Of a stretch of 64,000 bases of DNA, positions 1 to 64,000 are shown piece after piece. The position numbers were made by a program, and so were the translations under genes. Source of the DNA: Aquisphaera giovannonii. GTDB taxonomy: Bacteria; Planctomycetota; Planctomycetia; Isosphaerales; Isosphaeraceae. The notes under the pieces were generated by a model, which did no database searches, was not told the DNA's origin, and was given only the letters and a program-made list of their open reading frames with translations. Location: contig NZ_CP042997.1 of assembly GCF_008087625.1 (NCBI RefSeq), positions 5,642,001-5,706,000 of the forward strand, in the 5' to 3' direction. Numbering within the stretch: position 1 is the stretch's first letter; every line of letters starts with the position of its first letter.

Positions 1-436
1 GAGGCACGTCAGGGAGCTCGGGCGGCGCCGCGGGGGATTCGAGGGGGTTCCTCGCGGCTACACCCGCTGGGGAGCCGTCGGGCTGAGCCGGGAGCCGAGG
101 TGGAGCGGATCCCCGGGACGGGTGGTCGAAGCTCCCCATGTCGCCACCCGCTTCTCCCCTCTCCACGTAAAGGCGGAGATCCGGTGCCCCAGGGGCAAGG
201 AGTTGCAGGGATTCGGAGCCCTCGGCGTGGGCAACTTGCACACTCCAAACTCCCCCGGTCGAGAGAGGGCGGGCGGTCGCATGGTTCGCGATGACCCGGC
301 AAGCGCCGGCCGGATCGGGAATCGTCGCAGGCTTCCGGGAAGGAGATCCTGCGCGGGAAACGAGGAGATCCTGCGCGGGAAGCGAGGTCGCCGTTGAGGC
401 GGGATCGGGCAACTTCTCCGGTCGATCTGCCGCCGT
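1..436. other. Intergenic, no gene recognised
   Basis: No frame here resembles a known protein. The only structure seen is a short direct repeat: the 19-nt string AGGAGATCCTGCGCGGGAA occurs at 341-359 and again at 363-381 (period 22). The function is unknown. Confidence 0.5.
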
Positions 437-466
437 CTGACTTCTCCTCGGATTCCTCGATAGAAT
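437..466 (+). promoter_or_regulatory. Candidate sigma70-type promoter of ppk2
   Basis: CTGACT at 437-442 and TAGAAT at 461-466 are separated by 18 nt, a fair match to housekeeping -35/-10 boxes. A transcript starting near 473 would exclude the upstream in-frame ATG at 465 and supports the ATG at 549 as the ppk2 start. This is pattern matching only. Confidence 0.35.
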
Positions 467-548
467 GCTCGCGGCCGCCGCGCCCGGACGCCGGGCCGCC
501 GGCGGGAATCGACGCCGCTTCAACGCATCGCATCGGGGGGTCGTCGCC

Positions 549-1448
549 ATGGAGCCTGCCGAGGAGTTGATCGGGCGCTGCCGCGTTCCGGCGGGGAAGA
601 AGTTCCGGCTCGAGGACCACGACCCGAGCTGGGCCGGGGATCCCGACGTGCCCAAGGAGGAGCGGAAGGCGTTCGCGAAGGAGTCGCTCTCCGAGGACGT
701 CTCGGCGCTCGCCGAGGCGCAGGACCGGCTCTATGCCTCGGATACGTGGTCCATCCTCATGATCTTCCAGGCGATGGACGCCGCCGGGAAGGACTCCACG
801 ATCAAGCACGTCATGTCGGGCGTGAACCCCCAGGGGTGCCAGGTCTACAGCTTCAAGCACCCCTCGGTGGAGGAGCTCGACCACAACTTCCTCTGGCGGT
901 ACACCAGGGTCCTCCCCGAGCGCGGGCGGATCGGGATCTTCAACCGATCCTACTATGAGGAGGTCCTGATCGTCCGCGTCCACCCGGAGCTGGCCCAGGC
1001 CGAGCGGCTGCCCGAGGCGAAGATCAACGGCAAGTTCTGGGAGTCCCGGTTCGAGGACATCAACAACCTGGAGCGGCACCTCACCCGCAACGGCACCGTC
1101 ATCCTCAAGTTCTTCCTGAACATCGACAAGGAGGAGCAGAGCAAGCGGTTCCTGAAGCGGCTGAACGACCCCCGGAAGCACTGGAAATTCAACCCGGCGG
1201 ACCTGACCGAGCGCGGCTACTGGGACGCGTACATGGACGCCTACGAGCAGTCCATCGCCGCCACGAGCACGAAGTGGGCCCCCTGGTACGTCATCCCGGC
1301 CAATCACAAGTGGGTGGCCCGGGCCCTCGTCGCCCGCATCCTGGTCTCGGCCATCGACGGCCTGAACGTCTCCTACCCGGAGGTCACCCCCGCCCAGCAG
1401 GAGTCCATCGAGGCGGCCCGCAAGCAACTCGAGGCGGAGGGCGAGTGA
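549..1448 (+). CDS. ppk2: PPK2-family polyphosphate:nucleotide phosphotransferase
   Basis: Soluble cytoplasmic enzyme expected to transfer phosphate between polyphosphate and nucleotides, linking phosphate storage to the nucleotide pool. The 299-residue product has the PPK2 P-loop (MDAAGKDS, residues 76-83), a Walker B-like strand and loop (IGIFNRSYYEE, about 128-138) and the basic lid segment RFLKRLNDPRKHW (about 200-212). Length and motif order fit the single-domain class of the family (TIGR03709-like). The frame opens at 465, but residues before 549 are low-complexity and a promoter-like pair ends at 466, so the ATG at 549 is chosen. It stands alone, with no co-directional neighbour in close contact. 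Substrate preference (ADP, GDP or AMP) cannot be read from the sequence. Confidence 0.93.
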   Translation: MEPAEELIGRCRVPAGKKFRLEDHDPSWAGDPDVPKEERKAFAKESLSEDVSALAEAQDRLYASDTWSILMIFQAMDAAGKDSTIKHVMSGVNPQGCQVYSFKHPSVEELDHNFLWRYTRVLPERGRIGIFNRSYYEEVLIVRVHPELAQAERLPEAKINGKFWESRFEDINNLERHLTRNGTVILKFFLNIDKEEQSKRFLKRLNDPRKHWKFNPADLTERGYWDAYMDAYEQSIAATSTKWAPWYVIPANHKWVARALVARILVSAIDGLNVSYPEVTPAQQESIEAARKQLEAEGE

Positions 1449-1756
1449 GAGGGCAACGGGCGCTTGTGGCGTGGCCCTGTCCCCACGATGACCGGGGCGC
1501 ATCCCCGGGTCGCTGGCCGTTTGAATGCCGCGAGCCGGGCCGCCGGGCCGGGTAGCACGGGCAGGGAGCGGCGCCAGCAGCCTGGCGGGTCTGGAGCAGG
1601 GCTCGTGCAGCCGCGGGGGAGGGCGAGTCTTAGCGCCTGATACCCGGTTATCGGGGCGGTCCCTCGACACGCTGGCCTCGGTACGCCGGCCGTACTAGCC
1701 CCCCCATAACCCCTCGACCTCCGAGGTTCGAACTCGAATGGCGATTCAGCACCGAT

Positions 1757-1772
1757 TGGCAATTCATTGCCA
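1757..1772. promoter_or_regulatory. Probable ParD autoregulatory operator (inverted repeat)
   Basis: Perfect inverted repeat TGGCAAT-TC-ATTGCCA, 44 bp before the parD start and inside a locally AT-rich stretch (about 1738-1790) of an otherwise GC-rich sequence. ParD-type antitoxins dimerise through an N-terminal ribbon-helix-helix and repress their own promoter at such palindromes. Assignment to ParD is inference from position. Confidence 0.5.
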
Positions 1773-1816
1773 TTTCTTGTCAATTGGTGTGGAGTCGCCG
1801 TGAGGAGGTCATGCCC

Positions 1817-2080
1817 ATGGAAACCATGAACGTCGCCCTGCCCGAGCCCATGAAGCAGTACGTCCAGGATCGCGTCTCGGAGGGCGGGTATAGCAGCGTG
1901 AGTGAATATATCCGCGAGCTGATTCGGAATGATCAGAGGCGGAATGTGGAGTCTCGCGTCGACGCGTTGCTGCTGAGTGGCCTGGACTCCGGCGAGCCCG
2001 TGACCATCACTCCGGAGTACTGGGAGGAGAAGAAGCGAAGGCTCGTGGAGCGGCTCGGCAAAGGCGGCCGAGATCGATGA
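1817..2080 (+). CDS. parD: ParD-type antitoxin (ribbon-helix-helix)
   Basis: 87-residue type II antitoxin. The N-terminus (METMNVALPEPMKQYVQDRV) is the ribbon-helix-helix DNA-binding unit and is followed by the ParD-typical GGYSSVSEYIRELIRND segment. The C-terminal tail (PEYWEEKKRRLVERL) would cover the toxin. The Shine-Dalgarno AGGAGG at 1803-1808 sits 8 nt before the ATG at 1817 and only 2 nt before an earlier in-frame ATG at 1811, so 1817 is chosen. The stop overlaps the parE start as ATGA (2077-2080), which implies translational coupling. A palindrome at 1757-1772 is the likely autoregulatory site. The toxin partner is frameshifted, so the antitoxin may now be an orphan. Confidence 0.9.
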   Translation: METMNVALPEPMKQYVQDRVSEGGYSSVSEYIRELIRNDQRRNVESRVDALLLSGLDSGEPVTITPEYWEEKKRRLVERLGKGGRDR

Positions 2081-2455
2081 CGCCTTCCTATCGCGTCCTC
2101 CCCCCCCGATCGGGACCTGGACGAGCAGGCTTCATTCCTCGACGAAGAGGGTGGCCTCGATGTGGCCCTGAGGTTCTACGACGCAGCGAGCATGACCTTC
2201 GAGGAGATTGTCCGGGCGCCGAGCATCGGCGAACGGCATGACTCCGCCGATCCACGCCTCGCCGATATCCGGGTCCGGCGGATCGGCGGATTCCCCAGGC
2301 ATCTGGTCTTCCATCGGCCCGCGGGCGAGACGGACGACATCGTCCGGGGCCTGCACGGTGCGCGGGATGTGGGGCGAATCCTCGACCGGCTAGCCGAGGC
2401 GGAGGACCAGGATCGGGCGCACGAACCTCCTCCGGCTCCGGTCGATCCGCGTTAG
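2077..2455 (+). pseudogene. parE: ParE/RelE-type toxin, frameshifted in a C8 tract
   Basis: The reading frame from ATG 2077 gives MTPSYRVLPP and then hits eight Cs at 2100-2107. Removing one C restores a continuous ParE-like protein of about 125 residues: DRDLDEQASFLDEEGG, then FYDAASMTFEEI, then SIGERHDSADPRLADIRVRRI, then FPRHLVFHRP and LHGARDVGRIL, all typical ParE segments in order. As written, the start and the body lie in different frames, so no full toxin is made. The lesion may be a true inactivating mutation, a phase-variable homopolymer, or a base-call error. The start overlaps the parD stop by 4 nt. Confidence 0.85.
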
Positions 2456-2866
2456 GACGTTTTTTCAAAGCGGGAGGACGCCCGCGTCAAACTTTCAATC
2501 ATCGGCCGCGGGCGAGGCTGGCATTGCCTTTTTTCGGCCTTTGGTGAAAATGCCGCGACCTCCACGCAAGGCATCTCCGCGAGTCCGAAGCACGGAGCGA
2601 TCCCACCCACCCGAAGCACGCAGGGAAGGTACGGAATGACCCACCGTTAGCGATGGTATCGAACCGCCCGCGACGGGGCGGGCGGCAGGATCGAGCGGAG
2701 CGGGCCGTCGGCGGAAAAGGAATGACGCCGAGGGCACCGGCGACGAGCCGGTGACGCGCCGCGAGGCGAGGGGACGAGGGGGCGACGCGGGCGGCCGATC
2801 CGACGATTCGGGGCGGCCGGCCGGCGGAGCCGAGCAGGGCAGAGCTAGGCAAGGAGGCGCAGGCCC
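2456..2866. other. Intergenic, no gene recognised
   Basis: 411 bases without a convincing gene. A GC-rich hairpin-like stretch (CCGCCCGC / GCGGGCGG) lies near 2666-2692, without a T-run. Open frames on the minus strand here are antisense artefacts. A Shine-Dalgarno for the next gene is at 2851-2857. Confidence 0.4.
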
Positions 2867-4492
2867 ATGGCACGCTGGTTCGTCGACCGTCAGCCGCAGC
2901 GGGGGATCCCCTCGGTGAGCCTGAGGAGGCTGCTCCCGGAGGCCCGGTTCGTGGGCTGCCCCGACTGGGAGGTCTCCGGCTGCACCGACGACCACCGGCG
3001 GCTCGACCCCGGGCAGGTCTTCGTCGCGATCCGCGACGCCCGCTACGACGGCCAGGCCTTCGTCGGCGAGGCCCTGGACCGGGGCGCCGCGGGCGTGGTC
3101 GTGGAGAGCCATTGCCCCGAGGCGGGGCGGCTCCAGGTGATCGTGGACGACGCCCGGACGGCCCACGCGCGGATCTGCCAGGCGCTCGCCGGCGACCCGT
3201 CGCGGCAGATGGCGACGATCGGCGTGACGGGGACCTTCGGCAAGACGATCGCCGGGCTCTTCGCCCGCTCGATCCTCGAGGCCGCCGGCCGGCGCTGCGG
3301 GCTGATCGGGGCCCTGGAATGGTCGGACGGGCTCGCCAGCCGGCCCCTGGGCGCGGGCTTCGGCCAGCCCGGCCTGGTCGGCCCGGACATGGCCTCCGCC
3401 GGCCGCGGCGGCACGGCCGCCCGGCTGAAGACCCCCGGCAAGGGGCCGTGGCCGGGGGGCGCGGCGGGGCTCGCCGCGATCCTCTCCTACATGGTGGACC
3501 AGGGTTGCGCCGCGGGCATCGTCGAGGCCTCCGCCGGCGCGCTGGAGGCCCGCTGCTTCGAGGGCGTGGAGTTCCAGGCCGCCATCGCCACCGACGTCGG
3601 GCTCCCCCGCGGGATGCCCGAGGAGGTCGCCCTCCGGAACCGCCGGGCCAAGGCGAGGCTGTTCCGGCAGGTCGCCCCGGGGGGCCTGGCCGTCGTCAAC
3701 GCGGACGACCCGCACGCCGAGATCCTCGGCGGCGTGAACCTGGACGCCCGCCGCGTCAGCTACGGCATGGGCCAGCCCACCGCCGCGGACGTCTGGGGCC
3801 GGATCGACCGCATGGACGCCTCGGGCACCCGGTTCCTCCTCCACGGCTTCTCCCGGCCGGTCCCGGTGGAGCTGCGGCTGATCGGCCCCCGCCACGTGGG
3901 CCACGCCCTGGCCGCCGCGGCGCTCGCCCTGGCCATGGACATCGACCGCGACGCGGTCGTCGCCGGCCTGGAGGCGGTCGCCAACGTGGCGGGCCACCTC
4001 GAGTCGATCGACGAGGGGCAGGACTTCGAGGTCCGCGTCGACGCCGCCTCCGCGGCCACGCCCCTGGCCCACGCGCTGGCGGCCCTCCGGGCCGTCTCCG
4101 CCGGGCAGACCCACCTGGTCCTCAGCGGCGAGGGCCACCAGGCGCCCCACGACCGCCGCGCCCTGGCCGAGGCCGCCGAGCGGGGCGCCGATCGCGTCCT
4201 GCTCACCCTGGGCAACCCCAGGACCGAGGCCCCCCAGGAGATCCTCGACGACATGCTCGGCGGGTTCCGCCGGCCGGGCAAGGTCCGCGTCCTGCCGGAC
4301 CGCCGGGCCGCCATCGAGGCCGCCCTCGCCGACGCCCGCCCCGGCGACGCCGTGCTCATCTCCGGCAAGGGGCGCAACGCCTATCAGATCCTCGCCGACC
4401 GGGTCGTCCCGTTCGACGACTTCGCCATCGCCCGCGCGTGGCTCCGCGCCCGCCGGGCTGTCTGCCCCACCGGCGTCCGCCGCCCCGCGTGA
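2867..4492 (+). CDS. MurE-like Mur ligase with eroded catalytic motifs
   Basis: 541-residue protein with the three-domain layout of UDP-MurNAc-tripeptide synthetase: N-terminal substrate domain (DHRRLDPGQVFVAIRD, about 44-60), central ATPase domain, and C-terminal domain ending in ISGKGRNAYQI (compare MurE GKGHETYQ). Key residues are altered. The P-loop reads GVTGTFGKT (about 118-126) where the family has GTNGKT. The block TDVGLPRGMPEE replaces the usual metal/carbamyl-lysine DHLDYH region. DNPR, which reads the diamino acid in mDAP-type MurE, is GNPR here. AKARLF after the lost motif is intact. AAGGAGG at 2851-2857 is 9 nt from the ATG. It is likely a paralogue rather than the cell's main MurE, since no mur/dcw neighbours are present. 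Its activity is unknown. Confidence 0.8.
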   Translation: MARWFVDRQPQRGIPSVSLRRLLPEARFVGCPDWEVSGCTDDHRRLDPGQVFVAIRDARYDGQAFVGEALDRGAAGVVVESHCPEAGRLQVIVDDARTAHARICQALAGDPSRQMATIGVTGTFGKTIAGLFARSILEAAGRRCGLIGALEWSDGLASRPLGAGFGQPGLVGPDMASAGRGGTAARLKTPGKGPWPGGAAGLAAILSYMVDQGCAAGIVEASAGALEARCFEGVEFQAAIATDVGLPRGMPEEVALRNRRAKARLFRQVAPGGLAVVNADDPHAEILGGVNLDARRVSYGMGQPTAADVWGRIDRMDASGTRFLLHGFSRPVPVELRLIGPRHVGHALAAAALALAMDIDRDAVVAGLEAVANVAGHLESIDEGQDFEVRVDAASAATPLAHALAALRAVSAGQTHLVLSGEGHQAPHDRRALAEAAERGADRVLLTLGNPRTEAPQEILDDMLGGFRRPGKVRVLPDRRAAIEAALADARPGDAVLISGKGRNAYQILADRVVPFDDFAIARAWLRARRAVCPTGVRRPA

Positions 4493-4914
4493 GCCGTCGC
4501 CCCAATCGCCGCCGCCGGAGCGAGGACGCGACGGCCGCCCGGGGCGGAATTCACCGGGGCGTCCCATTTGAGCTAAGAGTATCCCTCCCAGGATCTTGTG
4601 CCGCGATCTCCGTCGCCCGGATCGGGGAAAGCGAGGGTCGAGCCCCGGTCTTGCAATGGCCCTCCGCTCCCCGAACGTATAGAATCGGGTGAGACACAGG
4701 ATGAGTGCAACCTGCCGGGCGGGCATCCCCCGCCCATCGCGAAAGCCCCGGCACCCTCCGGGCCGCCTCGAACATTCCGGGCCGGGCACCGAATCCCTAG
4801 TGAACACGGCCCGAGCCCCGCGTGTCCGGTTGGGCACGCCGGGCCGATAGCCCCCCAGGCAGCCCGGGGCCGATGGCCGCGGCGGGCAGGAACAGAGAAC
4901 AAGGACGTTGTGCC
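4493..4914. other. Intergenic, no gene recognised
   Basis: 422 bases between the MurE-like gene and the next small gene. Short open frames exist on both strands but none has a ribosome-binding site plus recognisable protein features. Confidence 0.4.
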
Positions 4915-5241
4915 ATGACCAGGACCCTCCTCGAGCGATTCAGCCCGAATCCGTCCCTCCCCAATCTGGTCCCGAGGACCGAGGGCCGAGCCATGGGATC
5001 GAGATCGCAGATCCGCCACGACCCGGCCGAGCTGGCCGCCTCGCTCCGCATGCTGACCGCACGCGCCCACGAGGCCGTGAAGGCCGCCGAGGCGAGGCGA
5101 TTCATCCTCAACGGCGACGAGGTGGCCGAGCTGAAGGCTGCCATCCGCGGGCTCGAGGACCAGTTCCGCGCCCAGAACATGGGCCACCTGGTGCCCTTCG
5201 TCGTCTCGCTCCGGGAGCGGATCGACGCCAAGCTCCGCTGA
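4915..5241 (+). CDS. Small hypothetical protein, predicted helical
   Basis: 108 residues, not recognised. The C-terminal two-thirds is rich in Ala, Leu, Glu and Arg with a heptad-like character (DPAELAASLRMLTARAHEAV, then EVAELKAAIRGLEDQFRAQN), suggesting an alpha-helical, possibly dimeric cytoplasmic protein with no signal peptide or membrane segment. The ATG at 4915 follows AAGGACG at 4901-4907. A second in-frame ATG at 4993 (MGSRSQIRHDPAE) is the other possible start and would keep the whole helical part. It is convergent with the SDR gene downstream. Confidence 0.65.
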   Translation: MTRTLLERFSPNPSLPNLVPRTEGRAMGSRSQIRHDPAELAASLRMLTARAHEAVKAAEARRFILNGDEVAELKAAIRGLEDQFRAQNMGHLVPFVVSLRERIDAKLR

Positions 5242-5319
5242 GCCCATCGCGCCCGACCGGCCCGCCCCGCCATCCCTCCCCGGCCTGCCCGCCTTGCCGC
5301 GCCCGCCCCGACGGGACCC

Positions 5320-6132
5320 TCACCAGTGCATCACGTAGCCGCCGTCGACATTCACGGTCTGGCCGGTGATGTTCCGGCCCTGGCGGCCGGCGAGGAAGAC
5401 GGCCATCGCGGCGATGTCCTCCGGCTGCTGCCAGCGGTTCAGCGGCACGAGCTGCTTGATCTTGGCCGCGGCCCACTCCTCGTAGGCCTGCCTGGATTCC
5501 TCCGGCTGGCGGCGGTTCCACGCGTCCCACGTCGAGCGGTTCAGCGGGGTCTGCACCATCCCCGGGCAGAGCGCATTGACGCGGACGCCGTGGGCGGCCA
5601 GGTCCTTCGCGGCGCACTGGGTGAAGTTGATGAGCCCGGCCTTGGAGGCGCTGTAGGGGGGATCGGTCTGCGAGCCGATCTGCCCGGCGACGGAGGCGAG
5701 GAAGAGCATCGAGCCGTCCTTGGACTCCACGAGCAGGGGGGCGAAGGCCTGCGCGACGGCCACGGCGCCCACGAGGTTGACGCGGAGGACCCGGTCCCAG
5801 TCCTCCGGCTCGAGGTTCCAGAAGGGGAACCCGAACTTGCCGGAGCCGATGGCGACGGCGAAGACGACGTGCTCGCAGCGGCCGAAGTGGTCGCGGACGG
5901 AATCCGCCGCCCGGCGGACGGCGGCGTGGTCGGTGACGTCGGCCACGATCCCGAGCGCCCGGGCGCCGTCCCCCGTCGCCGGCAACCGCCCCGCGACCTC
6001 GGCCACGCGCGGGTCGCGATCGATGGCGACGAGGCTCGCCCCCTCCGCCGCGAATGCCGCGGCGATCGCCTCGCCGATCCCCCGACCCGCACCGAAGACC
6101 GCCGCCACCTGCCCGGATAGCCCGAGATCCAT
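5320..6132 (-). CDS. SDR-family NAD(P)-dependent oxidoreductase
   Basis: 270-residue classical short-chain dehydrogenase with a Rossmann fold. The nucleotide-binding motif is GAGRGIGEA near the N-terminus; the catalytic Ser lies in MLFLASVAGQIGS and the YxxxK pair in PPYSASKAGLINF. The C-terminal GQTVNVDGGYVMHW is the usual closing strand. The open frame extends upstream to 6231, but the start at 6132 (MDLGLSGQVAAVFGAG) places the Rossmann motif at its normal distance. NNAG-type residues are replaced by VFAVAIGSGKF, so this is a divergent subgroup with unknown substrate. It is divergently transcribed from the ATPase gene (107 bp between starts). Confidence 0.9.
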   Translation of the reverse strand: MDLGLSGQVAAVFGAGRGIGEAIAAAFAAEGASLVAIDRDPRVAEVAGRLPATGDGARALGIVADVTDHAAVRRAADSVRDHFGRCEHVVFAVAIGSGKFGFPFWNLEPEDWDRVLRVNLVGAVAVAQAFAPLLVESKDGSMLFLASVAGQIGSQTDPPYSASKAGLINFTQCAAKDLAAHGVRVNALCPGMVQTPLNRSTWDAWNRRQPEESRQAYEEWAAAKIKQLVPLNRWQQPEDIAAMAVFLAGRQGRNITGQTVNVDGGYVMHW

Positions 6133-6239
6133 CGAGTCCGCTCCCCGGCCCGATCTGAGCCGTTCGCATGCCAGGGCCGCCGGGGTACAATGAGGCCAAG
6201 TCCGCCGGCCGACGACCCTCGCCTGGTCCATCGCGAATC

Positions 6240-7340
6240 ATGATCGAACGGCTGTACGTCCACAACTACCGTTGCTTCGAGAATTTCACCCTCGACCTGA
6301 CGGGCATCCCGTCCTGCCTCGTCATCGGGAAGAACGGCTCGGGGAAGTCCACGCTCCGCGAGGCCCTCGTCGTGCTCCAGAAGGTCGCTAGGGGCTCGAA
6401 CCGCGTCCGCGATGTCGTCGGACCGCCGGATTTCACGCGGGACAGGACGGAAGTGCCGATGCGATTCGAGCTCGAGGTGGCCCTCGATGCGAGGAAGTTC
6501 AGGTACGCCCTCGTACTGGAGGTGCCCCCGAGATCCCGCGAGGCCCGGGTGAAGGAAGAGTCCCTATCCGTCAACGACGTCCCGGTCTTCACGCGAGAGA
6601 CGTCGAACATCACCCTCTCCGATGGCGCAAGCTTCCATACGGACTGGCACGTCGTGGCCCTGCCGATCATCTACGACAAGCAAGGGGAGGACTCAATCGG
6701 CCAGCTCCGTTCGTTCCTCGGCCGGATGATCCTCGTCTCGCCCTTGCCGTCCCGGATGCTCGGGACCTCCGACGCTGAATCTGTCGAGCTGGAGCCCGAC
6801 GCGAGCAACTTCGCGTCGTGCCTGAATGGACTCCTCGCGCGATATCCCGCGGCCTACGGCGCGATGGAGGCCTACCTGCGATCGGCGATCACGGACTTCC
6901 ACTCGTTCGAGAATGTGCTCCGCGCGGAGGGCGGCAGGGGACTGCGGGTCCGATTCGAGGATTCGGACACGGGAAAGGGCGTGTCGATCGACTTCGATCG
7001 GCTCTCGGATGGCGAGAAGGCCTTCTTCCTGAGCGCGCTGGTGGCGGCCGGCAGCAAGTTCGGCGACCCCGTCTTCTGCTTCTGGGACGAGCCCGATAAT
7101 CACCTGTCCCCTTCTGAGGTCGGGCATTTCGTCACCGAATTGCGGCGGCTTGCCAACCGCAACGGGCAGTTGATCGCGACGTCCCACAATCCGATCGCCA
7201 TCCGCAGCTTCTCCGACGAGAACACGCTGGTCTTCCGCCGTCATTCCCACCTCGAACCCACCACCGTGAGGCCCCTGACGGACTTGCCTTACCACGGCGA
7301 CCTCATCGAGGCCCTGGCGCGAGACGAGGTCATCGGATGA
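6240..7340 (+). CDS. AAA/ABC-type ATPase, OLD/RecF-like, partner of a TOPRIM-like protein
   Basis: 366-residue SMC/RecF-like ATPase. It opens with MIERLYVHNYRCFENF, the usual start of AAA_21/OLD-type ATPases. Walker A is GKNGSGKST (residues 30-38), the ABC-signature-like segment LSDGEKAFFLS precedes Walker B FCFWDEPDNHLSP (about 280-292), and the H-loop is ATSHNPI. Such ATPases usually carry, or pair with, a TOPRIM nuclease and act on DNA, often in phage defence. The stop overlaps the next start as ATGA (7337-7340), so the two proteins are probably made together in fixed ratio. Start chosen at ATG 6240; the upstream extension to 6168 is proline-rich and unlike the family. No helicase or methylase gene is adjacent. 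Confidence 0.85.
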   Translation: MIERLYVHNYRCFENFTLDLTGIPSCLVIGKNGSGKSTLREALVVLQKVARGSNRVRDVVGPPDFTRDRTEVPMRFELEVALDARKFRYALVLEVPPRSREARVKEESLSVNDVPVFTRETSNITLSDGASFHTDWHVVALPIIYDKQGEDSIGQLRSFLGRMILVSPLPSRMLGTSDAESVELEPDASNFASCLNGLLARYPAAYGAMEAYLRSAITDFHSFENVLRAEGGRGLRVRFEDSDTGKGVSIDFDRLSDGEKAFFLSALVAAGSKFGDPVFCFWDEPDNHLSPSEVGHFVTELRRLANRNGQLIATSHNPIAIRSFSDENTLVFRRHSHLEPTTVRPLTDLPYHGDLIEALARDEVIG

Positions 7341-7834
7341 GCGTGAATCGCTACAAGGACCACGTTTACGTCATCCCGGAGGATGATGCGGATCGTCAGA
7401 TCGTCAACGGCTTCCGCAACCACGACGCGATCGATCCGCGGGCCATCGATGTGCGAGGCCCGGCCGGGGGATGGTCCAAGGTCCGCAACGCGTTCCTGGA
7501 GGAGTACGTCCCGCTGCTCGGCAGGTCGTCGCATGCCCATGTCGTCATGGTCATCGACTTCGACGAGAAGGACGACGCGCGGAGGAGGCTATTCGACGAG
7601 GCGATCCCGCCCGGCTTGAGGTCGCGAGCCTTCCTCATCGGCTCAGCGAGCAACCCGGAAAGGCTCCGAAGCGACCTCGGCATGACCTTCGAGACGATCG
7701 GCCGGAGGGTCGCCGATGACTGTTCCCGGGATGAGCCTCGGCCCCTCTGGCTCCATGACCTGCTGATCCACATTCGGGCGGAGTTCGAGCGGCTCAAGCA
7801 GGCCGTCCGGCCATTCCTATTCCGAGGCGGCTGA
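7337..7834 (+). CDS. Putative TOPRIM-like protein coupled to the upstream ATPase
   Basis: 165 residues, not matched to a named family with certainty. The layout resembles a small TOPRIM domain. A first strand is followed by Glu (YVIPEDDADRQI, Glu15), a later strand ends in an acidic DxD pair (VVMVIDFDEKDD, Asp74 and Asp76), and the conserved-looking FLIGSASNPERLR follows. In OLD-family nucleases this E...DxD arrangement binds the metal ions that cut DNA. The gene starts inside the stop codon of the ATPase gene, so the pair looks like an OLD nuclease split into two polypeptides. A DUF4276/DUF3226-like TOPRIM relative is an alternative reading. The family call is inference from motif spacing; the operon link is seen directly. 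Confidence 0.7.
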   Translation: MSVNRYKDHVYVIPEDDADRQIVNGFRNHDAIDPRAIDVRGPAGGWSKVRNAFLEEYVPLLGRSSHAHVVMVIDFDEKDDARRRLFDEAIPPGLRSRAFLIGSASNPERLRSDLGMTFETIGRRVADDCSRDEPRPLWLHDLLIHIRAEFERLKQAVRPFLFRGG

Positions 7835-8002
7835 CCACGAGGCCCGCCCCCGGGGCATGCATGCCGTCGCCGCAATCCGACCGACCGGGCGCGAGATGGC
7901 CGCGCCGGCCGAGAGACTGGCGATCCTCGCGGCGAATGTCGATATTACCAGTGATCGCGGTCCGGGTGGGATTCCGGGTCGGCGTCGCGGGGAACTGGAC
8001 GC

Positions 8003-9028
8003 ATGGGTGAGTCGGGATCGAAGGTGCGGAAGGATCGCCGGTTCCGTCCCGGCGTCGCGGGCGGGCAGGGGCTGGAGCCCCGCGTGCTGCTCACCGCGGC
8101 GGGGGCCGCCGCGGCGCGGAGGCAGGCGCTGGTGCAGGCGCGGGCGACCGCCCGGTTGACGCCCACGGCGAAGATCGCGGCGGAGTTCAACTCGTTCCTG
8201 AAGGACTTCGCGGCCGTCCAGGCGGCGTACGTGCGGTCGATCAACGAGCAATCCAGCTCGACGGTGACCGTCTCCGCCAACCTGACGCAGCCCTACTCGT
8301 CCGGCTCCAGCACGATGACCGTGGACGACGCCACGGTCTTCGGGCCCCAGGGCACCTTCTCGACGCCGGTCGTCGCGACGGCGAGCATCAACGGGGTCTC
8401 CACCGGGAACCAGTACACGATCACCGGCGTCTCCGGGTCCAACACCCTGATCCTCGACGTGACCAACTCCACCCAGGCGTCGCTGCCGGCCGGCGCCACG
8501 CTGAGCGCCGGCGTCCAGTCCACCACCGCCGAGAGCGCGGGGGCCATCTTCCCCAGCTTCATCATCAACCGCACCAACCTGATGGCCACGAACCTGGTCC
8601 AGTACTTCAACAACCTGCCCGGTAAGCTCCCCTACTTCAACGCGCCGCCGCATACGCCGAACAACCGCGGGGCCATCCAGTCCTTCGTCTACAGCAGCGT
8701 GACCGGATTCACGACGAACGGCCTGACCCAGCCGACCGGGAATTACGCCGCCAGCCTCCAGGGATCGCTGCTGTCGATCGCGCTGCCCACGACCGCCGGC
8801 GCGGACCTGACCATCTACAAGGCGGCCGTCGCGAGCGCCGTGCAGCAGTCCTATCAGCAGATGCTCAACGGCGTGAAGCAGGTCTACGCGGGCCGCCTGA
8901 AGATCAACATCCCCGCGTCGAACAACCGGTTCGGGGCCGACGCGAGCGGCAGCGTGCCCAGCGATTACCTCGGCTCGGGCGGGTCGGGTGGCTCGGGCGG
9001 GACGGGGAGCGGCGGCACGACGGGCTGA
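8003..9028 (+). CDS. LEPR-motif surface or secreted protein
   Basis: 341 residues. The N-terminus (RFRPGVAGGQGLEPRVLLTA) carries the LEPR-XLL signature found near the start of many planctomycete exported proteins. It is followed by an Ala/Arg-rich helical stretch, a Ser/Thr/Val-rich beta region (about 90-180) that looks like an adhesin-type fold, another helical part, and a low-complexity Gly/Ser tail (GSGGSGGTGSGGTTG). Residues 29-165 read like an inserted beta domain inside a helical scaffold. No enzymatic motif is visible. Export and surface display are inferred from the LEPR signature. It is convergent with the kinase gene, 28 bp apart. Confidence 0.75.
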   Translation: MGESGSKVRKDRRFRPGVAGGQGLEPRVLLTAAGAAAARRQALVQARATARLTPTAKIAAEFNSFLKDFAAVQAAYVRSINEQSSSTVTVSANLTQPYSSGSSTMTVDDATVFGPQGTFSTPVVATASINGVSTGNQYTITGVSGSNTLILDVTNSTQASLPAGATLSAGVQSTTAESAGAIFPSFIINRTNLMATNLVQYFNNLPGKLPYFNAPPHTPNNRGAIQSFVYSSVTGFTTNGLTQPTGNYAASLQGSLLSIALPTTAGADLTIYKAAVASAVQQSYQQMLNGVKQVYAGRLKINIPASNNRFGADASGSVPSDYLGSGGSGGSGGTGSGGTTG

Positions 9029-9056
9029 GCCCGGCGCCGGCGTCGGTCGCCTCGGA

Positions 9057-11666
9057 TCACCTCGGGTCGGGCGGGCGGGATGGGCCCGCGGGCTCCGGCT
9101 CCGCGTGCACCTCGATGCCCCCGTCGCTCGCGGGGAGGAGCCGGATCCGCAGCCGGCTGCCGGGCTCGATCCGGATCTCCGCCTCGACCGCGACCCGGGA
9201 GCCGGCGAGCACGCGCAGGCGATACGCCCCCGGGGCCAGGGCGCGGGACCACGGCCGTTCCGTCTCGCCGGGCGTCGTCCAGGCGAGGAGGCCGTCGTCG
9301 ACCGGCGTGCCGTCCGGCCGGAGGAGCTCGCAGACCGGGCCGGCGGCGACGGCGGCCCGCAGGCTGCCGATCAGCGCCCCGAGGTCCTCCGGGGCGGCGA
9401 AGGTACCCGGCGGATCGAGCCGGGCCAGGGGGGCCTGGAAATCCCGCCTGGCGCGTTCCCGCTCCGAGGGGTTGGTGCCCACGTCCAGGTACACCATGTG
9501 GATCCGGATGCCCAGGTCCCGGAATCTGGACCGCAGGAACGCGCCGACGTCCTGCCCGGCCGACTCCCTGAGGCGGGCGCCCTCGCCGTCGGTGAGGACC
9601 AGCATCTTGCGAGGGCGAGGCGCGTCCGTCAGGTCCGACATCGCGGCCTGCCGCATCGTCTCGAGCAGCGGGGCCTGGGAGGAGGGGCCCTGGCGCTCGA
9701 GCGCGGCGAGGAGCCGGCCGGCCTCCGACGCCCGCCATCGAGCGGGGGGGTAGATGCGGGTGATCGACCGCTCCGGGCCGCCGACGGCGGGATCGCCCGC
9801 GTGCGGGGCGGGCCCGCGCGACCCCTCCCCGAACGTCCAGACGCTGACCAGCGTCCCCTCGGGCACGCCCGCCGCGAGCACCCGGGCGAAGGCCTCCCTG
9901 ACCTGGAGGAGCCGGGAGCCCTGCCGGCCCGTCCTCCTCATGCTCCCGGACCAGTCCAGCACGATCGCCAGCGAGCCGGGGTCGGCCCTCAGCCGATCGA
10001 TGACCTCGGGGGCGACCTGCACCGCGATCTCCACGGGCGTCGCGAGGGGGGACTGGGCCGGCGGAGGCGGGGCCTTCGCGGCGGCGGGCGGATTGGAGGC
10101 GCCGGCCTCGCCGATCGGTCTCGTCGTCCGGGGCCGGTACGACGTCAGGGACATCAGGATGAGGGCCGAGGCGACGACCGCAGCCCCCGCGACGGCGATC
10201 CGCCGGAGTGACGCCCCGACGCCGGGGCCCTCGCGGGCCGACGCCCGCGGGGCGGCCCACGAGAGGTCCTCGCGGCGCGGGCGGTTCCCCTGCTTGAGGG
10301 AGCGGTCCGTCCCCCAGGACCGGCGGCCCGCCCGGGCCCCTTCGCGCTCGTCCTCGATGGCGTCGTCCGGGCGCGCCAGCCACGACCGCAGCGCGTCGGC
10401 GACGTCGCGGGCCGAGGCGTAGCGGTCGGCCGGCTCCTTGCTGAGGCATCGCCGGCAGATCCGATCCAGGGCCGGCGGGACGTCCGGGCGGAGCTCGCCC
10501 GGCGATCGCGCGGGGGCGTCGGAGATGAGGCTCGCCAGCACGTGCGTGAGCGATTCGCCCTCGATCGGCGGCCTGCCGGTCAGGAGCGCGAAGAGGATCC
10601 CGCCCAGGCCGTAGACGTCGGTCCTCGGCGTGATCGGCCCCCGCCTCGGGTCGGCCTGCTCCGGGCTCATGTAGTGCGGCGTGCCGAGGATCCGGTCGGC
10701 CGAGGTGAGGGGGTGGTCCGGGTCGGCCTCGTCGAACACCTTGGCCAGGCCGAAGTCGGTGATGTGCGGCTCCCCGTCCTCGTCGAGCAGCACGTTGGAG
10801 GGCTTCAGGTCGCGGTGCACGACGCCCCGGCCGTGGGCGTGCTCGATGGTCTCGGCGATGCTGGCGACGAGCGTGGCGGCGAGCCGCGGCTCGACCGGGC
10901 CGTCCTCGAGTCGCGTCGCGAGGGTCTTACCCCCGGCGACCAGGTCCATGGCGAGGAAATGGCAGCCGTCGGCCGCCCGGCCGATGCCGTGGACGCCGAC
11001 GATCCGCGGGTGGCGGAGCCGCGCCAGGGCGCGGGCCTCGGCGACGAACCGGCGGACGCGACCCGGCGACGCGAGCGCCTCGCGGTGCATCCGCTTCACG
11101 GCGACGCGGCGGCGGAGGCTCTTCTGGACCGCCTCGAACACCTCGCCCATGCCCCCCTCGCCCAGGCGGGCGCGGAGCTCGTAGTCCGACTCGTGGAGCG
11201 GCGCGTCGGCCTCGGCGACGGCGGCATCCCCCGCCGCGCCGGGCGCGTCCGCGCCCGTCGACGGGCCGGGGCCGGCCGCCTCGGTGCTATCCGACGGGCC
11301 GGGGCCGGCGTCCGAGAAGGGATCGGTCGGGGGGGGCCGCCCGGGGTCGTCGCCGGGCCAGGTGCCCGCCTCGGACCGGGCGAGGATCTCGGCCGCCAGC
11401 GTGGGGAAGCGCGCGGCGAGGGCGGCGGGGTCCGCCGGCTCCCCTCGCTCGCGGAGGGCCAGGGCCTCGGCCCGGACCAGCTCGAGCATCAGGCCGGCGT
11501 CGTCGCCGAGGGAGGGTTCGGCGGCCAGGTAGTCCTCGACCCGGCGCGGGGCGCCGGCCCGCCATCGGCGGCGGAGGTCCCGCGGCAGGGCCTCGAGCCG
11601 ATCCCCGCGGGAGTCCGATCGTCGCTCGTCCGGGGAGTCCGTCCGCGGGTGATCGGGCTCGGCCAT
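9057..11666 (-). CDS. Membrane Ser/Thr protein kinase with extracytoplasmic VWA domain
   Basis: 869 residues. A Hanks-type kinase spans about 162-430: glycine loop LGEGGMGEVF, VAVK lysine, HRDLKPSN, DFG, and APE-equivalent SPE. A basic/Pro-rich linker leads to one membrane helix (about 489-510). The outer part is a von Willebrand A domain (about 565-760) with MIDAS motif DWSGSM (571-576), then a beta-rich tail. All kinase catalytic residues are present. The layout suggests a receptor kinase whose outer VWA domain binds a metal-dependent ligand. GGGGGAG lies 7 nt before the ATG at 11666. The upstream gene encodes a small basic protein on the same strand (61 bp gap), possibly co-transcribed. 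Confidence 0.93.
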   Translation of the reverse strand: MAEPDHPRTDSPDERRSDSRGDRLEALPRDLRRRWRAGAPRRVEDYLAAEPSLGDDAGLMLELVRAEALALRERGEPADPAALAARFPTLAAEILARSEAGTWPGDDPGRPPPTDPFSDAGPGPSDSTEAAGPGPSTGADAPGAAGDAAVAEADAPLHESDYELRARLGEGGMGEVFEAVQKSLRRRVAVKRMHREALASPGRVRRFVAEARALARLRHPRIVGVHGIGRAADGCHFLAMDLVAGGKTLATRLEDGPVEPRLAATLVASIAETIEHAHGRGVVHRDLKPSNVLLDEDGEPHITDFGLAKVFDEADPDHPLTSADRILGTPHYMSPEQADPRRGPITPRTDVYGLGGILFALLTGRPPIEGESLTHVLASLISDAPARSPGELRPDVPPALDRICRRCLSKEPADRYASARDVADALRSWLARPDDAIEDEREGARAGRRSWGTDRSLKQGNRPRREDLSWAAPRASAREGPGVGASLRRIAVAGAAVVASALILMSLTSYRPRTTRPIGEAGASNPPAAAKAPPPPAQSPLATPVEIAVQVAPEVIDRLRADPGSLAIVLDWSGSMRRTGRQGSRLLQVREAFARVLAAGVPEGTLVSVWTFGEGSRGPAPHAGDPAVGGPERSITRIYPPARWRASEAGRLLAALERQGPSSQAPLLETMRQAAMSDLTDAPRPRKMLVLTDGEGARLRESAGQDVGAFLRSRFRDLGIRIHMVYLDVGTNPSERERARRDFQAPLARLDPPGTFAAPEDLGALIGSLRAAVAAGPVCELLRPDGTPVDDGLLAWTTPGETERPWSRALAPGAYRLRVLAGSRVAVEAEIRIEPGSRLRIRLLPASDGGIEVHAEPEPAGPSRPPDPR

Positions 11667-11727
11667 GGTCCGGCTCCCCCGCCGCCGGGCCCGTGCCGGC
11701 GGCGAACCGCCGCGCGGGGCGCGTCGG

Positions 11728-11949
11728 CTACTTGCCCTTCTGCTGCCGCCCGGCCTGCGGCTTGCCGCGGCCGGCCTGCTCGGCGGGCTCGACGTGCGAT
11801 GCGGCGCCGGCGGCCCCCTTGCTGCCCCTCGCCTTGGCCTTGGGCATCCCCTTGACGGGCGGCCCGGCGGAGGCGGGCTCGCCCCCCGCGTCGCCCGCCG
11901 TGCCCTTCGGGATCGCGTCGGTCAACTTGAATTTGCCGAAGCCGGCCAT
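11728..11949 (-). CDS. Small basic Ala/Gly/Lys-rich hypothetical protein
   Basis: 73 residues, starting MAGFGKFKLTDAIPKG and ending in a basic Gln/Lys-rich tail. A strong Shine-Dalgarno AGGAGGG lies 8 nt before the ATG at 11949, which makes a real gene likely despite the low complexity. Composition (Ala, Gly, Pro, Lys, no long hydrophobic run) suggests an unstructured, possibly nucleic-acid-binding cytoplasmic protein. Function not recognised. It sits between the hppA terminator-like hairpin and the kinase gene, on their strand. Confidence 0.6.
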   Translation of the reverse strand: MAGFGKFKLTDAIPKGTAGDAGGEPASAGPPVKGMPKAKARGSKGAAGAASHVEPAEQAGRGKPQAGRQQKGK

Positions 11950-12078
11950 GATCTGACCCTCCTGAATGATACCGGGGTGCTCCCCGAACGGGCGGAGCGC
12001 TCCCCCTGATGGTAGGTGATGCAACCCCTCTGCTCAAGCCCGACGCCGCGTCGCATCCGGGATGGGGGCCAACGAGAA

Positions 12079-12112
12079 CGCCCCCCCGGGCCGGCGAGGG
12101 TCCGGGGGGGCG
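12079..12112 (-). terminator. Hairpin downstream of hppA
   Basis: Perfect 11-bp inverted repeat CGCCCCCCCGG / CCGGGGGGGCG (12079-12089 and 12102-12112, 12-nt loop), 42 bp past the hppA stop. On the minus strand it is followed by a modest T-containing stretch rather than a clear T-run, so it may be a terminator or an mRNA 3' stabiliser. Confidence 0.55.
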
Positions 12113-12154
12113 CGGCGGGCGACGGCGGCTCGCGGCCCGGAGGCCGACGCGGCG

Positions 12155-14806
<2,652 letters not shown>

Positions 14807-15137
14807 GATCACTATCTCCGAACTTCCAAGAGTCGTCCAAACACGGATCGGGATGGGAGATCTCGATCGGTGGCGCGCACGGGGGAGCCGTGTGGCATGG
14901 GCCCGATCGCACGTGCGGGGCCCGCTCCGAAATCCTTCCTGAGTACGTCCCGTCCGTGGGGGGCGGCGGCACCGTCGTGGTGGCTTCGCCGCTCATCGCG
15001 TCGTTCCTCGGCTTCCGACCTCAGCCAAGCTTTTTCCCGATTAGACACCAGGATCCGGGCCCGCGAAAGGGCCTAGGGGGGATTTCTCGGGCCGATTCTC
15101 CGGCCGACGCGGGCGTCGCGTCGGGCCCGGCCGGGCG
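14807..15137. other. Intergenic, upstream of hppA
   Basis: 331 bases between the hppA start and the hairpin after the VWA gene. It must hold the hppA promoter (minus strand), but I see no convincing -35/-10 pair. No coding frame is convincing. Confidence 0.4.
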
Positions 15138-15176
15138 GGGCGCGGCGGGGCCCGCGGGGGCCTCCCCGCCGCGCCC
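15138..15176 (-). terminator. Strong hairpin after the VWA gene
   Basis: Perfect 13-bp inverted repeat GGGCGCGGCGGGG / CCCCGCCGCGCCC (15138-15150 and 15164-15176, 13-nt loop), starting 9 bp past the stop of the VWA gene. It lacks a T-run, so it is either an atypical terminator or a 3' end stabiliser for the envelope operon. Confidence 0.55.
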
Positions 15177-15184
15177 GCGGCGCC

Positions 15185-16348
15185 TCAGAAGCCGCCGGCC
15201 GACTTGGGGAAATTCATCACGTCGATGTACCGATACGTCCCGCCCGTCGTCGTCGCCAGGCGGCGGAGCGGCGTCCCGCCCCCCAGGTCGCTCCCCCGGC
15301 CGAATTCCACCGCCTGGATCCGGACGCCCCCGGCCAGGGGCAGGATCCGGTCCACGTCGGTGTTGGTCATCTGGTCGGCGTCGGTGAGGAAGAAGATGAC
15401 CTCCGGCTTGAGCCCCAGGGCCGTGCGGAGGGCCAGCATGTGGTCGGTCCCGCCGTCGGGGCCGACCGTCCGGAGCTGCGCCTCGACCCGCCCCTTGTTC
15501 CGCGTCGTCGCCGGCATCATCCCCTGCTGGCCCGACGGATCCGCCAGGATCCGCACCTTCAGGTTGTAGAAGACCACGGCGAACCGCGCGTCCGGGGGCA
15601 GCGGGTTCAGGCTGCTCATCAGCTCCCGCTTGGCCACCCCGAGCGAGTCCCTGGCGACCATGCTTCCGGAACAATCGATCACGTAGGCGAATGAGTGCGC
15701 GTTCTCGCGGGCGCCGAAGAACTCGGTCCCCGGGCCGGTGCCCCGCCCGACGCCGCCGCCGGAGCCGCCCCCCGACCCGCCCCCGCCGCCGGTGCCGGGG
15801 CCCGGGGTCAGGCCGATGCCCGTGGTCTGCGGGCCGGGCAGGGCGCGCTCGAGGTCCCGGGGCGCCCTGTCCGGGAGGATCTCGTTGATCAGGGCGTCGG
15901 CCGCGGGGTCCGGGCCGGGCCCGCGGGGGTCGCTGCCGGCGGCCGGGGCGCGGAACTCCACGCTGCCGAGGCCGCCGACCTCGCCCGGCGAGCCTCCGCC
16001 GGTCCCCGGCACGCGGCCCTGGTCGGCCCTCGTGTCCGCCGGCCCGATGTCCCCGCGCAGCGGGGCGGGCCGCTCCGCCTCCCGCGGCATCGCCGCGTGC
16101 AGCACCGTCAGCGACGCCGCCAGCACGATCAGCAGGTGCACCAGCGCCGACGAGCCGAGCGAGCGGGGGTCGGTGAGCGGGGTCTCGCCGAAGCCCGCGC
16201 GCGGCGGCTCGGCCGGGCCCTCCCGGCCGGCGGCCCCGCGCCCGTCGCGGCCCTCATGGGCCCGGCCGCGGGGCGGAGACTCCTCGTCGGACTCGAACGA
16301 GAACCTGATCTGCATCACGGGGTCAGCGCCCCGGGGATGTCGGCTCAT
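15185..16348 (-). CDS. VWA-domain envelope protein of the ExbBD-type cluster
   Basis: 387 residues. A short cytoplasmic N-terminus is followed by one hydrophobic helix (SSALVHLLIVLAASLTVLHA, about 66-85), a long Gly/Pro-rich periplasmic linker, and a C-terminal VWA domain with an intact MIDAS (YVIDCSGSM) and the TDADQ acidic loop. The overall layout recalls TonB/TolA-like bitopic proteins but with a VWA head. It is the last gene of the cluster and overlaps the OB-fold gene by 26 bp. The ATG at 16348 has GGAG 7 nt upstream; a second ATG at 16315 (MQIRFSF) lies just after the upstream stop and is an alternative. It is probably moved or energised by the ExbB/ExbD-like proteins encoded upstream (inference). 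Confidence 0.85.
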   Translation of the reverse strand: MSRHPRGADPVMQIRFSFESDEESPPRGRAHEGRDGRGAAGREGPAEPPRAGFGETPLTDPRSLGSSALVHLLIVLAASLTVLHAAMPREAERPAPLRGDIGPADTRADQGRVPGTGGGSPGEVGGLGSVEFRAPAAGSDPRGPGPDPAADALINEILPDRAPRDLERALPGPQTTGIGLTPGPGTGGGGGSGGGSGGGVGRGTGPGTEFFGARENAHSFAYVIDCSGSMVARDSLGVAKRELMSSLNPLPPDARFAVVFYNLKVRILADPSGQQGMMPATTRNKGRVEAQLRTVGPDGGTDHMLALRTALGLKPEVIFFLTDADQMTNTDVDRILPLAGGVRIQAVEFGRGSDLGGGTPLRRLATTTGGTYRYIDVMNFPKSAGGF

Positions 16349-17090
16349 CGCGTCGCTCCGTGTCCAGGAATTCCGGCGGGGCGTCGGCCCCGCTCGGGGC
16401 GTGCCGGGCCGCGGGCCGGGCCCCCGCCCCCGGCGCCCGCAGGTGCCTCCAGGCCAGCGCCCCGGCGGCGGCCAGCCCCAGCGCCGCGGCCGCCGCCCAC
16501 GCCGCCGGCGACGGCGAGAGGGGCCACGGGTCGCCCGAGGCCCCGGGGGGCCTCGCCCCCGCGGGCTCGCCCCCGGCCGCCGGCGGCCGATCCCCGACGA
16601 CCAGCGGCGCCAGCCTCGCCTGGTCGCCCGCCTCGTAGCGGATGATCTTCATGAATCGGCCATCGAAGCGCACCGGCGTGCCGATTTGGGGGATGCGTGC
16701 GGGCGGGCCGCCCTCCGGACGCGTCGGGCAATGGGCGCAGATCAGGTCCCCGGCCGGGGTGCTCAGCCAGACCTCCGCCATCGCGGGGAAGCTGCCGACG
16801 GCGTCCTGGCGGAAGACGCGCGCGACCCGCCCCCTCACCTCCACGCGCCGGCCGCGCCAGGCCTCGGGATGGTCCCACAGGTCCCGGAACGAGGCGGGGG
16901 CCGGGCCGGGCCCCTCCGCGCCCCCTCGGCCCGTGAGCGCCGCGTGATAGCCCGGCAGGTCGGCCAGGCCGACCCGGGACTCGACGTCGTCGCGCGGGGC
17001 GTCGGGCTGGTCGGCCGACCGGGCCTGCGCGGCGAACGTCATCACGAAGAAGGCCGCGGCCCCGACGATCCACCTAACCCCCGAGTACAT
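16323..17090 (-). CDS. Exported protein with OB-fold-like domain and C-terminal membrane helix
   Basis: 255 residues. A signal peptide (MYSGVRWIVGAAAFFVMTFA, cleavage near AQA-RS) is followed by a beta-rich region about 80-165: WRGRRVEVRGRVARVFRQ, then AEVWLSTPAGDLICAHC, then GTPVRFDGRFMKII. This pattern matches OB-fold domains that bind ligands or nucleic acid. A Cys pair (CAHC) lies inside it. A hydrophobic helix (about 198-214) and an Arg/Pro-rich tail close the protein. The ATG at 17090 is fixed by the signal peptide. It is encoded between the ExbD pair and the VWA gene, overlapping the latter, so the two are likely partners at the membrane. Function unknown. Confidence 0.75.
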   Translation of the reverse strand: MYSGVRWIVGAAAFFVMTFAAQARSADQPDAPRDDVESRVGLADLPGYHAALTGRGGAEGPGPAPASFRDLWDHPEAWRGRRVEVRGRVARVFRQDAVGSFPAMAEVWLSTPAGDLICAHCPTRPEGGPPARIPQIGTPVRFDGRFMKIIRYEAGDQARLAPLVVGDRPPAAGGEPAGARPPGASGDPWPLSPSPAAWAAAAALGLAAAGALAWRHLRAPGAGARPAARHAPSGADAPPEFLDTERRDEPTSPGR

Positions 17091-17103
17091 CCGGGCCTTA
17101 CTG

Positions 17104-17277
17104 TCCCCTCCCCCCTGGTGGGGGAGGGTTAGGGAGAGGGGGACTCGCGAGCCTCCGATCGCGGACCCGACCGGTGATGAGCATGAGCGCTCGCCTGGCC
17201 CGCTCAAGGTCAGTTTGCATGTCCGGGGCGGTAGCCCCCTCTCCCCAACCCTCTCCCACGGTGGGGGTAGGGGACCG
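17104..17277. repeat. Two type A palindromic GC repeats (REP-like)
   Basis: Copies at about 17104-17142 and 17234-17277 share a core of C-run, GGTGG, G-run (CCCTCCC...GGTGGGGG). They fill most of the 308-bp gap between the OB-fold gene and the second exbD-like gene. The same core recurs near 28327, 53112 and 53242. They may act as mRNA processing or termination sites between the two halves of the cluster. Confidence 0.7.
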
Positions 17278-17398
17278 GATGGCTGGCCCTGCGTCGAGGG
17301 GAGGTCGTCCGTCCCAGCCGACCTCTCCTCCCGGCTCGCCCTAGCTCGCGGTGAAGGGGGGAGACGGAGCGATGAAGCCTCGCCGATCGCGCGCCCGC

Positions 17399-18010
17399 TC
17401 ATCGCGGCCCTCCCCGCCCCGCGCCGGCGGGCATCGTGGCCCCGGGCTGGGCCAGGCGGATCGAGGAGACCCCGGAGGCGGAGCAGGTGGCGACGATGCG
17501 GGCGGCCGGCTCGTAGCGGAGGCGGTCGTCGGCCACGAGGCGGACGCGGAGCGGCCGGCCGTTGAGCAGGCCGGTGTAGCGGGTCAGGCGGTCCCCCAGG
17601 GCGGCCAGGTCGGGCAGGGGCGCGTCGCCGAGCTTCAGCGCCTTCAGGTCGCCGAGGTCGTCGGCCTCGGCCCGGATCAGGAGGTCGTTCTCCAGGTCCG
17701 CGTCCACGGAGCGGACGGCGCCGGGCCGGGCCCGGCCCTCGGGCGCCGCGGGGAGCGCCGCGGGCGTGGCCGGCAGGTGGAGGTCGATGTGGGTCTCCGC
17801 CGACGGGGCCTTGAACGTCAGGACGAAGAACGCCAGCAGCTGGAAGGCCATGTCGAGCATCGGCGCGACGGGGAACATGACCTCCTCCGGCGGGCCGGGC
17901 CGGTACCGCCGGCCCGCGCGCGCCTCCTCGGCCGCCGCGGCCGGGTCGATCGTGGCCCCGCGGCCCTCCGGCGTGGACGGGGGCGACTCCGGGCCGAGGC
18001 TCATGCTCAT
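17399..18010 (-). CDS. ExbD/TolR-family biopolymer transport protein (second copy)
   Basis: 203 residues. A cytoplasmic N-terminal arm is followed by the single ExbD/TolR helix [19 protein letters not shown] (about 48-66) containing the Asp expected to carry protons, then a periplasmic domain. In Ton and Tol systems this protein couples the proton gradient to movement of a periplasm-spanning partner with the help of ExbB/TolQ. The N-terminal arm is unusually long (about 45 residues). The start overlaps the stop of the preceding exbD-like gene as ATGA (18007-18010). The periplasmic part is longer than in classical ExbD and may contact the OB-fold or VWA proteins encoded next. Confidence 0.88.
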
Positions 18011-18501
18011 CGCGGCTCCCTCCGGAGGACGACCAGGCTGAACTGCGCGAAGCCCCGCTCCTGGGCCTCGGCCAGGGTGCGGCGGACGGCGCCGTACGAC
18101 GCGTCACGGTCGGCCCGCAGGATCACGACGGTCGGCAGCTCGTCGCTCCCAAGGCCGGACGACGCGCCTCCGCCCTGGAGCAGCTCGAGGCCCGACCGCC
18201 GCGCCCGGGCCTGCTCGTCCCACCAGGCGGCGGCCTCGGCGGCATCGAGCGAGCGGTCCCCGACGCGCAGGCCGCCTCGGCGGTCCAGCGACACCGGCAG
18301 GCGGTCGATCGTCAGGTCCGAGCCCGGCAGCGCGGCGGGGGCCACGGGCAGGCGGACTCCGCGGTCGGCCCCCTCCAGGCGGGTGCCGAAGTGGACGAGC
18401 ATCATGAAGAACGTGATGAGCTGCAGCACGATGTCCAGCAGCGGCGTCAGGTTCGGGCTGATCGCATCCGACGACCGCGTCCGCCTTCTCGAGCTCGGCA
18501 T
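18007..18501 (-). CDS. ExbD/TolR-family biopolymer transport protein (first copy)
   Basis: 164 residues with a short basic N-terminus ([12 protein letters not shown]), the ExbD helix [20 protein letters not shown] with its proton-carrying Asp, and a compact periplasmic domain ending in the ExbD-like strand order ([19 protein letters not shown]). ATG 18501 is chosen because GGAGGGG lies about 6 nt upstream; the frame continues to a GTG at 18519. It overlaps the next exbD-like gene by 4 nt. Two different ExbD proteins with one ExbB is a known arrangement in gliding and uptake systems, where they form heteromeric stators. Confidence 0.9.
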
Positions 18502-18563
18502 GGCCAGCCCCTCCGGCACGCCTCGGGGTCCTCACGTCGCGCGGGGCGCGGCACGCCCCGGCC

Positions 18564-19565
18564 TCACTCGCCCTCGGGGGGCGCGGGGGGCAGGGCGGTG
18601 CGCGGGGCGCCCGCGCCGGCCGCCGCCGCCAGGGCCGCGCTGGCGGCGTAGGGGTGCGGGTGCGCCGAGGGCCCGGCGCCGGGCATCGGCACGGGGACCG
18701 TCACCGTCGGCTGCGGCGGGGCGGCGTCCTGCGGGCGGACGCCCGGCGCGAACCGCTCGAGCATCGGCTCGGCGGCCAGGGCCACCTCGAGCGACAGCCG
18801 GGCGATCCGGTTCCGGAACATCGAGTAGAAGTAGATCGCCGGGATCGAGATCGCGATCCCCTCCAGCGTCGCGAAGAGCGCCGTGGAGATCCCCGCGGCG
18901 AGCTGGCTCGCCTGCGGCGAGGAGCCCTCGGTGGCGATGACGCGGAAGGACATGATCATGCCGTAGACCGTGCCCACCAGGCCGATCATCGGCCCGAGCG
19001 TCCCCACGGTCGCCAGGTACGTCGTGCGGTGCTCCATCTCCATCGTGGCGTCCTCGTTGGCCATCTCCATGGCCCGCTGCGCCGGGGCCATGCCGGCCGG
19101 CAGCTTGCGGACGCCCGCGGCCAGCACCCGGCCCAGGAGCGACTCGCTGGCGGCGGCCCGGTGGTAGGCCTCGCTGAACTTCCTCTCCTCGAGCAGTTCG
19201 TCCACCTCGCGGGCGAGGGCCCGCGGGATCGCCACGCTGGTCCGGTAGTTCAGGGCCATCCAGGCGACCAGCGCGATGAGGTAGAACGACATCGCCAGGA
19301 TCACCAGCCCGATCGGCCCGGACGCCCGGATCGCCCAGGAGAGCATCGACCCCTGGCCCTCGGGCCGCGACGCGGCGGCGCCCTCGTCGCCCCCCGAAGG
19401 CGGCGCGTCCACCCCGGCCGTGGCCGGCGCCTGGCCCGGCCCCTGGGCGACGGCCCCGGGGCTCGCCAGCGAGGCGGCGATCAGGATCGCGACCAGGATC
19501 GGCGGGAGGACCCCCGGCCGCCCCGCGGCCCCGCCCCGCCACCACGGGCCCCTACGGCACGCCAT
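18564..19565 (-). CDS. MotA/TolQ/ExbB-family proton channel protein
   Basis: Inner-membrane stator subunit. An N-terminal signal-like helix (LPPILVAILIAASLASPGA) and a Pro/Gly spacer precede the ExbB core: one helix (GPIGLVILAMSFYLIALVAW), a long cytoplasmic loop, and the conserved pair of helices TVGTLGPMIGLVGTVYGMI and GISTALFATLEGIAISIPAI. The C-terminus is Pro/Ala-rich. It heads a minus-strand cluster with two ExbD-like genes, an OB-fold gene and a VWA gene. The start is uncertain: ATG 19565 is used, but GAGGAGG lies at a better distance for GTG 19574 or 19571. The extra N-terminal segment is common in planctomycete members. Confidence 0.9.
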   Translation of the reverse strand: MACRRGPWWRGGAAGRPGVLPPILVAILIAASLASPGAVAQGPGQAPATAGVDAPPSGGDEGAAASRPEGQGSMLSWAIRASGPIGLVILAMSFYLIALVAWMALNYRTSVAIPRALAREVDELLEERKFSEAYHRAAASESLLGRVLAAGVRKLPAGMAPAQRAMEMANEDATMEMEHRTTYLATVGTLGPMIGLVGTVYGMIMSFRVIATEGSSPQASQLAAGISTALFATLEGIAISIPAIYFYSMFRNRIARLSLEVALAAEPMLERFAPGVRPQDAAPPQPTVTVPVPMPGAGPSAHPHPYAASAALAAAAGAGAPRTALPPAPPEGE

Positions 19566-20056
19566 CTCCACCACCGCCACCTCCTCGCCCCGATGCCGCC
19601 CCGGCCGCACGGTCCCCGCACGCAAGTCCCGTTCCCGCCAGGACTCGTGCCGGATCCGCCCTCCGGATCAGGTTACCCAATCGTACCGACGCGGACAACG
19701 CGAGCCGGAAGGGCCCTTCTCCTCCCGGAGGCTGGGCCCGCGGGGCTTGGCCCCCGCAGGCGTGCATCGCGAGCCGGCTTACTTCTGCTATAGCGGCGTC
19801 CCGCGGCTCGTTGTCCATGCCGCGATTGCGACCGCGGCATCGGCGTCGGCCGGGGGTCTGCCTACGCAGTCATGAATCATGCGTGCTTTCGCGGCCGCCC
19901 GTCATGCCCGGGTTGATAGGCCTTTGGTCGCGTGATGGGCCCGATGCCATGCCGGGGCCGTCCTCGCCCTTCGCGTCCCGGCCCTTCGCGGAGGCGCGGC
20001 CGGCGGGCGTCCCATCCCGCACCTTCGGTTCGAGCCAGTGAACTCCACCTCGCCCC
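19566..20056. other. Divergent intergenic region between exbB-like gene and uvrA
   Basis: No convincing gene. It should contain the promoter for the exbB-like cluster (minus strand), not identified. The uvrA promoter candidate lies just to the right. Confidence 0.4.
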
Positions 20057-20084
20057 TGGACAATCCACCGGACACGCGTATACT
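20057..20084 (+). promoter_or_regulatory. Candidate uvrA promoter
   Basis: TGGACA at 20057-20062, a 16-nt spacer and TATACT at 20079-20084 form a good sigma70-type promoter, giving a leader of about 55 nt before the uvrA ATG. No obvious SOS (LexA) box overlaps it. Confidence 0.6.
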
Positions 20085-20144
20085 ACCACTTCTCGCGCGC
20101 ATCGGCACGCAGGCGGCCGGCAACTAGGGAGGGGCATTCCAGGG

Positions 20145-23100
20145 ATGGCGACATCCGACATCGTGATCCGCGGTGCGCGGGAGCATAACCTGCGGGACGT
20201 CTCGCTCACCCTGCCGCGAGGGCGGCTGATCTGCCTGACGGGGGTCAGCGGGTCGGGGAAGAGCTCGCTGGCGTTCGACACGCTGTACGCCGAGGGGCAG
20301 CGGCGGTACGTGGAGAGCCTCTCCAGCTACGCCCGGCAGTTCCTCGGCCAGATGCCCAAGCCGGAGGTGGACCGGATCGACGGGCTCTCGCCGTCGATCT
20401 CGATCCAGCAGAAGACGGGCGGCCGGAACCCGCGATCGACCGTGGGCACGATCACGGAGATCAACGACTACCTCCGCGTCCTCTTCGCCCGGGTGGGGCA
20501 GGGGCATTGCCCGAAGTGCGACCGGCCGGTGGCCGCCCAGACCCGCGAGCAGATCGTCGCCAGGATCCTCTCGCTGCCCGCGGGTACGGCGTTCAGCGTG
20601 CTCGCCCCGGTCGTGCGGGGCCAGAAGGGCGAGTACAAGGACCTCTTCACCGACCTGGCGAAGGCCGGCTACGTCCGGGCCCGGGTCAACGGGACGGTGC
20701 ACTCGCTGTCGGACCAGCTCGCGCTGGACCGGCAGATCAAGCACAACATCGAGGTCGTCATCGACCGCCTCAAGGCCGGGCCGAGCGTCCGCGGCCGGCT
20801 CTCGGAGGCCGTGGAGCAGGCGCTCAAGCTCGGCGAGGGGACGGTGATCGTCGCCGCCGAGGGGCAGCCGGACCTGCTGCTCTCCTCGGCCTACGCCTGC
20901 ACGCATTGCGGCCTGAGCTTCGACCCGCCCAGCCCGCAGCTCTTCAGCTTCAACAGCCCGCAGGGGATGTGCCCGGCCTGCGACGGCCTGGGCATCCGCC
21001 ACGGCTTCGACCCCGACCTCCTGGTCCCCAACCCGAAGCTCTCGGTCTGGGACGGGGCGATCAGCCTCCTCGGGCCGGTCAAGGGGATCGGCCGCTGGCG
21101 CAGGCACCTGTTCGAGGGCGTCGCCGCCAACTACGAGAGCGACCCCGACGGCCCGCCCAAGGGGACGATGCTCAAGGGCCCGTGGAAGGACCTGGACGAG
21201 CGGTTCCGCAAGGTCTGGCTGTACGGCTCCGGCGACCGGGTGATCGTCCACCACTGGAAGAGCCGGTCGAAGGTCTGGTCGCACGCCGAGCCCTGGGAGG
21301 GGGTGGCGACGGAGCTCCTGGCCCGCTACCGCAAGTCCCACGGCGGGCCGACGAAGGCCCAGCTCGAGCCGTACATGCGTAGCGTCACCTGCCCGGAGTG
21401 CCACGGCAACCGGCTGAACGCCCGGGCCCGGGCCGTCCGCGTCGGCGGCAAGACCCTCGTCGAGCTCGGCGCCATGCCCATCAGCGAGGCCGCCCGCTTC
21501 TTCGACGCCCTCGCCGAGGGGGCGGCGGCAGAGGCCAAGCCCCCCGGGGCCGCCCCCGGTAAGGCGGGGGCCGAAGATCGTGCTCTCCCCCTTGCGAAGG
21601 GGGAGTCGGAGGGGGTTCCGGAGCCGAGCGGCAAGGCGAGCGAGGGGAGCCCCAACGGTCAGCTTGCGGCCGCCGCGCCGGCGATCCCGCTCGACGCGGT
21701 CTCGCGGACGATCGCCGAGGAGCTGCTCAAGGAGATCCGCGGCCGGCTCCGGTTCCTCACGAACGTCGGCCTGCACTACCTGGCGCTCGACCGCGCCGCG
21801 CCGACGCTCTCCGGCGGCGAGGCCCAGCGGATCCGCCTGGCCAGCCAGGTCGGCGCGGGGCTCGTGGGGGTGCTCTACATCCTGGACGAGCCCTCGATCG
21901 GGCTGCACCCGCGGGACAACGACCGGCTGATCGCGACGCTCCAGCGGCTCCGCGACGTGGGCAACACCGTGATCGTCGTCGAGCACGACGAGGACACGAT
22001 GCGGGCCGCCGACTGGCTCGTGGACTTCGGCCCCGGCCCCGGCGTGAAGGGGGGCGAGGTCGTCGCGCAGGGGACGCTCGCCGACCTGTCGAAGGCCAAG
22101 GACAGCCTGACCGGCGCGTACCTCTCGGGCAAGGCGGAGATCCTGATCCCGGCCGACCGCAAGGCGCCGGACGGCCGATCCCTGACGATCAAGGGGGCCC
22201 GCCAGAACAACCTCAAGAATGTCGATGTGAAGATCCCGCTCGGCCTCTTCGCCGTCGTCACCGGCGTGAGCGGGTCGGGCAAGAGCTCGCTCGTCGGCGA
22301 CATCCTCCGCGACGCCCTCGCCCGCGACCTCAACGGCGCCGAGACCACGCCCGGCGCGCACGACGCGATCGAGGGCGTGGACCAGCTCGACAAGGTCATC
22401 GACATCGACCAGTCGCCGATCGGCCGGACGCCGCGGTCCAACCCGTCCACGTACACGAAGCTCTTCGACCAGATCCGCGACCTGTACACGAAGCTGCCGG
22501 AGGCCCGCGCCCGGGGCTACCAGCCGGGCCGGTTCAGCTTCAACGTCCCCGGCGGCCGCTGCGAGGCCTGCGAGGGGAACGGCTCGAACAAGCTGGAGAT
22601 GGACTTCCTCGCCGACGTCTGGGTGACCTGCCCGGTCTGCGAGGGGAAGCGGTTCAACCGCGAGACCCTCCACGTCCGGTTCAAGGGCAAGAGCATCGCC
22701 GACGTCCTGGACATGGACGTGCAGGAGGCGCTGGAGCACTTCTCCAACGTCCCCAAGATCGCGGCGATGCTGAAGACCCTGCACGACGTGGGCCTCGACT
22801 ACATCAAGCTCGGCCAGCCCTCGCCGACGCTCTCCGGCGGCGAGGCCCAGCGCATCAAGCTCGCCCGCGAGCTCGTGAAGCGGGGCACCGGCAAGACGCT
22901 GTACATCCTGGACGAGCCGACCACGGGCCTGCACTTCGAGGACGTCAAGAAGCTCCTGGAGGTCCTCCACAACTTCAAGCGGTCGGGCAACACGGTCGTC
23001 GTCATCGAGCACAACCTGGACGTCATCAAGACGGCCGACTGGCTCATCGACATGGGCCCCGAGGGGGGCGCCGGCGGCGGCCGGGTCGTCGCCGAGGGGA

Positions 23101-26100
23101 CGCCGGAGGACGTCGCCAAGGTCGCCGCCAGCCACACCGGCGCGGCACTCCAGCGGATCCTCCACCCCGACCACGACCGGCACGTCGGCCGGGCCGCGAA
23201 GCCCGCCGCGAAGAGGCGGGGCAGGGGGGCGTCGTCCGAGGAGGGGCTCGACGCGATCGCCGTCCGGGGGGCCCGGCAGCACAACCTCAAGGGGATCGAC
23301 GTGGACATCCCCCGCCACAAGATGACGGTGTGCAGCGGCCCGTCCGGGTCGGGGAAGAGCTCGCTGGCGATCGACACGCTGTACGCCGAGGGCCAGAGGC
23401 GGTACGTGGAGAGCCTCTCCAGCTACGCCCGGCAGTTCCTGGCCCCGCTCCAGAAGCCGAAGGTGGAGCACATCAGCGGGCTCTCCCCGGCGATCAGCAT
23501 CGAGCAGAAGACGACCAGCAAGAGCCCCCGCTCGACGGTCGGCACGGTGACGGAGATCCACGACTACCTCCGCATCCTCATGGCGAGGCTCGGCCAGCCC
23601 CACTGCCCCTCGTGCGGCACCCCGATCGGGACGCAGACGGCCGACGAGATCGTCGAGAAGATCCTCCACCTGCCGGAGGGGACGAAGGTCTTCATCATGG
23701 CCCCCGTCGAGCGCCGGGACGGCGAGGCCTACGAGGCGCTCTGGGACGACCTGCGGGCCTCGGGCTTCGCCCGCGTCCGCGTCGACGGCAAGTCGGTGGA
23801 CCTGGACAAGCCGCCGAAGCTCAGCCACCGCCGCAAGCACCGCGTGGAGGTCGTCATCGACCGCGCGGTCGTGCGCCGGTCCACCCGCTCGCGGCTGGCC
23901 GACTCGGTGGAGTCGGCCCTGGACCTGGGCAAGGGCGTGCTCCACGTCGCGAAGGTCGGCGACGAGGACAAGGAGGCGCACTGGCACGTCGAGCGGTTCA
24001 GCCAGCACCGCTCGTGCGACCGCTGCGGACGCAGCTTCGAGGAGCTCTCGCCGCACAACTTCTCCTTCAACAGCCCGCTCGGCTGGTGCCCCGTCTGCGA
24101 AGGGCTGGGCACGCAGCACGGCGCCAACCCGGCGGTCCTGATCCCGGACCCCCGCCGCAGCCTGCGCGAGGGGGCCGTGGACGTCTGGCCGAAATTCGAC
24201 GAGAACCCCGCGTTCGCCCGGATCGTGGCGGCGATCGCGGACGCCGAGGGGATCGACCTGGACATGCCCTTCGATGACCTGGAGGGCCGCCTGCGGCGGA
24301 TCATCCTCCACGGCGCGGGGGAGACCTGGTACGCGGTCCCGCCGGATGAGGAGGCGGGCTTGCCCGGGTTCTCGGTCCAGTACAAGGGCCTCTTCCCGGC
24401 CATCGAGGAGGCGTCGCGGGTCTCGTTCGTCTACCGGTGGAAGCTCCAGGGGATGGTGGACGACGTCCCCTGCGCCGCGTGCATGGGGGGCCGGCTCCGC
24501 GACGACTCCGGCGCCGTGCGGTTCCACGGCCACACGATCGACCAGATCAGCCGCTGGCCGCTCGGCCAGACGCTGGCCTTCTTCCAGGGCCTGAAGCTCG
24601 GCAAGGACGAGACGCACATCGCCGGGGACCTCGTCCGCGAGATCCGCGACCGGCTCACGTTCCTCGTGGACGTCGGGCTCGACTACCTGAGCCTGGCGCG
24701 CGGGACGCCGACGCTCTCCGGCGGCGAGAGCCAGCGGATCCGCCTGGCCAGCCAGATCGGCAGCGGGCTCACGGGCGTGCTGTACGTCCTGGACGAGCCG
24801 ACGATCGGCCTGCACCCGCGGGACAACGCCCGGCTGTTGAAGGCGCTCAAGCACCTCCGCGACCTGGGCAACACGCTGGTCCTCGTCGAGCACGACCGCG
24901 AGATCATCGAGGCGGCGGACAACCTCGTGGACTTCGGGCCCGGCTCCGGCGCGTTCGGCGGCGAGGTGACCGCGGCCGGGCCGCCGTCGAAGGTGAAGGC
25001 GGCGTCGAAGTCGCTCACGGGCAAGTACCTGAGCGGCAAGTCGGCGATCCCGGTCCCGACGAACCGCCGGCCCGCCTCGGCGGAGGCGGACGGCCCGGCG
25101 ATCGTGATCCGGGGGGCCCGGCAGAACAACCTCAAGGACATCGACGTGCGGATCCCGCTGGGCGTGGTCACGGCGGTGACCGGCGTCAGCGGGTCGGGCA
25201 AGAGCTCGCTCGTCGAGGACATCCTCTGGAAGGCCGCCGCCAAGCAGCTCCACCGCGCCCAGCTCACGCCCGGGGCGCACGAGTCGATCGAGGGGCTGGA
25301 GCGGGTGGACAAGGTCATCAGCGTCGACCAGACGCCGCTCGGCTCGACGCCCAACTCCACGCCCGCCACGTACTCGGGCGTCTTCGACCTGATCCGCGAG
25401 CTCTTCGCCAAGATGCCGGAGGCCAAGGTCCGCGGCTACACCTCGCGGCGGTTCAGCTTCAACATGGCCGGCGGGCGCTGCGAGACCTGCGAGGGCGCCG
25501 GGCAGAAGCGGATCGAGATGCACTTCCTGCCCGACGTCTGGATCACCTGCGACGCCTGCAACGGGGCGCGGTTCACGCCCGAGGTCCTCGCCGTCAAGTT
25601 CCACGGCAAGACGATCGCGGACGTCCTGGACATGACGGTGGACCAGGCGCTCGACCTGTTCTCCGGCGTGCCGCGGATCCGCAAGATCCTCCAGACGCTG
25701 CACGACGTCGGCCTCGGCTACATCCCGCTCGGCCAGTCCGCGCCGACGCTCTCCGGCGGCGAGGCCCAGCGCGTGAAGCTGGCGGCGGAACTGGCCCGGC
25801 CGGACACGGGCAAGACGCTCTACATCCTGGACGAGCCGACCACCGGCCTGCACCTGGACGACATCCGGAAGCTCCTGGACGTGATCCACCGCCTGGCCGA
25901 CCTGGGCAACACGGTGGTCGTCATCGAGCACAACCTCGAGGTCATCAAGACGGCCGACTGGCTCCTCGACCTCGGCCCCGAGGCCGGGCTCAAGGGGGGC
26001 GAGCTCGTCGCCGAGGGGACGCCCGAGGAGGTCTCGAAGGCCACTCGCAGCCAGACGGCCCGCTTCCTGGTGGACCTCCTCGCCGCCGGCCCGTTCGCCG

Positions 26101-26846
26101 AGCGCGAGCGGTTCGACCCCAAGGCCGCCGCGAAGAGGGCGATGGAGGAGGCGAAGGCCCTCCGCGAGGCCGCGAAGGCCGGGGCCGCCGGGGCTCCCGC
26201 CGCGGTCGCGTCCGGTTCGTCGAAGGGCCGCAAGGGCTCACCCGGCAAGAACGGCCGGGCGAAGGCGACCGCCACGGCCGTCGCCGCCATCGCCCCCCAG
26301 CTCGACGCCCTCGCACCCTGGGAGCTCGACGGCCGGACCTGGCACACGAAGACCAGGACGGCCCGCAACGGCAAGCCCGCCCGCTGGGACGGGGCGATCC
26401 TCGAGCAGGTCGTGGACCGGATCGAGGAGCTGGCCGGCGACCGGCTCGCCCCGACCGCGTGGTCGGAGCGGGGCGTCGTCCGGATCGAGGCCCCGACCCG
26501 CGACCGCGACAAGAAGCGCCCGTTCCCGTTCTTCCACGCCACGACGTCCGCCGAGTGGGTCGTGACGCTCCGGTTCTTCGTCGCCCGCAACACCTTCCAG
26601 GCGAAGACGCTGGAGTCGCAGCTCAGCCTCCCGCCGTTCCACGAGTGCTCCCCGCCCGTCCACAGCGACGCGCCCCGCCTGAAGGTGGAGCTCGAGGGCT
26701 CGTACCAGGTCATCACCCTGACCGCACACTCCACCGACGGCCTCGACACGCCGGCCTTCCGCGGCTTCCTCGACAAGGCCGTGGCCGCCGCCCTCGCGGA
26801 ATCCACGGGGAAAAAGGGGAAGTTGAAGAAGGCCAGCGAACTATGA
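20145..26846 (+). CDS. uvrA: Tandem-fused UvrA (two complete UvrA copies plus novel C-terminal domain)
   Basis: 2,233-residue DNA damage-recognition ATPase of nucleotide excision repair. Two full UvrA units are joined head to tail: about 1-1005 and 1033-1985, linked by a basic segment. Each unit has two Walker A motifs (GVSGSGKSS, GPSGSGKSS and equivalents), two ABC signatures (LSGGEAQRIRLA, LSGGEAQRIKLA, LSGGESQRIRLA, LSGGEAQRVKLA) and CxxC zinc modules, so all four ATP sites look intact. A single chain therefore holds what is normally a UvrA dimer. Fused UvrA proteins are known in Chlamydia and planctomycetes. After an Ala/Lys-rich linker, residues about 2049-2233 form an extra domain I do not recognise. 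About 45 extra residues near 470-515 contain a palindromic repeat (21585-21605). The GTG-free start at ATG 20145 follows GGGAGGGG. Confidence 0.97.
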   Translation: MATSDIVIRGAREHNLRDVSLTLPRGRLICLTGVSGSGKSSLAFDTLYAEGQRRYVESLSSYARQFLGQMPKPEVDRIDGLSPSISIQQKTGGRNPRSTVGTITEINDYLRVLFARVGQGHCPKCDRPVAAQTREQIVARILSLPAGTAFSVLAPVVRGQKGEYKDLFTDLAKAGYVRARVNGTVHSLSDQLALDRQIKHNIEVVIDRLKAGPSVRGRLSEAVEQALKLGEGTVIVAAEGQPDLLLSSAYACTHCGLSFDPPSPQLFSFNSPQGMCPACDGLGIRHGFDPDLLVPNPKLSVWDGAISLLGPVKGIGRWRRHLFEGVAANYESDPDGPPKGTMLKGPWKDLDERFRKVWLYGSGDRVIVHHWKSRSKVWSHAEPWEGVATELLARYRKSHGGPTKAQLEPYMRSVTCPECHGNRLNARARAVRVGGKTLVELGAMPISEAARFFDALAEGAAAEAKPPGAAPGKAGAEDRALPLAKGESEGVPEPSGKASEGSPNGQLAAAAPAIPLDAVSRTIAEELLKEIRGRLRFLTNVGLHYLALDRAAPTLSGGEAQRIRLASQVGAGLVGVLYILDEPSIGLHPRDNDRLIATLQRLRDVGNTVIVVEHDEDTMRAADWLVDFGPGPGVKGGEVVAQGTLADLSKAKDSLTGAYLSGKAEILIPADRKAPDGRSLTIKGARQNNLKNVDVKIPLGLFAVVTGVSGSGKSSLVGDILRDALARDLNGAETTPGAHDAIEGVDQLDKVIDIDQSPIGRTPRSNPSTYTKLFDQIRDLYTKLPEARARGYQPGRFSFNVPGGRCEACEGNGSNKLEMDFLADVWVTCPVCEGKRFNRETLHVRFKGKSIADVLDMDVQEALEHFSNVPKIAAMLKTLHDVGLDYIKLGQPSPTLSGGEAQRIKLARELVKRGTGKTLYILDEPTTGLHFEDVKKLLEVLHNFKRSGNTVVVIEHNLDVIKTADWLIDMGPEGGAGGGRVVAEGTPEDVAKVAASHTGAALQRILHPDHDRHVGRAAKPAAKRRGRGASSEEGLDAIAVRGARQHNLKGIDVDIPRHKMTVCSGPSGSGKSSLAIDTLYAEGQRRYVESLSSYARQFLAPLQKPKVEHISGLSPAISIEQKTTSKSPRSTVGTVTEIHDYLRILMARLGQPHCPSCGTPIGTQTADEIVEKILHLPEGTKVFIMAPVERRDGEAYEALWDDLRASGFARVRVDGKSVDLDKPPKLSHRRKHRVEVVIDRAVVRRSTRSRLADSVESALDLGKGVLHVAKVGDEDKEAHWHVERFSQHRSCDRCGRSFEELSPHNFSFNSPLGWCPVCEGLGTQHGANPAVLIPDPRRSLREGAVDVWPKFDENPAFARIVAAIADAEGIDLDMPFDDLEGRLRRIILHGAGETWYAVPPDEEAGLPGFSVQYKGLFPAIEEASRVSFVYRWKLQGMVDDVPCAACMGGRLRDDSGAVRFHGHTIDQISRWPLGQTLAFFQGLKLGKDETHIAGDLVREIRDRLTFLVDVGLDYLSLARGTPTLSGGESQRIRLASQIGSGLTGVLYVLDEPTIGLHPRDNARLLKALKHLRDLGNTLVLVEHDREIIEAADNLVDFGPGSGAFGGEVTAAGPPSKVKAASKSLTGKYLSGKSAIPVPTNRRPASAEADGPAIVIRGARQNNLKDIDVRIPLGVVTAVTGVSGSGKSSLVEDILWKAAAKQLHRAQLTPGAHESIEGLERVDKVISVDQTPLGSTPNSTPATYSGVFDLIRELFAKMPEAKVRGYTSRRFSFNMAGGRCETCEGAGQKRIEMHFLPDVWITCDACNGARFTPEVLAVKFHGKTIADVLDMTVDQALDLFSGVPRIRKILQTLHDVGLGYIPLGQSAPTLSGGEAQRVKLAAELARPDTGKTLYILDEPTTGLHLDDIRKLLDVIHRLADLGNTVVVIEHNLEVIKTADWLLDLGPEAGLKGGELVAEGTPEEVSKATRSQTARFLVDLLAAGPFAERERFDPKAAAKRAMEEAKALREAAKAGAAGAPAAVASGSSKGRKGSPGKNGRAKATATAVAAIAPQLDALAPWELDGRTWHTKTRTARNGKPARWDGAILEQVVDRIEELAGDRLAPTAWSERGVVRIEAPTRDRDKKRPFPFFHATTSAEWVVTLRFFVARNTFQAKTLESQLSLPPFHECSPPVHSDAPRLKVELEGSYQVITLTAHSTDGLDTPAFRGFLDKAVAAALAESTGKKGKLKKASEL
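21585..21605. repeat. Palindromic GC repeat inside uvrA coding sequence
   Basis: Inverted repeat CTCCCCCTT-GCG-AAGGGGGAG (9-bp arms) followed by GGAGGGGGTTCCGG, related to the intergenic type B repeats at 37434 and 52986. It is translated in frame as part of a 45-residue segment absent from typical UvrA, located between the zinc-binding region and the first signature motif. Confidence 0.75.
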
Positions 26847-26882
26847 CGGTGACCGTGCGTGCGGGCCGAGGCGATTGAAGAG

Positions 26883-26920
26883 TTCAACCACGGAAAACAC
26901 GGAAAGGCACGGAAAGGGGA
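26883..26920. repeat. Dispersed CACGGA-type repeat after uvrA
   Basis: Three closely spaced copies of a CACGGAAA-like word (CCACGGAAAACACGG, then GGCACGGAAAGG). Similar CCACGGAxxxCACGGA runs are scattered in intergenic regions of many planctomycetes and other bacteria. No coding role is expected. Confidence 0.5.
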
Positions 26921-27030
26921 ATCCGATCCTTGTACCGGTCGAACGGGCCGGCGGCTTCGAACGGCCCGAGGCCGCTTCGAATGCCGAGGGTCGGGGACCG
27001 TCGATCCGATCCCCTCGGGCCCGGATCACC

Positions 27031-27636
27031 TCAGAGGATTCGACACGCCTCGTCGAAGGAGAGGCGGGGGGCCCGCGGCGGGAGATTGGTGCGGTCGCCG
27101 TAGCCGAGGTTGCAGAGGAAGTTGACCTTCCACTTGCCGTCGGGGAAGAACTCCGCGTTGACCTTCTCCGCGTCGAAGCCCGCCATCGGGCCGCAGTCCA
27201 GGCCCAGGGCCCTGGCGGCGAGCATCAGGTAGGCGCCCTGGAGGGTGCTGCTCTGGGCGGCGGTCCGGGCGATCATCGCCTCGTTGCCCACGAACCAGCT
27301 CCGGGCGTCCACGAACGGGAAGAGCCGCGGGAGGTGCTCGTAGAACGCCATGTCCTGGGCGACGATCGCCGTCACCGGCGCCGACCGCGTCTTGTCCACG
27401 TTGCCCGGCATCAGGGCCGGGATCAGCCGCTCCTTGGCCTCCGGGGTCGTCGCGAAGACGAACCGGGCGGGCGACGCGTTGGCGCTCGTCGGCCCGAGCC
27501 GGGCCAGGTCGTAGATGTCGCGCAGCAGGGCCTCCGGCACCGGCCTCGGCAGCCACGCGCCCAGCGTCCGGGCGTCCCGGAAGAGGACGTCCAGCGCCGC
27601 CCCGTCGACCCGCACGCCCCGATCCACGTCCGCCAT
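27031..27636 (-). CDS. Nitroreductase-family protein, RutE/HadB-like
   Basis: 201-residue flavin-dependent oxidoreductase. The FMN-binding segment [15 protein letters not shown], the central [21 protein letters not shown] and the Gly-rich [12 protein letters not shown] match malonic semialdehyde reductase (RutE) and related nitroreductases, and the length fits. ATG 27636 is chosen: GGGAGGG lies 6 nt upstream, while the earlier ATG at 27642 directly abuts it. A MarR regulator is encoded upstream on the same strand, and two MarR-type palindromes (27672-27687, 27715-27730) lie in the gap, so expression is probably released by a small-molecule ligand. The rest of a rut pathway is absent, so the physiological substrate may be a quinone or nitro compound. 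Confidence 0.9.
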
Positions 27637-27671
27637 GGCCATCCCTCCCGCAATGAGGTTTTAATGGAGAC

Positions 27672-27687
27672 GGTCAACGTGTTGACC
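27672..27687. promoter_or_regulatory. MarR-type operator 1 (nitroreductase promoter)
   Basis: Perfect inverted repeat GGTCAAC-GT-GTTGACC, 36 bp before the nitroreductase start. The half-site GTCAA/TTGAC recurs at 27715-27730 and at 28234-28249, linking the three sites to one regulator. Confidence 0.75.
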
Positions 27688-27714
27688 ATCTCGTCGTAAA
27701 GTCTGATTGTAGAC

Positions 27715-27730
27715 AGTCAAGACGTTGACT
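27715..27730. promoter_or_regulatory. MarR-type operator 2 (between marR and nitroreductase)
   Basis: Inverted repeat AGTCAA-GACG-TTGACT in the gap after the marR stop and before the nitroreductase. It shares the half-site of operators 1 and 3. Two sites 43 bp apart (about four helical turns) would allow cooperative binding. Confidence 0.7.
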
Positions 27731-27745
27731 ATAGGCCGAGGTACT

Positions 27746-28231
27746 TCATTCGGCCTCGGAGCAGCCGGCGTTCAGCCGGGCGAGCATGCCGTGCAATTGC
27801 CGCAGCTCGTCCTGCGAGAGCCGGCCGAAGATCCCCTTCAGGACGGCCTCCTCGCCGGGCTTCGCGGCCCGCGCGAGCCTGCGGCCGGCGACCGTCAGGT
27901 AGATCCGGTTGACGCGGCGGTCGTCCGGGTCGGGCCGTCGTTCGACCAGCCCGGCCGCCTCCATGCGGTCGATGAGCCCGACCACGTTGGCCTTCGTCAC
28001 CAGGAGCCGCTCGGCGAGGTCCTGCTGCGTGAGGCCCTCGCCGAGGCAGAGGGTCATCAGCGCGTCGAACTGGGCGAGCGTCGTCCCGTGGCGGGCCAGC
28101 TCCTCGGAGAGGTGGCGTTCCAGCCGCCCGTGGAATTCCACCAGCGCCACGGCGACCTTGACCTCCCAGGGCCGGGGATCGTCGTGCAGGACGGGCAGCG
28201 AACGCGAGTGCGGCTTCCGGGTTGGGCTCAT
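27746..28231 (-). CDS. MarR-family transcriptional regulator
   Basis: 161-residue winged-helix repressor. The helix-turn-helix is LTQQDLAERLLVTKANVVGL and the wing is ERRPDPDDRRVNRIYLT, both standard for MarR. Flanking helices would form the dimer interface. The gene lies upstream of, and co-directional with, the nitroreductase (109 bp gap). Three copies of a GTCAAC-type palindrome surround it: one touching its own start (28234-28249) and two before the nitroreductase. The simplest model is a repressor of itself and of the reductase that releases DNA on binding a phenolic, nitro or quinone ligand. The ligand is not deducible from sequence. Confidence 0.93.
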   Translation of the reverse strand: MSPTRKPHSRSLPVLHDDPRPWEVKVAVALVEFHGRLERHLSEELARHGTTLAQFDALMTLCLGEGLTQQDLAERLLVTKANVVGLIDRMEAAGLVERRPDPDDRRVNRIYLTVAGRRLARAAKPGEEAVLKGIFGRLSQDELRQLHGMLARLNAGCSEAE

Positions 28232-28233
28232 TT

Positions 28234-28249
28234 GGTCAACATCTTAACC
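28234..28249. promoter_or_regulatory. MarR-type operator 3 (marR autoregulation)
   Basis: GGTCAAC-AT-CTTAACC, an imperfect palindrome with the same half-site as operators 1 and 2, only 2 bp upstream of the marR start codon. Binding here would block marR transcription or translation initiation. Confidence 0.65.
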
Positions 28250-28326
28250 AGATTGGGGCGGAGGTCAATGGGGGGAGTTCGGCGAGCCCGATTCGCCATC
28301 GGCTTTCTCGCCTGTGCGAGGCGGTC

Positions 28327-28369
28327 GCCCCCTCTCCTTGACCCTCCCCCGCGGTGGGGAGGGGACCGG
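28327..28369. repeat. Type A palindromic GC repeat
   Basis: CCCCTCTCC...CCCTCCCCC-GCGGTGGGGAGGGG core, as at 17104, 17234, 53112 and 53242. A downstream part with TGGGTAAGGACAAGCTTGG and GAGGGAGAACCGGA is shared, in diverged form, with the copy at 53286-53372, so the repeat unit is composite and over 100 bp long. Confidence 0.65.
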
Positions 28370-28483
28370 AGCATCGGCTCCTCACTTCTGGGTAAGGACA
28401 AGCTTGGTGAGGGAGAACCGGATACGCCTCGCCTCACCAGGGGATGATCCGGAGGCTCATGCGACCGACTCTTGGTCTTTTGT

Positions 28484-28637
28484 AGGGTGAGTCAAGCGGA
28501 GCGCGGACGCACCGGACCGCCTTGTCATGTGGTGCGGGTGGGGACGACGGGGGCTCGGGCCTCGCATGCGAGGTGAACCCGGGCCGTGCCCGATGACGAG
28601 CCGATCCGGTGCGTCCGCGATCCGCTTGACGCACCCT
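28484..28637. repeat. Large palindromic element with 45-bp arms
   Basis: The arms at 28484-28528 and 28593-28637 are reverse complements with 40 of 45 positions matching by eye. They contain GTCAAGCGGA and CGCGGACGCACCGGA. The 64-nt centre holds a perfect palindrome CCTCGCATGCGAGG (28560-28573). No gene lies inside. The structure resembles a REPIN or MITE-like non-autonomous element, or a gene encoding a structured RNA. Confidence 0.75.
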
Positions 28638-28753
28638 GCAAAAGTCGGACGAGCGGCAAGGCCCTCGCCATCCGCCCCCCTCCCACTCCACGTTGATGAC
28701 GGGGAGAACCGGATCCTTTCCCGATCTTTCCAGGAGGCTTGTGGGACCAACCC

Positions 28754-29677
28754 TCAGCCGTGGATCGCCCGGAGGTAGCGCTCGGCCGACCGGCGGACGA
28801 CCTCCTTGCCGCGGGCGGGGACGATGCCCTTGCCGCGGACGAAGAAGGCGCCGTAGATCCGATCGTATTGCAGGGGCTCCAGGCACTCCATCACGTGCCG
28901 GATGGTGGGAGCGTTGAGCGGGATGTAGTTGGGGTAGCTCCACATGAAGCTGACCTGCTTCGGGTCCATGCAGATCTGCGGCTGGTCCCCGGCCATCAGG
29001 GCCCCCCGCCCGCCGGCGCCGGCGGGCCAGAGCAGGACCTGGTAGCCCTCGAAGTGGCCGCCGGTGCGGACCAGGGGCAGGCCGCCGAGCAGCGTCTGGC
29101 GCTCGCCCTTCCAGAAGCGGACGCACGGATCCGGGCGCATGACCCAGGGACGCTCCGCCTCGTGGATGTGGATCGGGGCGTTGCCGAAGGCGCGGCTCCA
29201 CTCGATCATCGACGTGTAGTAGTGCGGGTGGGAGATCGCGATCTCGGCGATCCCGCCCAGCTCCTTGATCTTCGCGATCGTCGGGTCGTCGATCAGGCCG
29301 ACGCAGTCCCAGAGGAGGTTGCCCCCGGGCGTCTGGATCAGGAAGGCCCGCTGGCCGATGCCGAGCTTCGGCTCAACGTTGATCGAGTAGAGGCCGTCCT
29401 CCTCCCTCTTGATCGTGTTCTTGTGCGTCCTGCGGAGCCGCTCGAGCGTCGTCCACTCCTGGCCGTCCGGGCCGACGTACTGGCGCTCGTCCTCGCAGAT
29501 CGGGCAGCGATCCGGCGGGCCCGCCGACTCCGGGAACTGCGTGGCGCACGTGACGCACAGGTAGGCCGCCTTCTCGCTCATCGTCCCCCCCGCCTCGATG
29601 GCCGTCAGGCCGGTCAGCGCGGCCGCGGCGGCGGAGCCGTCGCGCAGGAATTTCCTCCGGGAAGCGTTCTCTCGCAT
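28754..29677 (-). CDS. Exported metallo-beta-lactamase-fold protein with rubredoxin-like zinc knuckle
   Basis: 307 residues. A twin-arginine-like signal (SRRKFLRDGSAAAAALTGL) is followed by a CVTC...CPIC zinc or iron knuckle (about 41-65) and a metallo-beta-lactamase-fold domain. The canonical HxHxDH is changed to HPHYYTSM (about 155-162), so the active site is atypical; other histidines (HIHEAERPW, RTGGHFEGY) remain. ATG 29677 includes the signal; an internal ATG at MSEKAAYLCVT would give a cytoplasmic form. The family is common in bacteria as an uncharacterised MBL-fold hydrolase. It may be co-transcribed with the SGNH-like gene upstream (80 bp gap). Confidence 0.85.
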   Translation of the reverse strand: MRENASRRKFLRDGSAAAAALTGLTAIEAGGTMSEKAAYLCVTCATQFPESAGPPDRCPICEDERQYVGPDGQEWTTLERLRRTHKNTIKREEDGLYSINVEPKLGIGQRAFLIQTPGGNLLWDCVGLIDDPTIAKIKELGGIAEIAISHPHYYTSMIEWSRAFGNAPIHIHEAERPWVMRPDPCVRFWKGERQTLLGGLPLVRTGGHFEGYQVLLWPAGAGGRGALMAGDQPQICMDPKQVSFMWSYPNYIPLNAPTIRHVMECLEPLQYDRIYGAFFVRGKGIVPARGKEVVRRSAERYLRAIHG

Positions 29678-29757
29678 GATGCCTCGCAATTCGGTTGCCG
29701 GTCCTTCGCCGAGCTCCTCGACCCATCCGCGATCGTAACCGGAACGGCGCCCGGCCG

Positions 29758-31122
29758 TCACCGTTTCTCCCCGTCGGATCGGGCGAGGCCGCCCCCGGCC
29801 CCGGTGCCCGAGGCCTTCCACGCCTCGTGGATGCGGCGGGCGATGGTGGCGTAGCCGGCGGGGTTGGGGTGGGTGTCGTAGGCCCAGTACTGGGGGCCCT
29901 CGGCGGCCTCGGCGGCCTCCAGGGCGGCGGTGGCGTCGGCCAGCGGCAGGCCCAGGTCGCGGCAGACCTCGGCCAGGTGGCGGGGCTGGCTGCGGTACTT
30001 CGGGTCGACCGGGAGGGCCTCGGCGGTCGCCCGGTCCATCCCGAGGGCGACGAGCGCCGGCACGTAGCGGGGGTGGACCACGCCGAGGAACGGCGTGTAG
30101 GCGACCGTCATCCGCGCGCCGGCGGAGCGGCAGACCTCGCGCATCTTCTCGAGGAAGGGCCTCGGCGAGCCCCCCCCGGCGGCGAAGTCGTGGGAGAGCC
30201 AGCGGGGCATGTCGGCGGACTGGAAGATGAGCCAGGGGTTGAGGCGGCCGGCCTTCATGTCCTCGCACAGGTCCTCCCGCAGCTCGGGGGGCCGCGGCTT
30301 GCCGCTCGACCAGGGATTCGTGGAGTCCGGGACGGGGGCGAAGAAGTCGATCGGCGGGTGGAACCAGCGGCGGTGGATCGGCCTGTCGAGGATCACCCGG
30401 TCCAGCAGCTCGGCGAGCCGCGGCCGCGGCCAGCCCGGCGCGGGGCGAGGGAATCGCCGGGGCGGCACGCCCAGGCACCTGGTGTCGTCGTACGGCATGT
30501 CGTTGGGATAGAGGGCGACCACGACGTCGGTCGGGCGCAGCAGCGGGACGGCCTCGCTGACGACGGCCCACAGGTGGGGCAGGCTGGCGGCGATCGCGCC
30601 GAGGTTGATCACCTCGGCGTCGGTCCCTTCGCCCGCAAGCAGCCGCGACCAGGCCGCCGGGATCGTCTCCGCGTCGCCGGCCCCCTCGCCCTCGATGACG
30701 CTGTCCCCGATCACGAGGATCCGCCTCCGCCCCGGGGCCGGGTCGATGGCGAAGTCCGGGGTGCGGAACCCGCGGAGGTTCAGGGAATGGACCTTCACGA
30801 ACCCGTCCGGCCGGCTCGCGACCCGCAGCCGCTCGTACACGAGCCCGTGGGCCAGCGCCTTGCCGAGGTTCGGGTGCGACTGCGCCATCTGCTGGTAGTG
30901 GATGCGGTTGAACGCCGGCACGTCCGGGATCGGGAACATCGCGCGGAAGAGGGCCTCCTGGCCGACGAGCACGGCCAGCAGCGTGGCCAGGCGGAAGAGC
31001 CATCGCCGGCGGCGTCGCGCCCGGGTGCCCGCCGGCCGCGATCGATCTCCCGCCGCCTCGGCCTCGGCCGCGGCCGCGCTCGCGGCGGGGGGCTCCATCG
31101 GCCCGGCATCGTCGGTCGTCAT
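29758..31122 (-). CDS. SGNH/GDSL-like membrane-anchored hydrolase
   Basis: 454 residues. A long Ala/Arg-rich cytoplasmic arm and one membrane helix (LFRLATLLAVLVGQEALF, about 42-59) precede an exported SGNH-hydrolase-like domain: block I ILVIGDSVIEGEG with the nucleophilic Ser, an Asn-containing ALYPNDMPYDD loop, and the closing DTHPNPAGYATIA with the Asp-x-x-His catalytic pair. Such proteins act on acyl or acetyl esters, for example polysaccharide O-acetylation (AlgJ/AlgX-like). The start ATG 31122 follows GAGAGG. No polysaccharide genes adjoin, so the substrate is unknown. Confidence 0.82.
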   Translation of the reverse strand: MTTDDAGPMEPPAASAAAAEAEAAGDRSRPAGTRARRRRRWLFRLATLLAVLVGQEALFRAMFPIPDVPAFNRIHYQQMAQSHPNLGKALAHGLVYERLRVASRPDGFVKVHSLNLRGFRTPDFAIDPAPGRRRILVIGDSVIEGEGAGDAETIPAAWSRLLAGEGTDAEVINLGAIAASLPHLWAVVSEAVPLLRPTDVVVALYPNDMPYDDTRCLGVPPRRFPRPAPGWPRPRLAELLDRVILDRPIHRRWFHPPIDFFAPVPDSTNPWSSGKPRPPELREDLCEDMKAGRLNPWLIFQSADMPRWLSHDFAAGGGSPRPFLEKMREVCRSAGARMTVAYTPFLGVVHPRYVPALVALGMDRATAEALPVDPKYRSQPRHLAEVCRDLGLPLADATAALEAAEAAEGPQYWAYDTHPNPAGYATIARRIHEAWKASGTGAGGGLARSDGEKR

Positions 31123-31310
31123 CGGTGGGACCTCTCGCGGCCCGGGGCCCGTCGGCGCGGCATGACCCGGGCGGCCCGCCGCCCACGTCCCCGGATGCGC
31201 CACGCCCCGGCCCGGTCCCCTACACACTACCCGGCGGCGGGGTCGAAGGGCACGGCCCGGCGGATGCACCCGGACGGCCGAGGGCCGCGCCGGCGCCCCC
31301 TGTCGCCCCG

Positions 31311-34307
31311 TCACGCCCGGCCGGCGTGGACCGCGTCGAGCGACTCGAGGTACCGGGCCGCCTCGCCCTCGAGGCGACTCCACAGCTCGGGGAGCGGCCG
31401 GTAGGCCTCCCGGATCGAGTCGAGCTCCCCCCGCCTGGCCAGCGTCTCGAGCCCCCGGCAGGCCTCCGACAGGTCCGCCGCCCCCACGGCCATGAAGGAT
31501 CCCTTCAGGTGGTGGGACCCGCGGGCGACCTCCTGCGGGGCGCCGCCGACGATGCCCGCCTCCAGCCGCCGGAGTTGCGCCGGCACGTCCTCGAGCATCA
31601 GCCCGATGACCTCCCGGATCAGCTCCGGGTCGTCGCCGCAGGATTCCCCGACCGCCTCCACCGAGAAGGATCGGTACGGGGCGCCGTCCCGGTCGGCCCC
31701 GGCCGCCGCCGCCGGGGGCTCCTCGTCCCGCCCGCCCCAGGCGAGGAGGGCGTCGCGGAGCGGCCCGAGGCGGATCGGCTTGGAGAGGTAGCCGTCCATG
31801 CCGCCCTCCAGGCAATGCTCCCTGTCCCCCTGCATCGCGTGCGCCGTGAGGGCGATGATCGGCAGGTGCCGGCCGGAGACCCGCTCGCGCCCGCGGATGG
31901 CGGCCGTGGCGGCCAGGCCGTCCATCTCGGGCATCTGGATGTCCATCAGGGCCACGTCGTAGCGGCCGTTCTCGCTGGCCTCGACCGCCTCGCGGCCGTT
32001 GCCGACGGCGTGCACCTTGCAGCCGAGCCTGTCGAGCATGGCGCTGACCACCCGGCGGTTGACCTCGTTGTCCTCGGCCAGGAGGATGCGGAGGGCGGCG
32101 GTGCGCCGCGACGGCTCGGGGGCCGGCGGCTGGCAGGGCCGGTGGGGGGCGTGGCCGCGGCCCGCGTCCTCCGACTCGCCCCTGGCCCTGCGCAGGGGCA
32201 GGTCGAACCGGAAGAGGCTGCCCTCGCCGGGCCGGCTCTCCAGGCCGATCGCGCCGCCCATCAGCTCCACGAGGCTCCGGCAGATGGCCAGGCCCAGGCC
32301 CGTGCCGCCGTACTTGCGGCTGGCCCCGCCCTCGACCTGCGTGAAGCTGTCGAAGATGTCCCGGTGGCGGTCCTCGGGGATCCCGATGCCGGTGTCGCGC
32401 ACCAGGAGCCTCACCCCGGCCAGGTCGCCCGCGTCGGAGAGGGCCTCCGCCTCCAGCGAGATGGAGCCCCGCTCCGTGAACTTGACGGCGTTGCCGGCCA
32501 GGTTGGTGAGCACCTGGCGGATCCGGACGGAGTCGCCCACGAGCCGTCCGGGGACATCCGGGGCGACCCGGCAGCGCAGCTCCAGCCCCTTCCGGCGGGC
32601 GCGCGGGGCGAGCAGGCGGACCACCTCCTCCATCAGCGAGCGGAGGTCCAGGCCCGCCTCCTCGATCGTCAGCTTGCCGGCCTCGATCTTGGACAGGTCC
32701 AGGATGTCGTCGATGATCGTCAGCAGGGCCTCGCCGCTGGAGCGGATGGTCTGCGCGTAGGATCGCTGCACGTCGTCCATCGGGGTGTCCAGGAGCAGCT
32801 CGGCCATGCCGACTACGCCGTTCATGGGGGTGCGGATCTCGTGGCTCATGTTCGCCAGGAAGTCCCCCTTGGCCCGGGTGGCCGCCATGGCCTCGTCCCG
32901 GGCGACGGCCAGGGCGGCCAGGGTCGCCTCCCGCTCGCGGTCGGCCCGCTTCTTCTCGGTGATGTCGTGGGCGGCGGAGTAGATCAGGCCCCGCTGGACG
33001 TCGACGACGGAGCTCCAGCTCAGGTCCCGGTACGAGCCGTCGCGCGCGCGGCACCGATTCTCGAAGCCCAGCATCGGCTCGCCGGCGGCCACCCTGTCGA
33101 ACTGCTCGCGGGTCTTCTCGGCGTCGTCGGGGTGGACGAGGTCGAGGAAGGGCGACGCCAGCAGCTCCGCCGTCGAGTGGCCGAGCGTCGCCTGCCAGGC
33201 CGGGTTCACCATCCGGAAATAGCCGTCGGTCCCCGCGACGCAGAGGAGGTCCAGGGAGACGCGGAAGAACTTCCCGCGCTCGTCCTCGGCCTGCTTGCGC
33301 GACGTGATGTCCTCGATCTGGGAGACGATGTGCAGCGGCCTGCCCTGGGCGTCCCTCACGAGCGAGCTCCTCAGGACGACCCAGACGACGCTCCCGTCCT
33401 TGCGGATGTATCGCTTCTCCGCCTGGAAGGAGGAGATCCCGCCGGCGAGCAGGCTGCGCATGCTCAGGAGGTCCGTGTAGAGGTCGTCGGGATGCGTGAC
33501 GTCCCGGTACGTCATGCCGCGCAGCTCGGCGTCGGTGTAGCCGAGGAACTGGCAGAACGCGCGATTCACCATCAGCCAGCGGCCCTCCGGCGACAGGATC
33601 GCCATGCCGATGGCCGCGGCGTCGAACGCGCCGCGGAATTGCACCTCGCTCCGCCGCAGCCGCCGCTCCGCCTCGCGTCGGGCCCTCGCCTGGCGGAGGA
33701 TCAGGAAGGCCGCCGTCAGGATCCCGAGGTTCGCGACGGTCCCGCAGATCGTCAGGGCGCCGAGGATCCTCTCGCTGGCGGTCTCCGCGGCGGCGTGCCG
33801 CCCCAGCCGCTCGGTGCCGAGGGCCACCATGTCGGCGATCCGCCGGCGGATCTCGTCCGTGAGCGCCTTGCCCCGGGAGGTCGCGACCATGGCGCGCGCG
33901 GTCTCGAACCCGGCGTCGCGGCGGGCCTCGACGGTCGCCCGGGCCACCTCCAGCAGGTCGTCCACCACGGGCCGCAATCCCGCCAGCCGCGGCCGCATCT
34001 CCGGGTCATCCTCCGACGACCGGCGCAACTCCTCGAACAGCGAGCCGATCCGCGGCAGCGCCCGCTCGTAGGGCTCCAGGAAGGAGACCTCGCCCGTGAC
34101 GACGTAGCCCCGCTTGCCGGTCTCCACGTCGACGATCAGGTTCAGGAAGTCGGAGAAGCGGCGGAGCGAGGCCAGGGCCCCCCCGGTGCGCTTCGCCTCC
34201 CGGGACGCCCCCGCGACGCCCCGATACCCGAAGACGCCGAGCGCCAGGGAGATGCCCCCGACCACGAGGAATGGGGCGGCCACCTTCCACGCCAGGGGCG
34301 ATTTCAT
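31311..34307 (-). CDS. Hybrid sensor histidine kinase (CHASE3-PAS-PAS-HisKA-HATPase-REC-Hpt)
   Basis: 998 residues. Two membrane helices (about 9-29 and 183-204) flank a CHASE3-like sensor with the signature [12 protein letters not shown]. Two PAS domains follow (about 219-340 and 346-455). The phosphorelay core is HisKA with His489 in [13 protein letters not shown], HATPase with NLAGNAVKF and DTGIGIPED plus GGTGLGLAI, a receiver with Asp789 in [11 protein letters not shown], and a C-terminal Hpt with His932 in SHHLKGSF. The complete His-Asp-His chain suggests the final phosphate goes to a separate receiver, and the overlapping downstream... on this strand upstream gene encodes exactly such a stand-alone receiver. 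The start overlaps that gene's stop as ATGA (34304-34307). Confidence 0.95.
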
Positions 34308-34792
34308 GATTGCCCCCTGTGGCGGAATTCCACCCGGCCCCCGCCCGCCCCCCTGCCTTCCCCGTCCGGGGATCGGCGGGGCTCCAGGGCCCGCTCGAAG
34401 TCGGACCGTCGGACGGGCTTAACTAGAAAATCGTCCATCCCGCACTTCTCGTAGGCCTCGCTGTCCCTCGCCTCCGCGGAAATCCCGAGGATCCGCGGGC
34501 GGGGCGACTCGTCATGCCGGAGTCGCAGCTCGGATGCGGCCTCGAACCCGCCCAGCTCGGGCATCTCGACGTCCAGGATGATGACCTGGAAGCTGAGCCG
34601 GGAGGCCGCGTCGACCGCCTCCCGCCCGTTCCTGACGGGGGTAACCGTATGGCCCAGGCTCTGGAGCAGGCCCCGCATGGCCACCCGGAGCATCTCGTTG
34701 TCATCCGCCAGCAGGATGTGTAGCGGCCGGTGCCGCCCCTCGGGCGGCTCGCACAGAGAAGAAAGCACCGTCGCTTCTCCTGTATCGCGCAT
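34304..34792 (-). CDS. Stand-alone response regulator receiver protein
   Basis: 162 residues, a single receiver domain without a DNA-binding output. Acidic pocket in LLADDNEML, phospho-acceptor Asp in VIILDVEMPELGG, and conserved Lys in DFLVKPV. The start is either ATG 34792 or GTG 34768; AGGAG lies 8 nt before the GTG, while the ATG follows only a weak AGG. It overlaps the hybrid kinase gene by 4 nt and is the first gene of the pair, so it probably receives phosphate from the kinase's Hpt domain. The extended C-terminal tail is Gly/Arg-rich. Confidence 0.92.
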   Translation of the reverse strand: MRDTGEATVLSSLCEPPEGRHRPLHILLADDNEMLRVAMRGLLQSLGHTVTPVRNGREAVDAASRLSFQVIILDVEMPELGGFEAASELRLRHDESPRPRILGISAEARDSEAYEKCGMDDFLVKPVRRSDFERALEPRRSPDGEGRGAGGGRVEFRHRGQS

Positions 34793-34822
34793 TTTTTACC
34801 TAACCTACGCGGTTGGCTTATA

Positions 34823-34851
34823 AATTTAGCATGCACTCCCAAGGATAGCAA
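34823..34851 (-). promoter_or_regulatory. Candidate promoter of the response regulator/kinase operon
   Basis: On the minus strand, TTGCTA (34851-34846), a 17-nt spacer and TAAATT (34828-34823) form a plausible -35/-10 pair ending about 30 bp before the response-regulator start. The region is conspicuously AT-rich for this genome. An inverted pair CCAAG/CTTGG surrounds the -35 box. Confidence 0.5.
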
Positions 34852-35100
34852 CTTGCTTGGAAGCTTTTTTATGCAGAGTCAGGCGATGCAGCGGCCGCGC
34901 TGGGCCATACCTGTCCGCGGCGGATCATGGACGGAGACTTGGGAAGAGGCGACGACCCTCCGGAGGCCGCGGCCAGCGGGGAGGACGCGGCCCGGGATGC
35001 CGGCGCGGCGAGGTCGGGCGGCCCGCCCTGGTGCGACCGCCATGGCGGGGATATGATTCTAATATTGAACTATTTGACTTCGGAACAGGGCGGGCCTACC

Positions 35101-35547
35101 ATGTCGCCGAGCGAGAAGGAAGGCCCGCGGGATGCCTCGGGCACCCTGGCAAATCTCTGGCGCCTGATGCAGTCGATCCTGGACGAGGCGGCGCCGGTGC
35201 TGGAGGCCCAGGGGCTCTCGCCCAAGGCGTTCTTCGTGCTGGAGGCGGTCGGGGAGCACCCGTTCCCGGCCGAGCTCGCGCGGCGGATGCACCTGCCGCC
35301 GCCGACGGTGACGTACCTGGTCAAGCAGCTCGAGGCCGGGGGGTTCCTGGAGCGGCGGGCGGAGGCTGGCGACCTGCGGAAGTTCCGCCTGGCCCTCACC
35401 GCGGCCGGCGAGGCCGCCCTGGGCAGGGGCGGCGCGGCGCTCGGGGAGGCCTTCGCCGGGCGCCTGGGCCGCCTGTCGCCCGGCGAGGCGGCCGCGTTCG
35501 ACCGCGTCGTGGGCCGCCTCGCGGCGCCCCGCGACGACGGGGCGTGA
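35101..35547 (+). CDS. MarR-family transcriptional regulator
   Basis: 148 residues. Winged helix: FPAELARRMHLPPPTVTYLVKQLEAGGFLERR is the helix-turn-helix region (split here as FPAELARRMHLPPPTV and TYLVKQLEAGG), and the wing is AEAGDLRKFRLALT. It lies 35 bp before an aldo/keto reductase gene on the same strand, so it probably regulated that gene. The frame is open from 34927, but ATG 35101 gives the usual MarR N-terminus; an AT-rich, promoter-like stretch with TAATAT (35060-35065) is just upstream. It is not closely similar to the MarR protein at 27746, and the GTCAAC operator is not seen here. Confidence 0.88.
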   Translation: MSPSEKEGPRDASGTLANLWRLMQSILDEAAPVLEAQGLSPKAFFVLEAVGEHPFPAELARRMHLPPPTVTYLVKQLEAGGFLERRAEAGDLRKFRLALTAAGEAALGRGGAALGEAFAGRLGRLSPGEAAAFDRVVGRLAAPRDDGA

Positions 35548-35582
35548 CGGGTCCAGACACGGCTCAAGTAGGGAGATCGACG

Positions 35583-36617
35583 ATGCGATACCGGCTGCTC
35601 GGCGGGTCCGGTCTGCGGGTCTCGGAGCTCTGCCTGGGGACGATGACCTTCGGCGAGGACTGGGGCTGGGGCTCCTCGAAGGACGAGAGCCGCCGGGTGC
35701 TGGACGCCTTCCTCGAGGCCGGCGGCAACTTCATCGACACAGCCAACGTCTACACCAACGGCACCAGCGAGTCCCTCCTGGGCGAGTTCCTCGAGGGCCG
35801 CCGCGACGGCGTCGTCCTGGCGACGAAGTACACCAACACCATGCCCGGGCCCGACCCCAACGCCGGGGGCAACCAGCGCAAGAACATGATGCGGTCGGTC
35901 GAGGCGAGCCTGAGGCGGCTGAAGACCGACTACATCGACCTCTACTGGCTGCACATCTGGGACCGCATCACGCCGCTCGAGGAGGTGATGCGGGGCTTCG
36001 ACGACCTGGTGCGGCAGGGCAAGATCCTCCACGCCGGCGTCTCCGACATGGCAGCCTGGGCGGTCGCCCGGGCCAACACGCTGGCGGAGCTCCGCGGCTG
36101 GTCGCCGTTCGTCGCCCTCCAGATCGAATACAGCCTCGCCGAGCGCACGGTCGAGCGCGAGCTGCTGCCGATGGCCGAGGCCCTCGGCCTGGGCGTGACC
36201 GCCTGGTCGCCCCTGGCCGGCGGGCTCCTGACCGGCAAGTACGCCGGCGGCAAGGCGGAGGCCGAGGCCCGGATGAACTCCGAGATGATGAAGTCCTTCG
36301 CTTAGCCCCGCGAGCGCCTGGAGGCGACCGTCGCCGAGGTCCTCTCGGTCTCCAAGGAGGTCGGCCGGTCCCCCGCCCAGGTCGCGCTCGCCTGGCTACG
36401 GCAGCGCCCCGTGCCGGTGATCCCGATCGTCGGCGCCCGCCGGCTCGACCAGTTCAAGGACAACCTGGCCTGCCTCGACCTGAGGCTCGACGCCCCGCAG
36501 TTCGATCGCCTCGAGGCAGCGAGCCGCGTCCCTCTCGGGTTCCCGCACGACTTCTACGCCAACGGGATGGTCAACGGGCTGGTCTACGGCGGCCTGCGGG
36601 ATCGGATCGACGCGTGA
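35583..36617 (+). pseudogene. Aldo/keto reductase interrupted by an in-frame TAG
   Basis: The frame encodes a typical 344-residue aldo/keto reductase: N-terminal LGTMTFGEDWGWG, catalytic Asp/Tyr in FIDTANVY, Lys in LATKYT, His in YWLHIWD, then VTAWSPLAGGLLTGKY, and the C-terminal NADPH-binding QVALAWLRQRPVPVIPIVGA. A TAG stop at 36303-36305 (after MMKSFA) splits it after residue 240, and the same frame continues without loss to 36617. One base change (TAG from TCG, Ser) would repair it. The N-terminal fragment lacks the cofactor-binding end and is probably inactive. AGGGAG lies 8 nt before ATG 35583. Possible readings: recent pseudogene, stop readthrough, or a sequencing error. Confidence 0.9.
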
Positions 36618-36683
36618 GCCGGGGGGCGTCGGCCGCCACCCGCGGGGGAGGCGGCCCTCGCCCGACCATGGGAGCCTTCGCCC

Positions 36684-37352
36684 ATGAAGCGAGTCCTCCT
36701 CTCCTGGAGCTCCGGCAAGGACAGCGCCTGGGCGCTGCACGCCCTCCGGCGGCGGCCGGACGTCGAGCTCGTCGGCCTCCTGACGACGTTCAACGAGGCG
36801 GCCGGTCGGGTCGCGATGCACGCCGTGAGGAGGGCCCTCGTCGAGGCCCAGGCGGAGGCGGCGGGCCTGCCGCTGACGGCCGTGATGCTGCCGCAGCCGT
36901 GCACCAACGAGGCCTACGAACGGCGCATGAAGGACGCGATCGCCGCGGCGAGGTCCGAGGGCGTCACGCACATGGCCTTCGGCGACCTCTTCCTGGAGGA
37001 CATCCGCGCGTACCGCGTCCGGCTGCTGGACGGCTCCGGGGTCGGGCCCCTCTTCCCGATCTGGACGAGCCGCGAGGAGACGCCCGCCCTGGCCGCGGCG
37101 ATGCTGGCCGCCGGCATCGAGGCCGTCCTGACCTGCGTGGACTCGAGGCAGCTCGACCCGGGGTTCGTCGGCCGGCCCTTCGACGCGGCCCTCCTGGCCG
37201 ACCTGCCCGAGGGCGTCGACCCGTGCGGCGAGCGCGGGGAGTTCCACACGTTCTGCCGCCGCTGCCCGGCGTTCTCGACCGAGATCGCCGTGACCCCGGG
37301 CGAGGTCGTCGTGCGCGACGGCTTCCACTTCGCGGACCTGGTCCCGGCCTGA
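36684..37352 (+). CDS. PP-loop ATP-binding protein, diphthine-ammonia ligase-like
   Basis: 222-residue member of the adenine nucleotide alpha hydrolase superfamily (COG2102/TIGR00290-like). The PP-loop SSGKDSAWAL (about 9-18) sits at the N-terminus, followed by VGLLTTFNEAAGR and the family block FGDLFLEDIRAYR. In archaea and eukaryotes relatives form the amide of diphthamide; in bacteria, which lack diphthamide, the role is unknown and may be an amidation or tRNA/nucleotide modification. A Cys cluster near the C-terminus (CGERGEFHTFCRRCPAF) could bind metal. GGGAG lies 9 nt before the ATG. Confidence 0.9.
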   Translation: MKRVLLSWSSGKDSAWALHALRRRPDVELVGLLTTFNEAAGRVAMHAVRRALVEAQAEAAGLPLTAVMLPQPCTNEAYERRMKDAIAAARSEGVTHMAFGDLFLEDIRAYRVRLLDGSGVGPLFPIWTSREETPALAAAMLAAGIEAVLTCVDSRQLDPGFVGRPFDAALLADLPEGVDPCGERGEFHTFCRRCPAFSTEIAVTPGEVVVRDGFHFADLVPA

Positions 37353-37433
37353 GTGACTGTCCCACGAGTCCTATACCCCGGGCAGCGTCTCGTCGCGACC
37401 AGCCTCCGGCAAGGGGAGGGTCCGGATCCGCTT

Positions 37434-37528
37434 CCCCCCTTACGAAGGGGGGATACAGGGGGGTGATTTCGATCGCCTCGGCCCGGAGCAAGAGACCCCC
37501 TCTGGCTCGCCCTTCGTAAGGGGGAGGA
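37434..37528. repeat. Pair of type B palindromic GC repeats
   Basis: Left copy core CCCCCCTTACGAAGGGGGG (37434-37452) followed by ATACAGGGGGGTGATTTCG; right copy, inverted, about 37494-37528 (CGCCCTTCGTAAGGGGGAGG). The left copy is almost identical over more than 40 nt to the copy at 52984-53030. It lies in the gap between the PP-loop gene and the prepilin gene. Confidence 0.8.
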
Positions 37529-37734
37529 CCGGGATGGGCTCGCCTTCTTGAGGGGGATTGCAGGAAGCGTTGCTGATGGGACAGACCCTGAGCGGGATCG
37601 GCCGCCGGGGATCGCGTCGGGCCGGGCCGGGCGGGCCCCTCGGACGTCGCGAGGAGGGCCCGCCTCCATGCCCCGCCGGGCCGCGATGCCGCGAACGGGC
37701 CCGGCGGGAATGATTATGCATGCTCGGAATCCTG

Positions 37735-37743
37735 TGCTATGCT
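37735..37743 (+). promoter_or_regulatory. Candidate extended -10 promoter of the prepilin gene
   Basis: TGCTATGCT matches an extended -10 (TGnTATAAT) and would start transcription near 37750. If real, the ATG at 37720 cannot be the prepilin start, favouring the GTG at 37822. Confidence 0.3.
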
Positions 37744-37821
37744 CGCTTCCCGGGTCGGGTCGGACCTCGGGGACGACACCCCGCCGCGAAATCGTGGCGC
37801 GGGCTCGCCGGCGATCACGGC

Positions 37822-38859
37822 GTGGAGGGACTCATCAATCGCGTCCGCAGGCGCGGGTTCACCCTGATCGAGCTCCTGGTGGTGATCGCGATCATCGCCG
37901 TGCTGATGGCCCTGCTGCTGCCCGCCGTGCAGTCGGTGCGCGAGGCGGCGCGGCGGATCCAGTGCGTCAACAACCTCAAGCAGATCGGCCTGGCCGTCCA
38001 CAACTATCACGAGGCGCTCGGCTCCTTCCCGCCCGGCCAGCTCCTGTACATGAACTGGCAGGACCTGTCCGCCCATATCTTCCTGCTCCCGTTCATGGAG
38101 CAGCAGCCGCTGTACAACGCCTTCAACCTCGCCGACGTCTACCCGCTCACCGGGCTGGGGCCCGTGCTGCCCTACTACGAGCCGAACACGACCGCGGCCC
38201 GCACGCAGGTCGCCGGCCTCCTCTGCCCGTCGGAGGTCAACCGGCTCACCAACCCCGAGGCGCACGCGAATTACTGCGGCAACAGCGGATCGACGCCCGA
38301 ATCCCCCGACGTGATCACGTGGGCCAACGGCCCCTTCGTCGCGGCCCGGCCGGCCGACTACCGCGGCTGCCGGGTCTTCCGGTTCGCGAACGTCCGGGAC
38401 GGCCTGAGCACGACCGCCTGCTTCAGCGAGAAGGCGCTGGGGATCGGCATGATGAACCAGTACGACCCGATGGCGCCGAGCACGGCGATCCTCCAGGTCG
38501 GGGGCCCGGGAGATCTCGGGGACACGGCCGCCTATTACCAGATGTGCCGATCCGCCGATCCGAACACGGCGCCGCTGGTCCCCAACGCCCTGGCGGCCGG
38601 CATGTACTGGATGTTCGGCTACCTCTCCGAGACCCGGTACACCCACATCATGACCCCGAACCTCCAGAACTGCGAGGTGGGCGGCCCCTGGGACGGCGAG
38701 CGCGGGGCCACCACGGCCAGCAGCCGGCATCCCGGCGCGGTCAACGTGCTGATGTGCGACGGCTCGGTGGTGGGGGTCAAGAACTCGATCGCACCGGCCA
38801 CGTGGTGGGCGCTGGGGACGATGGCGGGGGGCGAGGTCATCTCCGCGAACTCCTACTGA
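37822..38859 (+). CDS. DUF1559 prepilin-like protein
   Basis: 345 residues from GTG 37822. A short basic leader ([12 protein letters not shown]) is followed by the type IV prepilin-like cleavage and helix [20 protein letters not shown], then [20 protein letters not shown] and a long periplasmic or surface part with the DUF1559 features [36 protein letters not shown], and the closing [21 protein letters not shown]. Planctomycetes carry dozens of these; they are exported by a type II/IV-like assembly system. The frame stays open to ATG 37720, but that would give a 46-residue leader. A lipoprotein gene follows, the usual partner arrangement in this phylum. Confidence 0.9.
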
Positions 38860-38911
38860 GGCGACGGCGCCCCCGGCGCGACCGGAGGGGCAACGGGATG
38901 AGGTTCCCGGG

Positions 38912-39286
38912 ATGGCGGGGCGCGGGAGCCCGGCGGCCTTGCTGGGGATGTGGTGCGGCCTCGCGGCCGGTTGCGGCAACGGCACTCCCGGTGCCGAATC
39001 GTCGCGGGCCGAGGCCGTCGTGACCGGTCGCGTCGACAGCCCGGGGAAGCCGATCGACCGGGGGACGGTCGTCTTCGACCCGTCGAACATCAATCGGCCC
39101 GGGGAGCCGGCGCGCACGGCCCCGATCGGCCGGGACGGGACATACCGGATCACGACCCGGATCGGCGAGGACCGGGTGGCGGTCGCGATCCCCGGCCGAC
39201 GCGTGAAGGACGACGCCGCCCGGGTCCAGCAGGTCTTCGACGTGAAGGCCGGGCAGGAGAACGTCTTCCAGGTCACCGTGCCCTGA
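38912..39286 (+). CDS. Small lipoprotein with carboxypeptidase-regulatory-like fold
   Basis: 124 residues. Lipobox LAAGC at 17-21, then a beta-sandwich typical of small planctomycete lipoproteins that follow DUF1559 genes: VVTGRVDSPGKPIDRGTVVF, GRDGTYRITTRIGEDRVAVA and FDVKAGQENVFQVTV. The chosen ATG 38912 gives a signal with hardly any N-terminal charge and no ribosome-binding site at good distance. An ATG at 38898 in another frame has GGAGGGG 7 nt upstream and encodes an Arg-rich start (MRFPGWRGAGARR). A one-base frameshift near 38930-38940 may therefore have broken the true signal peptide. Confidence 0.75.
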   Translation: MAGRGSPAALLGMWCGLAAGCGNGTPGAESSRAEAVVTGRVDSPGKPIDRGTVVFDPSNINRPGEPARTAPIGRDGTYRITTRIGEDRVAVAIPGRRVKDDAARVQQVFDVKAGQENVFQVTVP

Positions 39287-39530
39287 TCGCCCCCGCGGCC
39301 GGGGCGGCGGGCTGGATGGGCGAGGCGCGGCGGCGGCACGCCCGATCGTCCCGGATGGCCGGGCCCGGGGCGTCGAATTTGTCGCTCAAGGGGGACGTGT
39401 CGAATCACCGCGAGCCCCTGGCGATCCGATGTTCAGTCGTCGACAACGGCGCCGCCCGCCGGTAGCCTCTGGGGGTTCACGTCGGGAAGTTCGGCGAGCT
39501 GACCCTTCACCTGGGACGGAGGAGACGAAG

Positions 39531-40625
39531 ATGCTGAGAGCCATGCGCCCCGCCGCGGCCTCGCTCGTTGCCCTGGCCGCCTGCGCCGGGGCCGCCCTGG
39601 CCGGCGACCTGACCGAGGGACTGAAGGCGGGCACGCCGGACCTGAAATCGGCCGGCGCGCTGGCGTTCGGGCCCGACGGCGTCCTGTTCGCGGCCGACCA
39701 GGCCGGCGGCGCCGTCTTCGCGATCGACACCGGCGACCGCGGCCGGGCCCGCTCGCAGGCGCCCGCGGCGGTGAACGTCGAGGGGATCGACGCGAAGGTC
39801 GCCGGCATGCTCGGGACCACGGCCGACCAGATCCTGATCCGCGAAGCGGCCGTCAACCCGGCCTCGGGCAAGGTCTACCTGTCCGTCGCCCGCGGCCGCG
39901 GCCCGGACGCCGCCGGGGTCATCGTCCGCGTCGGGCCGGACGGCGAGGTCCAGGAGCTGCCGCTCACGGGCGTGAAGTTCGCGAAGGCGGAGCTGTCCGG
40001 CCTCGCCACCGGGCGCGGGCGGCAGGACTCGATCACGGACCTCGCCTTCGTGGACGGCCGCGTCTTCGTCGCGGGCCTGTCCAACGAGGAGTTCTCCTCC
40101 AACCTCCGCGTCATCCCGTTCCCGTTCGCCGGGCCGGGGGGGCAGGGGGCGCACATCGAGATCTACCACGGGTCCCACGGCCGGTTCGAGACGACCTCGC
40201 CGGTCCGCACGTTCATCCCGTACGAGATCGAGGGCAAGCCCCACGTCCTGGCGGCGTACACGTGCACCCCGCTGGTGAAGTTCCCCGTCGCCGACCTGAG
40301 GCCGGGCGCCCGGGTCAAGGGGACGACCATCGCGGAGCTGGGCAACCACAACAAGCCGCTGGACATGATCGTCTACCAGAAGGACGGCCGCGACTTCATC
40401 CTGATGTCCAACAGCAGCCGGGGCGTCATGAAGATCCCGGCCGACCGCGCGGCCAGGCAGGAGGGGATCATCCGCCGCGTCAGCGACACGGCCGGCCTGC
40501 CGTTCGAGACCGTCGCCGGGCTGAAGGGGGTCGAGCAGCTCGACAAGCTCGGCAACGAGAGCGCCGTGGTCCTCGCCCGCGAGGAGGGCGGCCGCCTCGA
40601 CCTGAAGACGATCCCGCTCCCCTGA
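39531..40625 (+). CDS. Secreted protein of unknown function, possible beta-propeller
   Basis: 364 residues. A signal peptide (RPAAASLVALAACAGAALAG, cleavage after ALA) precedes a mainly beta structure with recurring blades such as ALAFGPDGVLFAADQAGGAV, DQILIREAAVNPASGKVYLS and ITDLAFVDGRVFVAGLS, as in NHL or SMP-30-like propellers. No catalytic signature is recognised. GGAGGAG precedes ATG 39531. The next gene starts 29 bp downstream on the same strand and is also exported, suggesting an operon. Confidence 0.8.
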   Translation: MLRAMRPAAASLVALAACAGAALAGDLTEGLKAGTPDLKSAGALAFGPDGVLFAADQAGGAVFAIDTGDRGRARSQAPAAVNVEGIDAKVAGMLGTTADQILIREAAVNPASGKVYLSVARGRGPDAAGVIVRVGPDGEVQELPLTGVKFAKAELSGLATGRGRQDSITDLAFVDGRVFVAGLSNEEFSSNLRVIPFPFAGPGGQGAHIEIYHGSHGRFETTSPVRTFIPYEIEGKPHVLAAYTCTPLVKFPVADLRPGARVKGTTIAELGNHNKPLDMIVYQKDGRDFILMSNSSRGVMKIPADRAARQEGIIRRVSDTAGLPFETVAGLKGVEQLDKLGNESAVVLAREEGGRLDLKTIPLP

Positions 40626-40654
40626 TCCATCCCCGTCCCCGGAGAAGCCCCCTC

Positions 40655-41857
40655 GTGGCGATCCGCCCGGCCCGAGCGTTCGTCCTGTGCACCCTGCCGG
40701 CGGCGATGGCCCTGGCCACGCCGCCGGCCTCGCCATCCGAAGCCGGCCCGTCGGTGGTGCTCCGCCGCGACGGGGGGAAGTCGACCGTGGATGTCCGCGG
40801 GCTGGATCCCGCGGACCTCCGGCGCCTCGCCGAGTCGGACCGGGACGGCCGCCGCTGGGCCTCGCTGCTGGCGGTCTTCGTCGCGGACGAGGGCCAGGCC
40901 AGGGCCCCTCGGCCCGACCCGCCGCCGGTCCTCGGCTCGTACCGCGTCGAGGACGGCGTCCTGCGGTTCGAGCCCCGCTTCCCGTTCGTGCCGGGCCTCC
41001 GCTATCGCGCGGCCTTCCGCCCGGGCGAGCTGCCGGGCCGCGAGAAGGCCGCCCCCGGGCCCGCGCCCATCACGCTCGAGTTCGCCCTGCCGAAGCCCGC
41101 GGCCGCCACGCCCACGACCGTCCGGCAGGTCTACCCGAGCCGATCGACGCTGCCCGAGAACCAGCTCCGCTTCTACGTCCACTTCAGCGCCCCGATGCGC
41201 CAGGGCAGCGTCTACGACTTCATCCACCTGCTCGATGCGGGGGGCACGGAGATCGACGGAGCGTTCCTCCGGCTCGACGAGGAGCTCTGGGACCGCGACG
41301 GCCTCCGCCTGACCCTGCTGATCGACCCCGGCCGCATCAAGCGCGACGTCGGGCCCCGCGAGGGGTTCGGCCCCGTGCTGGAGGCCGGCAGGGACTACAC
41401 GCTGCTCATCGATGCCCGCTGGCCCGACGCCGAGGGCCGGCCGCTCGCGGGACCCCATCGGAAGGCGTTCCGCACGACGGCCGCCGACGACGCCTGCCCG
41501 GACGTGGGGACCTGGCGAATCCGCCCGCCCGACGCGTCCTCCGTCGCCCCGCTGGTCGTCGAGTCGCCGGAGCCGCTCGACCACGCCCTCTTCGCGCGCC
41601 TCGTCCGCGTGCAGGACGCCGATGGCCATGACGTCCCCGGCCGCGCGGCCGTCGCCGGCGAGGAGACCCGATGGGCCTTCACGCCCGACCGCCCCTGGCG
41701 GCCCGGCGCGTACCGCCTCGTCGTCGACGAGGCCCTCGAGGACCTCGCCGGCAACAACCTCCGGCGCCCCTTCGAGCTCGACGTCTTCGAGCCCGTCGGC
41801 CGCCGGATCGAGGCCCGCGTCGTCGATCGCCCGTTCGAGATCAGGCCGGGGCCGTGA
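40655..41857 (+). CDS. Secreted protein with Ig-like (Big_5-type) domains
   Basis: 400 residues from GTG 40655 (GGAG 10 nt upstream). A signal peptide (RAFVLCTLPAAMALA) is followed by a region with Ig-like features: TLPENQLRFYVHFSAPMRQG, a typical SbsA/Big_5 strand, and two further beta-rich repeats ending AGEETRWAFTPDRPWRPGAY and RLVVDEALEDLAGNNLRRPF. The latter pattern (EDLAGN) is characteristic of Ig-like domains on bacterial surfaces. It is probably co-transcribed with the preceding secreted protein and is convergent with the CXXCH/alpha-toroid gene. Function unknown. Confidence 0.8.
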   Translation: MAIRPARAFVLCTLPAAMALATPPASPSEAGPSVVLRRDGGKSTVDVRGLDPADLRRLAESDRDGRRWASLLAVFVADEGQARAPRPDPPPVLGSYRVEDGVLRFEPRFPFVPGLRYRAAFRPGELPGREKAAPGPAPITLEFALPKPAAATPTTVRQVYPSRSTLPENQLRFYVHFSAPMRQGSVYDFIHLLDAGGTEIDGAFLRLDEELWDRDGLRLTLLIDPGRIKRDVGPREGFGPVLEAGRDYTLLIDARWPDAEGRPLAGPHRKAFRTTAADDACPDVGTWRIRPPDASSVAPLVVESPEPLDHALFARLVRVQDADGHDVPGRAAVAGEETRWAFTPDRPWRPGAYRLVVDEALEDLAGNNLRRPFELDVFEPVGRRIEARVVDRPFEIRPGP

Positions 41858-41869
41858 CCGCCGCGGGCG

Positions 41870-42871
41870 TCACCGGGACGCCCCGGGTACGGCCTTCTCC
41901 GCCTCCTCGTCCCTCGTGGCGAGGAGGGCCTGGAGCGCCCAGCCCGAGGTCGAGAGCCGCTCGGCGTAGCTCTCGCCGTCCGGCGGGCGCGTCGTCTCGG
42001 GCCAGCTCCCGTCGGGATGCTGGGACGCGATGAGAAAGGCGCGGCCGCGGCGGATCCACCCCGCTCGCTCCGCGATGCCGCGACGCGGGGCCAGGGCGAT
42101 CAGGACGACGGCCGTGTCGAACGGCTCGGCCGGCGTGTTCGGGAACGGGCCCCAGCCGCCGCGGGCGGCCTCGGCCCTGCGGATCAGGTCGAGGCCGCGA
42201 CGGACCCGGGCGGCGGCCTCGGCATCGTCGGCGCCCTCCAGCCCGATCAGCACGGCGGCCGCGTCGGGGACGTTCCGCGCCTCGGCCTTCCGGAGCCAGC
42301 GGTCGGCCGCGGCGATCGGCGCGGCGAACCGCTTCGGGCCGGCGGCGACGAGGGAGCGGCGGGCCATGGCCGTCGCCAGGGCGGTCCCGTACGTCGCCGG
42401 CGAGCCGACGGCCGCCTCGGCGTCCACCCGCCACGAGCCCCCCTCGATTTGATCGCCCGCGACGAGGCCGGCCGCGCGGGCCATCGCCCCCGCGTCGCCA
42501 GACCGCCCCGCGTCGATCGCGTCCGCGAGTGCCGCCGCGAACTGGATCCGCGCGAGCACTTTATCGTTGAACGGTCCGTCGCCGCCGTTGCGGTCCCAGC
42601 CCTCGGGTCGCTCCAGCCACCGGACCGTCCCGGCCGTCGCCGCATCCGGGACGGCGAGGCCCAGCCGGGCCGCCCGGAAGAGCGCCCGCGCGGCGTCGCC
42701 GTCGTTGTGGCAGGAGAAGCAGCGGTTCTCCGCCTGCCAGCGCGGGACCTCGCGCCCGAGGTAGGCGATCGCGCGGGCCTCCGGAGCCTCCGCCCCGAGG
42801 GCCCCCGGGCCCGGGGAGGCGGCGAGGCAGGTCGCGAGGAAACAGGCGGCCGTCAGCGGGATGCTAGGCAT
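41870..42871 (-). CDS. Exported CXXCH plus alpha-toroid (prenyltransferase/squalene-cyclase-like) protein
   Basis: 333 residues. A signal peptide (MPSIPLTAACFLATCLAASP) is followed by a single c-type heme-like motif CFSCH (about 51-55) and then helical repeats of an alpha/alpha-toroid, including the QW-like GWGPFPNTPAEPFDTAVVLI and QHPDGSWPETTR segments found in terpene cyclases and related folds. The DxDD or terpene-cyclase catalytic motifs are not seen, so it is probably a binding or scaffold protein. It lies 27 bp after a Ser/Thr kinase gene on the same strand, suggesting co-expression. No clear ribosome-binding site precedes ATG 42871, which fits translational coupling. Confidence 0.8.
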   Translation of the reverse strand: MPSIPLTAACFLATCLAASPGPGALGAEAPEARAIAYLGREVPRWQAENRCFSCHNDGDAARALFRAARLGLAVPDAATAGTVRWLERPEGWDRNGGDGPFNDKVLARIQFAAALADAIDAGRSGDAGAMARAAGLVAGDQIEGGSWRVDAEAAVGSPATYGTALATAMARRSLVAAGPKRFAAPIAAADRWLRKAEARNVPDAAAVLIGLEGADDAEAAARVRRGLDLIRRAEAARGGWGPFPNTPAEPFDTAVVLIALAPRRGIAERAGWIRRGRAFLIASQHPDGSWPETTRPPDGESYAERLSTSGWALQALLATRDEEAEKAVPGASR

Positions 42872-42898
42872 GAGGAGGGAGCGGAGATCGGCCGCGGC

Positions 42899-45412
42899 TC
42901 ACGGGCCCTTCCGGCGTTTGATCACGACCGGCACCCGGTAACAGGTGCCGGATGCCGCGGGCGTCGTCCAGGGGGCGGGGAGCCAGAGGGCACCCGCCGG
43001 GCCGACCGGCCGATCGAGCTGATCGGCCCGGGCGCGGTCGGCCGAGGCCCGGGGGAGGTCGCCGGCCTTCTCGCGCAGCAAGGCCCGGCCCCGGTAGGCG
43101 GGGGCGTGGCCGGGGTTCAGGCGGATGGCCGTCTCGAAGTCCAGGCTGGCCCGCGTCAGGTCCCCCTGGCGTGCCCGGGCCGTGCCCCGGTTGGTGCGGA
43201 TCGACGCGTCCTTCGGGCTGAGCCGGAGGGCCGCGGTGTAGTCGGCGACCGCGGCGTCGAGCCGGCCCTGCGAGGCATGGGCGAGCCCGCGGTCGTTCAG
43301 GGCGGCCGGCTCGGCGGACGTGAGCTCGACGGTGCCCGAGGAGATCGACGGGGTGCCGGGGGTGGCGCCGCCGGCCGGCGGGGATTGGCCCAGGGCGGGC
43401 TCGGCGGGCGCCGGATTGGCGCGGACGGTCAGCGCGATCGTGGCCTCGGCCCGCGCCGCCCCGGCGGAGGCCACCACGCGCACGGTTGCGCGGGCGGGGC
43501 TCGCCTGCGAGTCGGCTTTCAGGGCCGCCAGGCCCCGGTCGTACCCCGTGGGGATCTCGGCCGTCGCCGGGGACACCCCGGCCGGCAGCCCTTCGAAGCG
43601 GACGGCGATCGGGCCGGAGGCGCCGCCCCGGCACACCACGATCGGCACCGGCTCGCTCGAGCCGGCGTCGACCTCCAGGGTGTCGGGCACGCCCAGGCGG
43701 AAGGATGGTGCGGCCTTGGCCGGCGGCGGCGCCTTGGCCGGCGCCGGCCGTCGATCGGCGGCCGGCGGGCGGGTGCCTCCCGCGTCGGCCGTCCGCCGGG
43801 GTAGGTTCGCCGCGAGGCGTTCCTGGGCCGCCCGCGCGAGCCGCCCCGCCTCGCCCCGCATCGCCTCGATCCCCGCCGTCGCGAGCCGGATGTATCGAGA
43901 GGCCTCGGCGCCGATGGCCGTCGCCGGCGTCGGGCCGTCGGGCCGGGCCCGCCCAGCCGGCCTGACCGGCGCGAACTCGGCGGCGGCGATCGGCGCCGGC
44001 GTGCCCGCGGTCGACTCGAACGGATCGGGCGGGCCCTCGGCCCACGCGGCGGGCCGCCCCGTCGGGGGGGCGAGGCCCGACGCCGTCTCCCGCCGCATCC
44101 CCGGGGCGACGATCCCGTCGCGGCCCGGCACGTCGGCCCGCCGGCCGCCGTCGGGCTGCGCCCTCGCGACCTCCCACGCGACCAGGCCCGCCACCGCGAG
44201 GCAAGCGGCCCATCGCGAGGCGGACGCCCGCGGGCGCGGGCCGCCCGGGGGCGGGGCGTCGGTCGCGGCCCCGGGCAGGGGCGTGGTCGGCTCCTGCGAA
44301 TCCTCCGCCCCCGGCTCGCCGCGCCAGGACCTCGACGACGGGGCGCGTCGATCGGCGCCCGGCCCGCCGGCGGGCCGCGAGTCGCCCCGGGACCCGGCCG
44401 AGGCCTCCGGGCCGAGCTCCCCGCACCAGAAGTCCGAGTCCTCGACCAGGCCGGTCTGGGACGCCGAATCGTCCGGGGTCTCGCCGGGCGGCGTTGACGC
44501 CTCCCCCAACGCGCCCTCGCCCTCCGCCGCGCCGGGGAGGATCAGGGGCGAGCCCGCGGCGAGGCAGGACCGGAGCGCCTCGACGAACTGGCCGCAGTCG
44601 GGCCACCGATCCGAGGGGTCCTTGGCCAGGGCGCGGGCCACGATCGGCCGCTCGGGCTCGGGCAGCGACGAGAGGTCCGGCGGCTGCATCAGGTGCCCGA
44701 GCATGACCGCGGCGGGCGGGCCCGCGAACGGCAGCCGCCCGGCGCGGAGCACGCAGTACGTCACGGCGAGCGAGTACTGGTCGGTCTGGTCCGCGACCCG
44801 CCCGCGGAACGTCTCGGGCGCGGCGTACGTGCACGTCAGCCCGGAATGGCACTGGCTGGCCACGCCCCGGTCGACCAGGATCGAGAGCCCGAAGTCCGCC
44901 ACCTTGAGCCCCCGGCCCAGCAGCATCAGGTTCTGCGGCTTGACGTCCCGGTGGTGGACCGCGACCCCCGTCATCCCGTCGAGCTCATGCCTGGGCTCGT
45001 GGAGGTAGTCGAGCACGCGCGACGCCTCCCCCATGGCCCCGAGCAGCTCGTCCATCGGGATCCCGGCCAGCCCCCGGCCCGAGAATTCCCGGTACCGGTC
45101 CCAGAGCGAGAGGTCGGCGAGCTCCATGCCAAGGATCAACAGGCCGTCGATGACCCAGGCGCCGAAGTAGGCGAGCAGGTTGGGGTGCCGCACCGCCCGC
45201 AGGATGCGGAGGTTGGACAGCTCCCGGCGGCCGAGCGTGCCGTCGGTGCGGATGAGCTTGAGGGCGACCGACAGGCCCCCCGGGGCCTCGGCCCGCCAGA
45301 CCTCCCCCGCGCCCCCGTACCCGACCCGCTCCAGCAGGCGATAGCCCGGGACGGGTTCGTCCCCGCTCCGCCCCACGCGGGCCCCGCGGCGAGTCGCCAC
45401 GCTCGATCCCAT
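42899..45412 (-). CDS. Membrane Ser/Thr protein kinase with extracytoplasmic TPR repeats
   Basis: 837 residues. A Hanks-type kinase occupies about 24-290: loop VGYGGAGEVW, VALK lysine, HHRDVKPQN (152-160), DFG (172-174) and YAAPE. A low-complexity Pro/Ala linker leads to one membrane helix (about 400-416). The outer part is again Pro/Ala-rich, contains a beta domain (FRLGVPDTLEVDAGSSEPVP), and ends in three TPR-like repeats (about 700-795, e.g. DAAVADYTAALRLSPKDA). Such kinases sense or assemble extracytoplasmic partners. GGAGG lies 7 nt before ATG 45412. The CXXCH/toroid gene follows directly. Confidence 0.93.
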   Translation of the reverse strand: MGSSVATRRGARVGRSGDEPVPGYRLLERVGYGGAGEVWRAEAPGGLSVALKLIRTDGTLGRRELSNLRILRAVRHPNLLAYFGAWVIDGLLILGMELADLSLWDRYREFSGRGLAGIPMDELLGAMGEASRVLDYLHEPRHELDGMTGVAVHHRDVKPQNLMLLGRGLKVADFGLSILVDRGVASQCHSGLTCTYAAPETFRGRVADQTDQYSLAVTYCVLRAGRLPFAGPPAAVMLGHLMQPPDLSSLPEPERPIVARALAKDPSDRWPDCGQFVEALRSCLAAGSPLILPGAAEGEGALGEASTPPGETPDDSASQTGLVEDSDFWCGELGPEASAGSRGDSRPAGGPGADRRAPSSRSWRGEPGAEDSQEPTTPLPGAATDAPPPGGPRPRASASRWAACLAVAGLVAWEVARAQPDGGRRADVPGRDGIVAPGMRRETASGLAPPTGRPAAWAEGPPDPFESTAGTPAPIAAAEFAPVRPAGRARPDGPTPATAIGAEASRYIRLATAGIEAMRGEAGRLARAAQERLAANLPRRTADAGGTRPPAADRRPAPAKAPPPAKAAPSFRLGVPDTLEVDAGSSEPVPIVVCRGGASGPIAVRFEGLPAGVSPATAEIPTGYDRGLAALKADSQASPARATVRVVASAGAARAEATIALTVRANPAPAEPALGQSPPAGGATPGTPSISSGTVELTSAEPAALNDRGLAHASQGRLDAAVADYTAALRLSPKDASIRTNRGTARARQGDLTRASLDFETAIRLNPGHAPAYRGRALLREKAGDLPRASADRARADQLDRPVGPAGALWLPAPWTTPAASGTCYRVPVVIKRRKGP

Positions 45413-45583
45413 GTCCGAGCCTCCATGATAGCCCGCCCCGTCCCATGTCCGTGGGCGACGATGGACGATCGCAAAGAATGAGAGATGCTCAATTGGGATG
45501 CATGTAGTCTTGCCGATCGTTTGTCGGGTTCGTCCAGGGTACCCTCACCGCCTCCGGCCGTGCAAGTGGAGTCGCCGGCGGGC

Positions 45584-45592
45584 GTCGCCGGC
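45584..45592. repeat. Left target-site duplication of the insertion sequence
   Basis: GTCGCCGGC, repeated exactly at 47123-47131 immediately outside the other end. The same word also occurs once more just to the left (about 45570), so the target site lay in a small local repeat. Confidence 0.7.
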
Positions 45593-47122
45593 GGGTAAGC
45601 GTCTCGAAAGTGGGTGGGAAATTCCGTAGAACAGAGGTCTTCGATGCGTCGCCTCGGAATCAGTAGCCTTCTGTTCACGGAGGGTCCCCGTCATGTCCTT
45701 CGAGCATCTGCCCGAGCGGCAGGCCCGCCTCGCCCAGGATCTCTACGAGGAGCTCCGGGCGGCCTCGGACGCGGACATCCGGGCCATGGCCGAGCTGCTG
45801 GCCACCAAGCCCGACGACGAGCTCTTCGGCGAGGCCGAGTTCCAGCTCCGCGACATGGTCCATCGGGTCGGCGCCAAGGCCCTCCAGGCCGCTGCCATGC
45901 AGCGGAAAAAAGGGGGTATGTAGGGTCCAGCACGAGCTGCCCCCGCTGCTCCGAGGCCGCCCGCTTCAAGGGCTATCGGCCCAAGGGGCTGGTCTCGGCC
46001 CTGGGCCCGCTGCGCATCGAGCGCGGCTACTACCACTGCCCGCGATGCCGCGAGGGCCACTGCCCCGCCGACGCCGCCTTCGGCCTCGACGGCGGCGACC
46101 TGACCTCCGGCGCCGCCGAGCTGGCCTGCCTGGCGGCGGCCCGGGAGAGCTTCGCCAAGGCCGCCGATGTCGCCCTGCCGCGGATGTGCGGCCTGGACCT
46201 CGCCGAGTCCACCGTGGAGCGGGTCGCCGAGGCCGTCGGCGCCGAGGTGGGCCGGGCCATCGAGTCCAAGGTCCCCTTCGACGAGGCGGGCCCCTGGGCC
46301 TGGCACGTGGACGCCGAGGGGATGACCTGCGCCTACGTGTCGATCGACCTGACGGGCGTCCGCAGGCAGGGGCCCGAGGGGGCCGCGGCCGAGGGGGAGA
46401 TGATCGCCGTGGGCATGGTCTACAACCCCATCCCCGAGGGCCGCGAGCGATGGGCGACCCAGGGCCGGCGCCGGCCCCCCCGGCAGGCGAGGTACGTCGC
46501 CAGCGCCGAGGGCCAGGAGGCGGTGGCCGAGCCGCTGCGACACATGGCCGCCCGGGCGGGCATGGGCGAGGCCCGGCGCTGGATCGCGGTGTGCGACGGC
46601 GGGTCGGGGCTGGAGGACCTGCTGAGGCGGCACTTCGGGCGGATCGACGCGGTGATCCTGGACTTCTACCACGCCAGCGAGCACCTGGGGGACCTGGCCA
46701 AGGCCTGGCACGCCGACGAGGCCCAGGCGGAGGCGGCGCACGCGGCGTGGTCGCATCGGCTGAAGCACGAGGGGGGCGCCGCGATGCTGGCCTGGCTGGA
46801 GGGCCTGGACGTCGCGGCCGCCCCGCGGGCGCGGGCGACGTGGGAGGCGACGGTGAACTACTTCCGCAACCAGCACCACCGGATGGACTACCCGGCCTAC
46901 CTGGCCAAGGGGTGGCAGATCGGCTCGGGCCCGATGGAGGCCGGCTGCAAGCTGGTGATCAACGAGCGGCTCAACGGCACCGGGATGCGCTGGGGCCATC
47001 AGGGGGCCGACGCCATGGCCCACCTCCGGGCCCTCTACCTCAGCGAGTCCGCCCTCTGGACCGGCTTCTGGGCCAACCGCCGGAAGGCAGCTTGACCTTT
47101 ACCACTTACAAGACGCTCACCC
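45593..47122 (+). mobile_element. ISKra4-type insertion sequence, complete
   Basis: About 1,530 bp with imperfect terminal inverted repeats: left end begins GGGTAAGCGTCTCGAAAGTGG, right end (reverse complement) begins GGGTGAGCGTCTTGTAAGTGG, i.e. about 18 of 21 matches. A 9-bp direct repeat GTCGCCGGC flanks it. It carries one transposase gene in two overlapping frames. It inserted in the gap between a Ser/Thr kinase gene and an epimerase gene, without breaking either. The intact ends, target duplication and open frames suggest a recent, possibly active element. Confidence 0.85.
45693..47095 (+). CDS. ISKra4-family transposase made by a -1 frameshift
   Basis: The first frame (45693-45923, 76 residues, MSFEHLPERQARLAQDLYEE) reaches a run GAAAAAAGGGGGT (A6 at 45906-45911, G5 at 45912-45916) and stops at TAG soon after. 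The second, -1 frame runs from that point to 47095 and holds the body: zinc-like CPRC...CPRC (residues after the shift), YVSIDLTGVRRQGPEGA, the DDE-type core around VCDGGSGLE and LDFYHASEHL, and the C-terminal WQIGSGPMEAGCK. Frame alignment at the A6/G5 run points to programmed -1 slippage giving a fused product of about 467 residues. GGAGGG precedes ATG 45693. Family call rests on these conserved blocks. Confidence 0.88.
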
Positions 47123-47131
47123 GTCGCCGGC
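47123..47131. repeat. Right target-site duplication of the insertion sequence
   Basis: GTCGCCGGC, identical to 45584-45592. One neighbouring base also matches, so the exact end of the element is uncertain by 1 bp. Confidence 0.7.
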
Positions 47132-47174
47132 CGCGGCGGCCGGCCCCCCATGCGCGACGCGACCGCAATCCGCC

Positions 47175-48278
47175 CTACTCCCCGCGTGCCTTCCAGGCGG
47201 CGAGGGCCCCGGCCTCCCGGGGCGGGGAGATCGCGAACTTCGGCGCCTCCCGGCGCGCCTCGGGGACGGCGTCCCACCACGCCCGCGTGTCGCGCACGGT
47301 CTCGGCGATCGGCCGGTACGCCAGGCCCGCGTCCTCCGCCCGGCCGTGCCGGATCGACATCATGCCGGCGTCGTTGCCCCGGAGCATCGCCCAGGGGATG
47401 GCCTCCTCGATGCCGTGCGCGCTCAGGAAATCATAATCATCGATCTGCACGAATTGCGCGTCGGAGCGCAGCGCCGCGCGGGCCTGCTCCAGGAACTCGG
47501 GCATGGTGAGGACGCCCCGCGGGCCGGCGGCGTTGTAGACGCCCTCGCGCCCCTCCTCCAGGAGGTGCACCATGAACCCGGCGAGGTCGCGGACGTCGAT
47601 GAACTGCACGGGGTCGTCCCGCCGCCCGGGCGCGAGCGTCTCGCCGCCCCTCGCGAGCCGCTGGGGCCAGTACGGGAACCGGTCCGAGGTGTCCCCCGGC
47701 CCGACGATGTACGTCGGCCGCACGACCACCGCGCCGGCGCCGAACGCGGACCGGACGATCCGCTCGCAGTTCGCCTTGTCGGCCCCGTAGGTCGCGGAGA
47801 GGTCCTTCGGGTCGTCGGCCTTCAGCCGGACCGGGGCCGCCTCGTCCAGCCCGCGCACGAGGTAGGGGTAGTAGACGCCGGTGGAGGACGTGAACAGGTA
47901 CCGGCCGACCTTGCCCTTCAGCAGCTCCGTCGAGAGCCGCACCCACTCGGGATTGGTGGCCGAGTCGTCCACCACGGCGTCCCACGACTTCCCCTCCAGG
48001 GACTTCAGGTCCCCCTTCCGGTCCCCCACCAGCCGGACCACGCCCGCCGGCAGGTCGGCGTCGCGGCGGCCCCTGGTGAAGATGGTGACATGATGGCCGC
48101 GCGCGACCGCATGCCGCACCAGGTGGGGCCCGATGAAGCCGGTGCCGCCGAGCACCAGCAGCTCCATCTTCCCGCCGCCCCCGGCCGGATCCGCCCCCGC
48201 GGGCCCGCGCCCTCCGCCGGCGACCAGGCCCGCCCCGAAGGCGGATAAACCCCTCAGGAACTCTCGACGGTGGGCCAT
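47175..48278 (-). CDS. Exported NAD-dependent epimerase/dehydratase
   Basis: 367 residues. A twin-arginine-like signal (HRREFLRGLSAFGAGLVAGG) and a Gly-rich spacer precede an extended-SDR Rossmann domain: GGTGFIGPHLVRHA, FTSSTGVYYPYL with the catalytic Ser/Thr region, YGADKANCE in place of YxxxK, and RPTYIVGPGDTSDRFPYWP. Tyr and Lys are in the usual spacing (Y-G-A-D-K). Sugar-nucleotide epimerases are normally cytoplasmic, so an exported member is notable; NAD would have to be bound before folded export by Tat. GGAGG is 5 nt before ATG 48278. Confidence 0.9.
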   Translation of the reverse strand: MAHRREFLRGLSAFGAGLVAGGGRGPAGADPAGGGGKMELLVLGGTGFIGPHLVRHAVARGHHVTIFTRGRRDADLPAGVVRLVGDRKGDLKSLEGKSWDAVVDDSATNPEWVRLSTELLKGKVGRYLFTSSTGVYYPYLVRGLDEAAPVRLKADDPKDLSATYGADKANCERIVRSAFGAGAVVVRPTYIVGPGDTSDRFPYWPQRLARGGETLAPGRRDDPVQFIDVRDLAGFMVHLLEEGREGVYNAAGPRGVLTMPEFLEQARAALRSDAQFVQIDDYDFLSAHGIEEAIPWAMLRGNDAGMMSIRHGRAEDAGLAYRPIAETVRDTRAWWDAVPEARREAPKFAISPPREAGALAAWKARGE

Positions 48279-48498
48279 GCGAACCTCCAGGAATCGGGAC
48301 CGCGCGGGGCGCCCCGTCCGGGCCCCGCAAGTATGGGACGGGCCCCCGGGGCCGTCAACGGCCCGCGGGCCATCGGCGCCGTCCGCCCGTATGTCAGTCA
48401 CCATCCCGGGTCGCAAGGGCCCGCGGAACCCTTCCGGATCGCGGGGCGTCGAAGGTGGCGGGGCGCGGGAGGTCCACTCCGGCCGGGGAGGTCCGAGG

Positions 48499-49770
48499 AT
48501 GTCGCGACGGGGCATGGGCATCGGAGTGCTGCTGATCGGGGCCTTCGTCCCGACGCCCCTCGCAACAGCGCAGACAGACGAGGCGGCGCTCGGCCGGGAC
48601 CTGGCGGCCGCGGCCGAGGCCCCGTGCTGGCAGCCCGTGTACGCGGAGGGCCGACGCGGCCTCCCGGGCGTGATGGGCGGGCCGGCGATCGTGCGCGAAC
48701 GGTGCGAGGCCCCGGCCACCCTCCGCGCCGCGCGGGAGCTGGCGCGGAGGCACGGGGAAGAGGCCGCCCCATACTGGGCGCGGCGGGCCGGCGAGATGTC
48801 CACGCCTCCCGAGCGCGGCCTCGCCCTGGCGACGCTCGTGGCCCTGGCGGATCGGCCCGGCCCGGCCGATCGGCTGGCGGGGCTCCTGTTCGACGAGCGG
48901 ATGTCGGGAAACGTGGGCGTCGCCTTCAGCCTGATCGTCGACCTGCACGGCCCGTCCGCGCGGCCGCTCCTGGAGCGGCTGGTCGCGGAGGCCTGTCGGC
49001 GTCGGAGGGCCAATCCGGAGCGACCCCCCAGCCTCCAATCCTTCCTCGTGCTGTCCCGGGCGGCGGAGCTGCTGGGCGCCGTCGGCGACGAGGGGACGCG
49101 GGACTTCCTGCGCGGGCTGCTCGCCCGGGGCGGCAAGGCGGACCCGTGCGCCTTGCCGCTCCGACTCGCCCTCGACGCGATCGACGCCCGGCTGTCGCAG
49201 CCGGAGGCCGAGAGGGCGGCCTGGGGCCGCGACGCGATCGAATTCGTCAAGGCACGGTGGTTCCACTCGGGCAGCATCTCGGCCGAGATCGACGCCTGCA
49301 GGGGGGCGGGATGGCTGGCCGGCCGAGGGGTCCGGCTCGGCGTCCCCTTCCTCCGCTTCCCGCTCTCCGGCCGTGCCTCGGCCGACCTGGCGGTGGCCGT
49401 GGCGGGCAGCCAGCGCGAGGCGGCCCTGATCCCCGACCTCGCCCGCGTCGCCGAGCGGCAGAGGGGCGGATACACCTCGTCGATGGCCGTCGCGGCCCTC
49501 GGCCAGGTCGGGACCCGCGAGGCGATGGACGCGCTGCTCGCCATGGTCCGCCCGGACTTCCCCATGCGGATTGCCGGCCCCCTCTCGGTCCTGGCCCGGG
49601 ACGGGGACGCGACGACCCTCCGGGCCCTGGTCCGCCTCGCGACCGACCGGTCTTTCGACGCCGCGGACCGGGCCGACATCGCCGCCGCGCGCGACTACCT
49701 CGCCGCGCGGCTCGCGGGCAGGCCCGCGGCGTCGCCGATGGGCGACGGGCCCCAGTTCCCTCCCCGCTAG
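48499..49770 (+). CDS. Secreted HEAT-repeat-like protein
   Basis: 423 residues. A signal peptide (MGIGVLLIGAFVPTPLATAQ) is followed by an all-helical protein with HEAT-like motifs (ELLGAVGDEGTRDFLRGLLA, AALGQVGTREAMDALLAMV and LSVLARDGDATTLRALVRLA). Such repeats bind other proteins. No enzymatic motif is seen. GGGGAGG lies 8 nt before ATG 48499. The methyltransferase gene follows on the same strand after 81 bp. Confidence 0.82.
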   Translation: MSRRGMGIGVLLIGAFVPTPLATAQTDEAALGRDLAAAAEAPCWQPVYAEGRRGLPGVMGGPAIVRERCEAPATLRAARELARRHGEEAAPYWARRAGEMSTPPERGLALATLVALADRPGPADRLAGLLFDERMSGNVGVAFSLIVDLHGPSARPLLERLVAEACRRRRANPERPPSLQSFLVLSRAAELLGAVGDEGTRDFLRGLLARGGKADPCALPLRLALDAIDARLSQPEAERAAWGRDAIEFVKARWFHSGSISAEIDACRGAGWLAGRGVRLGVPFLRFPLSGRASADLAVAVAGSQREAALIPDLARVAERQRGGYTSSMAVAALGQVGTREAMDALLAMVRPDFPMRIAGPLSVLARDGDATTLRALVRLATDRSFDAADRADIAAARDYLAARLAGRPAASPMGDGPQFPPR

Positions 49771-49851
49771 CGGAGGGCCCGCGGAAGGCGGATAGTGGTC
49801 CGGGCGATGAGGGATTCGGCGGGCAGCTCGGTGGACCTCGGAGCGAAGGCG

Positions 49852-50673
49852 ATGAGCGACGACCTGGCCTCGGGCTTCCGGGACGTGGACCGCGCGGCGG
49901 ACTTCGAGGTCTTCTCGCGGTGCCTGGAGCTGGTGGACTCGATCCCGTTCTTCGCCGACTGCAAGCGGGAGAGCTACCGCCTGCTCGGCGCCGGGCCGGG
50001 CCGGCGGATCCTGGACGTCGGCTGCGGCCTGGGGGACGACGCCGCGGCGATGGCGAGGATCGTGGCGCCCGGCGGGGCGGTGGTCGGCGTCGACGCCAGC
50101 CGGGGGATGGTGGAGGCGGCCCGACGGCGGCATGAGGATGTGGCGGGCCTCTCGTTCGAGGTCGCCGATGCGGGATCCCTGCCGTTCGACGACGCGAGCT
50201 TCGACGCATGCCGGATCGACCGCGTGCTCCAGCACGTCCCCGACCCGGCCCCGGCGATCGCCGAGATGGCCCGCGTGCTGCGGCCCGGCGGCGTGCTCGT
50301 CGCGTACGACAACGACTGGGAGACCCTGACCGTCGATGCGCCCGACCGCGCCCTGACGCGCACCGTGCTCAACGCCTGGTGCGACCGCTTCCCCACGGGC
50401 TGGATCGGCCGCCGCCTCGTCCCCCTCTTCCTGGACGCCGGCCTCATCGACGTCGAGGCGGCCCCGAGGACCCTGGTGCTCCGCGACCTGGCCGTGGCCG
50501 ACCGGCTCTACGCCTTCTTCGCCACCGCCGATCGCCTGGCGGAGTCCGGCCTCGCCCGCCGGGACGACCTGGAGCGATGGGCGGGAGGCCTCCGCGCCGC
50601 CGACGCCCGGGGCCGCTTCTTCTGCTCCTACACCGGCTTCCTCATCCGGGGAGTCCGCGAGGCGCGGGCCTGA
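49852..50673 (+). CDS. Class I SAM-dependent methyltransferase
   Basis: 273 residues with the Rossmann-like methyltransferase order: motif I ILDVGCGLGDDAAAMA, motif II GVDASRGMVEAA, motif III VADAGSLPFDDASFD, motif IV CRIDRVLQHVPDP and motif V MARVLRPGGVLVAYD. This is the UbiE/Methyltransf_11 type; the substrate is unknown. The C-terminal half (WETLTVDAPDRALTRTVLNA) is a family-like helical lid. ATG 49852 is used because GGAG lies 8 nt upstream; ATG 49807 is an in-frame alternative that adds 15 residues. Confidence 0.92.
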   Translation: MSDDLASGFRDVDRAADFEVFSRCLELVDSIPFFADCKRESYRLLGAGPGRRILDVGCGLGDDAAAMARIVAPGGAVVGVDASRGMVEAARRRHEDVAGLSFEVADAGSLPFDDASFDACRIDRVLQHVPDPAPAIAEMARVLRPGGVLVAYDNDWETLTVDAPDRALTRTVLNAWCDRFPTGWIGRRLVPLFLDAGLIDVEAAPRTLVLRDLAVADRLYAFFATADRLAESGLARRDDLERWAGGLRAADARGRFFCSYTGFLIRGVREARA

Positions 50674-50753
50674 AGTCGGAAACGTGGCTCATCCGGCCGG
50701 GGCGCGTGGCGACCGGGCCGCCGTCGCCTCCCATGCCAGGCCCTCGGGCCGCG

Positions 50754-51107
50754 GCGGTCCCGCGGCATCGCCTCCGGCTCTGCCGCAGCCACCCGGAGCG
50801 AGGGCCGGCGATCCTCCTCGGGTGGCCGTGGCGGGAGCGCAGCGACGCCGCGGGATCGCCTCGGACGGCTCGAGCGGCGCGGGCTCGCCCGCTCGCCGCG
50901 GCGGTCCCGCGGCATCGCCTCCGGCTCTGCCGCAGCCACCCGGAGCGAGGGCCGGCGATCCTCCTCGGGTGGCCGTGGCGGGAGCGCAGCGACGCCGCGG
51001 GATCGCCTCGGACGGCTCGAGCGGCGCGGGCTCGCCCGCTCGCCGCGGCGATCCCGCGGCATCGCCTCCGGCTCTGCCGCAGCCACCCGGAGTGAGGGCC
51101 GGCGATC
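50754..51107. repeat. 147-bp tandem repeat, 2.4 copies
   Basis: Units at 50754-50900 and 50901-51047 are near identical; a third, 60-bp partial unit starts at 51048. Each begins GCGGTCCCGCGGCATCGCCTC. The period is a multiple of three, so several frames stay open across it on both strands, but none looks like a real protein. It lies downstream of the methyltransferase gene. Confidence 0.85.
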
Positions 51108-51961
51108 ACGACTCCGATGGCCCCATCGACACTCGGCGCACGCTCCAGCCGGATGAACCGAAAAAGTTCGGGCTGGATGTCGTCCCGACGACCCTCCGGC
51201 CGACCGCCGACGGACCGGCCCGCAACTCCGAGGAGTCCCGGGACATGCGCCGCCCTTGCGGGCTCATGCCGGCAACCCATCGGGCGCCCGCGCCCGTCGG
51301 AATGCCCGGGACATTGGCGTTGACCTGAATGGAATCCGGGGCACAATGCGCGAATCGGTGAATGGTCCGGGAGACGCCCGTCGCGGGGCGGATCAGACTC
51401 GATGACGCGAAACGCCGGCGCCGCGGCGGGAGCCGCGGGCGTGCCGACCGCAGCGAGTCCGTGCACGGTATCGAAGGCGAGCCGCGGATCGTGGATCTCA
51501 TCCGCCGGGGGTGTGCCGAGGGCGGCGTCGCCGTCCGGTCACTCCCGGGGTGCCGCAGTATGGAAGCTTGGGCCATCGAATCCGAACGAAAGGGATGGAA
51601 CCCGCCCCGACCCCGCCCCGGGAGTCGAGGACGCGACCGGCCGGGCGGGATGGCCCCGCCGGCGATGTCGCGGGGGAAACCCGCGCCGACGTGCGGGCCA
51701 CGACGACGAGCGTCCCCGCTGACGTCCGGCCGTCCCGGGCCCTCCCTCCGTCGAGGACGCCGGAGGGCGAAGCGACGCATCACGCTGCCTATGTGTGATT
51801 TTAAGCATACGATCGTGGCGTTTTGTAGACATGCCGTCCTGGCTGCGGGATGGTGGCGTAAATGTGTTGCTGGGCCGACGCGGGTACGGGCCTCGGGCGG
51901 GAGGAAACGCATCGAGGACGCCGCGGGGCCCGGCCGATTCGATGCCCGGCCAGGACGACAC
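51108..51961. other. Non-coding region upstream of the PEP-CTERM gene
   Basis: 854 bases with no recognisable gene. It continues from the 147-bp tandem repeat. An AT-rich island at about 51785-51830 (GTGTGATTTTAAGCATACG) stands out and may contain the promoter for the PEP-CTERM gene; no -35/-10 pair can be fixed. Confidence 0.4.
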
Positions 51962-52738
51962 ATGATGGGAATTCATTCGATGTGCAAGGGAGAGGGTCGC
52001 CGGCCGGTCGAGGCCGGCCGTGACGGGGTGCGGGGCGGCGTGGGGCCTTTCGGCCCGCGGCCGATCTCCGGGGCGGGGATGGTCCGGCTCATGGCGTCGC
52101 TGGCGGCCCTGTGCGCCTGCCTGCCGTCGGGGCAGGCCGTCGCGGGCTCGATGTCGGCCCGGCACGCCCACGCCTCGGGGGGGGCGGCCCTCTTCGAGCG
52201 GCTCGAGCGCCAGAACGTGGGCGTCTACGAGCGGATGGTCCAGATGCGCGACGCCCATCCGTCCGCGTTCGACACGGCGCATCCCTTCTATGCGTCGATC
52301 CTGACGGATCGGGGCTCCTTCGAATACTGGCTGAATCGCTGGCAGTCGCACCACCTGCGGTTCGAGCACTTCCATCCCCTGGCCTGGAAGGTGATCGCGG
52401 GCGAGGCCTACATGGGCGGCCCGCCGTCCCCGGGCGCCCCGGGGATGCCGCCGACGACCTCGCCGTCCCTGCCGCCGGCGGGCCAGGGCCTGGACCCGAC
52501 GGGCGGCACGCCCCCGATCCCCCCGCTGCCGCCCGGCGGGCCGACGATCCCTTCCGGCGGCCCCACGATCCCGCCCGGCGGCCCCACGAACCCGCCCGGC
52601 GGGCCGACGAACCCGCCCGGCGGCCCCACGATCTCCGGCGCGGTCCCCGAGCCGGCCTCGTGCGCCCTGCTGGCCTCCTCCATGGCGATCGTCATCGCCG
52701 CCCGCGTCCTCTCGCGTCGGCGAGCCCGGCCCGCCTGA
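51962..52738 (+). CDS. PEP-CTERM exported protein with Pro/Gly-rich repeats
   Basis: 258 residues. An N-terminal export signal (MVRLMASLAALCACLPSGQA, about 40-59) precedes a helical region (HASGGAALFERLERQNVGVY), then a low-complexity stretch of about eight repeats of the type GGPTIPPGGPT/NPPGGPT, and a C-terminal PEP-CTERM sorting tail: VPEPASCALLASSMAIVIAA followed by an Arg-rich end. PEP-CTERM tails direct processing and surface attachment in exosortase-bearing bacteria. ATG 51962 has AGGA 6 nt upstream; ATG 52079 (MVRLMAS) would place the signal at the very N-terminus. Confidence 0.82.
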   Translation: MMGIHSMCKGEGRRPVEAGRDGVRGGVGPFGPRPISGAGMVRLMASLAALCACLPSGQAVAGSMSARHAHASGGAALFERLERQNVGVYERMVQMRDAHPSAFDTAHPFYASILTDRGSFEYWLNRWQSHHLRFEHFHPLAWKVIAGEAYMGGPPSPGAPGMPPTTSPSLPPAGQGLDPTGGTPPIPPLPPGGPTIPSGGPTIPPGGPTNPPGGPTNPPGGPTISGAVPEPASCALLASSMAIVIAARVLSRRRARPA

Positions 52739-52795
52739 CCGGGCCCGGCCAGATCGCATCATCTCTCGGATTCCGTGACGCGGCCGGGCCGAGAT

Positions 52796-53285
52796 CCCTC
52801 TCCCTCGCCCGGTTGCGGGAGAGGGAGAGATCGGCTCGTCCCGCGAACGAAATCACGGGGCCTCCATGTCGCGTGCCGCGGGCCGACTTGCGGGTCATGA
52901 AGCCGGCGAGTAAGAGGATCGCGTAGGCCGGCCCTTCGCACCGACAACTTCCCCTGGCAAGGGCGAGGGAGGGCCGGATCCCATTCCCCCCTTACGAAGG
53001 GGGGATACAGGGGGGTGATCTCGATCGCCGCGGCCGGCCGAACGCACCCCCTCTCACTCCCCCTTTGGCAAGCTTATCTTTAGCCACGACTCGAGCCGAG
53101 CGGGCCTTCCGGTCCCCTCCCCCCACCGTGGGGGAGGGTCAGGGACAGGGGCAACCGCCTCCGACATGCGAAGGAGCCTCGGGATGGTCCGTGCGGGCCC
53201 GCTCCTGTTCACCGGCTCGCGAGGCATTCGAGGGCCCTTCGGACCCCCTCTCCCTAGCCCTCCCCCACGGTGGGGGGAGGGGACC
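52796..53285. repeat. Cluster of palindromic GC repeats (types A, B and C)
   Basis: Within about 500 bp lie a type C repeat at 52796-52829 (CTCTCCCTCGCCCGG-TTG-CGGGAGAGG), a type B at 52984-53030 (core CCCCCCTTACGAAGGGGGG) with a partner near 53045, and type A repeats at about 53112-53151 and 53242-53285. The stretch 52739-53755 has no convincing gene. It looks like an accumulation zone for these elements. Confidence 0.75.
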
Positions 53286-53755
53286 GGAATGGTCCCTCGC
53301 CTCGATTTGTGGGTGAAGCAAAGCTCTGGTAAGGGGGAGAACGGGATTCGCCTCCCCCATCCTGGTGGGAGATAGGCGGGGTCTCGGAGGGCGGACATAG
53401 GACCTTCTTCCTCGCCAGGGTCATGAGCAAAGCCCGCGGTGTGGGAGGGGACCGGAGCCACTCCTCCTCGCTGATGCGTCATGACCGGCCCGCTGATCGG
53501 GTGCCGGAGCAGGGCCTCGGCGCATCCGCGTCCCGGGCCGGCCTGCTGGTCGGCTCCGCCGCTCATCGACGGAGACGGTCCGGAAGCCGGCGAGCGGCCC
53601 CCCTGGATCCCTCGCCCCGCCGCCCCTCCGCACTTTTCGAAACGCCCGCCGGCCGGCCCGGGAATCGTGGTGTAAGCTTGCGGTGCAATCCGGCCGGCCC
53701 CCGTGAGTCGGCGCCCGCACCCGAGTGATTCCACCACCTTTGAAGAGAGGCGACC

Positions 53756-54823
53756 ATGCACCGCCGGGCGAGGTGGCTCTACGCCGCGGTCGGCCTCGCC
53801 GCCCTGTGGGGCGGCCCGGCCTCGGCCTGTCACGTCTGCAAGCAAACCCCCTGCGTCCTCGCGCCGCAGCCGTCCTATGAATGCGTCATCGAGAACGTCC
53901 CCGTCACGGTGATGAAGACGAAGACGAGGGTGGACCTCGTCCCCGTCCGCACCAAGACGATCATGGAGACGAAGCTCGAGACGAAGTACATCGACGAGAA
54001 GCGGACCGTCTGCTGGCCCGTCTTCGAGACGACTTTCGACACGAGGGCCTATACGGTCTGCCGGCCCGTCTACGAGACGACGATGGTCGAGCAGCCGTTC
54101 ACCGTCTGCCGCCCGGTCCAGACGACCCGCCGGGTGACCGAGTGCGTCATGAAGCCCGTCACCGAGCTGGTCCCGGTCCCGGTGAAGTCCGGCTGCGGCC
54201 TCTGCGGCCACCCGGCCGGCGGCTGCACCTGCCGGACGATGGCGAAGACCTGCTACCGCCCCGTGATGGTCACCCGCGACGTCGTCGAGACGCGGATGGA
54301 ATCCACCGTGGAGCTCCGGGCCGTCCCGGTCACCACCTGCCGCCTCGTCCCCGAGCAGCGGTTCGAGAAGGTCCCCGTCACCGTCCGACGGACGAAGACC
54401 GAGGACCTCTACTTCAAGGTCCCCGTCGTCGTGTCGAGGTCCGTCCCCAAGACGCTCGTCTGGAAGCAGGCCGTCGTCACCTGCGTCGAGGTCCCCGTCA
54501 CCGTCTATCGCCCCGTGATGAAGATGGTGCCCATCATCCCCTGCGACGAGGGCGAGGTCGTCGCCAGCCCCCAGTCCGTCGCCTCCGGCCAGGCGACGCC
54601 CGAGCCCGCCGCCGCCCCGCCGCCCCCCGCCCAGCCCACGCCGGCTCCCGCGCAGCCGCCCGCCCGCCAGCGGGCGAAGCCTGAAGGCAGCGTGCCCGCC
54701 CCCGACGTGAAACCCGCCGTCCCCCCGCCCCCGGCCCCCGGCCGCCTCGTCCCCACCGCCGCGTCCGCCGACACCCCGGACGCGGCACCCGACCTCGGCC
54801 CGGCGCTCACGCCGGCGGCCTGA
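53756..54823 (+). CDS. YTV-type Cys-rich secreted surface protein
   Basis: 355 residues. A signal peptide (MHRRARWLYAAVGLAALWGG) is followed by a Cys-rich region with repeated short motifs: YTVCRPVYETTMVEQPFTVC is the YTV domain pattern described for planctomycete cell-wall proteins, and CRPV, VPVTV and CWPVF recur. About 20 Cys residues suggest extensive disulfide bonding outside the cell. The C-terminal third is Pro/Ala-rich and probably extended. No enzymatic motif is seen. It is likely a structural component of the planctomycete envelope. The preceding kilobase is non-coding and repeat-rich. Confidence 0.85.
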   Translation: MHRRARWLYAAVGLAALWGGPASACHVCKQTPCVLAPQPSYECVIENVPVTVMKTKTRVDLVPVRTKTIMETKLETKYIDEKRTVCWPVFETTFDTRAYTVCRPVYETTMVEQPFTVCRPVQTTRRVTECVMKPVTELVPVPVKSGCGLCGHPAGGCTCRTMAKTCYRPVMVTRDVVETRMESTVELRAVPVTTCRLVPEQRFEKVPVTVRRTKTEDLYFKVPVVVSRSVPKTLVWKQAVVTCVEVPVTVYRPVMKMVPIIPCDEGEVVASPQSVASGQATPEPAAAPPPPAQPTPAPAQPPARQRAKPEGSVPAPDVKPAVPPPPAPGRLVPTAASADTPDAAPDLGPALTPAA

Positions 54824-54954
54824 CGGCAAAGCTACTGACATCCGATCGCCCCGGGCCGCACATCGGCCTCGGGGCCTTCGGCGCGGAGCAGGAGCGATTT
54901 TCACGGCGGGCCTCGCCCCCGACCCCGCGGGCAACAAGGCTGGGCCCGGGCCCG

Positions 54955-55341
54955 TCACCAGATCCGGCGGACGGGGTACGCGTCGAGGGCGGCATCGGCG
55001 CTGAGGATCGGGGCCTGCTCGACCATCGCCTGCGCGACGAGGAGGCGATCGGACGGGTCGCGGTGGTGGTAGGGCAGGGTGGCCGGCGCCGCCGTGTGCC
55101 GAGGTTCGATGGGGAGGTGCCGGAAGCCGTCGTCGTCGATGGCGGCGCGGAAGAAGGCTTCGAAGGGTCGGGCCAGGGCGTACTTGCCCACGCTGATCTT
55201 GATGGCGGTCTCCCGGTGGCTGGCCGGGCTGACGAGCTTCTCGTGTGCCGTGTCCAGGATGAGCGCCATGGCGGTCCCGCTCAGCCGCGGATCGTTCAGG
55301 GCAAACCAGAGCAGCGTGTGGGTGTCGAGGATCATCCTCAT
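54955..55341 (-). CDS. vapC: VapC-type PIN-domain toxin
   Basis: 128-residue PIN ribonuclease toxin. The first acidic residue is in MILDTHTLLWF, a second in the SPASHRETAIKISVGK region (Glu), and the C-terminal cluster in RDPSDRLLVAQAM and ILSADAAL (Asp). The acidic set for metal binding is therefore present. The start at 55341 overlaps the upstream antitoxin stop as ATGA (55338-55341). The antitoxin gene lacks a standard start codon, raising the question of how the toxin is controlled. This VapC subgroup pairs with Phd/YefM-type antitoxins. Confidence 0.9.
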   Translation of the reverse strand: MRMILDTHTLLWFALNDPRLSGTAMALILDTAHEKLVSPASHRETAIKISVGKYALARPFEAFFRAAIDDDGFRHLPIEPRHTAAPATLPYHHRDPSDRLLVAQAMVEQAPILSADAALDAYPVRRIW

Positions 55342-55568
55342 GGCATGTATTCGGCGAAATCCTCCAGGTGCTCGTCATCCTCGGCGAGGATGACGAGCAT
55401 CCCCCGGCAGCGTCCCGGGACGGGCCTCGGCGCATCCTCCGTCGGGACAGAGATCATCCGGGCGATGGGCCGGTCGCCCTCCGTGATGATGACGCCCTCT
55501 CCGGGAGCCAGGCGTCGGACGAGCTCGGGCAGGATCGCCTGGGCGTCCTGGATGGTGATCGTCGACGT
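55338..55568 (-). CDS. Phd/YefM-type antitoxin with ACG in place of the start codon
   Basis: About 77 residues: STITIQDAQAILPELVRRLA, then PGEGVIITEGDRPIARMI, then an acidic tail (EDDEHLEDFAEYMP). This matches prevent-host-death-type antitoxins that partner PIN toxins. There is no ATG, GTG or TTG in frame near the protein start. The codon at the expected position is ACG (55568-55566), 7 nt after a strong GAGAGGAG Shine-Dalgarno. A single ATG-to-ACG change would explain it; ACG can also initiate weakly. An upstream in-frame ATG far away would add an unrelated N-terminus. The stop overlaps vapC by 4 nt. Confidence 0.75.
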   Translation of the reverse strand, partial: TSTITIQDAQAILPELVRRLAPGEGVIITEGDRPIARMISVPTEDAPRPVPGRCRGMLVILAEDDEHLEDFAEYMP

Positions 55569-55725
55569 GGCCGGTCTCCTCTCTTCGTGCCGGTTGGGTT
55601 CGTCGCATTCTACACGACATCGCGACGCCGGTTCGAGCCTCGCCCCGTCCATCAGGGGCAGTGGGGCCGTCCTCATGGAGCGTGATCCAGCCGCGCGACG
55701 CATGGGAGAAGAACGGGGCCATCGA

Positions 55726-55878
55726 GGAGAACAGGGCCATCCACGCGAGGAGAACAGGGCCATCCACGAGACGCGATCCGGTGGGACACCCTAAGCCTCC
55801 TAGGCCCCCAGGATATCGAGGGATGTCCCCGTATCGGCCCCTCCCCGTATCGGCCCCTCCCCGTATCGGTCCCCCGGC
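55726..55878. repeat. Short tandem repeats upstream of the antitoxin
   Basis: GGAGAACAGGGCCATCCACG occurs at 55726-55745 and 55749-55768, with a diverged copy just to the left (GAAGAACGGGGCCATC). Further on, a 16-bp unit GTATCGGCCCCTCCCC is repeated at 55831-55846 and 55847-55862, then a degenerate third copy. No gene is recognised in 55569-55982; the repeats may affect toxin-antitoxin promoter spacing or be slippage products. Confidence 0.65.
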
Positions 55879-55982
55879 CGATCAAGCCAGGGTTGTCCGA
55901 TCTCGCCGACTGCGAAAGCTCGGCAGCCCCATTTGACCGCCCTCGGTTGTGGCTGCCTGCGAAAATCGTCAGTATCGGGAGG

Positions 55983-56663
55983 TCATTTCTCCCTTCCGCG
56001 GCGGTGCCAGAATGCGCCCAGGACGAGCGTACCACCCGTCGTGGCCAGGGCGAGTGCCGAGGGTTCGGCGACGACCGCGATCGCGGGGCTCCCGTTCAAT
56101 TGGAACAATTGAAGCCCCTCGTTTGCATTTGCGTAGAGATATCCCTCTCCCGGAACCAGGCTGACGCTGGCGTTGGAATCGGGGATGGTCACATCGAAGT
56201 TGTTCGTATAAGTAAACGAGAGCGAGTTGTCCCAGTCGCCGAACGTCCCCGGGGTCTCGACCATCATCAGCCAGTACGAGGTGTTCGCCTGGAGGGTGAA
56301 CGGAGACGTGGCGGTGGCCGTGGTGTTGCCGCCGGCGCTGTCGTAGGTCAACGCGAACGCGTCGAAGAGGGAGCTTCCTACCGTGCCGTCGGCATTCCGA
56401 CTGAAGATGGCGAATGTCTCCCCCGGGGCGGGGCCACTGAACCTCGCCTGGCTATATACGACGCTCTCAATATCGATAGGGGTAGAACCAATCTGAATGG
56501 CGGCGCCGACCTGCTCCCCCGGAAACGTGTCGTCGTTGGGCAGGCCGAGTGTGCTCACCACGACGCCCGCGTGAGCCGCCTGAGGGCCCATCCTCAGCGC
56601 CCAGCCACCGAGCACCACGAGCACCACAAGGCCATGCCGGGCGGATCGTTGGATGTCTGTCAT
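55983..56663 (-). CDS. PEP-CTERM exported protein with beta-sandwich (choice-of-anchor type)
   Basis: 226 residues. A signal peptide (HGLVVLVVLGGWALRMGP, cleavage near AAHA-GV) is followed by a beta-rich domain (GEQVGAAIQIGSTPIDIES, TFAIFSRNADGTVGSSLFDA) like those of choice-of-anchor surface proteins, and a short PEP-CTERM tail: VAEPSALALATTGGTLVLGA followed by basic residues (HRRGREK). Surface attachment through exosortase-type processing is likely. Downstream neighbour on this strand is the antitoxin/toxin pair; the giant surface protein gene lies upstream. Confidence 0.85.
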   Translation of the reverse strand: MTDIQRSARHGLVVLVVLGGWALRMGPQAAHAGVVVSTLGLPNDDTFPGEQVGAAIQIGSTPIDIESVVYSQARFSGPAPGETFAIFSRNADGTVGSSLFDAFALTYDSAGGNTTATATSPFTLQANTSYWLMMVETPGTFGDWDNSLSFTYTNNFDVTIPDSNASVSLVPGEGYLYANANEGLQLFQLNGSPAIAVVAEPSALALATTGGTLVLGAFWHRRGREK

Positions 56664-56986
56664 CGTACGACTCCGACGGAAAAGGACCGAGGGACAGCGG
56701 GGACGGTCGTCGCACAGCCCGGTGGCGATCTTATCAGGTCAGAATGCGTCGATCCGCTCTCCGAGCAGCACGAAGTGGCACGCAGACTACGGAACAAGTT
56801 GAGGAACAGCAATGGCCTAACGACGGACAGGCCGATGGGGGCGGGCCAGCATTCATCTCCCACGTCCCTCCCTTGACACGGGGACATCGGAGGGCTCCCT
56901 GCTGACGAATGGACTGCCCCCATGGAGATTCTCATCGAAGCCTTGCCGGCGGAAATGCCACGCCGACGGACTCGTGCCGGCGCGGG
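56664..56986. other. Intergenic, no gene recognised
   Basis: 323 bases between two minus-strand surface-protein genes. It should include the promoter of the PEP-CTERM gene; none is evident. Short frames here have no ribosome-binding site or family features. Confidence 0.4.
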
Positions 56987-59900
56987 TTAAAGTGGCATCG
57001 ATGAGAACAGTCTATTCGATCTCGACTTCGGGAAGATCGGATCGAGCGCCATGATCTGGGACAAGGCCTCATCCTGGACCGGATCATCGACACCCGCCGT
57101 CCGGTCCCCTGTCCTCGTCTCCCCCGGCGGCCTGTCACCCGGTCGCTGCTCCGGAGGCGTGGCGATGGCCGGCAGGGCCGCGGGAATGGCCGACGAGGCT
57201 TGGGGCGTGGAGAGCCTGCCACGCCGCAGTGCGGCGATCTGGACGAGCATGCGCTCGAACCGGTTGACCGGGCGGGTCAGCACGGCGGTCCGTAAGGTCG
57301 CGTCGAGCATCCGGGGTGTCATGATGAATGTCGGCGCCGAGATGCCACTCGCGAGCGACGCGGTCGTTGTGGGCGGCGGGTCGAGGAACAGGCCGCTGAG
57401 CACGGCGTTGGCCCCGCCCGTCCTGGTGATCGTGATCCGGACGTGCCCGCTGACCGTGTAGTCCAGGTACAGCCCGTTGTGGAACGACGCGATCGATTGC
57501 GTGCTCAGCACCGCCCCCGTCGCCGCGTCGCTGATCTGCACCCGCTCGGCCCGGCCGGTGCTGTCCCAGTCGAGGAAGTACAGTCCCAGGCCGTGCTTCT
57601 GCCCGTCGGTGAGGTTGACGTCCACCTTGAAGGAGGAGCCCGAGTACCAGCAGGCGGCGATGCGGCTGGTGGTGCCGGGGGCCTGCAGGGCGCGGACGTC
57701 GGTGGTGCCGGCCGCCCAGGTCCAGCCCGACTGGCCGGAGGGCGTGACCGTGGCGTAGCCGGGCAGGCCGGCCGAGCCGCCGATGACGTCGTAGCCCTGC
57801 TTGCCGTAGGCGTTGATCCAGGTCCCCTGCGTCGTCGCGTCCTGCTTGACGAACGTCGCAGTCGTGGGCATGGGCGGCGGGTCGAGGAACAGGCCGCTGA
57901 GCACGGCGTTGGCCCCGCCCGTCCTGGTGATCGTGATCCGGACGTGCCCGCTGACCGTGTAGTCCAGGTACAGCCCGTTGTGGAACGACGCGATCGATTG
58001 CGTGCTCAGCACCGCCCCCGTCGCCGCGTCGCTGATCTGCACCCGCTCGGCCCGGCCGGTGCTGTCCCAGTCGAGGAAGTACAGTCCCAGGCCGTGCTTC
58101 TGCCCGTCGGTGAGGTTGACGTCCACCTTGAAGGAGGAGCCCGAGTACCAGCAGGCGGCGATGCGGCTGGTGGTGCCGGGGGCCTGCAGGGCGCGGACGT
58201 CGGTGGTGCCGGCCGCCCAGGTCCAGCCCGACTGGCCGGAGGGCGTGACCGTGGCGTAGCCGGGCAGGCCGGCCGAGCCGCCGATGACGTCGTAGCCCTG
58301 CTTGCCGTAGGCGTTGATCCAGGTCCCCTGCGTCGTCGCGTCCTGCTTGACGAACGTCGCAGTCGCCGCGCCGCTGGTGGACCCGAGGATGAGCTCCTCG
58401 ATATTGGCGTAGTTGATCGCCTTGTCTCCCGGGACCGTGATCGTCGAACCGTTGGCGACCGCCTGGGAGTTCCCGGGGATGAGCTGGAGCGTGTCGGCGC
58501 CCCCGCTTGGCTGGGTGCCGCCGTCGACGGTGTATGCGATCGTCGTCGAGGGGGTGACGCTCAACAGATCGGAGCCGCCCCCGCCGACGGCGTGCACCGC
58601 GGCGATGGATGAGTACGATACCGAAAGGGGATGAGGATCGGGCACAGCGGGCGTGTCGTGGCTGGGGTCCACATCGAAGATGATCGTGCCGGCCCCGCTC
58701 GACGCGTTCCGGTAGTCGAGATAGACATGGTCGAAGTAGCCATTCTCCGACGAGCCCGGCTGACCCAGGAGCATGGGGAGGATCTTGGCGGCCCAGCCGC
58801 TGGTGAGGAAGTCCATGCCGAAGACGCCGCCGATCGTCGGGCCGCCGGGCACGTTCAGGTCGAGCACGCCGACCTGCAGGTTGGTCCAGGCCAGGCTGGT
58901 GCCGTTGGCGGCCTTGACGTCCAGTTGGTCCACGGGGACCAGCGGGACGGCCACCGTGCCGCCGACGCCCCCGACGTCGATGGTGTCGGAGGGATGGCTC
59001 AGGTCGATGTTCAACGCCTGAGCGACGCTCGGGGAGACCATCGAGAGCTGGGCGCCGGTGTCGAGCAGGAAATAGCTCGTGACCTCTCGCCCGTTATCGC
59101 GGACCGTCACCGGGACCATCGCCAGGGGGGCCGAAGTCGGGGCCGGGCCGCCGGGCTGCCGGCCGTCGTCGGGGAAATTGACCAGATTGACCGGGACCTG
59201 GTACCAGTGCCCCGAGTTCGTCGGGATGCTCGTACCCGTGGGGAAGTCGGTCTTGATGCTGAAGTCCGTCAGGTCCTGGGGATTCTCCCATCCGCTCATG
59301 TCGATGCTGGTGAACCGGTTGACCATCGCCGGCATGCCGGCGATGCCGTCGGGGCCGAAGGGGCTGAATTGCAGGGTATCGCTCGAGAGGATCTGGACGT
59401 TGTCGAGGTGATGCGGGATGCCGTTGGTGCCGGCGAAGTCGAACCCATAGGGGTGCGAGACGTCCATGGCGGTATACCCGCCCACCCCCTGCTCGAGGTA
59501 CTGGGTCGGGTAGACCTGATACAGCCCCGAGCTCTTCAGGTCGGTGGAGGCATCGGCAGCGGCCAGGATGCTGGTCGCCCCCGTGTCCAGCACGAATTGG
59601 TTGTACAGGGACGGCCAGGTGGCATCGGGGTTCGCGGGGTCCAGCTCGAGATTGACCGAAACCCCGGGCTGGTCGATGGCGATGTTGTCGTCCGGGCCGA
59701 GCATGATCTCCTTGCCGGTCCGCACGTCCGAGGTTTTGATCGATCCGTCGGCCAGGGCGAACGTCTGGGCGATCGTCCCTGGTGCGGTCACCGTCAGCGT
59801 ATCGCCCCCGGCCGGCCCGCCGATCACCTTCAGCGCGATCGGCGCATCGGGCCGGGTGATCGAGCGGTCCACCGTCACCGCGTGCTGGCCCGAGGATGCG

Positions 59901-60550
59901 GAGAGGTCGACCGTCAGGTTGGGGATGTGCTGCAGCGCGACCTTCGATCCGAGCTGCGTATCGGCGAGCACAACCTCCTTCGTCGCGTCCGGGGCCAGCT
60001 GGGGCGTCAGTGCGAGGGTGTCCGCGCCGTTGGGGCCGACGATCGTCAGTTGATCCTGCCCGTATGCCGGCAACGTCACGACGCCGTTGGCATCCGGAGG
60101 CGGGTCGAGATTGACCGAGATCGAGGCCGGCATCCCGACGCCGAGGGCCAATCGGATCGAATCAGTCTGGTTTTCGGTGTCGATCGAGATGCTGGTGACG
60201 CTCGCGGCCGGCGCGCGCACCGAAGTGGCCGAGTCGGCGATCAGATCGGTCCCCTGGGGCGAGATCGTCACGCCGGCCCCCGTATCCTGGAAGCGGATAT
60301 AGCTCGTGCCCGAGACCTGGACCACAGCGACGGCGAGCTTGTTCGACTCGCCCGAAGCGGCGGTGTAGCCGAGCACACCACTCGATAAACTCAACACCGC
60401 CGGGGCGATCCGGGGCTCCAACAGGCGGTCGTGCCGCCCTACATCCAAGCAAGACCGGCCGGCTCGCCTCCACCGGGCCCTCCCCCGACGGGAGCGAGGG
60501 GCCAGCGAGCGGATTCGATCACGCCGCGACGCTGCAGACGCTGGATTCAT
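56987..60550 (-). CDS. Large LEPR-type surface protein with two aspartic-protease motifs and a duplicated domain
   Basis: 1,187 residues. The N-terminus has an Arg-rich arm and LEPRIAPAVL (LEPR-like export signature, about 45). The N-terminal half is beta-rich (calx-like or Ig-like). Two retropepsin-type motifs follow: FVLDTGATSIL (about 320) and FLLDTGAQLSMV (about 497), each with the DTGA catalytic triplet, suggesting two lobes of one aspartic protease. The C-terminal part has two adjacent copies of a 167-residue domain (about 728-893 and 895-1060) ending in LSGLFLDPPP. These are identical at DNA level (57371-57864 and 57872-58365). ATG 60550 is used; a TTG at 60595 extends the frame. Possible self-processing or surface proteolysis is inference. 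Confidence 0.88.
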   Translation of the reverse strand: MNPASAASRRDRIRSLAPRSRRGRARWRRAGRSCLDVGRHDRLLEPRIAPAVLSLSSGVLGYTAASGESNKLAVAVVQVSGTSYIRFQDTGAGVTISPQGTDLIADSATSVRAPAASVTSISIDTENQTDSIRLALGVGMPASISVNLDPPPDANGVVTLPAYGQDQLTIVGPNGADTLALTPQLAPDATKEVVLADTQLGSKVALQHIPNLTVDLSASSGQHAVTVDRSITRPDAPIALKVIGGPAGGDTLTVTAPGTIAQTFALADGSIKTSDVRTGKEIMLGPDDNIAIDQPGVSVNLELDPANPDATWPSLYNQFVLDTGATSILAAADASTDLKSSGLYQVYPTQYLEQGVGGYTAMDVSHPYGFDFAGTNGIPHHLDNVQILSSDTLQFSPFGPDGIAGMPAMVNRFTSIDMSGWENPQDLTDFSIKTDFPTGTSIPTNSGHWYQVPVNLVNFPDDGRQPGGPAPTSAPLAMVPVTVRDNGREVTSYFLLDTGAQLSMVSPSVAQALNIDLSHPSDTIDVGGVGGTVAVPLVPVDQLDVKAANGTSLAWTNLQVGVLDLNVPGGPTIGGVFGMDFLTSGWAAKILPMLLGQPGSSENGYFDHVYLDYRNASSGAGTIIFDVDPSHDTPAVPDPHPLSVSYSSIAAVHAVGGGGSDLLSVTPSTTIAYTVDGGTQPSGGADTLQLIPGNSQAVANGSTITVPGDKAINYANIEELILGSTSGAATATFVKQDATTQGTWINAYGKQGYDVIGGSAGLPGYATVTPSGQSGWTWAAGTTDVRALQAPGTTSRIAACWYSGSSFKVDVNLTDGQKHGLGLYFLDWDSTGRAERVQISDAATGAVLSTQSIASFHNGLYLDYTVSGHVRITITRTGGANAVLSGLFLDPPPMPTTATFVKQDATTQGTWINAYGKQGYDVIGGSAGLPGYATVTPSGQSGWTWAAGTTDVRALQAPGTTSRIAACWYSGSSFKVDVNLTDGQKHGLGLYFLDWDSTGRAERVQISDAATGAVLSTQSIASFHNGLYLDYTVSGHVRITITRTGGANAVLSGLFLDPPPTTTASLASGISAPTFIMTPRMLDATLRTAVLTRPVNRFERMLVQIAALRRGRLSTPQASSAIPAALPAIATPPEQRPGDRPPGETRTGDRTAGVDDPVQDEALSQIMALDPIFPKSRSNRLFSSMPL
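57371..58365. repeat. Perfect 501-bp-period tandem duplication
   Basis: 57371-57864 and 57872-58365 (494 bp each, offset 501 bp) appear identical base for base on reading them side by side. Each encodes one 167-residue C-terminal domain of the surface protein. Complete identity of a long coding repeat points to very recent duplication or ongoing gene conversion, or to an assembly duplication. Confidence 0.95.
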
Positions 60551-61159
60551 GGCTTGCCATCCCCGGCTTGAGACATCGAATGAGGATTTGTTCAATCAGA
60601 GGCAGCAATCGGCCCTCTATCGGCATGCGAGTGTGAACGGACCTTGCGACGATCGAATGAGTTCGCCATGGATACGTCCACGTCTTCATGCGTCGAGGAA
60701 TGAAATGCGGAGAAGGCGAACTCGGCGAGGAGTCGTGATTGACACATCAGAATACTCCAGGCGCCGGAGGTTGTCCCGCCTGTAGTTGAAAATGTAAGGA
60801 GAGCCTCCGGACATCCTCACGCCACGCCATGCCCGCATCCGGGCGGTTGTCCTCGCACCCAGACCTCCAGAGCATTCTGAAGGAGGGCGACGAGCAGGCT
60901 GCTGACCCGCCGAAAACGACATCGGGTATCTTTCACGAAGCCCCTAGGAGATGAGCGGGCCGAACGGAGCGGGCCGAACCGGACATTCTAATTCCCAAGA
61001 AACTTGGGCGGTTCAGGGGGTACTCTTCCACAGGGGTCAACGACTTCAATCCGGACCCGTGGTGGTAGGCCGCACCCAGGCGTGTAACTTGACCTCGCCA
61101 TCGCGCAACCTGATGCTGGTCAGATCTCTGGTCATCACCGGCGTCTAGGGAGTCCCGAC
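60551..61159. other. Intergenic, no gene recognised
   Basis: 609 bases between the large surface protein and the antitoxin gene. Base composition is lower in GC than the surroundings, especially 60590-60800. It must hold the promoter for the large surface protein on the minus strand. No frame is convincing. Confidence 0.4.
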
Positions 61160-61417
61160 ATGCCGAGCTGGCCCGTGCAGGATGCCAAGGCGCGATTCAG
61201 CGAGTTCCTGGACGCCTGCGTGGCCGACGGCCCCCAGGTGGTCACCCGGCGCGGCGTCGAGACCGCCGTGCTCGTGCCCATCGAACGGTGGCGCAGGCTC
61301 CAGGCGGCGGCCCGGCCGTCGCTGAAACAGTTGCTCATGACGGATACCGCACGCACCGAGACGCTGACGCCGGAGCGGGCCAAACCGCGCCGGCGCCCAG
61401 GCATGCCACTCCGGTAG
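61160..61417 (+). CDS. Phd/YefM-type antitoxin
   Basis: 85 residues: MPSWPVQDAKARFSEFLDAC is the DNA-binding N-terminus of prevent-host-death antitoxins, followed by DGPQVVTRRGVETAVLVPIE, typical for the family, and a tail that would bind the toxin. It is followed after 6 bp by a VapC remnant, so the antitoxin is probably an orphan. No palindromic operator was identified upstream. Confidence 0.88.
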   Translation: MPSWPVQDAKARFSEFLDACVADGPQVVTRRGVETAVLVPIERWRRLQAAARPSLKQLLMTDTARTETLTPERAKPRRRPGMPLR

Positions 61418-61423
61418 CAGATC

Positions 61424-61530
61424 GTGGACTTGCTGGACACCAATGCCGTCTCCGAGCTCCGCAAGCCTCGCCCTCACGGCGCCGTCGTGGCCTGGCTCAA
61501 CTCGGTCGATGGCTCGGCGGCCGATGGCTG
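61424..61530 (+). pseudogene. vapC: Truncated VapC (FitB-like PIN) toxin remnant
   Basis: From GTG 61424 the frame gives VDLLDTNAVSELRKPRPHG then AVVAWLNSV, the standard first 28 residues of FitB/VapC-type PIN toxins with the first catalytic Asp. The family sequence then ends abruptly, and the frame runs on to 61696 through unrelated sequence. The other acidic catalytic residues are lost, so this is a deletion remnant left behind its antitoxin. The breakpoint lies close to the upstream region of the SnoaL-like gene. Confidence 0.85.
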
Positions 61531-61605
61531 GCTGCCTCTCGGAGAGACGGGCACCGGCACGGGTGATGATCGCGTGATCGTGCCGCTTGGCGGCGGAGGA
61601 TACGG

Positions 61606-62007
61606 ATGGGACCTGAGGAACGAGCGATCCGTGAGTTGCACTCGACCTGGATCGAGGCCGTCAACGCCGGCGATCTCGGCCGGTTGCTCACCATGATGGC
61701 GGACGATGTCGTGTTCCTCAGCCCGGGGCAGGCGCCGGCGGGCCGGGATGGATTCGCCACCGTTCTCCCGGCCGCCCACCAGCGGGCCCGGATCCGCTGC
61801 GTCAGCGAGTTGGAGGAGGTCGCGGTCGTCGGCGAGGTCGCCTATGCGAGGAGCCGGGACTCGCTCTCCGTGACCCCGCGCGCCGGCGGAGACGCGATGC
61901 GGCTCGCCGGCGATCGCCTCACGGTCTACCGCAAACACCCCGACGGCCGCTGGCTCCTGGCCCGCGATGCCCACACGTTGACCCCGGTGCAGTCGCCGAG
62001 CTCGTGA
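61606..62007 (+). CDS. SnoaL-like/DUF4440 protein
   Basis: 133 residues with the NTF2-like fold of SgcJ/EcaC and DUF4440 proteins: AIRELHSTWIEAVNAGDLGR, LLTMMADDVVFLSPGQAPAG and GRWLLARDAHTLT. Members serve as small hydrolases, isomerases or ligand-binding proteins; no substrate can be assigned. GGAGGA at 61595-61600 lies 5 nt before ATG 61606. It has no close partner gene, and the truncated toxin directly upstream suggests a recombination junction. Confidence 0.9.
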   Translation: MGPEERAIRELHSTWIEAVNAGDLGRLLTMMADDVVFLSPGQAPAGRDGFATVLPAAHQRARIRCVSELEEVAVVGEVAYARSRDSLSVTPRAGGDAMRLAGDRLTVYRKHPDGRWLLARDAHTLTPVQSPSS

Positions 62008-62241
62008 GGGGGCCATCCTCGGCGATGGGGGACAAGGGCCGGCTGCCGCGATGGATCGGTGGGCGGGCCTTCGAACGGTAAAGGCTCTGCGGAACCATAC
62101 CCGGCGTGCAGGGGGGCATGACGGGATCAACGTCGCCTGGTTCGATGATGCTCGCCTCTCGGGGCCGCTCGGCGAGCGACGCATTGGCATCAGGTTGAGG
62201 ACGATTTCGAGCGTATCGACGGCCGATCGGGAAGCCCCCCT

Positions 62242-62321
62242 TGGGAGCCGGCTCCGCCCGGCGACCGGGGCGGACCTCGGCCGACACGGCTCACCCGGTC
62301 GCCGGGCGGAGCCGGCTCCCA
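62242..62321. repeat. 28-bp-arm perfect inverted repeat in a larger palindromic element
   Basis: Arms at 62242-62269 and 62294-62321 are exact reverse complements (core GGAGCCGGCTCCGCCCGG), with a 24-nt centre. Further out, GGCCGCTCGGCGAGCG at 62163-62178 and the palindrome GGCCGCTCGCCGAGCGGC at 62361-62378 extend the symmetry, so the element spans roughly 62160-62395. There is no gene in 62008-62766. It could be a MITE-like element or form a large hairpin RNA. Confidence 0.85.
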
Positions 62322-62742
62322 CGCGGAGAGGCAATCGACGGCTTGACCCGATGCCCAAGGGGCCGCTCGCCGAGCGGCGCACCCGGGCGGTGTCCGGGCG
62401 GTGGACCGCCGCGACCGCTCCCGGGGGCCCGACGTCGCCAGGCGCGGGCCGCAAGGTGCGGCGGAGCATCCGGGCGACGGACGGCCGCGCCAGCCCGGCG
62501 GCCGCCCGCATCGCGGAGTTCTCGGGTTGGCGAGCGGCCCGAGCCGCTCGAAGCGGACGGTCGGGTCGGGGGCAGGGTCCCGCCCCTCGCCCGGCCGACC
62601 TCGCATCCGGGGCGACTCGCCCCCGTCGGTCGGCCCGTGGCGGATGCCGGAGACGCTCCCCGTCATGGGGCGGCCGGAGCGTCGCGGGGAGGCGTCGGCG
62701 ATGCGGGTGCGATGACATTCGCCGGCGGCGGCGGGACGCACC

Positions 62743-62771
62743 TTGCCCGACGCCGCCGACTCCTCTATACT
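62743..62771 (+). promoter_or_regulatory. Promoter of the arsR-like gene, leaderless
   Basis: TTGCCC at 62743-62748, a 17-nt spacer and TATACT at 62766-62771 form a strong promoter. The expected transcription start falls at about 62778-62780, i.e. on the ATG at 62779, so the mRNA is probably leaderless. The -10 box overlaps the operator. Confidence 0.75.
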
Positions 62772-62790
62772 GAACCACATGGTTCAGTAT
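62767..62790. promoter_or_regulatory. Perfect palindromic operator over the arsR-like start codon
   Basis: Inverted repeat with 11-bp arms (half-site ATACTGAACCA at 62767-62777, TGGTTCAGTAT at 62780-62790) and a 2-nt spacer. It covers the end of the -10 box, the transcription start and the start codon. Position and symmetry fit tight autorepression by the ArsR-family dimer. Confidence 0.85.
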
Positions 62791-63144
62791 TCCCCGGAAC
62801 GCCTCAACGCCTCCTTCGCCGCCCTCGCCGACGCCACCCGCCGTGGCGTCCTCGACGAGCTCGCGCGCGGCGACGCCTCCATCACCGCCCTCGCCGGCAA
62901 GTTCGGGATGACCCTCACGGGCATGAAGAAGCACGTCGGCGTGCTCGAGCTGGCGGGCCTCGTGACCACCGAGAAGGTCGGCCGCGTGCGCACGTGCCGC
63001 ATCGGCCCGGGCCGACTCGAGGAGGAGATGGAGTGGATCGCGCGTTACCGGCGGGTGTGGGACGCGCGCTTCGAGGCGCTGGACGGCGTCATCGACGAAC
63101 TCAAACGCGAGGAGAAGGCCCGTGGCCGCAGGAAACGAAAGTGA
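62779..63144 (+). CDS. ArsR-family transcriptional regulator
   Basis: 121-residue winged-helix repressor: MVQYSPERLNASFAALADAT, then RRGVLDELARGDASITALAG, then the recognition region KFGMTLTGMKKHVGVLELAG and the wing VTTEKVGRVRTCRIG. Metal-binding Cys motifs of classical ArsR are absent, so it belongs to the group that pairs with SRPBCC/AHSA1 proteins. ATG 62779 lies inside the perfect operator and directly at the predicted transcription start; an upstream in-frame ATG at 62743 lies in the promoter and is rejected. It overlaps the SRPBCC gene by 23 bp. Confidence 0.95.
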   Translation: MVQYSPERLNASFAALADATRRGVLDELARGDASITALAGKFGMTLTGMKKHVGVLELAGLVTTEKVGRVRTCRIGPGRLEEEMEWIARYRRVWDARFEALDGVIDELKREEKARGRRKRK

Positions 63145-63619
63145 TGCTCGTCGCACGACGGTGCAGAGGAAGTCCGAGCGCGAGGTCGTCGTCACGCGGA
63201 CGTTCGACGCGCCCGCGCGGCTCGTCTTCGAGGCGTGGTCCAGGCCCGAGCTGTTCCGGAAGTGGTGGGTGCCCCGCTCCATGGGCATGACGCTCCGCTC
63301 GTGCGAGATGGACGTGCGCACCGGCGGCGGATACCGCCTGGTGTTCGGCGACGATCCCGCGAACACGATGGCGTTCTTCGGCAAGTACCTCGAGGTGGTG
63401 CCGAACGAGCGCATCGTCTGGACGAACGAGGAAGGCGGCGACGGGGGATCCGTCACCACCGTGACGTTCGAGGAGCGCGACGGCCGGACGTTGCTCGTCC
63501 TGAGCGAGCTGTATCCCACGAAGGAGGCGCTCGACGCGGCCGGCACCGGCGCGCAGGACGCGATGCACGAGACGTTCGGGCAGCTCGACGAACTGCTCGC
63601 CGAGCTGGCCGCGCGTTGA
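63122..63619 (+). CDS. SRPBCC/AHSA1-family protein
   Basis: 165 residues from GTG 63122, overlapping the arsR-like gene. The AHSA1/START-like fold is recognisable: REVVVTRTFDAPARLVFEAW, ELFRKWWVPRSMGMTL, DVRTGGGYRLVFGDDP and GKYLEVVPNERIVWT. These proteins bind a hydrophobic ligand in a deep pocket, and in pairs with ArsR-type repressors they are thought to act in small-molecule stress responses. The pair is a common conserved operon. The ligand is unknown. Confidence 0.95.
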   Translation: MAAGNESDARRTTVQRKSEREVVVTRTFDAPARLVFEAWSRPELFRKWWVPRSMGMTLRSCEMDVRTGGGYRLVFGDDPANTMAFFGKYLEVVPNERIVWTNEEGGDGGSVTTVTFEERDGRTLLVLSELYPTKEALDAAGTGAQDAMHETFGQLDELLAELAAR

Positions 63620-63710
63620 CCTGGCCCTCGGCGAAGCCGTGGGGAGTTGGAAAGAGGGCGATCGCCAGAGTGGATCATCGCTCGTACTTCGTTGCGCGGC
63701 CGGGCCGCCA

Positions 63711-63903
63711 TCCCTCTCCCTCGCCCGCTCGCGGGAGAGGGGCGGGGTGAGGGTCCTCGATCGCCTCGACCCTCGCGGGGCCGCGTCGATCTCCGGCTGG
63801 CCGCGGCGGCCGAGGCATCGGGCCTCGGTCTGCGGGCGAGGGCTCACCCCGCCCTCACCCCGCCCCTCTCCCGCCGAGCGGGAGAGGGAGATGTCCTCGA
63901 TCG
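63711..63903. repeat. Inverted pair of type C palindromic GC repeats
   Basis: Left copy about 63711-63760 (CCCTCTCCCTCGCCCGCTCG, then CGGGAGAGGGGCGGGGTGAG) and right copy about 63851-63903 in reverse orientation, sharing the CCTCGATCG edge. Each copy is itself palindromic. It lies after the SRPBCC gene, where it may serve as a 3' end signal. No gene is seen in 63620-64000. Confidence 0.75.
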
Positions 63904-64000
63904 TCGGCCTCGGTTGGCGCAACGAATATGCCCGGCGCGATCTCTCGTCAACGCCGACGGAAACAGCCTGTTTTCAACACATCAGTGAAACCATTCCCCA

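Follow-up and report, generated by a model that had tools for sequence, protein, structure and literature searches.

A putative split-OLD-type ATPase/Toprim-like gene pair in the planctomycete genus Aquisphaera

In the PARIS system, AriA and AriB are encoded by adjacent genes (PMC10568477; PMC12796447), and AriA sequesters AriB, a Toprim tRNase (PMC12409363; PMC11455837). In NetFlax, AAA-neutralised TOPRIM_OLD toxins have been validated, the pairs being AAA(D29):TOPRIM_OLD(D44, D60), and RloB/AbiLii are related to the OLD Toprim domain (PMC10440598). Not all members of the OLD family are defensive: the archaeal OLD protein Cran1 has a cell-cycle role (PMC12796447). Here we describe two overlapping genes, A and B, from a 10.5-Mb planctomycete genome of the genus Aquisphaera. 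They are read here as a two-gene ATPase/Toprim module, complete in itself and of the split OLD type, which by analogy with these systems would probably serve in abortive-infection defence.

The pair is located on the forward strand of the window, the whole stretch of 64,000 nucleotides that was analysed. Gene A (positions 6240–7340) starts with an ATG at 6240, ends with a stop codon at 7338–7340 and encodes an ABC-type (RecF/SMC/OLD-like, Pfam AAA_21) ATPase of 366 residues. Gene B (7337–7834, same strand) starts with an ATG at 7337, has a stop codon ending at 7834 and encodes a protein of 165 residues with a predicted Toprim fold. As the earlier note had read from the sequence, B starts inside the stop codon of A, the two genes sharing the four nucleotides ATGA at 7337–7340; translation of A and B is likely coupled through this overlap. 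An overlap of four nucleotides is also present in 22 of the about 30 complete homologous pairs, six others overlapping by 22 nucleotides and one by 11, as measured with mechanically picked start codons.

Protein A contains a Walker A motif (GKNGxGK, residues 30–37), an LSDGEK signature (residues 255–260), a Walker B motif with D-loop (WDEPD, residues 282–286) and a switch histidine (His316). All are conserved in an alignment of 11 homologues, in which the full ABC motif set is invariant or nearly so; the complete RecF/OLD-type ATP site that had been claimed for this protein is confirmed. Comparison with Pfam gives a match to AAA_21 (E-value 2.9e-20) and also one to AAA_15, while the top PADLOC matches are AbiLi (E-value 2.2e-25), AriA and HEC-01A (E-value 3.5e-21), with many other PADLOC ATPase models matching as well. 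In the structure search, the predicted model of A (pLDDT 82.8) aligns with ATPases of the Rad50/SMC type and of retron PtuA at Z-scores of 18–20, the Rad50/SMC heads being the nearest fold. Judged from these motifs, A is an intact, complete ABC ATPase of the RecF/OLD/Rad50 type.

Protein B has no family match beyond chance in Pfam, PADLOC or NCBIfam (in Pfam and PADLOC up to an E-value of 1), and its homologues have none in Pfam. The AF2 model of B, obtained with 11 sequences (pLDDT 91.7, pTM 0.87), begins with a beta-strand (residues 9–14) and an alpha-helix (17–27), followed by a short strand (37–39), a helix (46–63), a third strand (67–72), a helix (79–89) and a fourth strand (98–101), after which the chain continues with three helices (107–114, 118–130 and 144–161). 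We take this order of strands and helices to be that of the Toprim fold; a predicted fold lacking this topology, which the earlier note had named as a refuting result, did not emerge. Glu15 is located directly after the first strand, and the Asp74-x-Asp76 sequence follows the third. Among 33 homologues, with identities down to 39%, Glu15, Asp16 and Asp74 are present in all and Asp76 in 32, the sole change being D76V in one sequence (L066) whose close relative (L067) retains the aspartate. Arg82, Arg97, Pro107, Gly122, Cys129 and Trp138 are likewise invariant. The acidic pattern of Glu15, Asp74 and Asp76, previously described as Toprim-like from a single sequence, is thus confirmed, at a level of conservation far beyond that expected by chance.

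Metal A of Bp OLD, a Class 2 protein, is coordinated by E400 and D455 with D457 in support; E508, E404 and T506 are the residues for metal B, and K562 contributes to catalysis (PMC6755086). Mapped by eye, from positions rather than superposed coordinates, Glu15, Asp74 and Asp76 of B correspond to E400, D455 and D457 and are putative metal ligands. Glu108 (28 of 33 homologues) and Arg152 (31 of 33) are candidate accessory residues, which by the same by-eye mapping may be the counterparts of E508 and K562. At the place of E404 no acid is kept, residue 19 being Asp, Asn or His among the 33 homologues, and residue 106 is variable.

When the model of B is compared with known structures using VIA-align, the OLD nuclease of T. 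scotoductus (6p74) ranks first, with a Z-score of 7.6 and an r.m.s.d. of 4.3 Å over 133 residues at 19% identity, and the list also contains B. pseudomallei OLD (Z-score 6.3) and further Toprim proteins, namely 6nk8 and topoisomerases II/IV. However, this first place is held only slightly above unrelated flavodoxin-like folds, including lumazine synthases, at Z-scores of 7.2–7.3. Foldseek gives nothing at an E-value of 0.001 or better, with retron Eco2 and topo I low-scoring in its list; the BFVD search has no match at this threshold either, its list including phage primase/Toprim proteins and an RloB-like protein, and the B profile finds nothing meaningful among PDB sequences. Because the lumazine synthases score so near to OLD and Foldseek gives no match at its threshold, the fold search alone supports a Toprim identity for B but is not decisive. 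If B were not a nuclease, its flavodoxin-like three-layer fold might use the acidic residues for another purpose, such as regulating A. The lumazine synthase-like scores, the variable residue 19 and the lack of a match to known Toprim families in direct profile comparisons would all suit this reading, but the near-invariant Glu after strand 1 and DxD after strand 3, together with a significant profile match to a sister family in which the OLD-type motifs are complete, make it very improbable.

This sister family, B', was found in a genome (G674; L131:1501–3158) where a second, different ATPase gene of 369 residues is followed by an overlapping gene of 186 residues. B' is present in 21 of 386 cyanobacterial species (L131, L134–L150) and contains the motifs ILCED, IDAD and RNIETW, a clear OLD-type set. 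The profiles of B and B' align in hhalign with a probability of 93.9, an E-value of 1.5e-7 and a score of 51.9, superposing Glu15 on the glutamate of CED and DFD on DAD; the best of 100 column-shuffled B' profiles reaches an E-value of 0.009 and a score of 23.2, and the reversed profile an E-value of 0.28. B' in turn is weakly recognised by HEC-01B of PADLOC (E-value 5.6e-6) and, below cut-off, by DUF4276 (E-value 0.0047). Direct hhalign comparisons of B with RloB (E-value 0.08), DUF4276 and the OLD Toprim domain are not significant. By its match to B', and the match of B' to HEC-01B, B thus appears to be tied to the HEC-01/DUF4276-like set through one intermediate step and not directly. The case for B as a Toprim is carried by motif conservation and this sister-family link. 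With the model topology in agreement, the Toprim identity proposed in the earlier note is supported, and B is best described, from sequence and model, as a stand-alone Toprim-like domain that has a conserved triad of predicted metal ligands and ends in a short helical part.

A scan of genome contigs with the B profile revealed 14 loci, in planctomycetes, cyanobacteria, Chlorobiaceae and Bryobacteraceae, with fragments in Burkholderiales and Methylococcaceae MAGs. The complete overlapping pairs, about 30 in number, are distributed over Planctomycetota, Cyanobacteria, Chlorobi and Acidobacteriota; partial loci are present in two proteobacterial MAGs. Broader sampling found B in 26 of 386 cyanobacterial species, in 2 of 392 planctomycete species and in 3 of 59 relatives. 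These rates are lower bounds, as for some genomes the larger searches scored only some of the initial candidates. No relative was found in viral contigs, and phages gave one weak match of 78 residues, in Proteus phage 10 (E-value 2e-3). A is located directly upstream of B at every intact locus whose contig extends that far, and the trees of A and B share well-supported clades (the Aquisphaera pair, L009/L013, L018/L063 and L066/L067); the two genes are inherited as a unit. A 546-residue open frame in one genome (G227), considered as an A-B fusion, turned out to be two overlapping genes. In three MAG contigs (L015, L016 and L017) B breaks or diverges around residues 30–40 or 70, possibly reflecting strain variants or contig-end insertions. 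In a Chlorobiaceae contig, the first 39 codons of A occur a second time as a truncated copy (L010:2083–2199), with a near-duplicate small open reading frame alongside, in surroundings rich in toxin-antitoxin-like genes.

Broken loci are present in 8 of the 26 cyanobacterial carriers. An intact-looking B stands without an adjacent cognate A in G674 (L068), a truncated A lies beside a retained B in G741 (L077) and G530 (L079), and B is split or truncated in G797, G749, G751, G600 and G515; the decayed copies, with L080–L083 among them, thus include cases of an intact A with a truncated B. Some of these may be assembly errors, and several sit within long contigs. Such frequent decay argues for a dispensable accessory cassette and not a housekeeping operon. 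In two Aquisphaera species the pair occupies the same place and is under purifying selection, with a dN/dS of about 0.2–0.25. Faster evolution of the pair than of its neighbours was discarded as a signal, two downstream neighbours being equally diverged (67–70% identity), and no empty site could be defined, as SDR orthologues in relatives lack the surrounding synteny. The conserved position and purifying selection, the Rad50/SMC-like fold of A, the housekeeping genes around the pair and the precedent of Cran1 would be consistent with a cellular repair or maintenance complex (RecF-RecR-like, SbcCD-like or Cran1-like), in which an ABC ATPase and a Toprim subunit process DNA. Against this, the pair is carried by only 3 of 59 relatives, is decayed in 8 of the 26 cyanobacterial carriers and has no neighbour or operon in common across loci; we regard such a role as improbable.

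One pair is carried by the 1.2-Mb plasmid of Kovacikia minuta, where it adjoins transposon-like and possible toxin-antitoxin genes. This copy, the overlap of the A and B genes and the two-gene layout shared with the toxins validated in NetFlax would fit an addiction cassette, in which A neutralises the toxicity of B, a Toprim nuclease, and the pair is maintained selfishly rather than for phage defence. However, the majority of copies lie on chromosomes or large contigs, and B is intact without its cognate A in G674 and beside a decayed A in G741; on balance, we consider an addiction cassette unlikely. Judging by the B of G674, the protein on its own may lack strong toxicity, or this copy may be inactive. 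The same copy is also awkward for the defence reading, in which a lethal toxin would need its antitoxin.

In the window, the neighbours of the pair encode PPK2, a Mur ligase-like protein, an SDR, a Ser/Thr kinase and an H+-PPase, and neither a helicase (GajB UvrD-like) nor a retron reverse transcriptase is present among the genes scanned (546 to 16348), which bears out the earlier observation that no known defence partner accompanies this locus. At 1784–2455, two small genes resemble by eye a ribbon-helix-helix antitoxin and a ParE/RelE-like toxin, with no Pfam match at an E-value of 1e-4. At 18 further loci (17 cyanobacterial and one planctomycete) the neighbours are diverse: no Pfam family occurs in more than 4 of the 139 neighbour proteins and no neighbour or operon is shared. 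Consistent placement of homologous pairs in housekeeping operons, which the earlier note had named as a refuting result, was therefore not observed. Nor is there a clear excess of defence genes near these 18 loci when compared with 15 control stretches of the same genomes: at E-values up to 1e-15, 82 PADLOC families were obtained from the 139 neighbour proteins and 72 from 132 control proteins, counts that refer to families and not genes and are dominated by generic helicase and kinase models. This comparison reveals no clear enrichment, rather than proving that there is none. By eye, toxin-antitoxin-like and transposon-like genes surround the Chlorobiaceae and plasmid loci.

With solitary loci and no clear excess of defence genes around them, the defence role that had been proposed is thus not evident from context. 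Class 1 OLD genes have also been described as solitary (PMC10568477), and a missing defence island is therefore not evidence against defence. The pair may even represent a distinct minimal class of solitary ATPase/Toprim defence systems that avoids defence islands, has its own trigger and substrate and goes unnamed by current finders, a possibility that we put forward tentatively and with some doubt.

For abortive-infection defence, the reading we prefer, A would bind B and either hold it inactive or activate it on an infection cue, exerting this control through ATP-dependent dimerisation or oligomerisation. Once released or activated, B would cut nucleic acid with Mg2+, its substrate being tRNA or another RNA, as for AriB of PARIS, or DNA, as for OLD, and the cutting would stop growth of the infected cell. 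We infer substrate, trigger and defence role by analogy; for the defence role, the analogy is with PARIS, AbiL and related pairs, joined by the patchy distribution and frequent decay of the cassette. The number of split ATPase/Toprim systems is growing, and the pair adds to them an unnamed family whose effector escapes Pfam, PADLOC and NCBIfam. It also points to solitary chromosomal cassettes as a form that such pairs can take, one that island-based searches would miss; with its 165 residues, B could serve as a compact model of a Toprim effector nuclease.

When the pair is compared with the known systems, the split OLD anatomy proposed earlier is apparent: A carries the complete RecF/SMC/OLD motifs, and the Toprim-like Glu and DxD are encoded by a separate, adjacent gene. 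In OLD Classes 1–3 (P2 Old, TsOLD, GajA and retron OLD) both domains are also present, and B finds its best structural match in TsOLD, but there they form one fused chain, in contrast to the two separate open reading frames in the window and in every intact homologous locus. Gabija, moreover, has the GajB helicase beside its OLD gene, unlike the scanned part of the window. PARIS (Class 4 OLD) also encodes its ABC ATPase and its Toprim protein in neighbouring genes, but B does not match the DUF4435/AriB models, and DUF4435 has no match in the Aquisphaera genome. AbiL (AbiLi/AbiLii), RloB-type pairs and NetFlax are likewise bicistronic ATPase and Toprim systems; B differs from AbiL/RloAB in having no match to RloB (PF13707) by Pfam or profile comparison, and RloB has no match in the same genome. 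A like layout is found in the HEC-01/DUF4276-type pairs, in which an AAA_21 ATPase of about 370 residues is followed by an overlapping protein of about 200 residues with an EGxTE-type motif. B matches neither HEC-01B nor DUF4276 directly, and has a DFD motif and a PEDDA(D/N)RQIA signature of its own. Pairs of the A-B layout with DUF4276 or RloB occur commonly in this bacterial family: at most of the DUF4276 loci checked, and at several RloB loci, the gene lies behind an ATPase of about 370 residues, for DUF4276 usually directly behind one of the AAA_21 type. The genome of the window itself has four DUF4276 matches (C1:1401219, 1990835, 896675 and 10333391). Text searches of PubMed Central for DUF4276 and for the A-B pair found no description. 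The earlier suggestion of an undescribed variant thus stands for the protein family and not for the architecture, which is known from PARIS, AbiL, NetFlax and HEC-01 of PADLOC. Given these systems and the common DUF4276 and RloB pairs, the A-B pair is a new, unnamed family within the known split ATPase/Toprim kind.

Follow-up and report, generated by a model that had tools for sequence, protein, structure and literature searches.

A conserved ExbB-ExbD-ExbD-OB-VWA cluster of Isosphaeraceae as a likely proton-driven envelope force transducer

The minus-strand gene cluster ExbB-ExbD-ExbD-OB-VWA of Aquisphaera giovannonii, at positions 15185 to 19565 of the window (the whole 64,000-nucleotide stretch of DNA that we analyzed), likely encodes an Isosphaeraceae variant of the SHLS-vWA force transducers, a trans-envelope device driven by the proton motive force and independent of Ton and Tol. 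SHLS-vWA transducers occur with a TPR protein, a TolQ-like protein, and two TolR-like proteins, according to the available text of Williams-Jones et al. 2025 (PMC12204202). Our reading follows from the conservation of the five-gene block, the overlap between exbD2 and the OB gene, the Ser-x3-His motif, the pore residues, and the MIDAS site. It also draws on searches in which TolB_N, TonB_C, and Plug were not found and on published AF3 models, which, in the part of PMC12204202 available, dock related vWA proteins at the TonB/TolA site. Given that Tol-Pal is described as largely reduced in planctomycetes in the accessible part of PMC8871954, the operon bears on how these bacteria energize and hold their outer membrane.

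Gene order and conservation of the cluster

All five genes were confirmed. A sequence-only reading had proposed the cluster, and it was borne out by Pfam matches for ExbB, both ExbD proteins, and VWA and by a fold model for OB. Its further expectation, that OB and VWA stay beside exbBD in relatives, also held: the five genes form an unbroken series in 11 of the 25 Isosphaeraceae genomes, and among the 20 family genomes that carry OB, this gene lies immediately 3′ of exbD2 in 19 and is followed by VWA within 1.5 kb in 15. VWA lies away from the cluster in 5 of these 20, and the motor genes are elsewhere in one. A full VWA ortholog is present in 23 of the 25 family genomes. In the split genomes G020 and G022, VWA still sits beside the pyrophosphatase gene and the motor beside uvrA, remnants indicating that the ancestral block was probably whole.

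No OB ortholog was found beside the motor genes in two related genomes in which a motor was found (G012 and G013), and OB relatives outside Isosphaeraceae are often away from exbBD. Together with the split loci, these observations count against the force-transducer reading.

The next gene downstream (12155 to 14812, minus strand) appears to encode a membrane pyrophosphatase, a name given by eye from the sequence. It lies directly 3′ of VWA in 11 of 25 family genomes. We did not adopt it as a functional partner and place it outside the claimed machine; several relatives also retain uvrA on the opposite flank, so the adjacency may reflect no more than synteny. A pattern scan of positions 15000 to 20200, limited to intrinsic terminators, found none.

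Motor subunits

The exbB/tolQ-like gene (18564 to 19565, minus strand) encodes a proton-channel subunit of 333 aa with an N-terminal signal-like segment (MotA_ExbB, E 5.8e-27). Two exbD/tolR-like genes follow on the same strand, encoding subunit 1 (18007 to 18519; ExbD/TolR, E 3.5e-14) and subunit 2 (17399 to 18010; ExbD/TolR, E 2.3e-10), and the two overlap by ATGA, as previously read. The cluster ExbB can be aligned to solved ExbB and TolQ. As in the 5:2 motors ExbB-ExbD and TolQ-TolR, it is a member of the MotA/TolQ/ExbB family with pore threonines, and its ExbD partners bear pore aspartates. T200 and T234 (the pore threonines), P243, and W103 of ExbB (P0005 numbering) are conserved in at least 90% of aligned relatives, as are D29 of ExbD1 and D53 of ExbD2. 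The position of ExbB Ser34 is occupied by Ala, an observation that runs against the transducer reading.

VWA protein

The last gene (15185 to 16348, minus strand) encodes a bitopic protein with a disordered N terminus, a membrane helix, a Gly/Pro linker, and an adhesion-type von Willebrand A (VWA) head, matched by VWA_3 and VWA_2 above the cut-off. In the AlphaFold2 model, a predicted membrane helix at residues 61 to 86 leads into a long disordered Gly/Pro linker. The VWA fold was matched structurally (Z 19.1, rmsd 1.8, 153 residues), and all 21 aligned rows share the MIDAS residues D225, S227, S229, T301, and D323. The protein thus has the single helix, long linker, and intact MIDAS ascribed to it from the sequence. 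A Ser-x3-His motif in the membrane helix (S67-x3-H71) independently supports its earlier description as a TonB/TolA-like transducer with a different head.

This motif is present in 44 of 50 scored VWA relatives, whereas among the remaining membrane segments encoded at these loci it occurs in 3 of 158; the scoring covered 50 of 56 named loci, five having no match to the MIDAS pattern and one being truncated. Three exceptions carry Ser-x3-Asn in its place. Swayne and Postle are said to have found in 2011 that Asn fully substitutes for TonB His20. Three VWA paralogues unlinked to exbB (L063 to L065) are without the motif. In TonB and TolA, Ser-x3-His contacts ExbB/TolQ, as stated in the available part of PMC12215075, and its presence in the VWA helix predicts contact with the motor.

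The Leu and second Ser of SHLS are replaced by A78 and V82 in the window VWA, and the full SHLS was found in 1 of 43 proteins scanned. Loss of this half of the motif is a further point against the transducer reading. The same two residues are reported as less conserved in Ton (PMC12215075, available part). Since many, but not all, of the vWA transducers in the accessible text of PMC12204202 have SHLS, the motif is not strictly defining of them.

OB-fold protein

The OB gene occupies a full open frame (16323 to 17402, minus strand; frame analysis and AlphaFold2 model) that starts in an ATGA overlap with exbD2. Its functional start is more likely the ATG at 17090, which would yield a protein of 255 aa with a predicted layout of signal segment, periplasmic OB domain, and C-terminal membrane helix; the C-terminal tail is probably cytoplasmic. 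The protein has no match in Pfam or NCBIfam, and a sequence search of the family against solved structures gave no match. Its AlphaFold2 model has a core pLDDT of about 95, and the best structural matches are OB domains (Z 9.9, rmsd 2.8, 96 residues). These are generic (tRNA synthetases, MCM, SSB, RPA) and do not indicate a function. The sequence-only reading had called it an exported OB-fold protein: the OB fold stands, but a C-terminal membrane helix, at residues 195 to 218 of the model and present in 20 of 20 alignment rows, had been overlooked.

A repeat-filled gap of 308 bp upstream of OB had been thought possibly to break the operon. We rejected this, because the OB frame runs through the stretch without a stop codon, starting at the ATG at 17402, which overlaps the exbD2 stop, and because 24 of 25 distinct relatives retain the start overlap. 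Judging by this arrangement, exbD2 and OB may be translationally coupled. Set A5 comprised 20 named loci; L106, L108, and L120 were excluded because their stretch contains a stop codon, and others were excluded to keep the set small. Set A2 was used without L010 and L020, whose matches contain a stop. The repeat element itself (17105 to 17272, no strand assigned) has inverted arms of 38 nt (17105 to 17142 and 17235 to 17272) and sits as an insertion within the 5′ portion of the OB frame. The same repeat arrangement recurs at 53128 to 53268 of the window.

Ton and Tol markers

A profile search for TolB_N gave no match in 40 relatives, and neither TonB_C nor the Plug domain of TonB receptors was found in the 25 family genomes (A. 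giovannonii and 24 relatives). These searches do give matches in E. coli, Caulobacter, and Bacteroides controls. We therefore rejected a TonB system, on the absence of TonB_C and Plug matches, and Tol-Pal, on that of TolB_N. The initial remark that no outer-membrane receptor gene lies nearby was thus an understatement. The cluster contains no Pal-type OmpA-domain lipoprotein, and 23 of the 25 family genomes encode OmpA-domain proteins at other loci. No outer-membrane partner, motility, or uptake gene was found within or linked to the cluster.

Comparison with known systems

Like the SHLS-vWA systems, as far as the available text of PMC12204202 describes them, the cluster combines a TolQ/ExbB-like protein and two unlike, adjacent TolR/ExbD-like proteins with a transducer made of a Ser-x3-His transmembrane helix, a disordered Pro/Gly linker, and a C-terminal vWA head. 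It differs from them in the incomplete SHLS, in its membrane-anchored OB protein and gene order, and in a motor that groups with a VWA-free, OB-linked motor. An adjacent TPR gene is frequent in PVC for SHLS-vWA systems, and the accessible part of that paper does not state it as defining. Among the relatives we examined, the order VWA-TPR-ExbB-ExbD occurs in other planctomycete families. In 11 of 15 relatives outside Isosphaeraceae, the TPR gene is matched strongly (E 1e-30 or better); it was not found in the 25 family genomes, which gave weak partial matches only, with a best E of 1.3e-9 and coverage of about 100 of 339 positions.

The TolQ and paired TPH-vWA proteins of PMC12204202 likewise join a vWA head to a TolQ-like motor. 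There, however, the vWA helix bears the pore aspartate and TolR/ExbD is absent, in the text available, whereas here two ExbD proteins bear the pore aspartates and the vWA helix has Ser-His. With TolQ-TolR-TolA of Tol-Pal, the cluster shares a proton motive force-driven motor and a bitopic transducer with Ser-His in its membrane helix, but a VWA head replaces the TolA C-terminal domain, the two ExbD proteins are unlike, and TolB_N was not detected. It resembles ExbB-ExbD-TonB in its motor residues, Ser-x3-His helix, and flexible linker, yet TonB_C and Plug were not found in the family genomes. A literature search combining ExbD, ExbB, and OB-fold found no paper judged to be related. While the VWA-headed transducer arm has already been published, the OB partner and the use without detected Ton or Tol parts look new; we add this OB-fold membrane protein, not mentioned in the literature found, as a likely motor partner.

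Proposed mechanism and alternatives

In the mechanism that we infer, which extends to complex formation, force, topology, ligand, and the role of OB, the proton motor would consist of ExbB, by analogy a pentamer, together with two different ExbD proteins, and the VWA membrane helix (S67/H71) would dock on ExbB TM1, as in TonB and TolA. Proton flow would drive the motor, and the Gly/Pro linker would pass a pull or torque on to the VWA head. With its metal-dependent MIDAS site, this head may bind a ligand at the outer membrane, at peptidoglycan, or at the surface. Anchored in the inner membrane and exposing its OB domain to the periplasm, the OB protein would be a motor accessory (stator, adaptor, or gate) and would take the place of the TPR protein of other planctomycete families. 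The operon is a concrete knock-out candidate, in which mutations of VWA H71, MIDAS D225, and ExbD D29/D53 would separate motor from binding.

VWA heads with a MIDAS site are usually binding domains, which would also suit a sensor or signaling device whose ligand-sensing head gates the ExbB-ExbD channel from the outside in, without any mechanical work being done at the outer membrane. A Ser-His network has been proposed to relay signals to the pore in TonB and TolA (PMC12215075, available part), and the cluster comes without an outer-membrane partner gene; still, we consider sensing improbable, as the motor retains its pore residues and the long linker suits reach and pull. It is quite improbable, too, that two modules merely share an operon, ExbB-ExbD-ExbD-OB being one machine and VWA acting alone or with another motor. 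VWA-free ExbB-ExbD-ExbD-OB clusters do occur: one (L083) is carried by A. giovannonii itself, and others (L149 and L150) belong to another family. VWA can also lie apart from the motor, but the Ser-x3-His motif predicts motor contact and the traces in G020 and G022 point to a block that was once whole.

Instead of maintaining the envelope, the same mechanism could power surface motility or the uptake of polymers, an option that overlaps the force-transducer reading and that we judge unlikely but worth keeping in mind. A gliding role is suggested for vWA transducers in the available text of PMC12204202, and the lack of Plug matches in the family fits; against this, no such gene is linked to the cluster, and the presence of a full VWA ortholog in nearly all family genomes better fits a general task. 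Planctomycete genomes contain many exbB, exbD, and VWA genes, which would allow for chance neighbors. We rejected this barely credible alternative given the position of OB after exbD2 in nearly all OB-bearing family genomes and the conservation of gene order, start-stop overlaps, and motif across many family genera.

Relationships of the motors and transducers

With moderate support from sequence comparison, the cluster motor appears closer to the second, VWA-free, OB-linked ExbB-ExbD-ExbD motor than to the VWA-TPR motors. Tentatively, a vWA transducer may have left a TPR-linked motor and re-coupled to another ExbB-ExbD-ExbD lineage that brought its own membrane-anchored OB accessory, and this hybrid may have become the principal proton-driven connection to the outer envelope in Isosphaeraceae; we can see this as a possible history, somewhat short of a probable one. 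The modularity of envelope force machines that forms part of it is held just as tentatively. The results suggest that transducers and motors are exchangeable in evolution.

Some of the tree tests count against our reading. When all 65 rows were included, the AU test did not reject a single group of all VWA-linked ExbB sequences (p 0.219); once four long-branch rows were removed, the group was rejected (p 0.025). On joined ExbB and ExbD sequences, with those rows also excluded, the VWA-linked group was rejected (p 0.0195). For the VWA tree, also against our reading, a clade of the main and TPR-linked heads alone was rejected (p 0.022): of the second VWA proteins, four were tested and three branch with these heads.

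Conservation of the operon

The sequence-only reading proposed a five-gene ExbB-ExbD-ExbD-OB-VWA cluster between positions 15185 and 19565, and we found it there on the minus strand of this 10.5-Mb genome. It comprises exbB (18564–19565), exbD1 (18007–18519), exbD2 (17399–18010, with an ATGA overlap between the two exbD genes), an OB-fold gene that stops at 16323, and the VWA gene (15185–16348). Pfam matches back ExbB, both ExbD proteins, and VWA; Pfam and NCBIfam searches of the OB protein gave no match. Among 25 family genomes, whose Isosphaeraceae label is an inferred assignment, a full VWA ortholog is present in 23 and a fragment at a contig end in one more; the search found none in the remaining genome, which is 74% complete. 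The OB ortholog occurs at the locus in 20 of the 25. Conservation of the OB and VWA genes beside exbBD was the check set for the cluster, and it holds: OB lies directly 3′ of exbD2 in 19 of the 20 OB-bearing genomes, VWA lies 3′ of OB at a distance of 1.5 kb or less in 15 of the 20, and all five genes are consecutive in 11 of the 25.

The VWA protein as a proposed transducer

The VWA model has a disordered N terminus, a membrane helix (61–86), a Gly/Pro-rich, disordered linker with one short helix (148–157), and a VWA head (207–376) whose MIDAS residues (D225, S227, S229, T301, and D323) are invariant in 21/21 rows, as expected from the earlier description of one helix, a Gly/Pro linker, and an intact MIDAS. 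An S-x3-H-x6-L-x3-S motif in the membrane helix is described as common to TonB and TolA, its first Ser and His touching a Ser and a Trp of ExbB/TolQ TM1 (PMC12215075). The VWA helix carries S67-x3-H71; it thus shares the Ser-x3-His half with TonB and TolA, whereas the Leu/Ser half is not kept in VWA helices. Ser-x3-His was found in 44 of the 50 VWA proteins scorable among 56 named loci (27/32 at the Isosphaeraceae level, 17/18 in others), compared with 3/158 other membrane segments of the same loci, and is absent from three VWA paralogues without exbB linkage (L063–L065). Of the five Isosphaeraceae-level proteins that deviate, three have Ser-x3-Asn (loci L107, L109, and L112) and two have Thr-x3-His. 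To judge by the title of an E. coli TonB study, the His-to-Asn change is reportedly fully tolerated. Both pore threonines of ExbB are kept, as are its TM3 proline and TM1 tryptophan, but alanine replaces the TM1 serine; this mapping onto an E. coli sequence is covered over much of the region by an independent alignment.

Profile searches of 40 relatives, including the family genomes, found TolB_N in none, TonB_C in 4, and TonB-receptor plug domains in 7; neither of the latter two was found in the 25 family genomes, in keeping with the report of no outer-membrane receptor gene nearby. Run on the controls E. coli, Caulobacter, and Bacteroides, these profiles do recover their domains; the relatives may possess a divergent TolB or TonB that scores below them. 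According to PMC8871954, the Planctomycetes have a largely reduced Tol-Pal system. OmpA-type domains are present in 23/25 family genomes, so a peptidoglycan-binding partner is possible.

The OB protein and the start of its gene

AlphaFold2 predicts an N-terminal hydrophobic helix (5–24), an OB barrel (~82–165, pLDDT ~95), and a C-terminal membrane helix (195–218) in the OB protein. In structure comparisons, the model best fits generic OB domains (Z 9.9, rmsd 2.8, 96 residues). The fold of the "exported OB-fold protein" is therefore borne out, and its account gains the C-terminal helix, which recurs in 20/20 aligned relatives. Past it, a Pro-rich motif with a terminal Phe, scored with a loose pattern, appears in 18/20 and 16/20 relatives in two alignments (A1 and A3).

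Two starts in the same open frame, ATG 17090 and ATG 17402, are both candidates; the former yields a normal signal segment. Of 25 distinct relatives with an exbD2-OB junction, all but one (locus L103) have a start codon with a 4-base overlap of the exbD2 stop, and so does the window. The favored reading of the repeat-filled stretch 17091–17398 is therefore an in-frame insertion close to the 5′ end of the OB gene. The sequence-only reading treated these 308 bp as a gap between genes; its repeat content stands, with inverted arms at 17105–17142 and 17235–17272, and the gap gives way to the OB frame open from ATG 17402. A like pair of arms lies at 53128–53268. The element has G/C-rich arms ~120 bp apart, with two copies in the window (mean in shuffles, 0.00), one of them in frame within the OB gene.

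Partner genes and motor phylogeny

In other planctomycete families, the gene order is VWA, TPR, and then ExbB-ExbD, the set described by Williams-Jones et al. (PMC12204202). The SHLS-vWA systems described there frequently have a TPR gene, whereas the Isosphaeraceae operon has an OB gene and no TPR was found. A profile of that TPR protein gives strong matches (E of 1e-30 or better) in 11/15 nonfamily relatives; in the 25 family genomes, its matches are all weak and partial. Of 294 genomes sampled from the phylum, 19 match this profile at E 1e-15, and 28 have a match to the OB family.

A second ExbB-ExbD-ExbD-OB cluster of the window's genome (7165–10502 of locus L083, contig G000:C1, near 7,975,000) shows no VWA gene across 16 kb of retrieved sequence and sits upstream of a P-type-ATPase-like gene, named by eye. 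In a different family, one genome carries two clusters of this VWA-free type (L149 and L150). Other OB relatives lie apart from exbBD (L146, L147, L151, L152, and L154); thus, the OB family is wider than an ExbB-ExbD-linked role.

In the ExbB tree, 26 Isosphaeraceae motors of the operon's type and 8 OB-linked, VWA-free motors form one branch (99/93; 100/97 once four long-branch rows are removed), separate from the VWA-TPR motors. Placing all VWA-linked ExbB in one group is not rejected by the AU test with all rows (P = 0.219), is rejected without the long branches (P = 0.025), and is rejected for ExbB plus ExbD, also without those four rows (P = 0.0195). The VWA heads of the Isosphaeraceae and TPR-linked kinds share one branch (95/97) with three further VWA proteins. 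These sequence trees lend moderate support to an exchange of motors.

Proposed mechanism

The observed basis for a mechanism is operon conservation, the predicted folds, the kept proton-path residues, the docking motif, the invariant MIDAS, and the lack of Ton/Tol marker matches in the family genomes. The VWA membrane helix would sit on ExbB and be driven by proton flow via ExbB and the two ExbD proteins; the linker would carry force to the VWA head, which would bind a ligand across the periplasm in a metal-dependent way. The OB protein would be an inner-membrane accessory close to the ExbD heads. Our first guess for the load is envelope upkeep in place of Tol-Pal, followed by motility or uptake of polymers. 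Transducers of the vWA class are already published; in the literature searched, we found nothing on the OB partner, on its translational coupling to exbD2, on a TPR gene missing from Isosphaeraceae, or on the motor relationship.

Neighboring genes

A membrane pyrophosphatase gene (12155–14812) lies directly downstream of VWA, as in 11/25 family genomes, possibly a proton-pump gene adjoining a proton-using machine. A UvrA-like open frame (20145–26846, plus strand, 2233 codons), which resembles two UvrA proteins joined in a single chain, has counterparts adjoining exbB in several relatives. At 9057–11666 (minus strand), a Ser/Thr-kinase-like protein, named by eye from its translation, carries a VWA-like stretch (DWSGSM) after a membrane helix.
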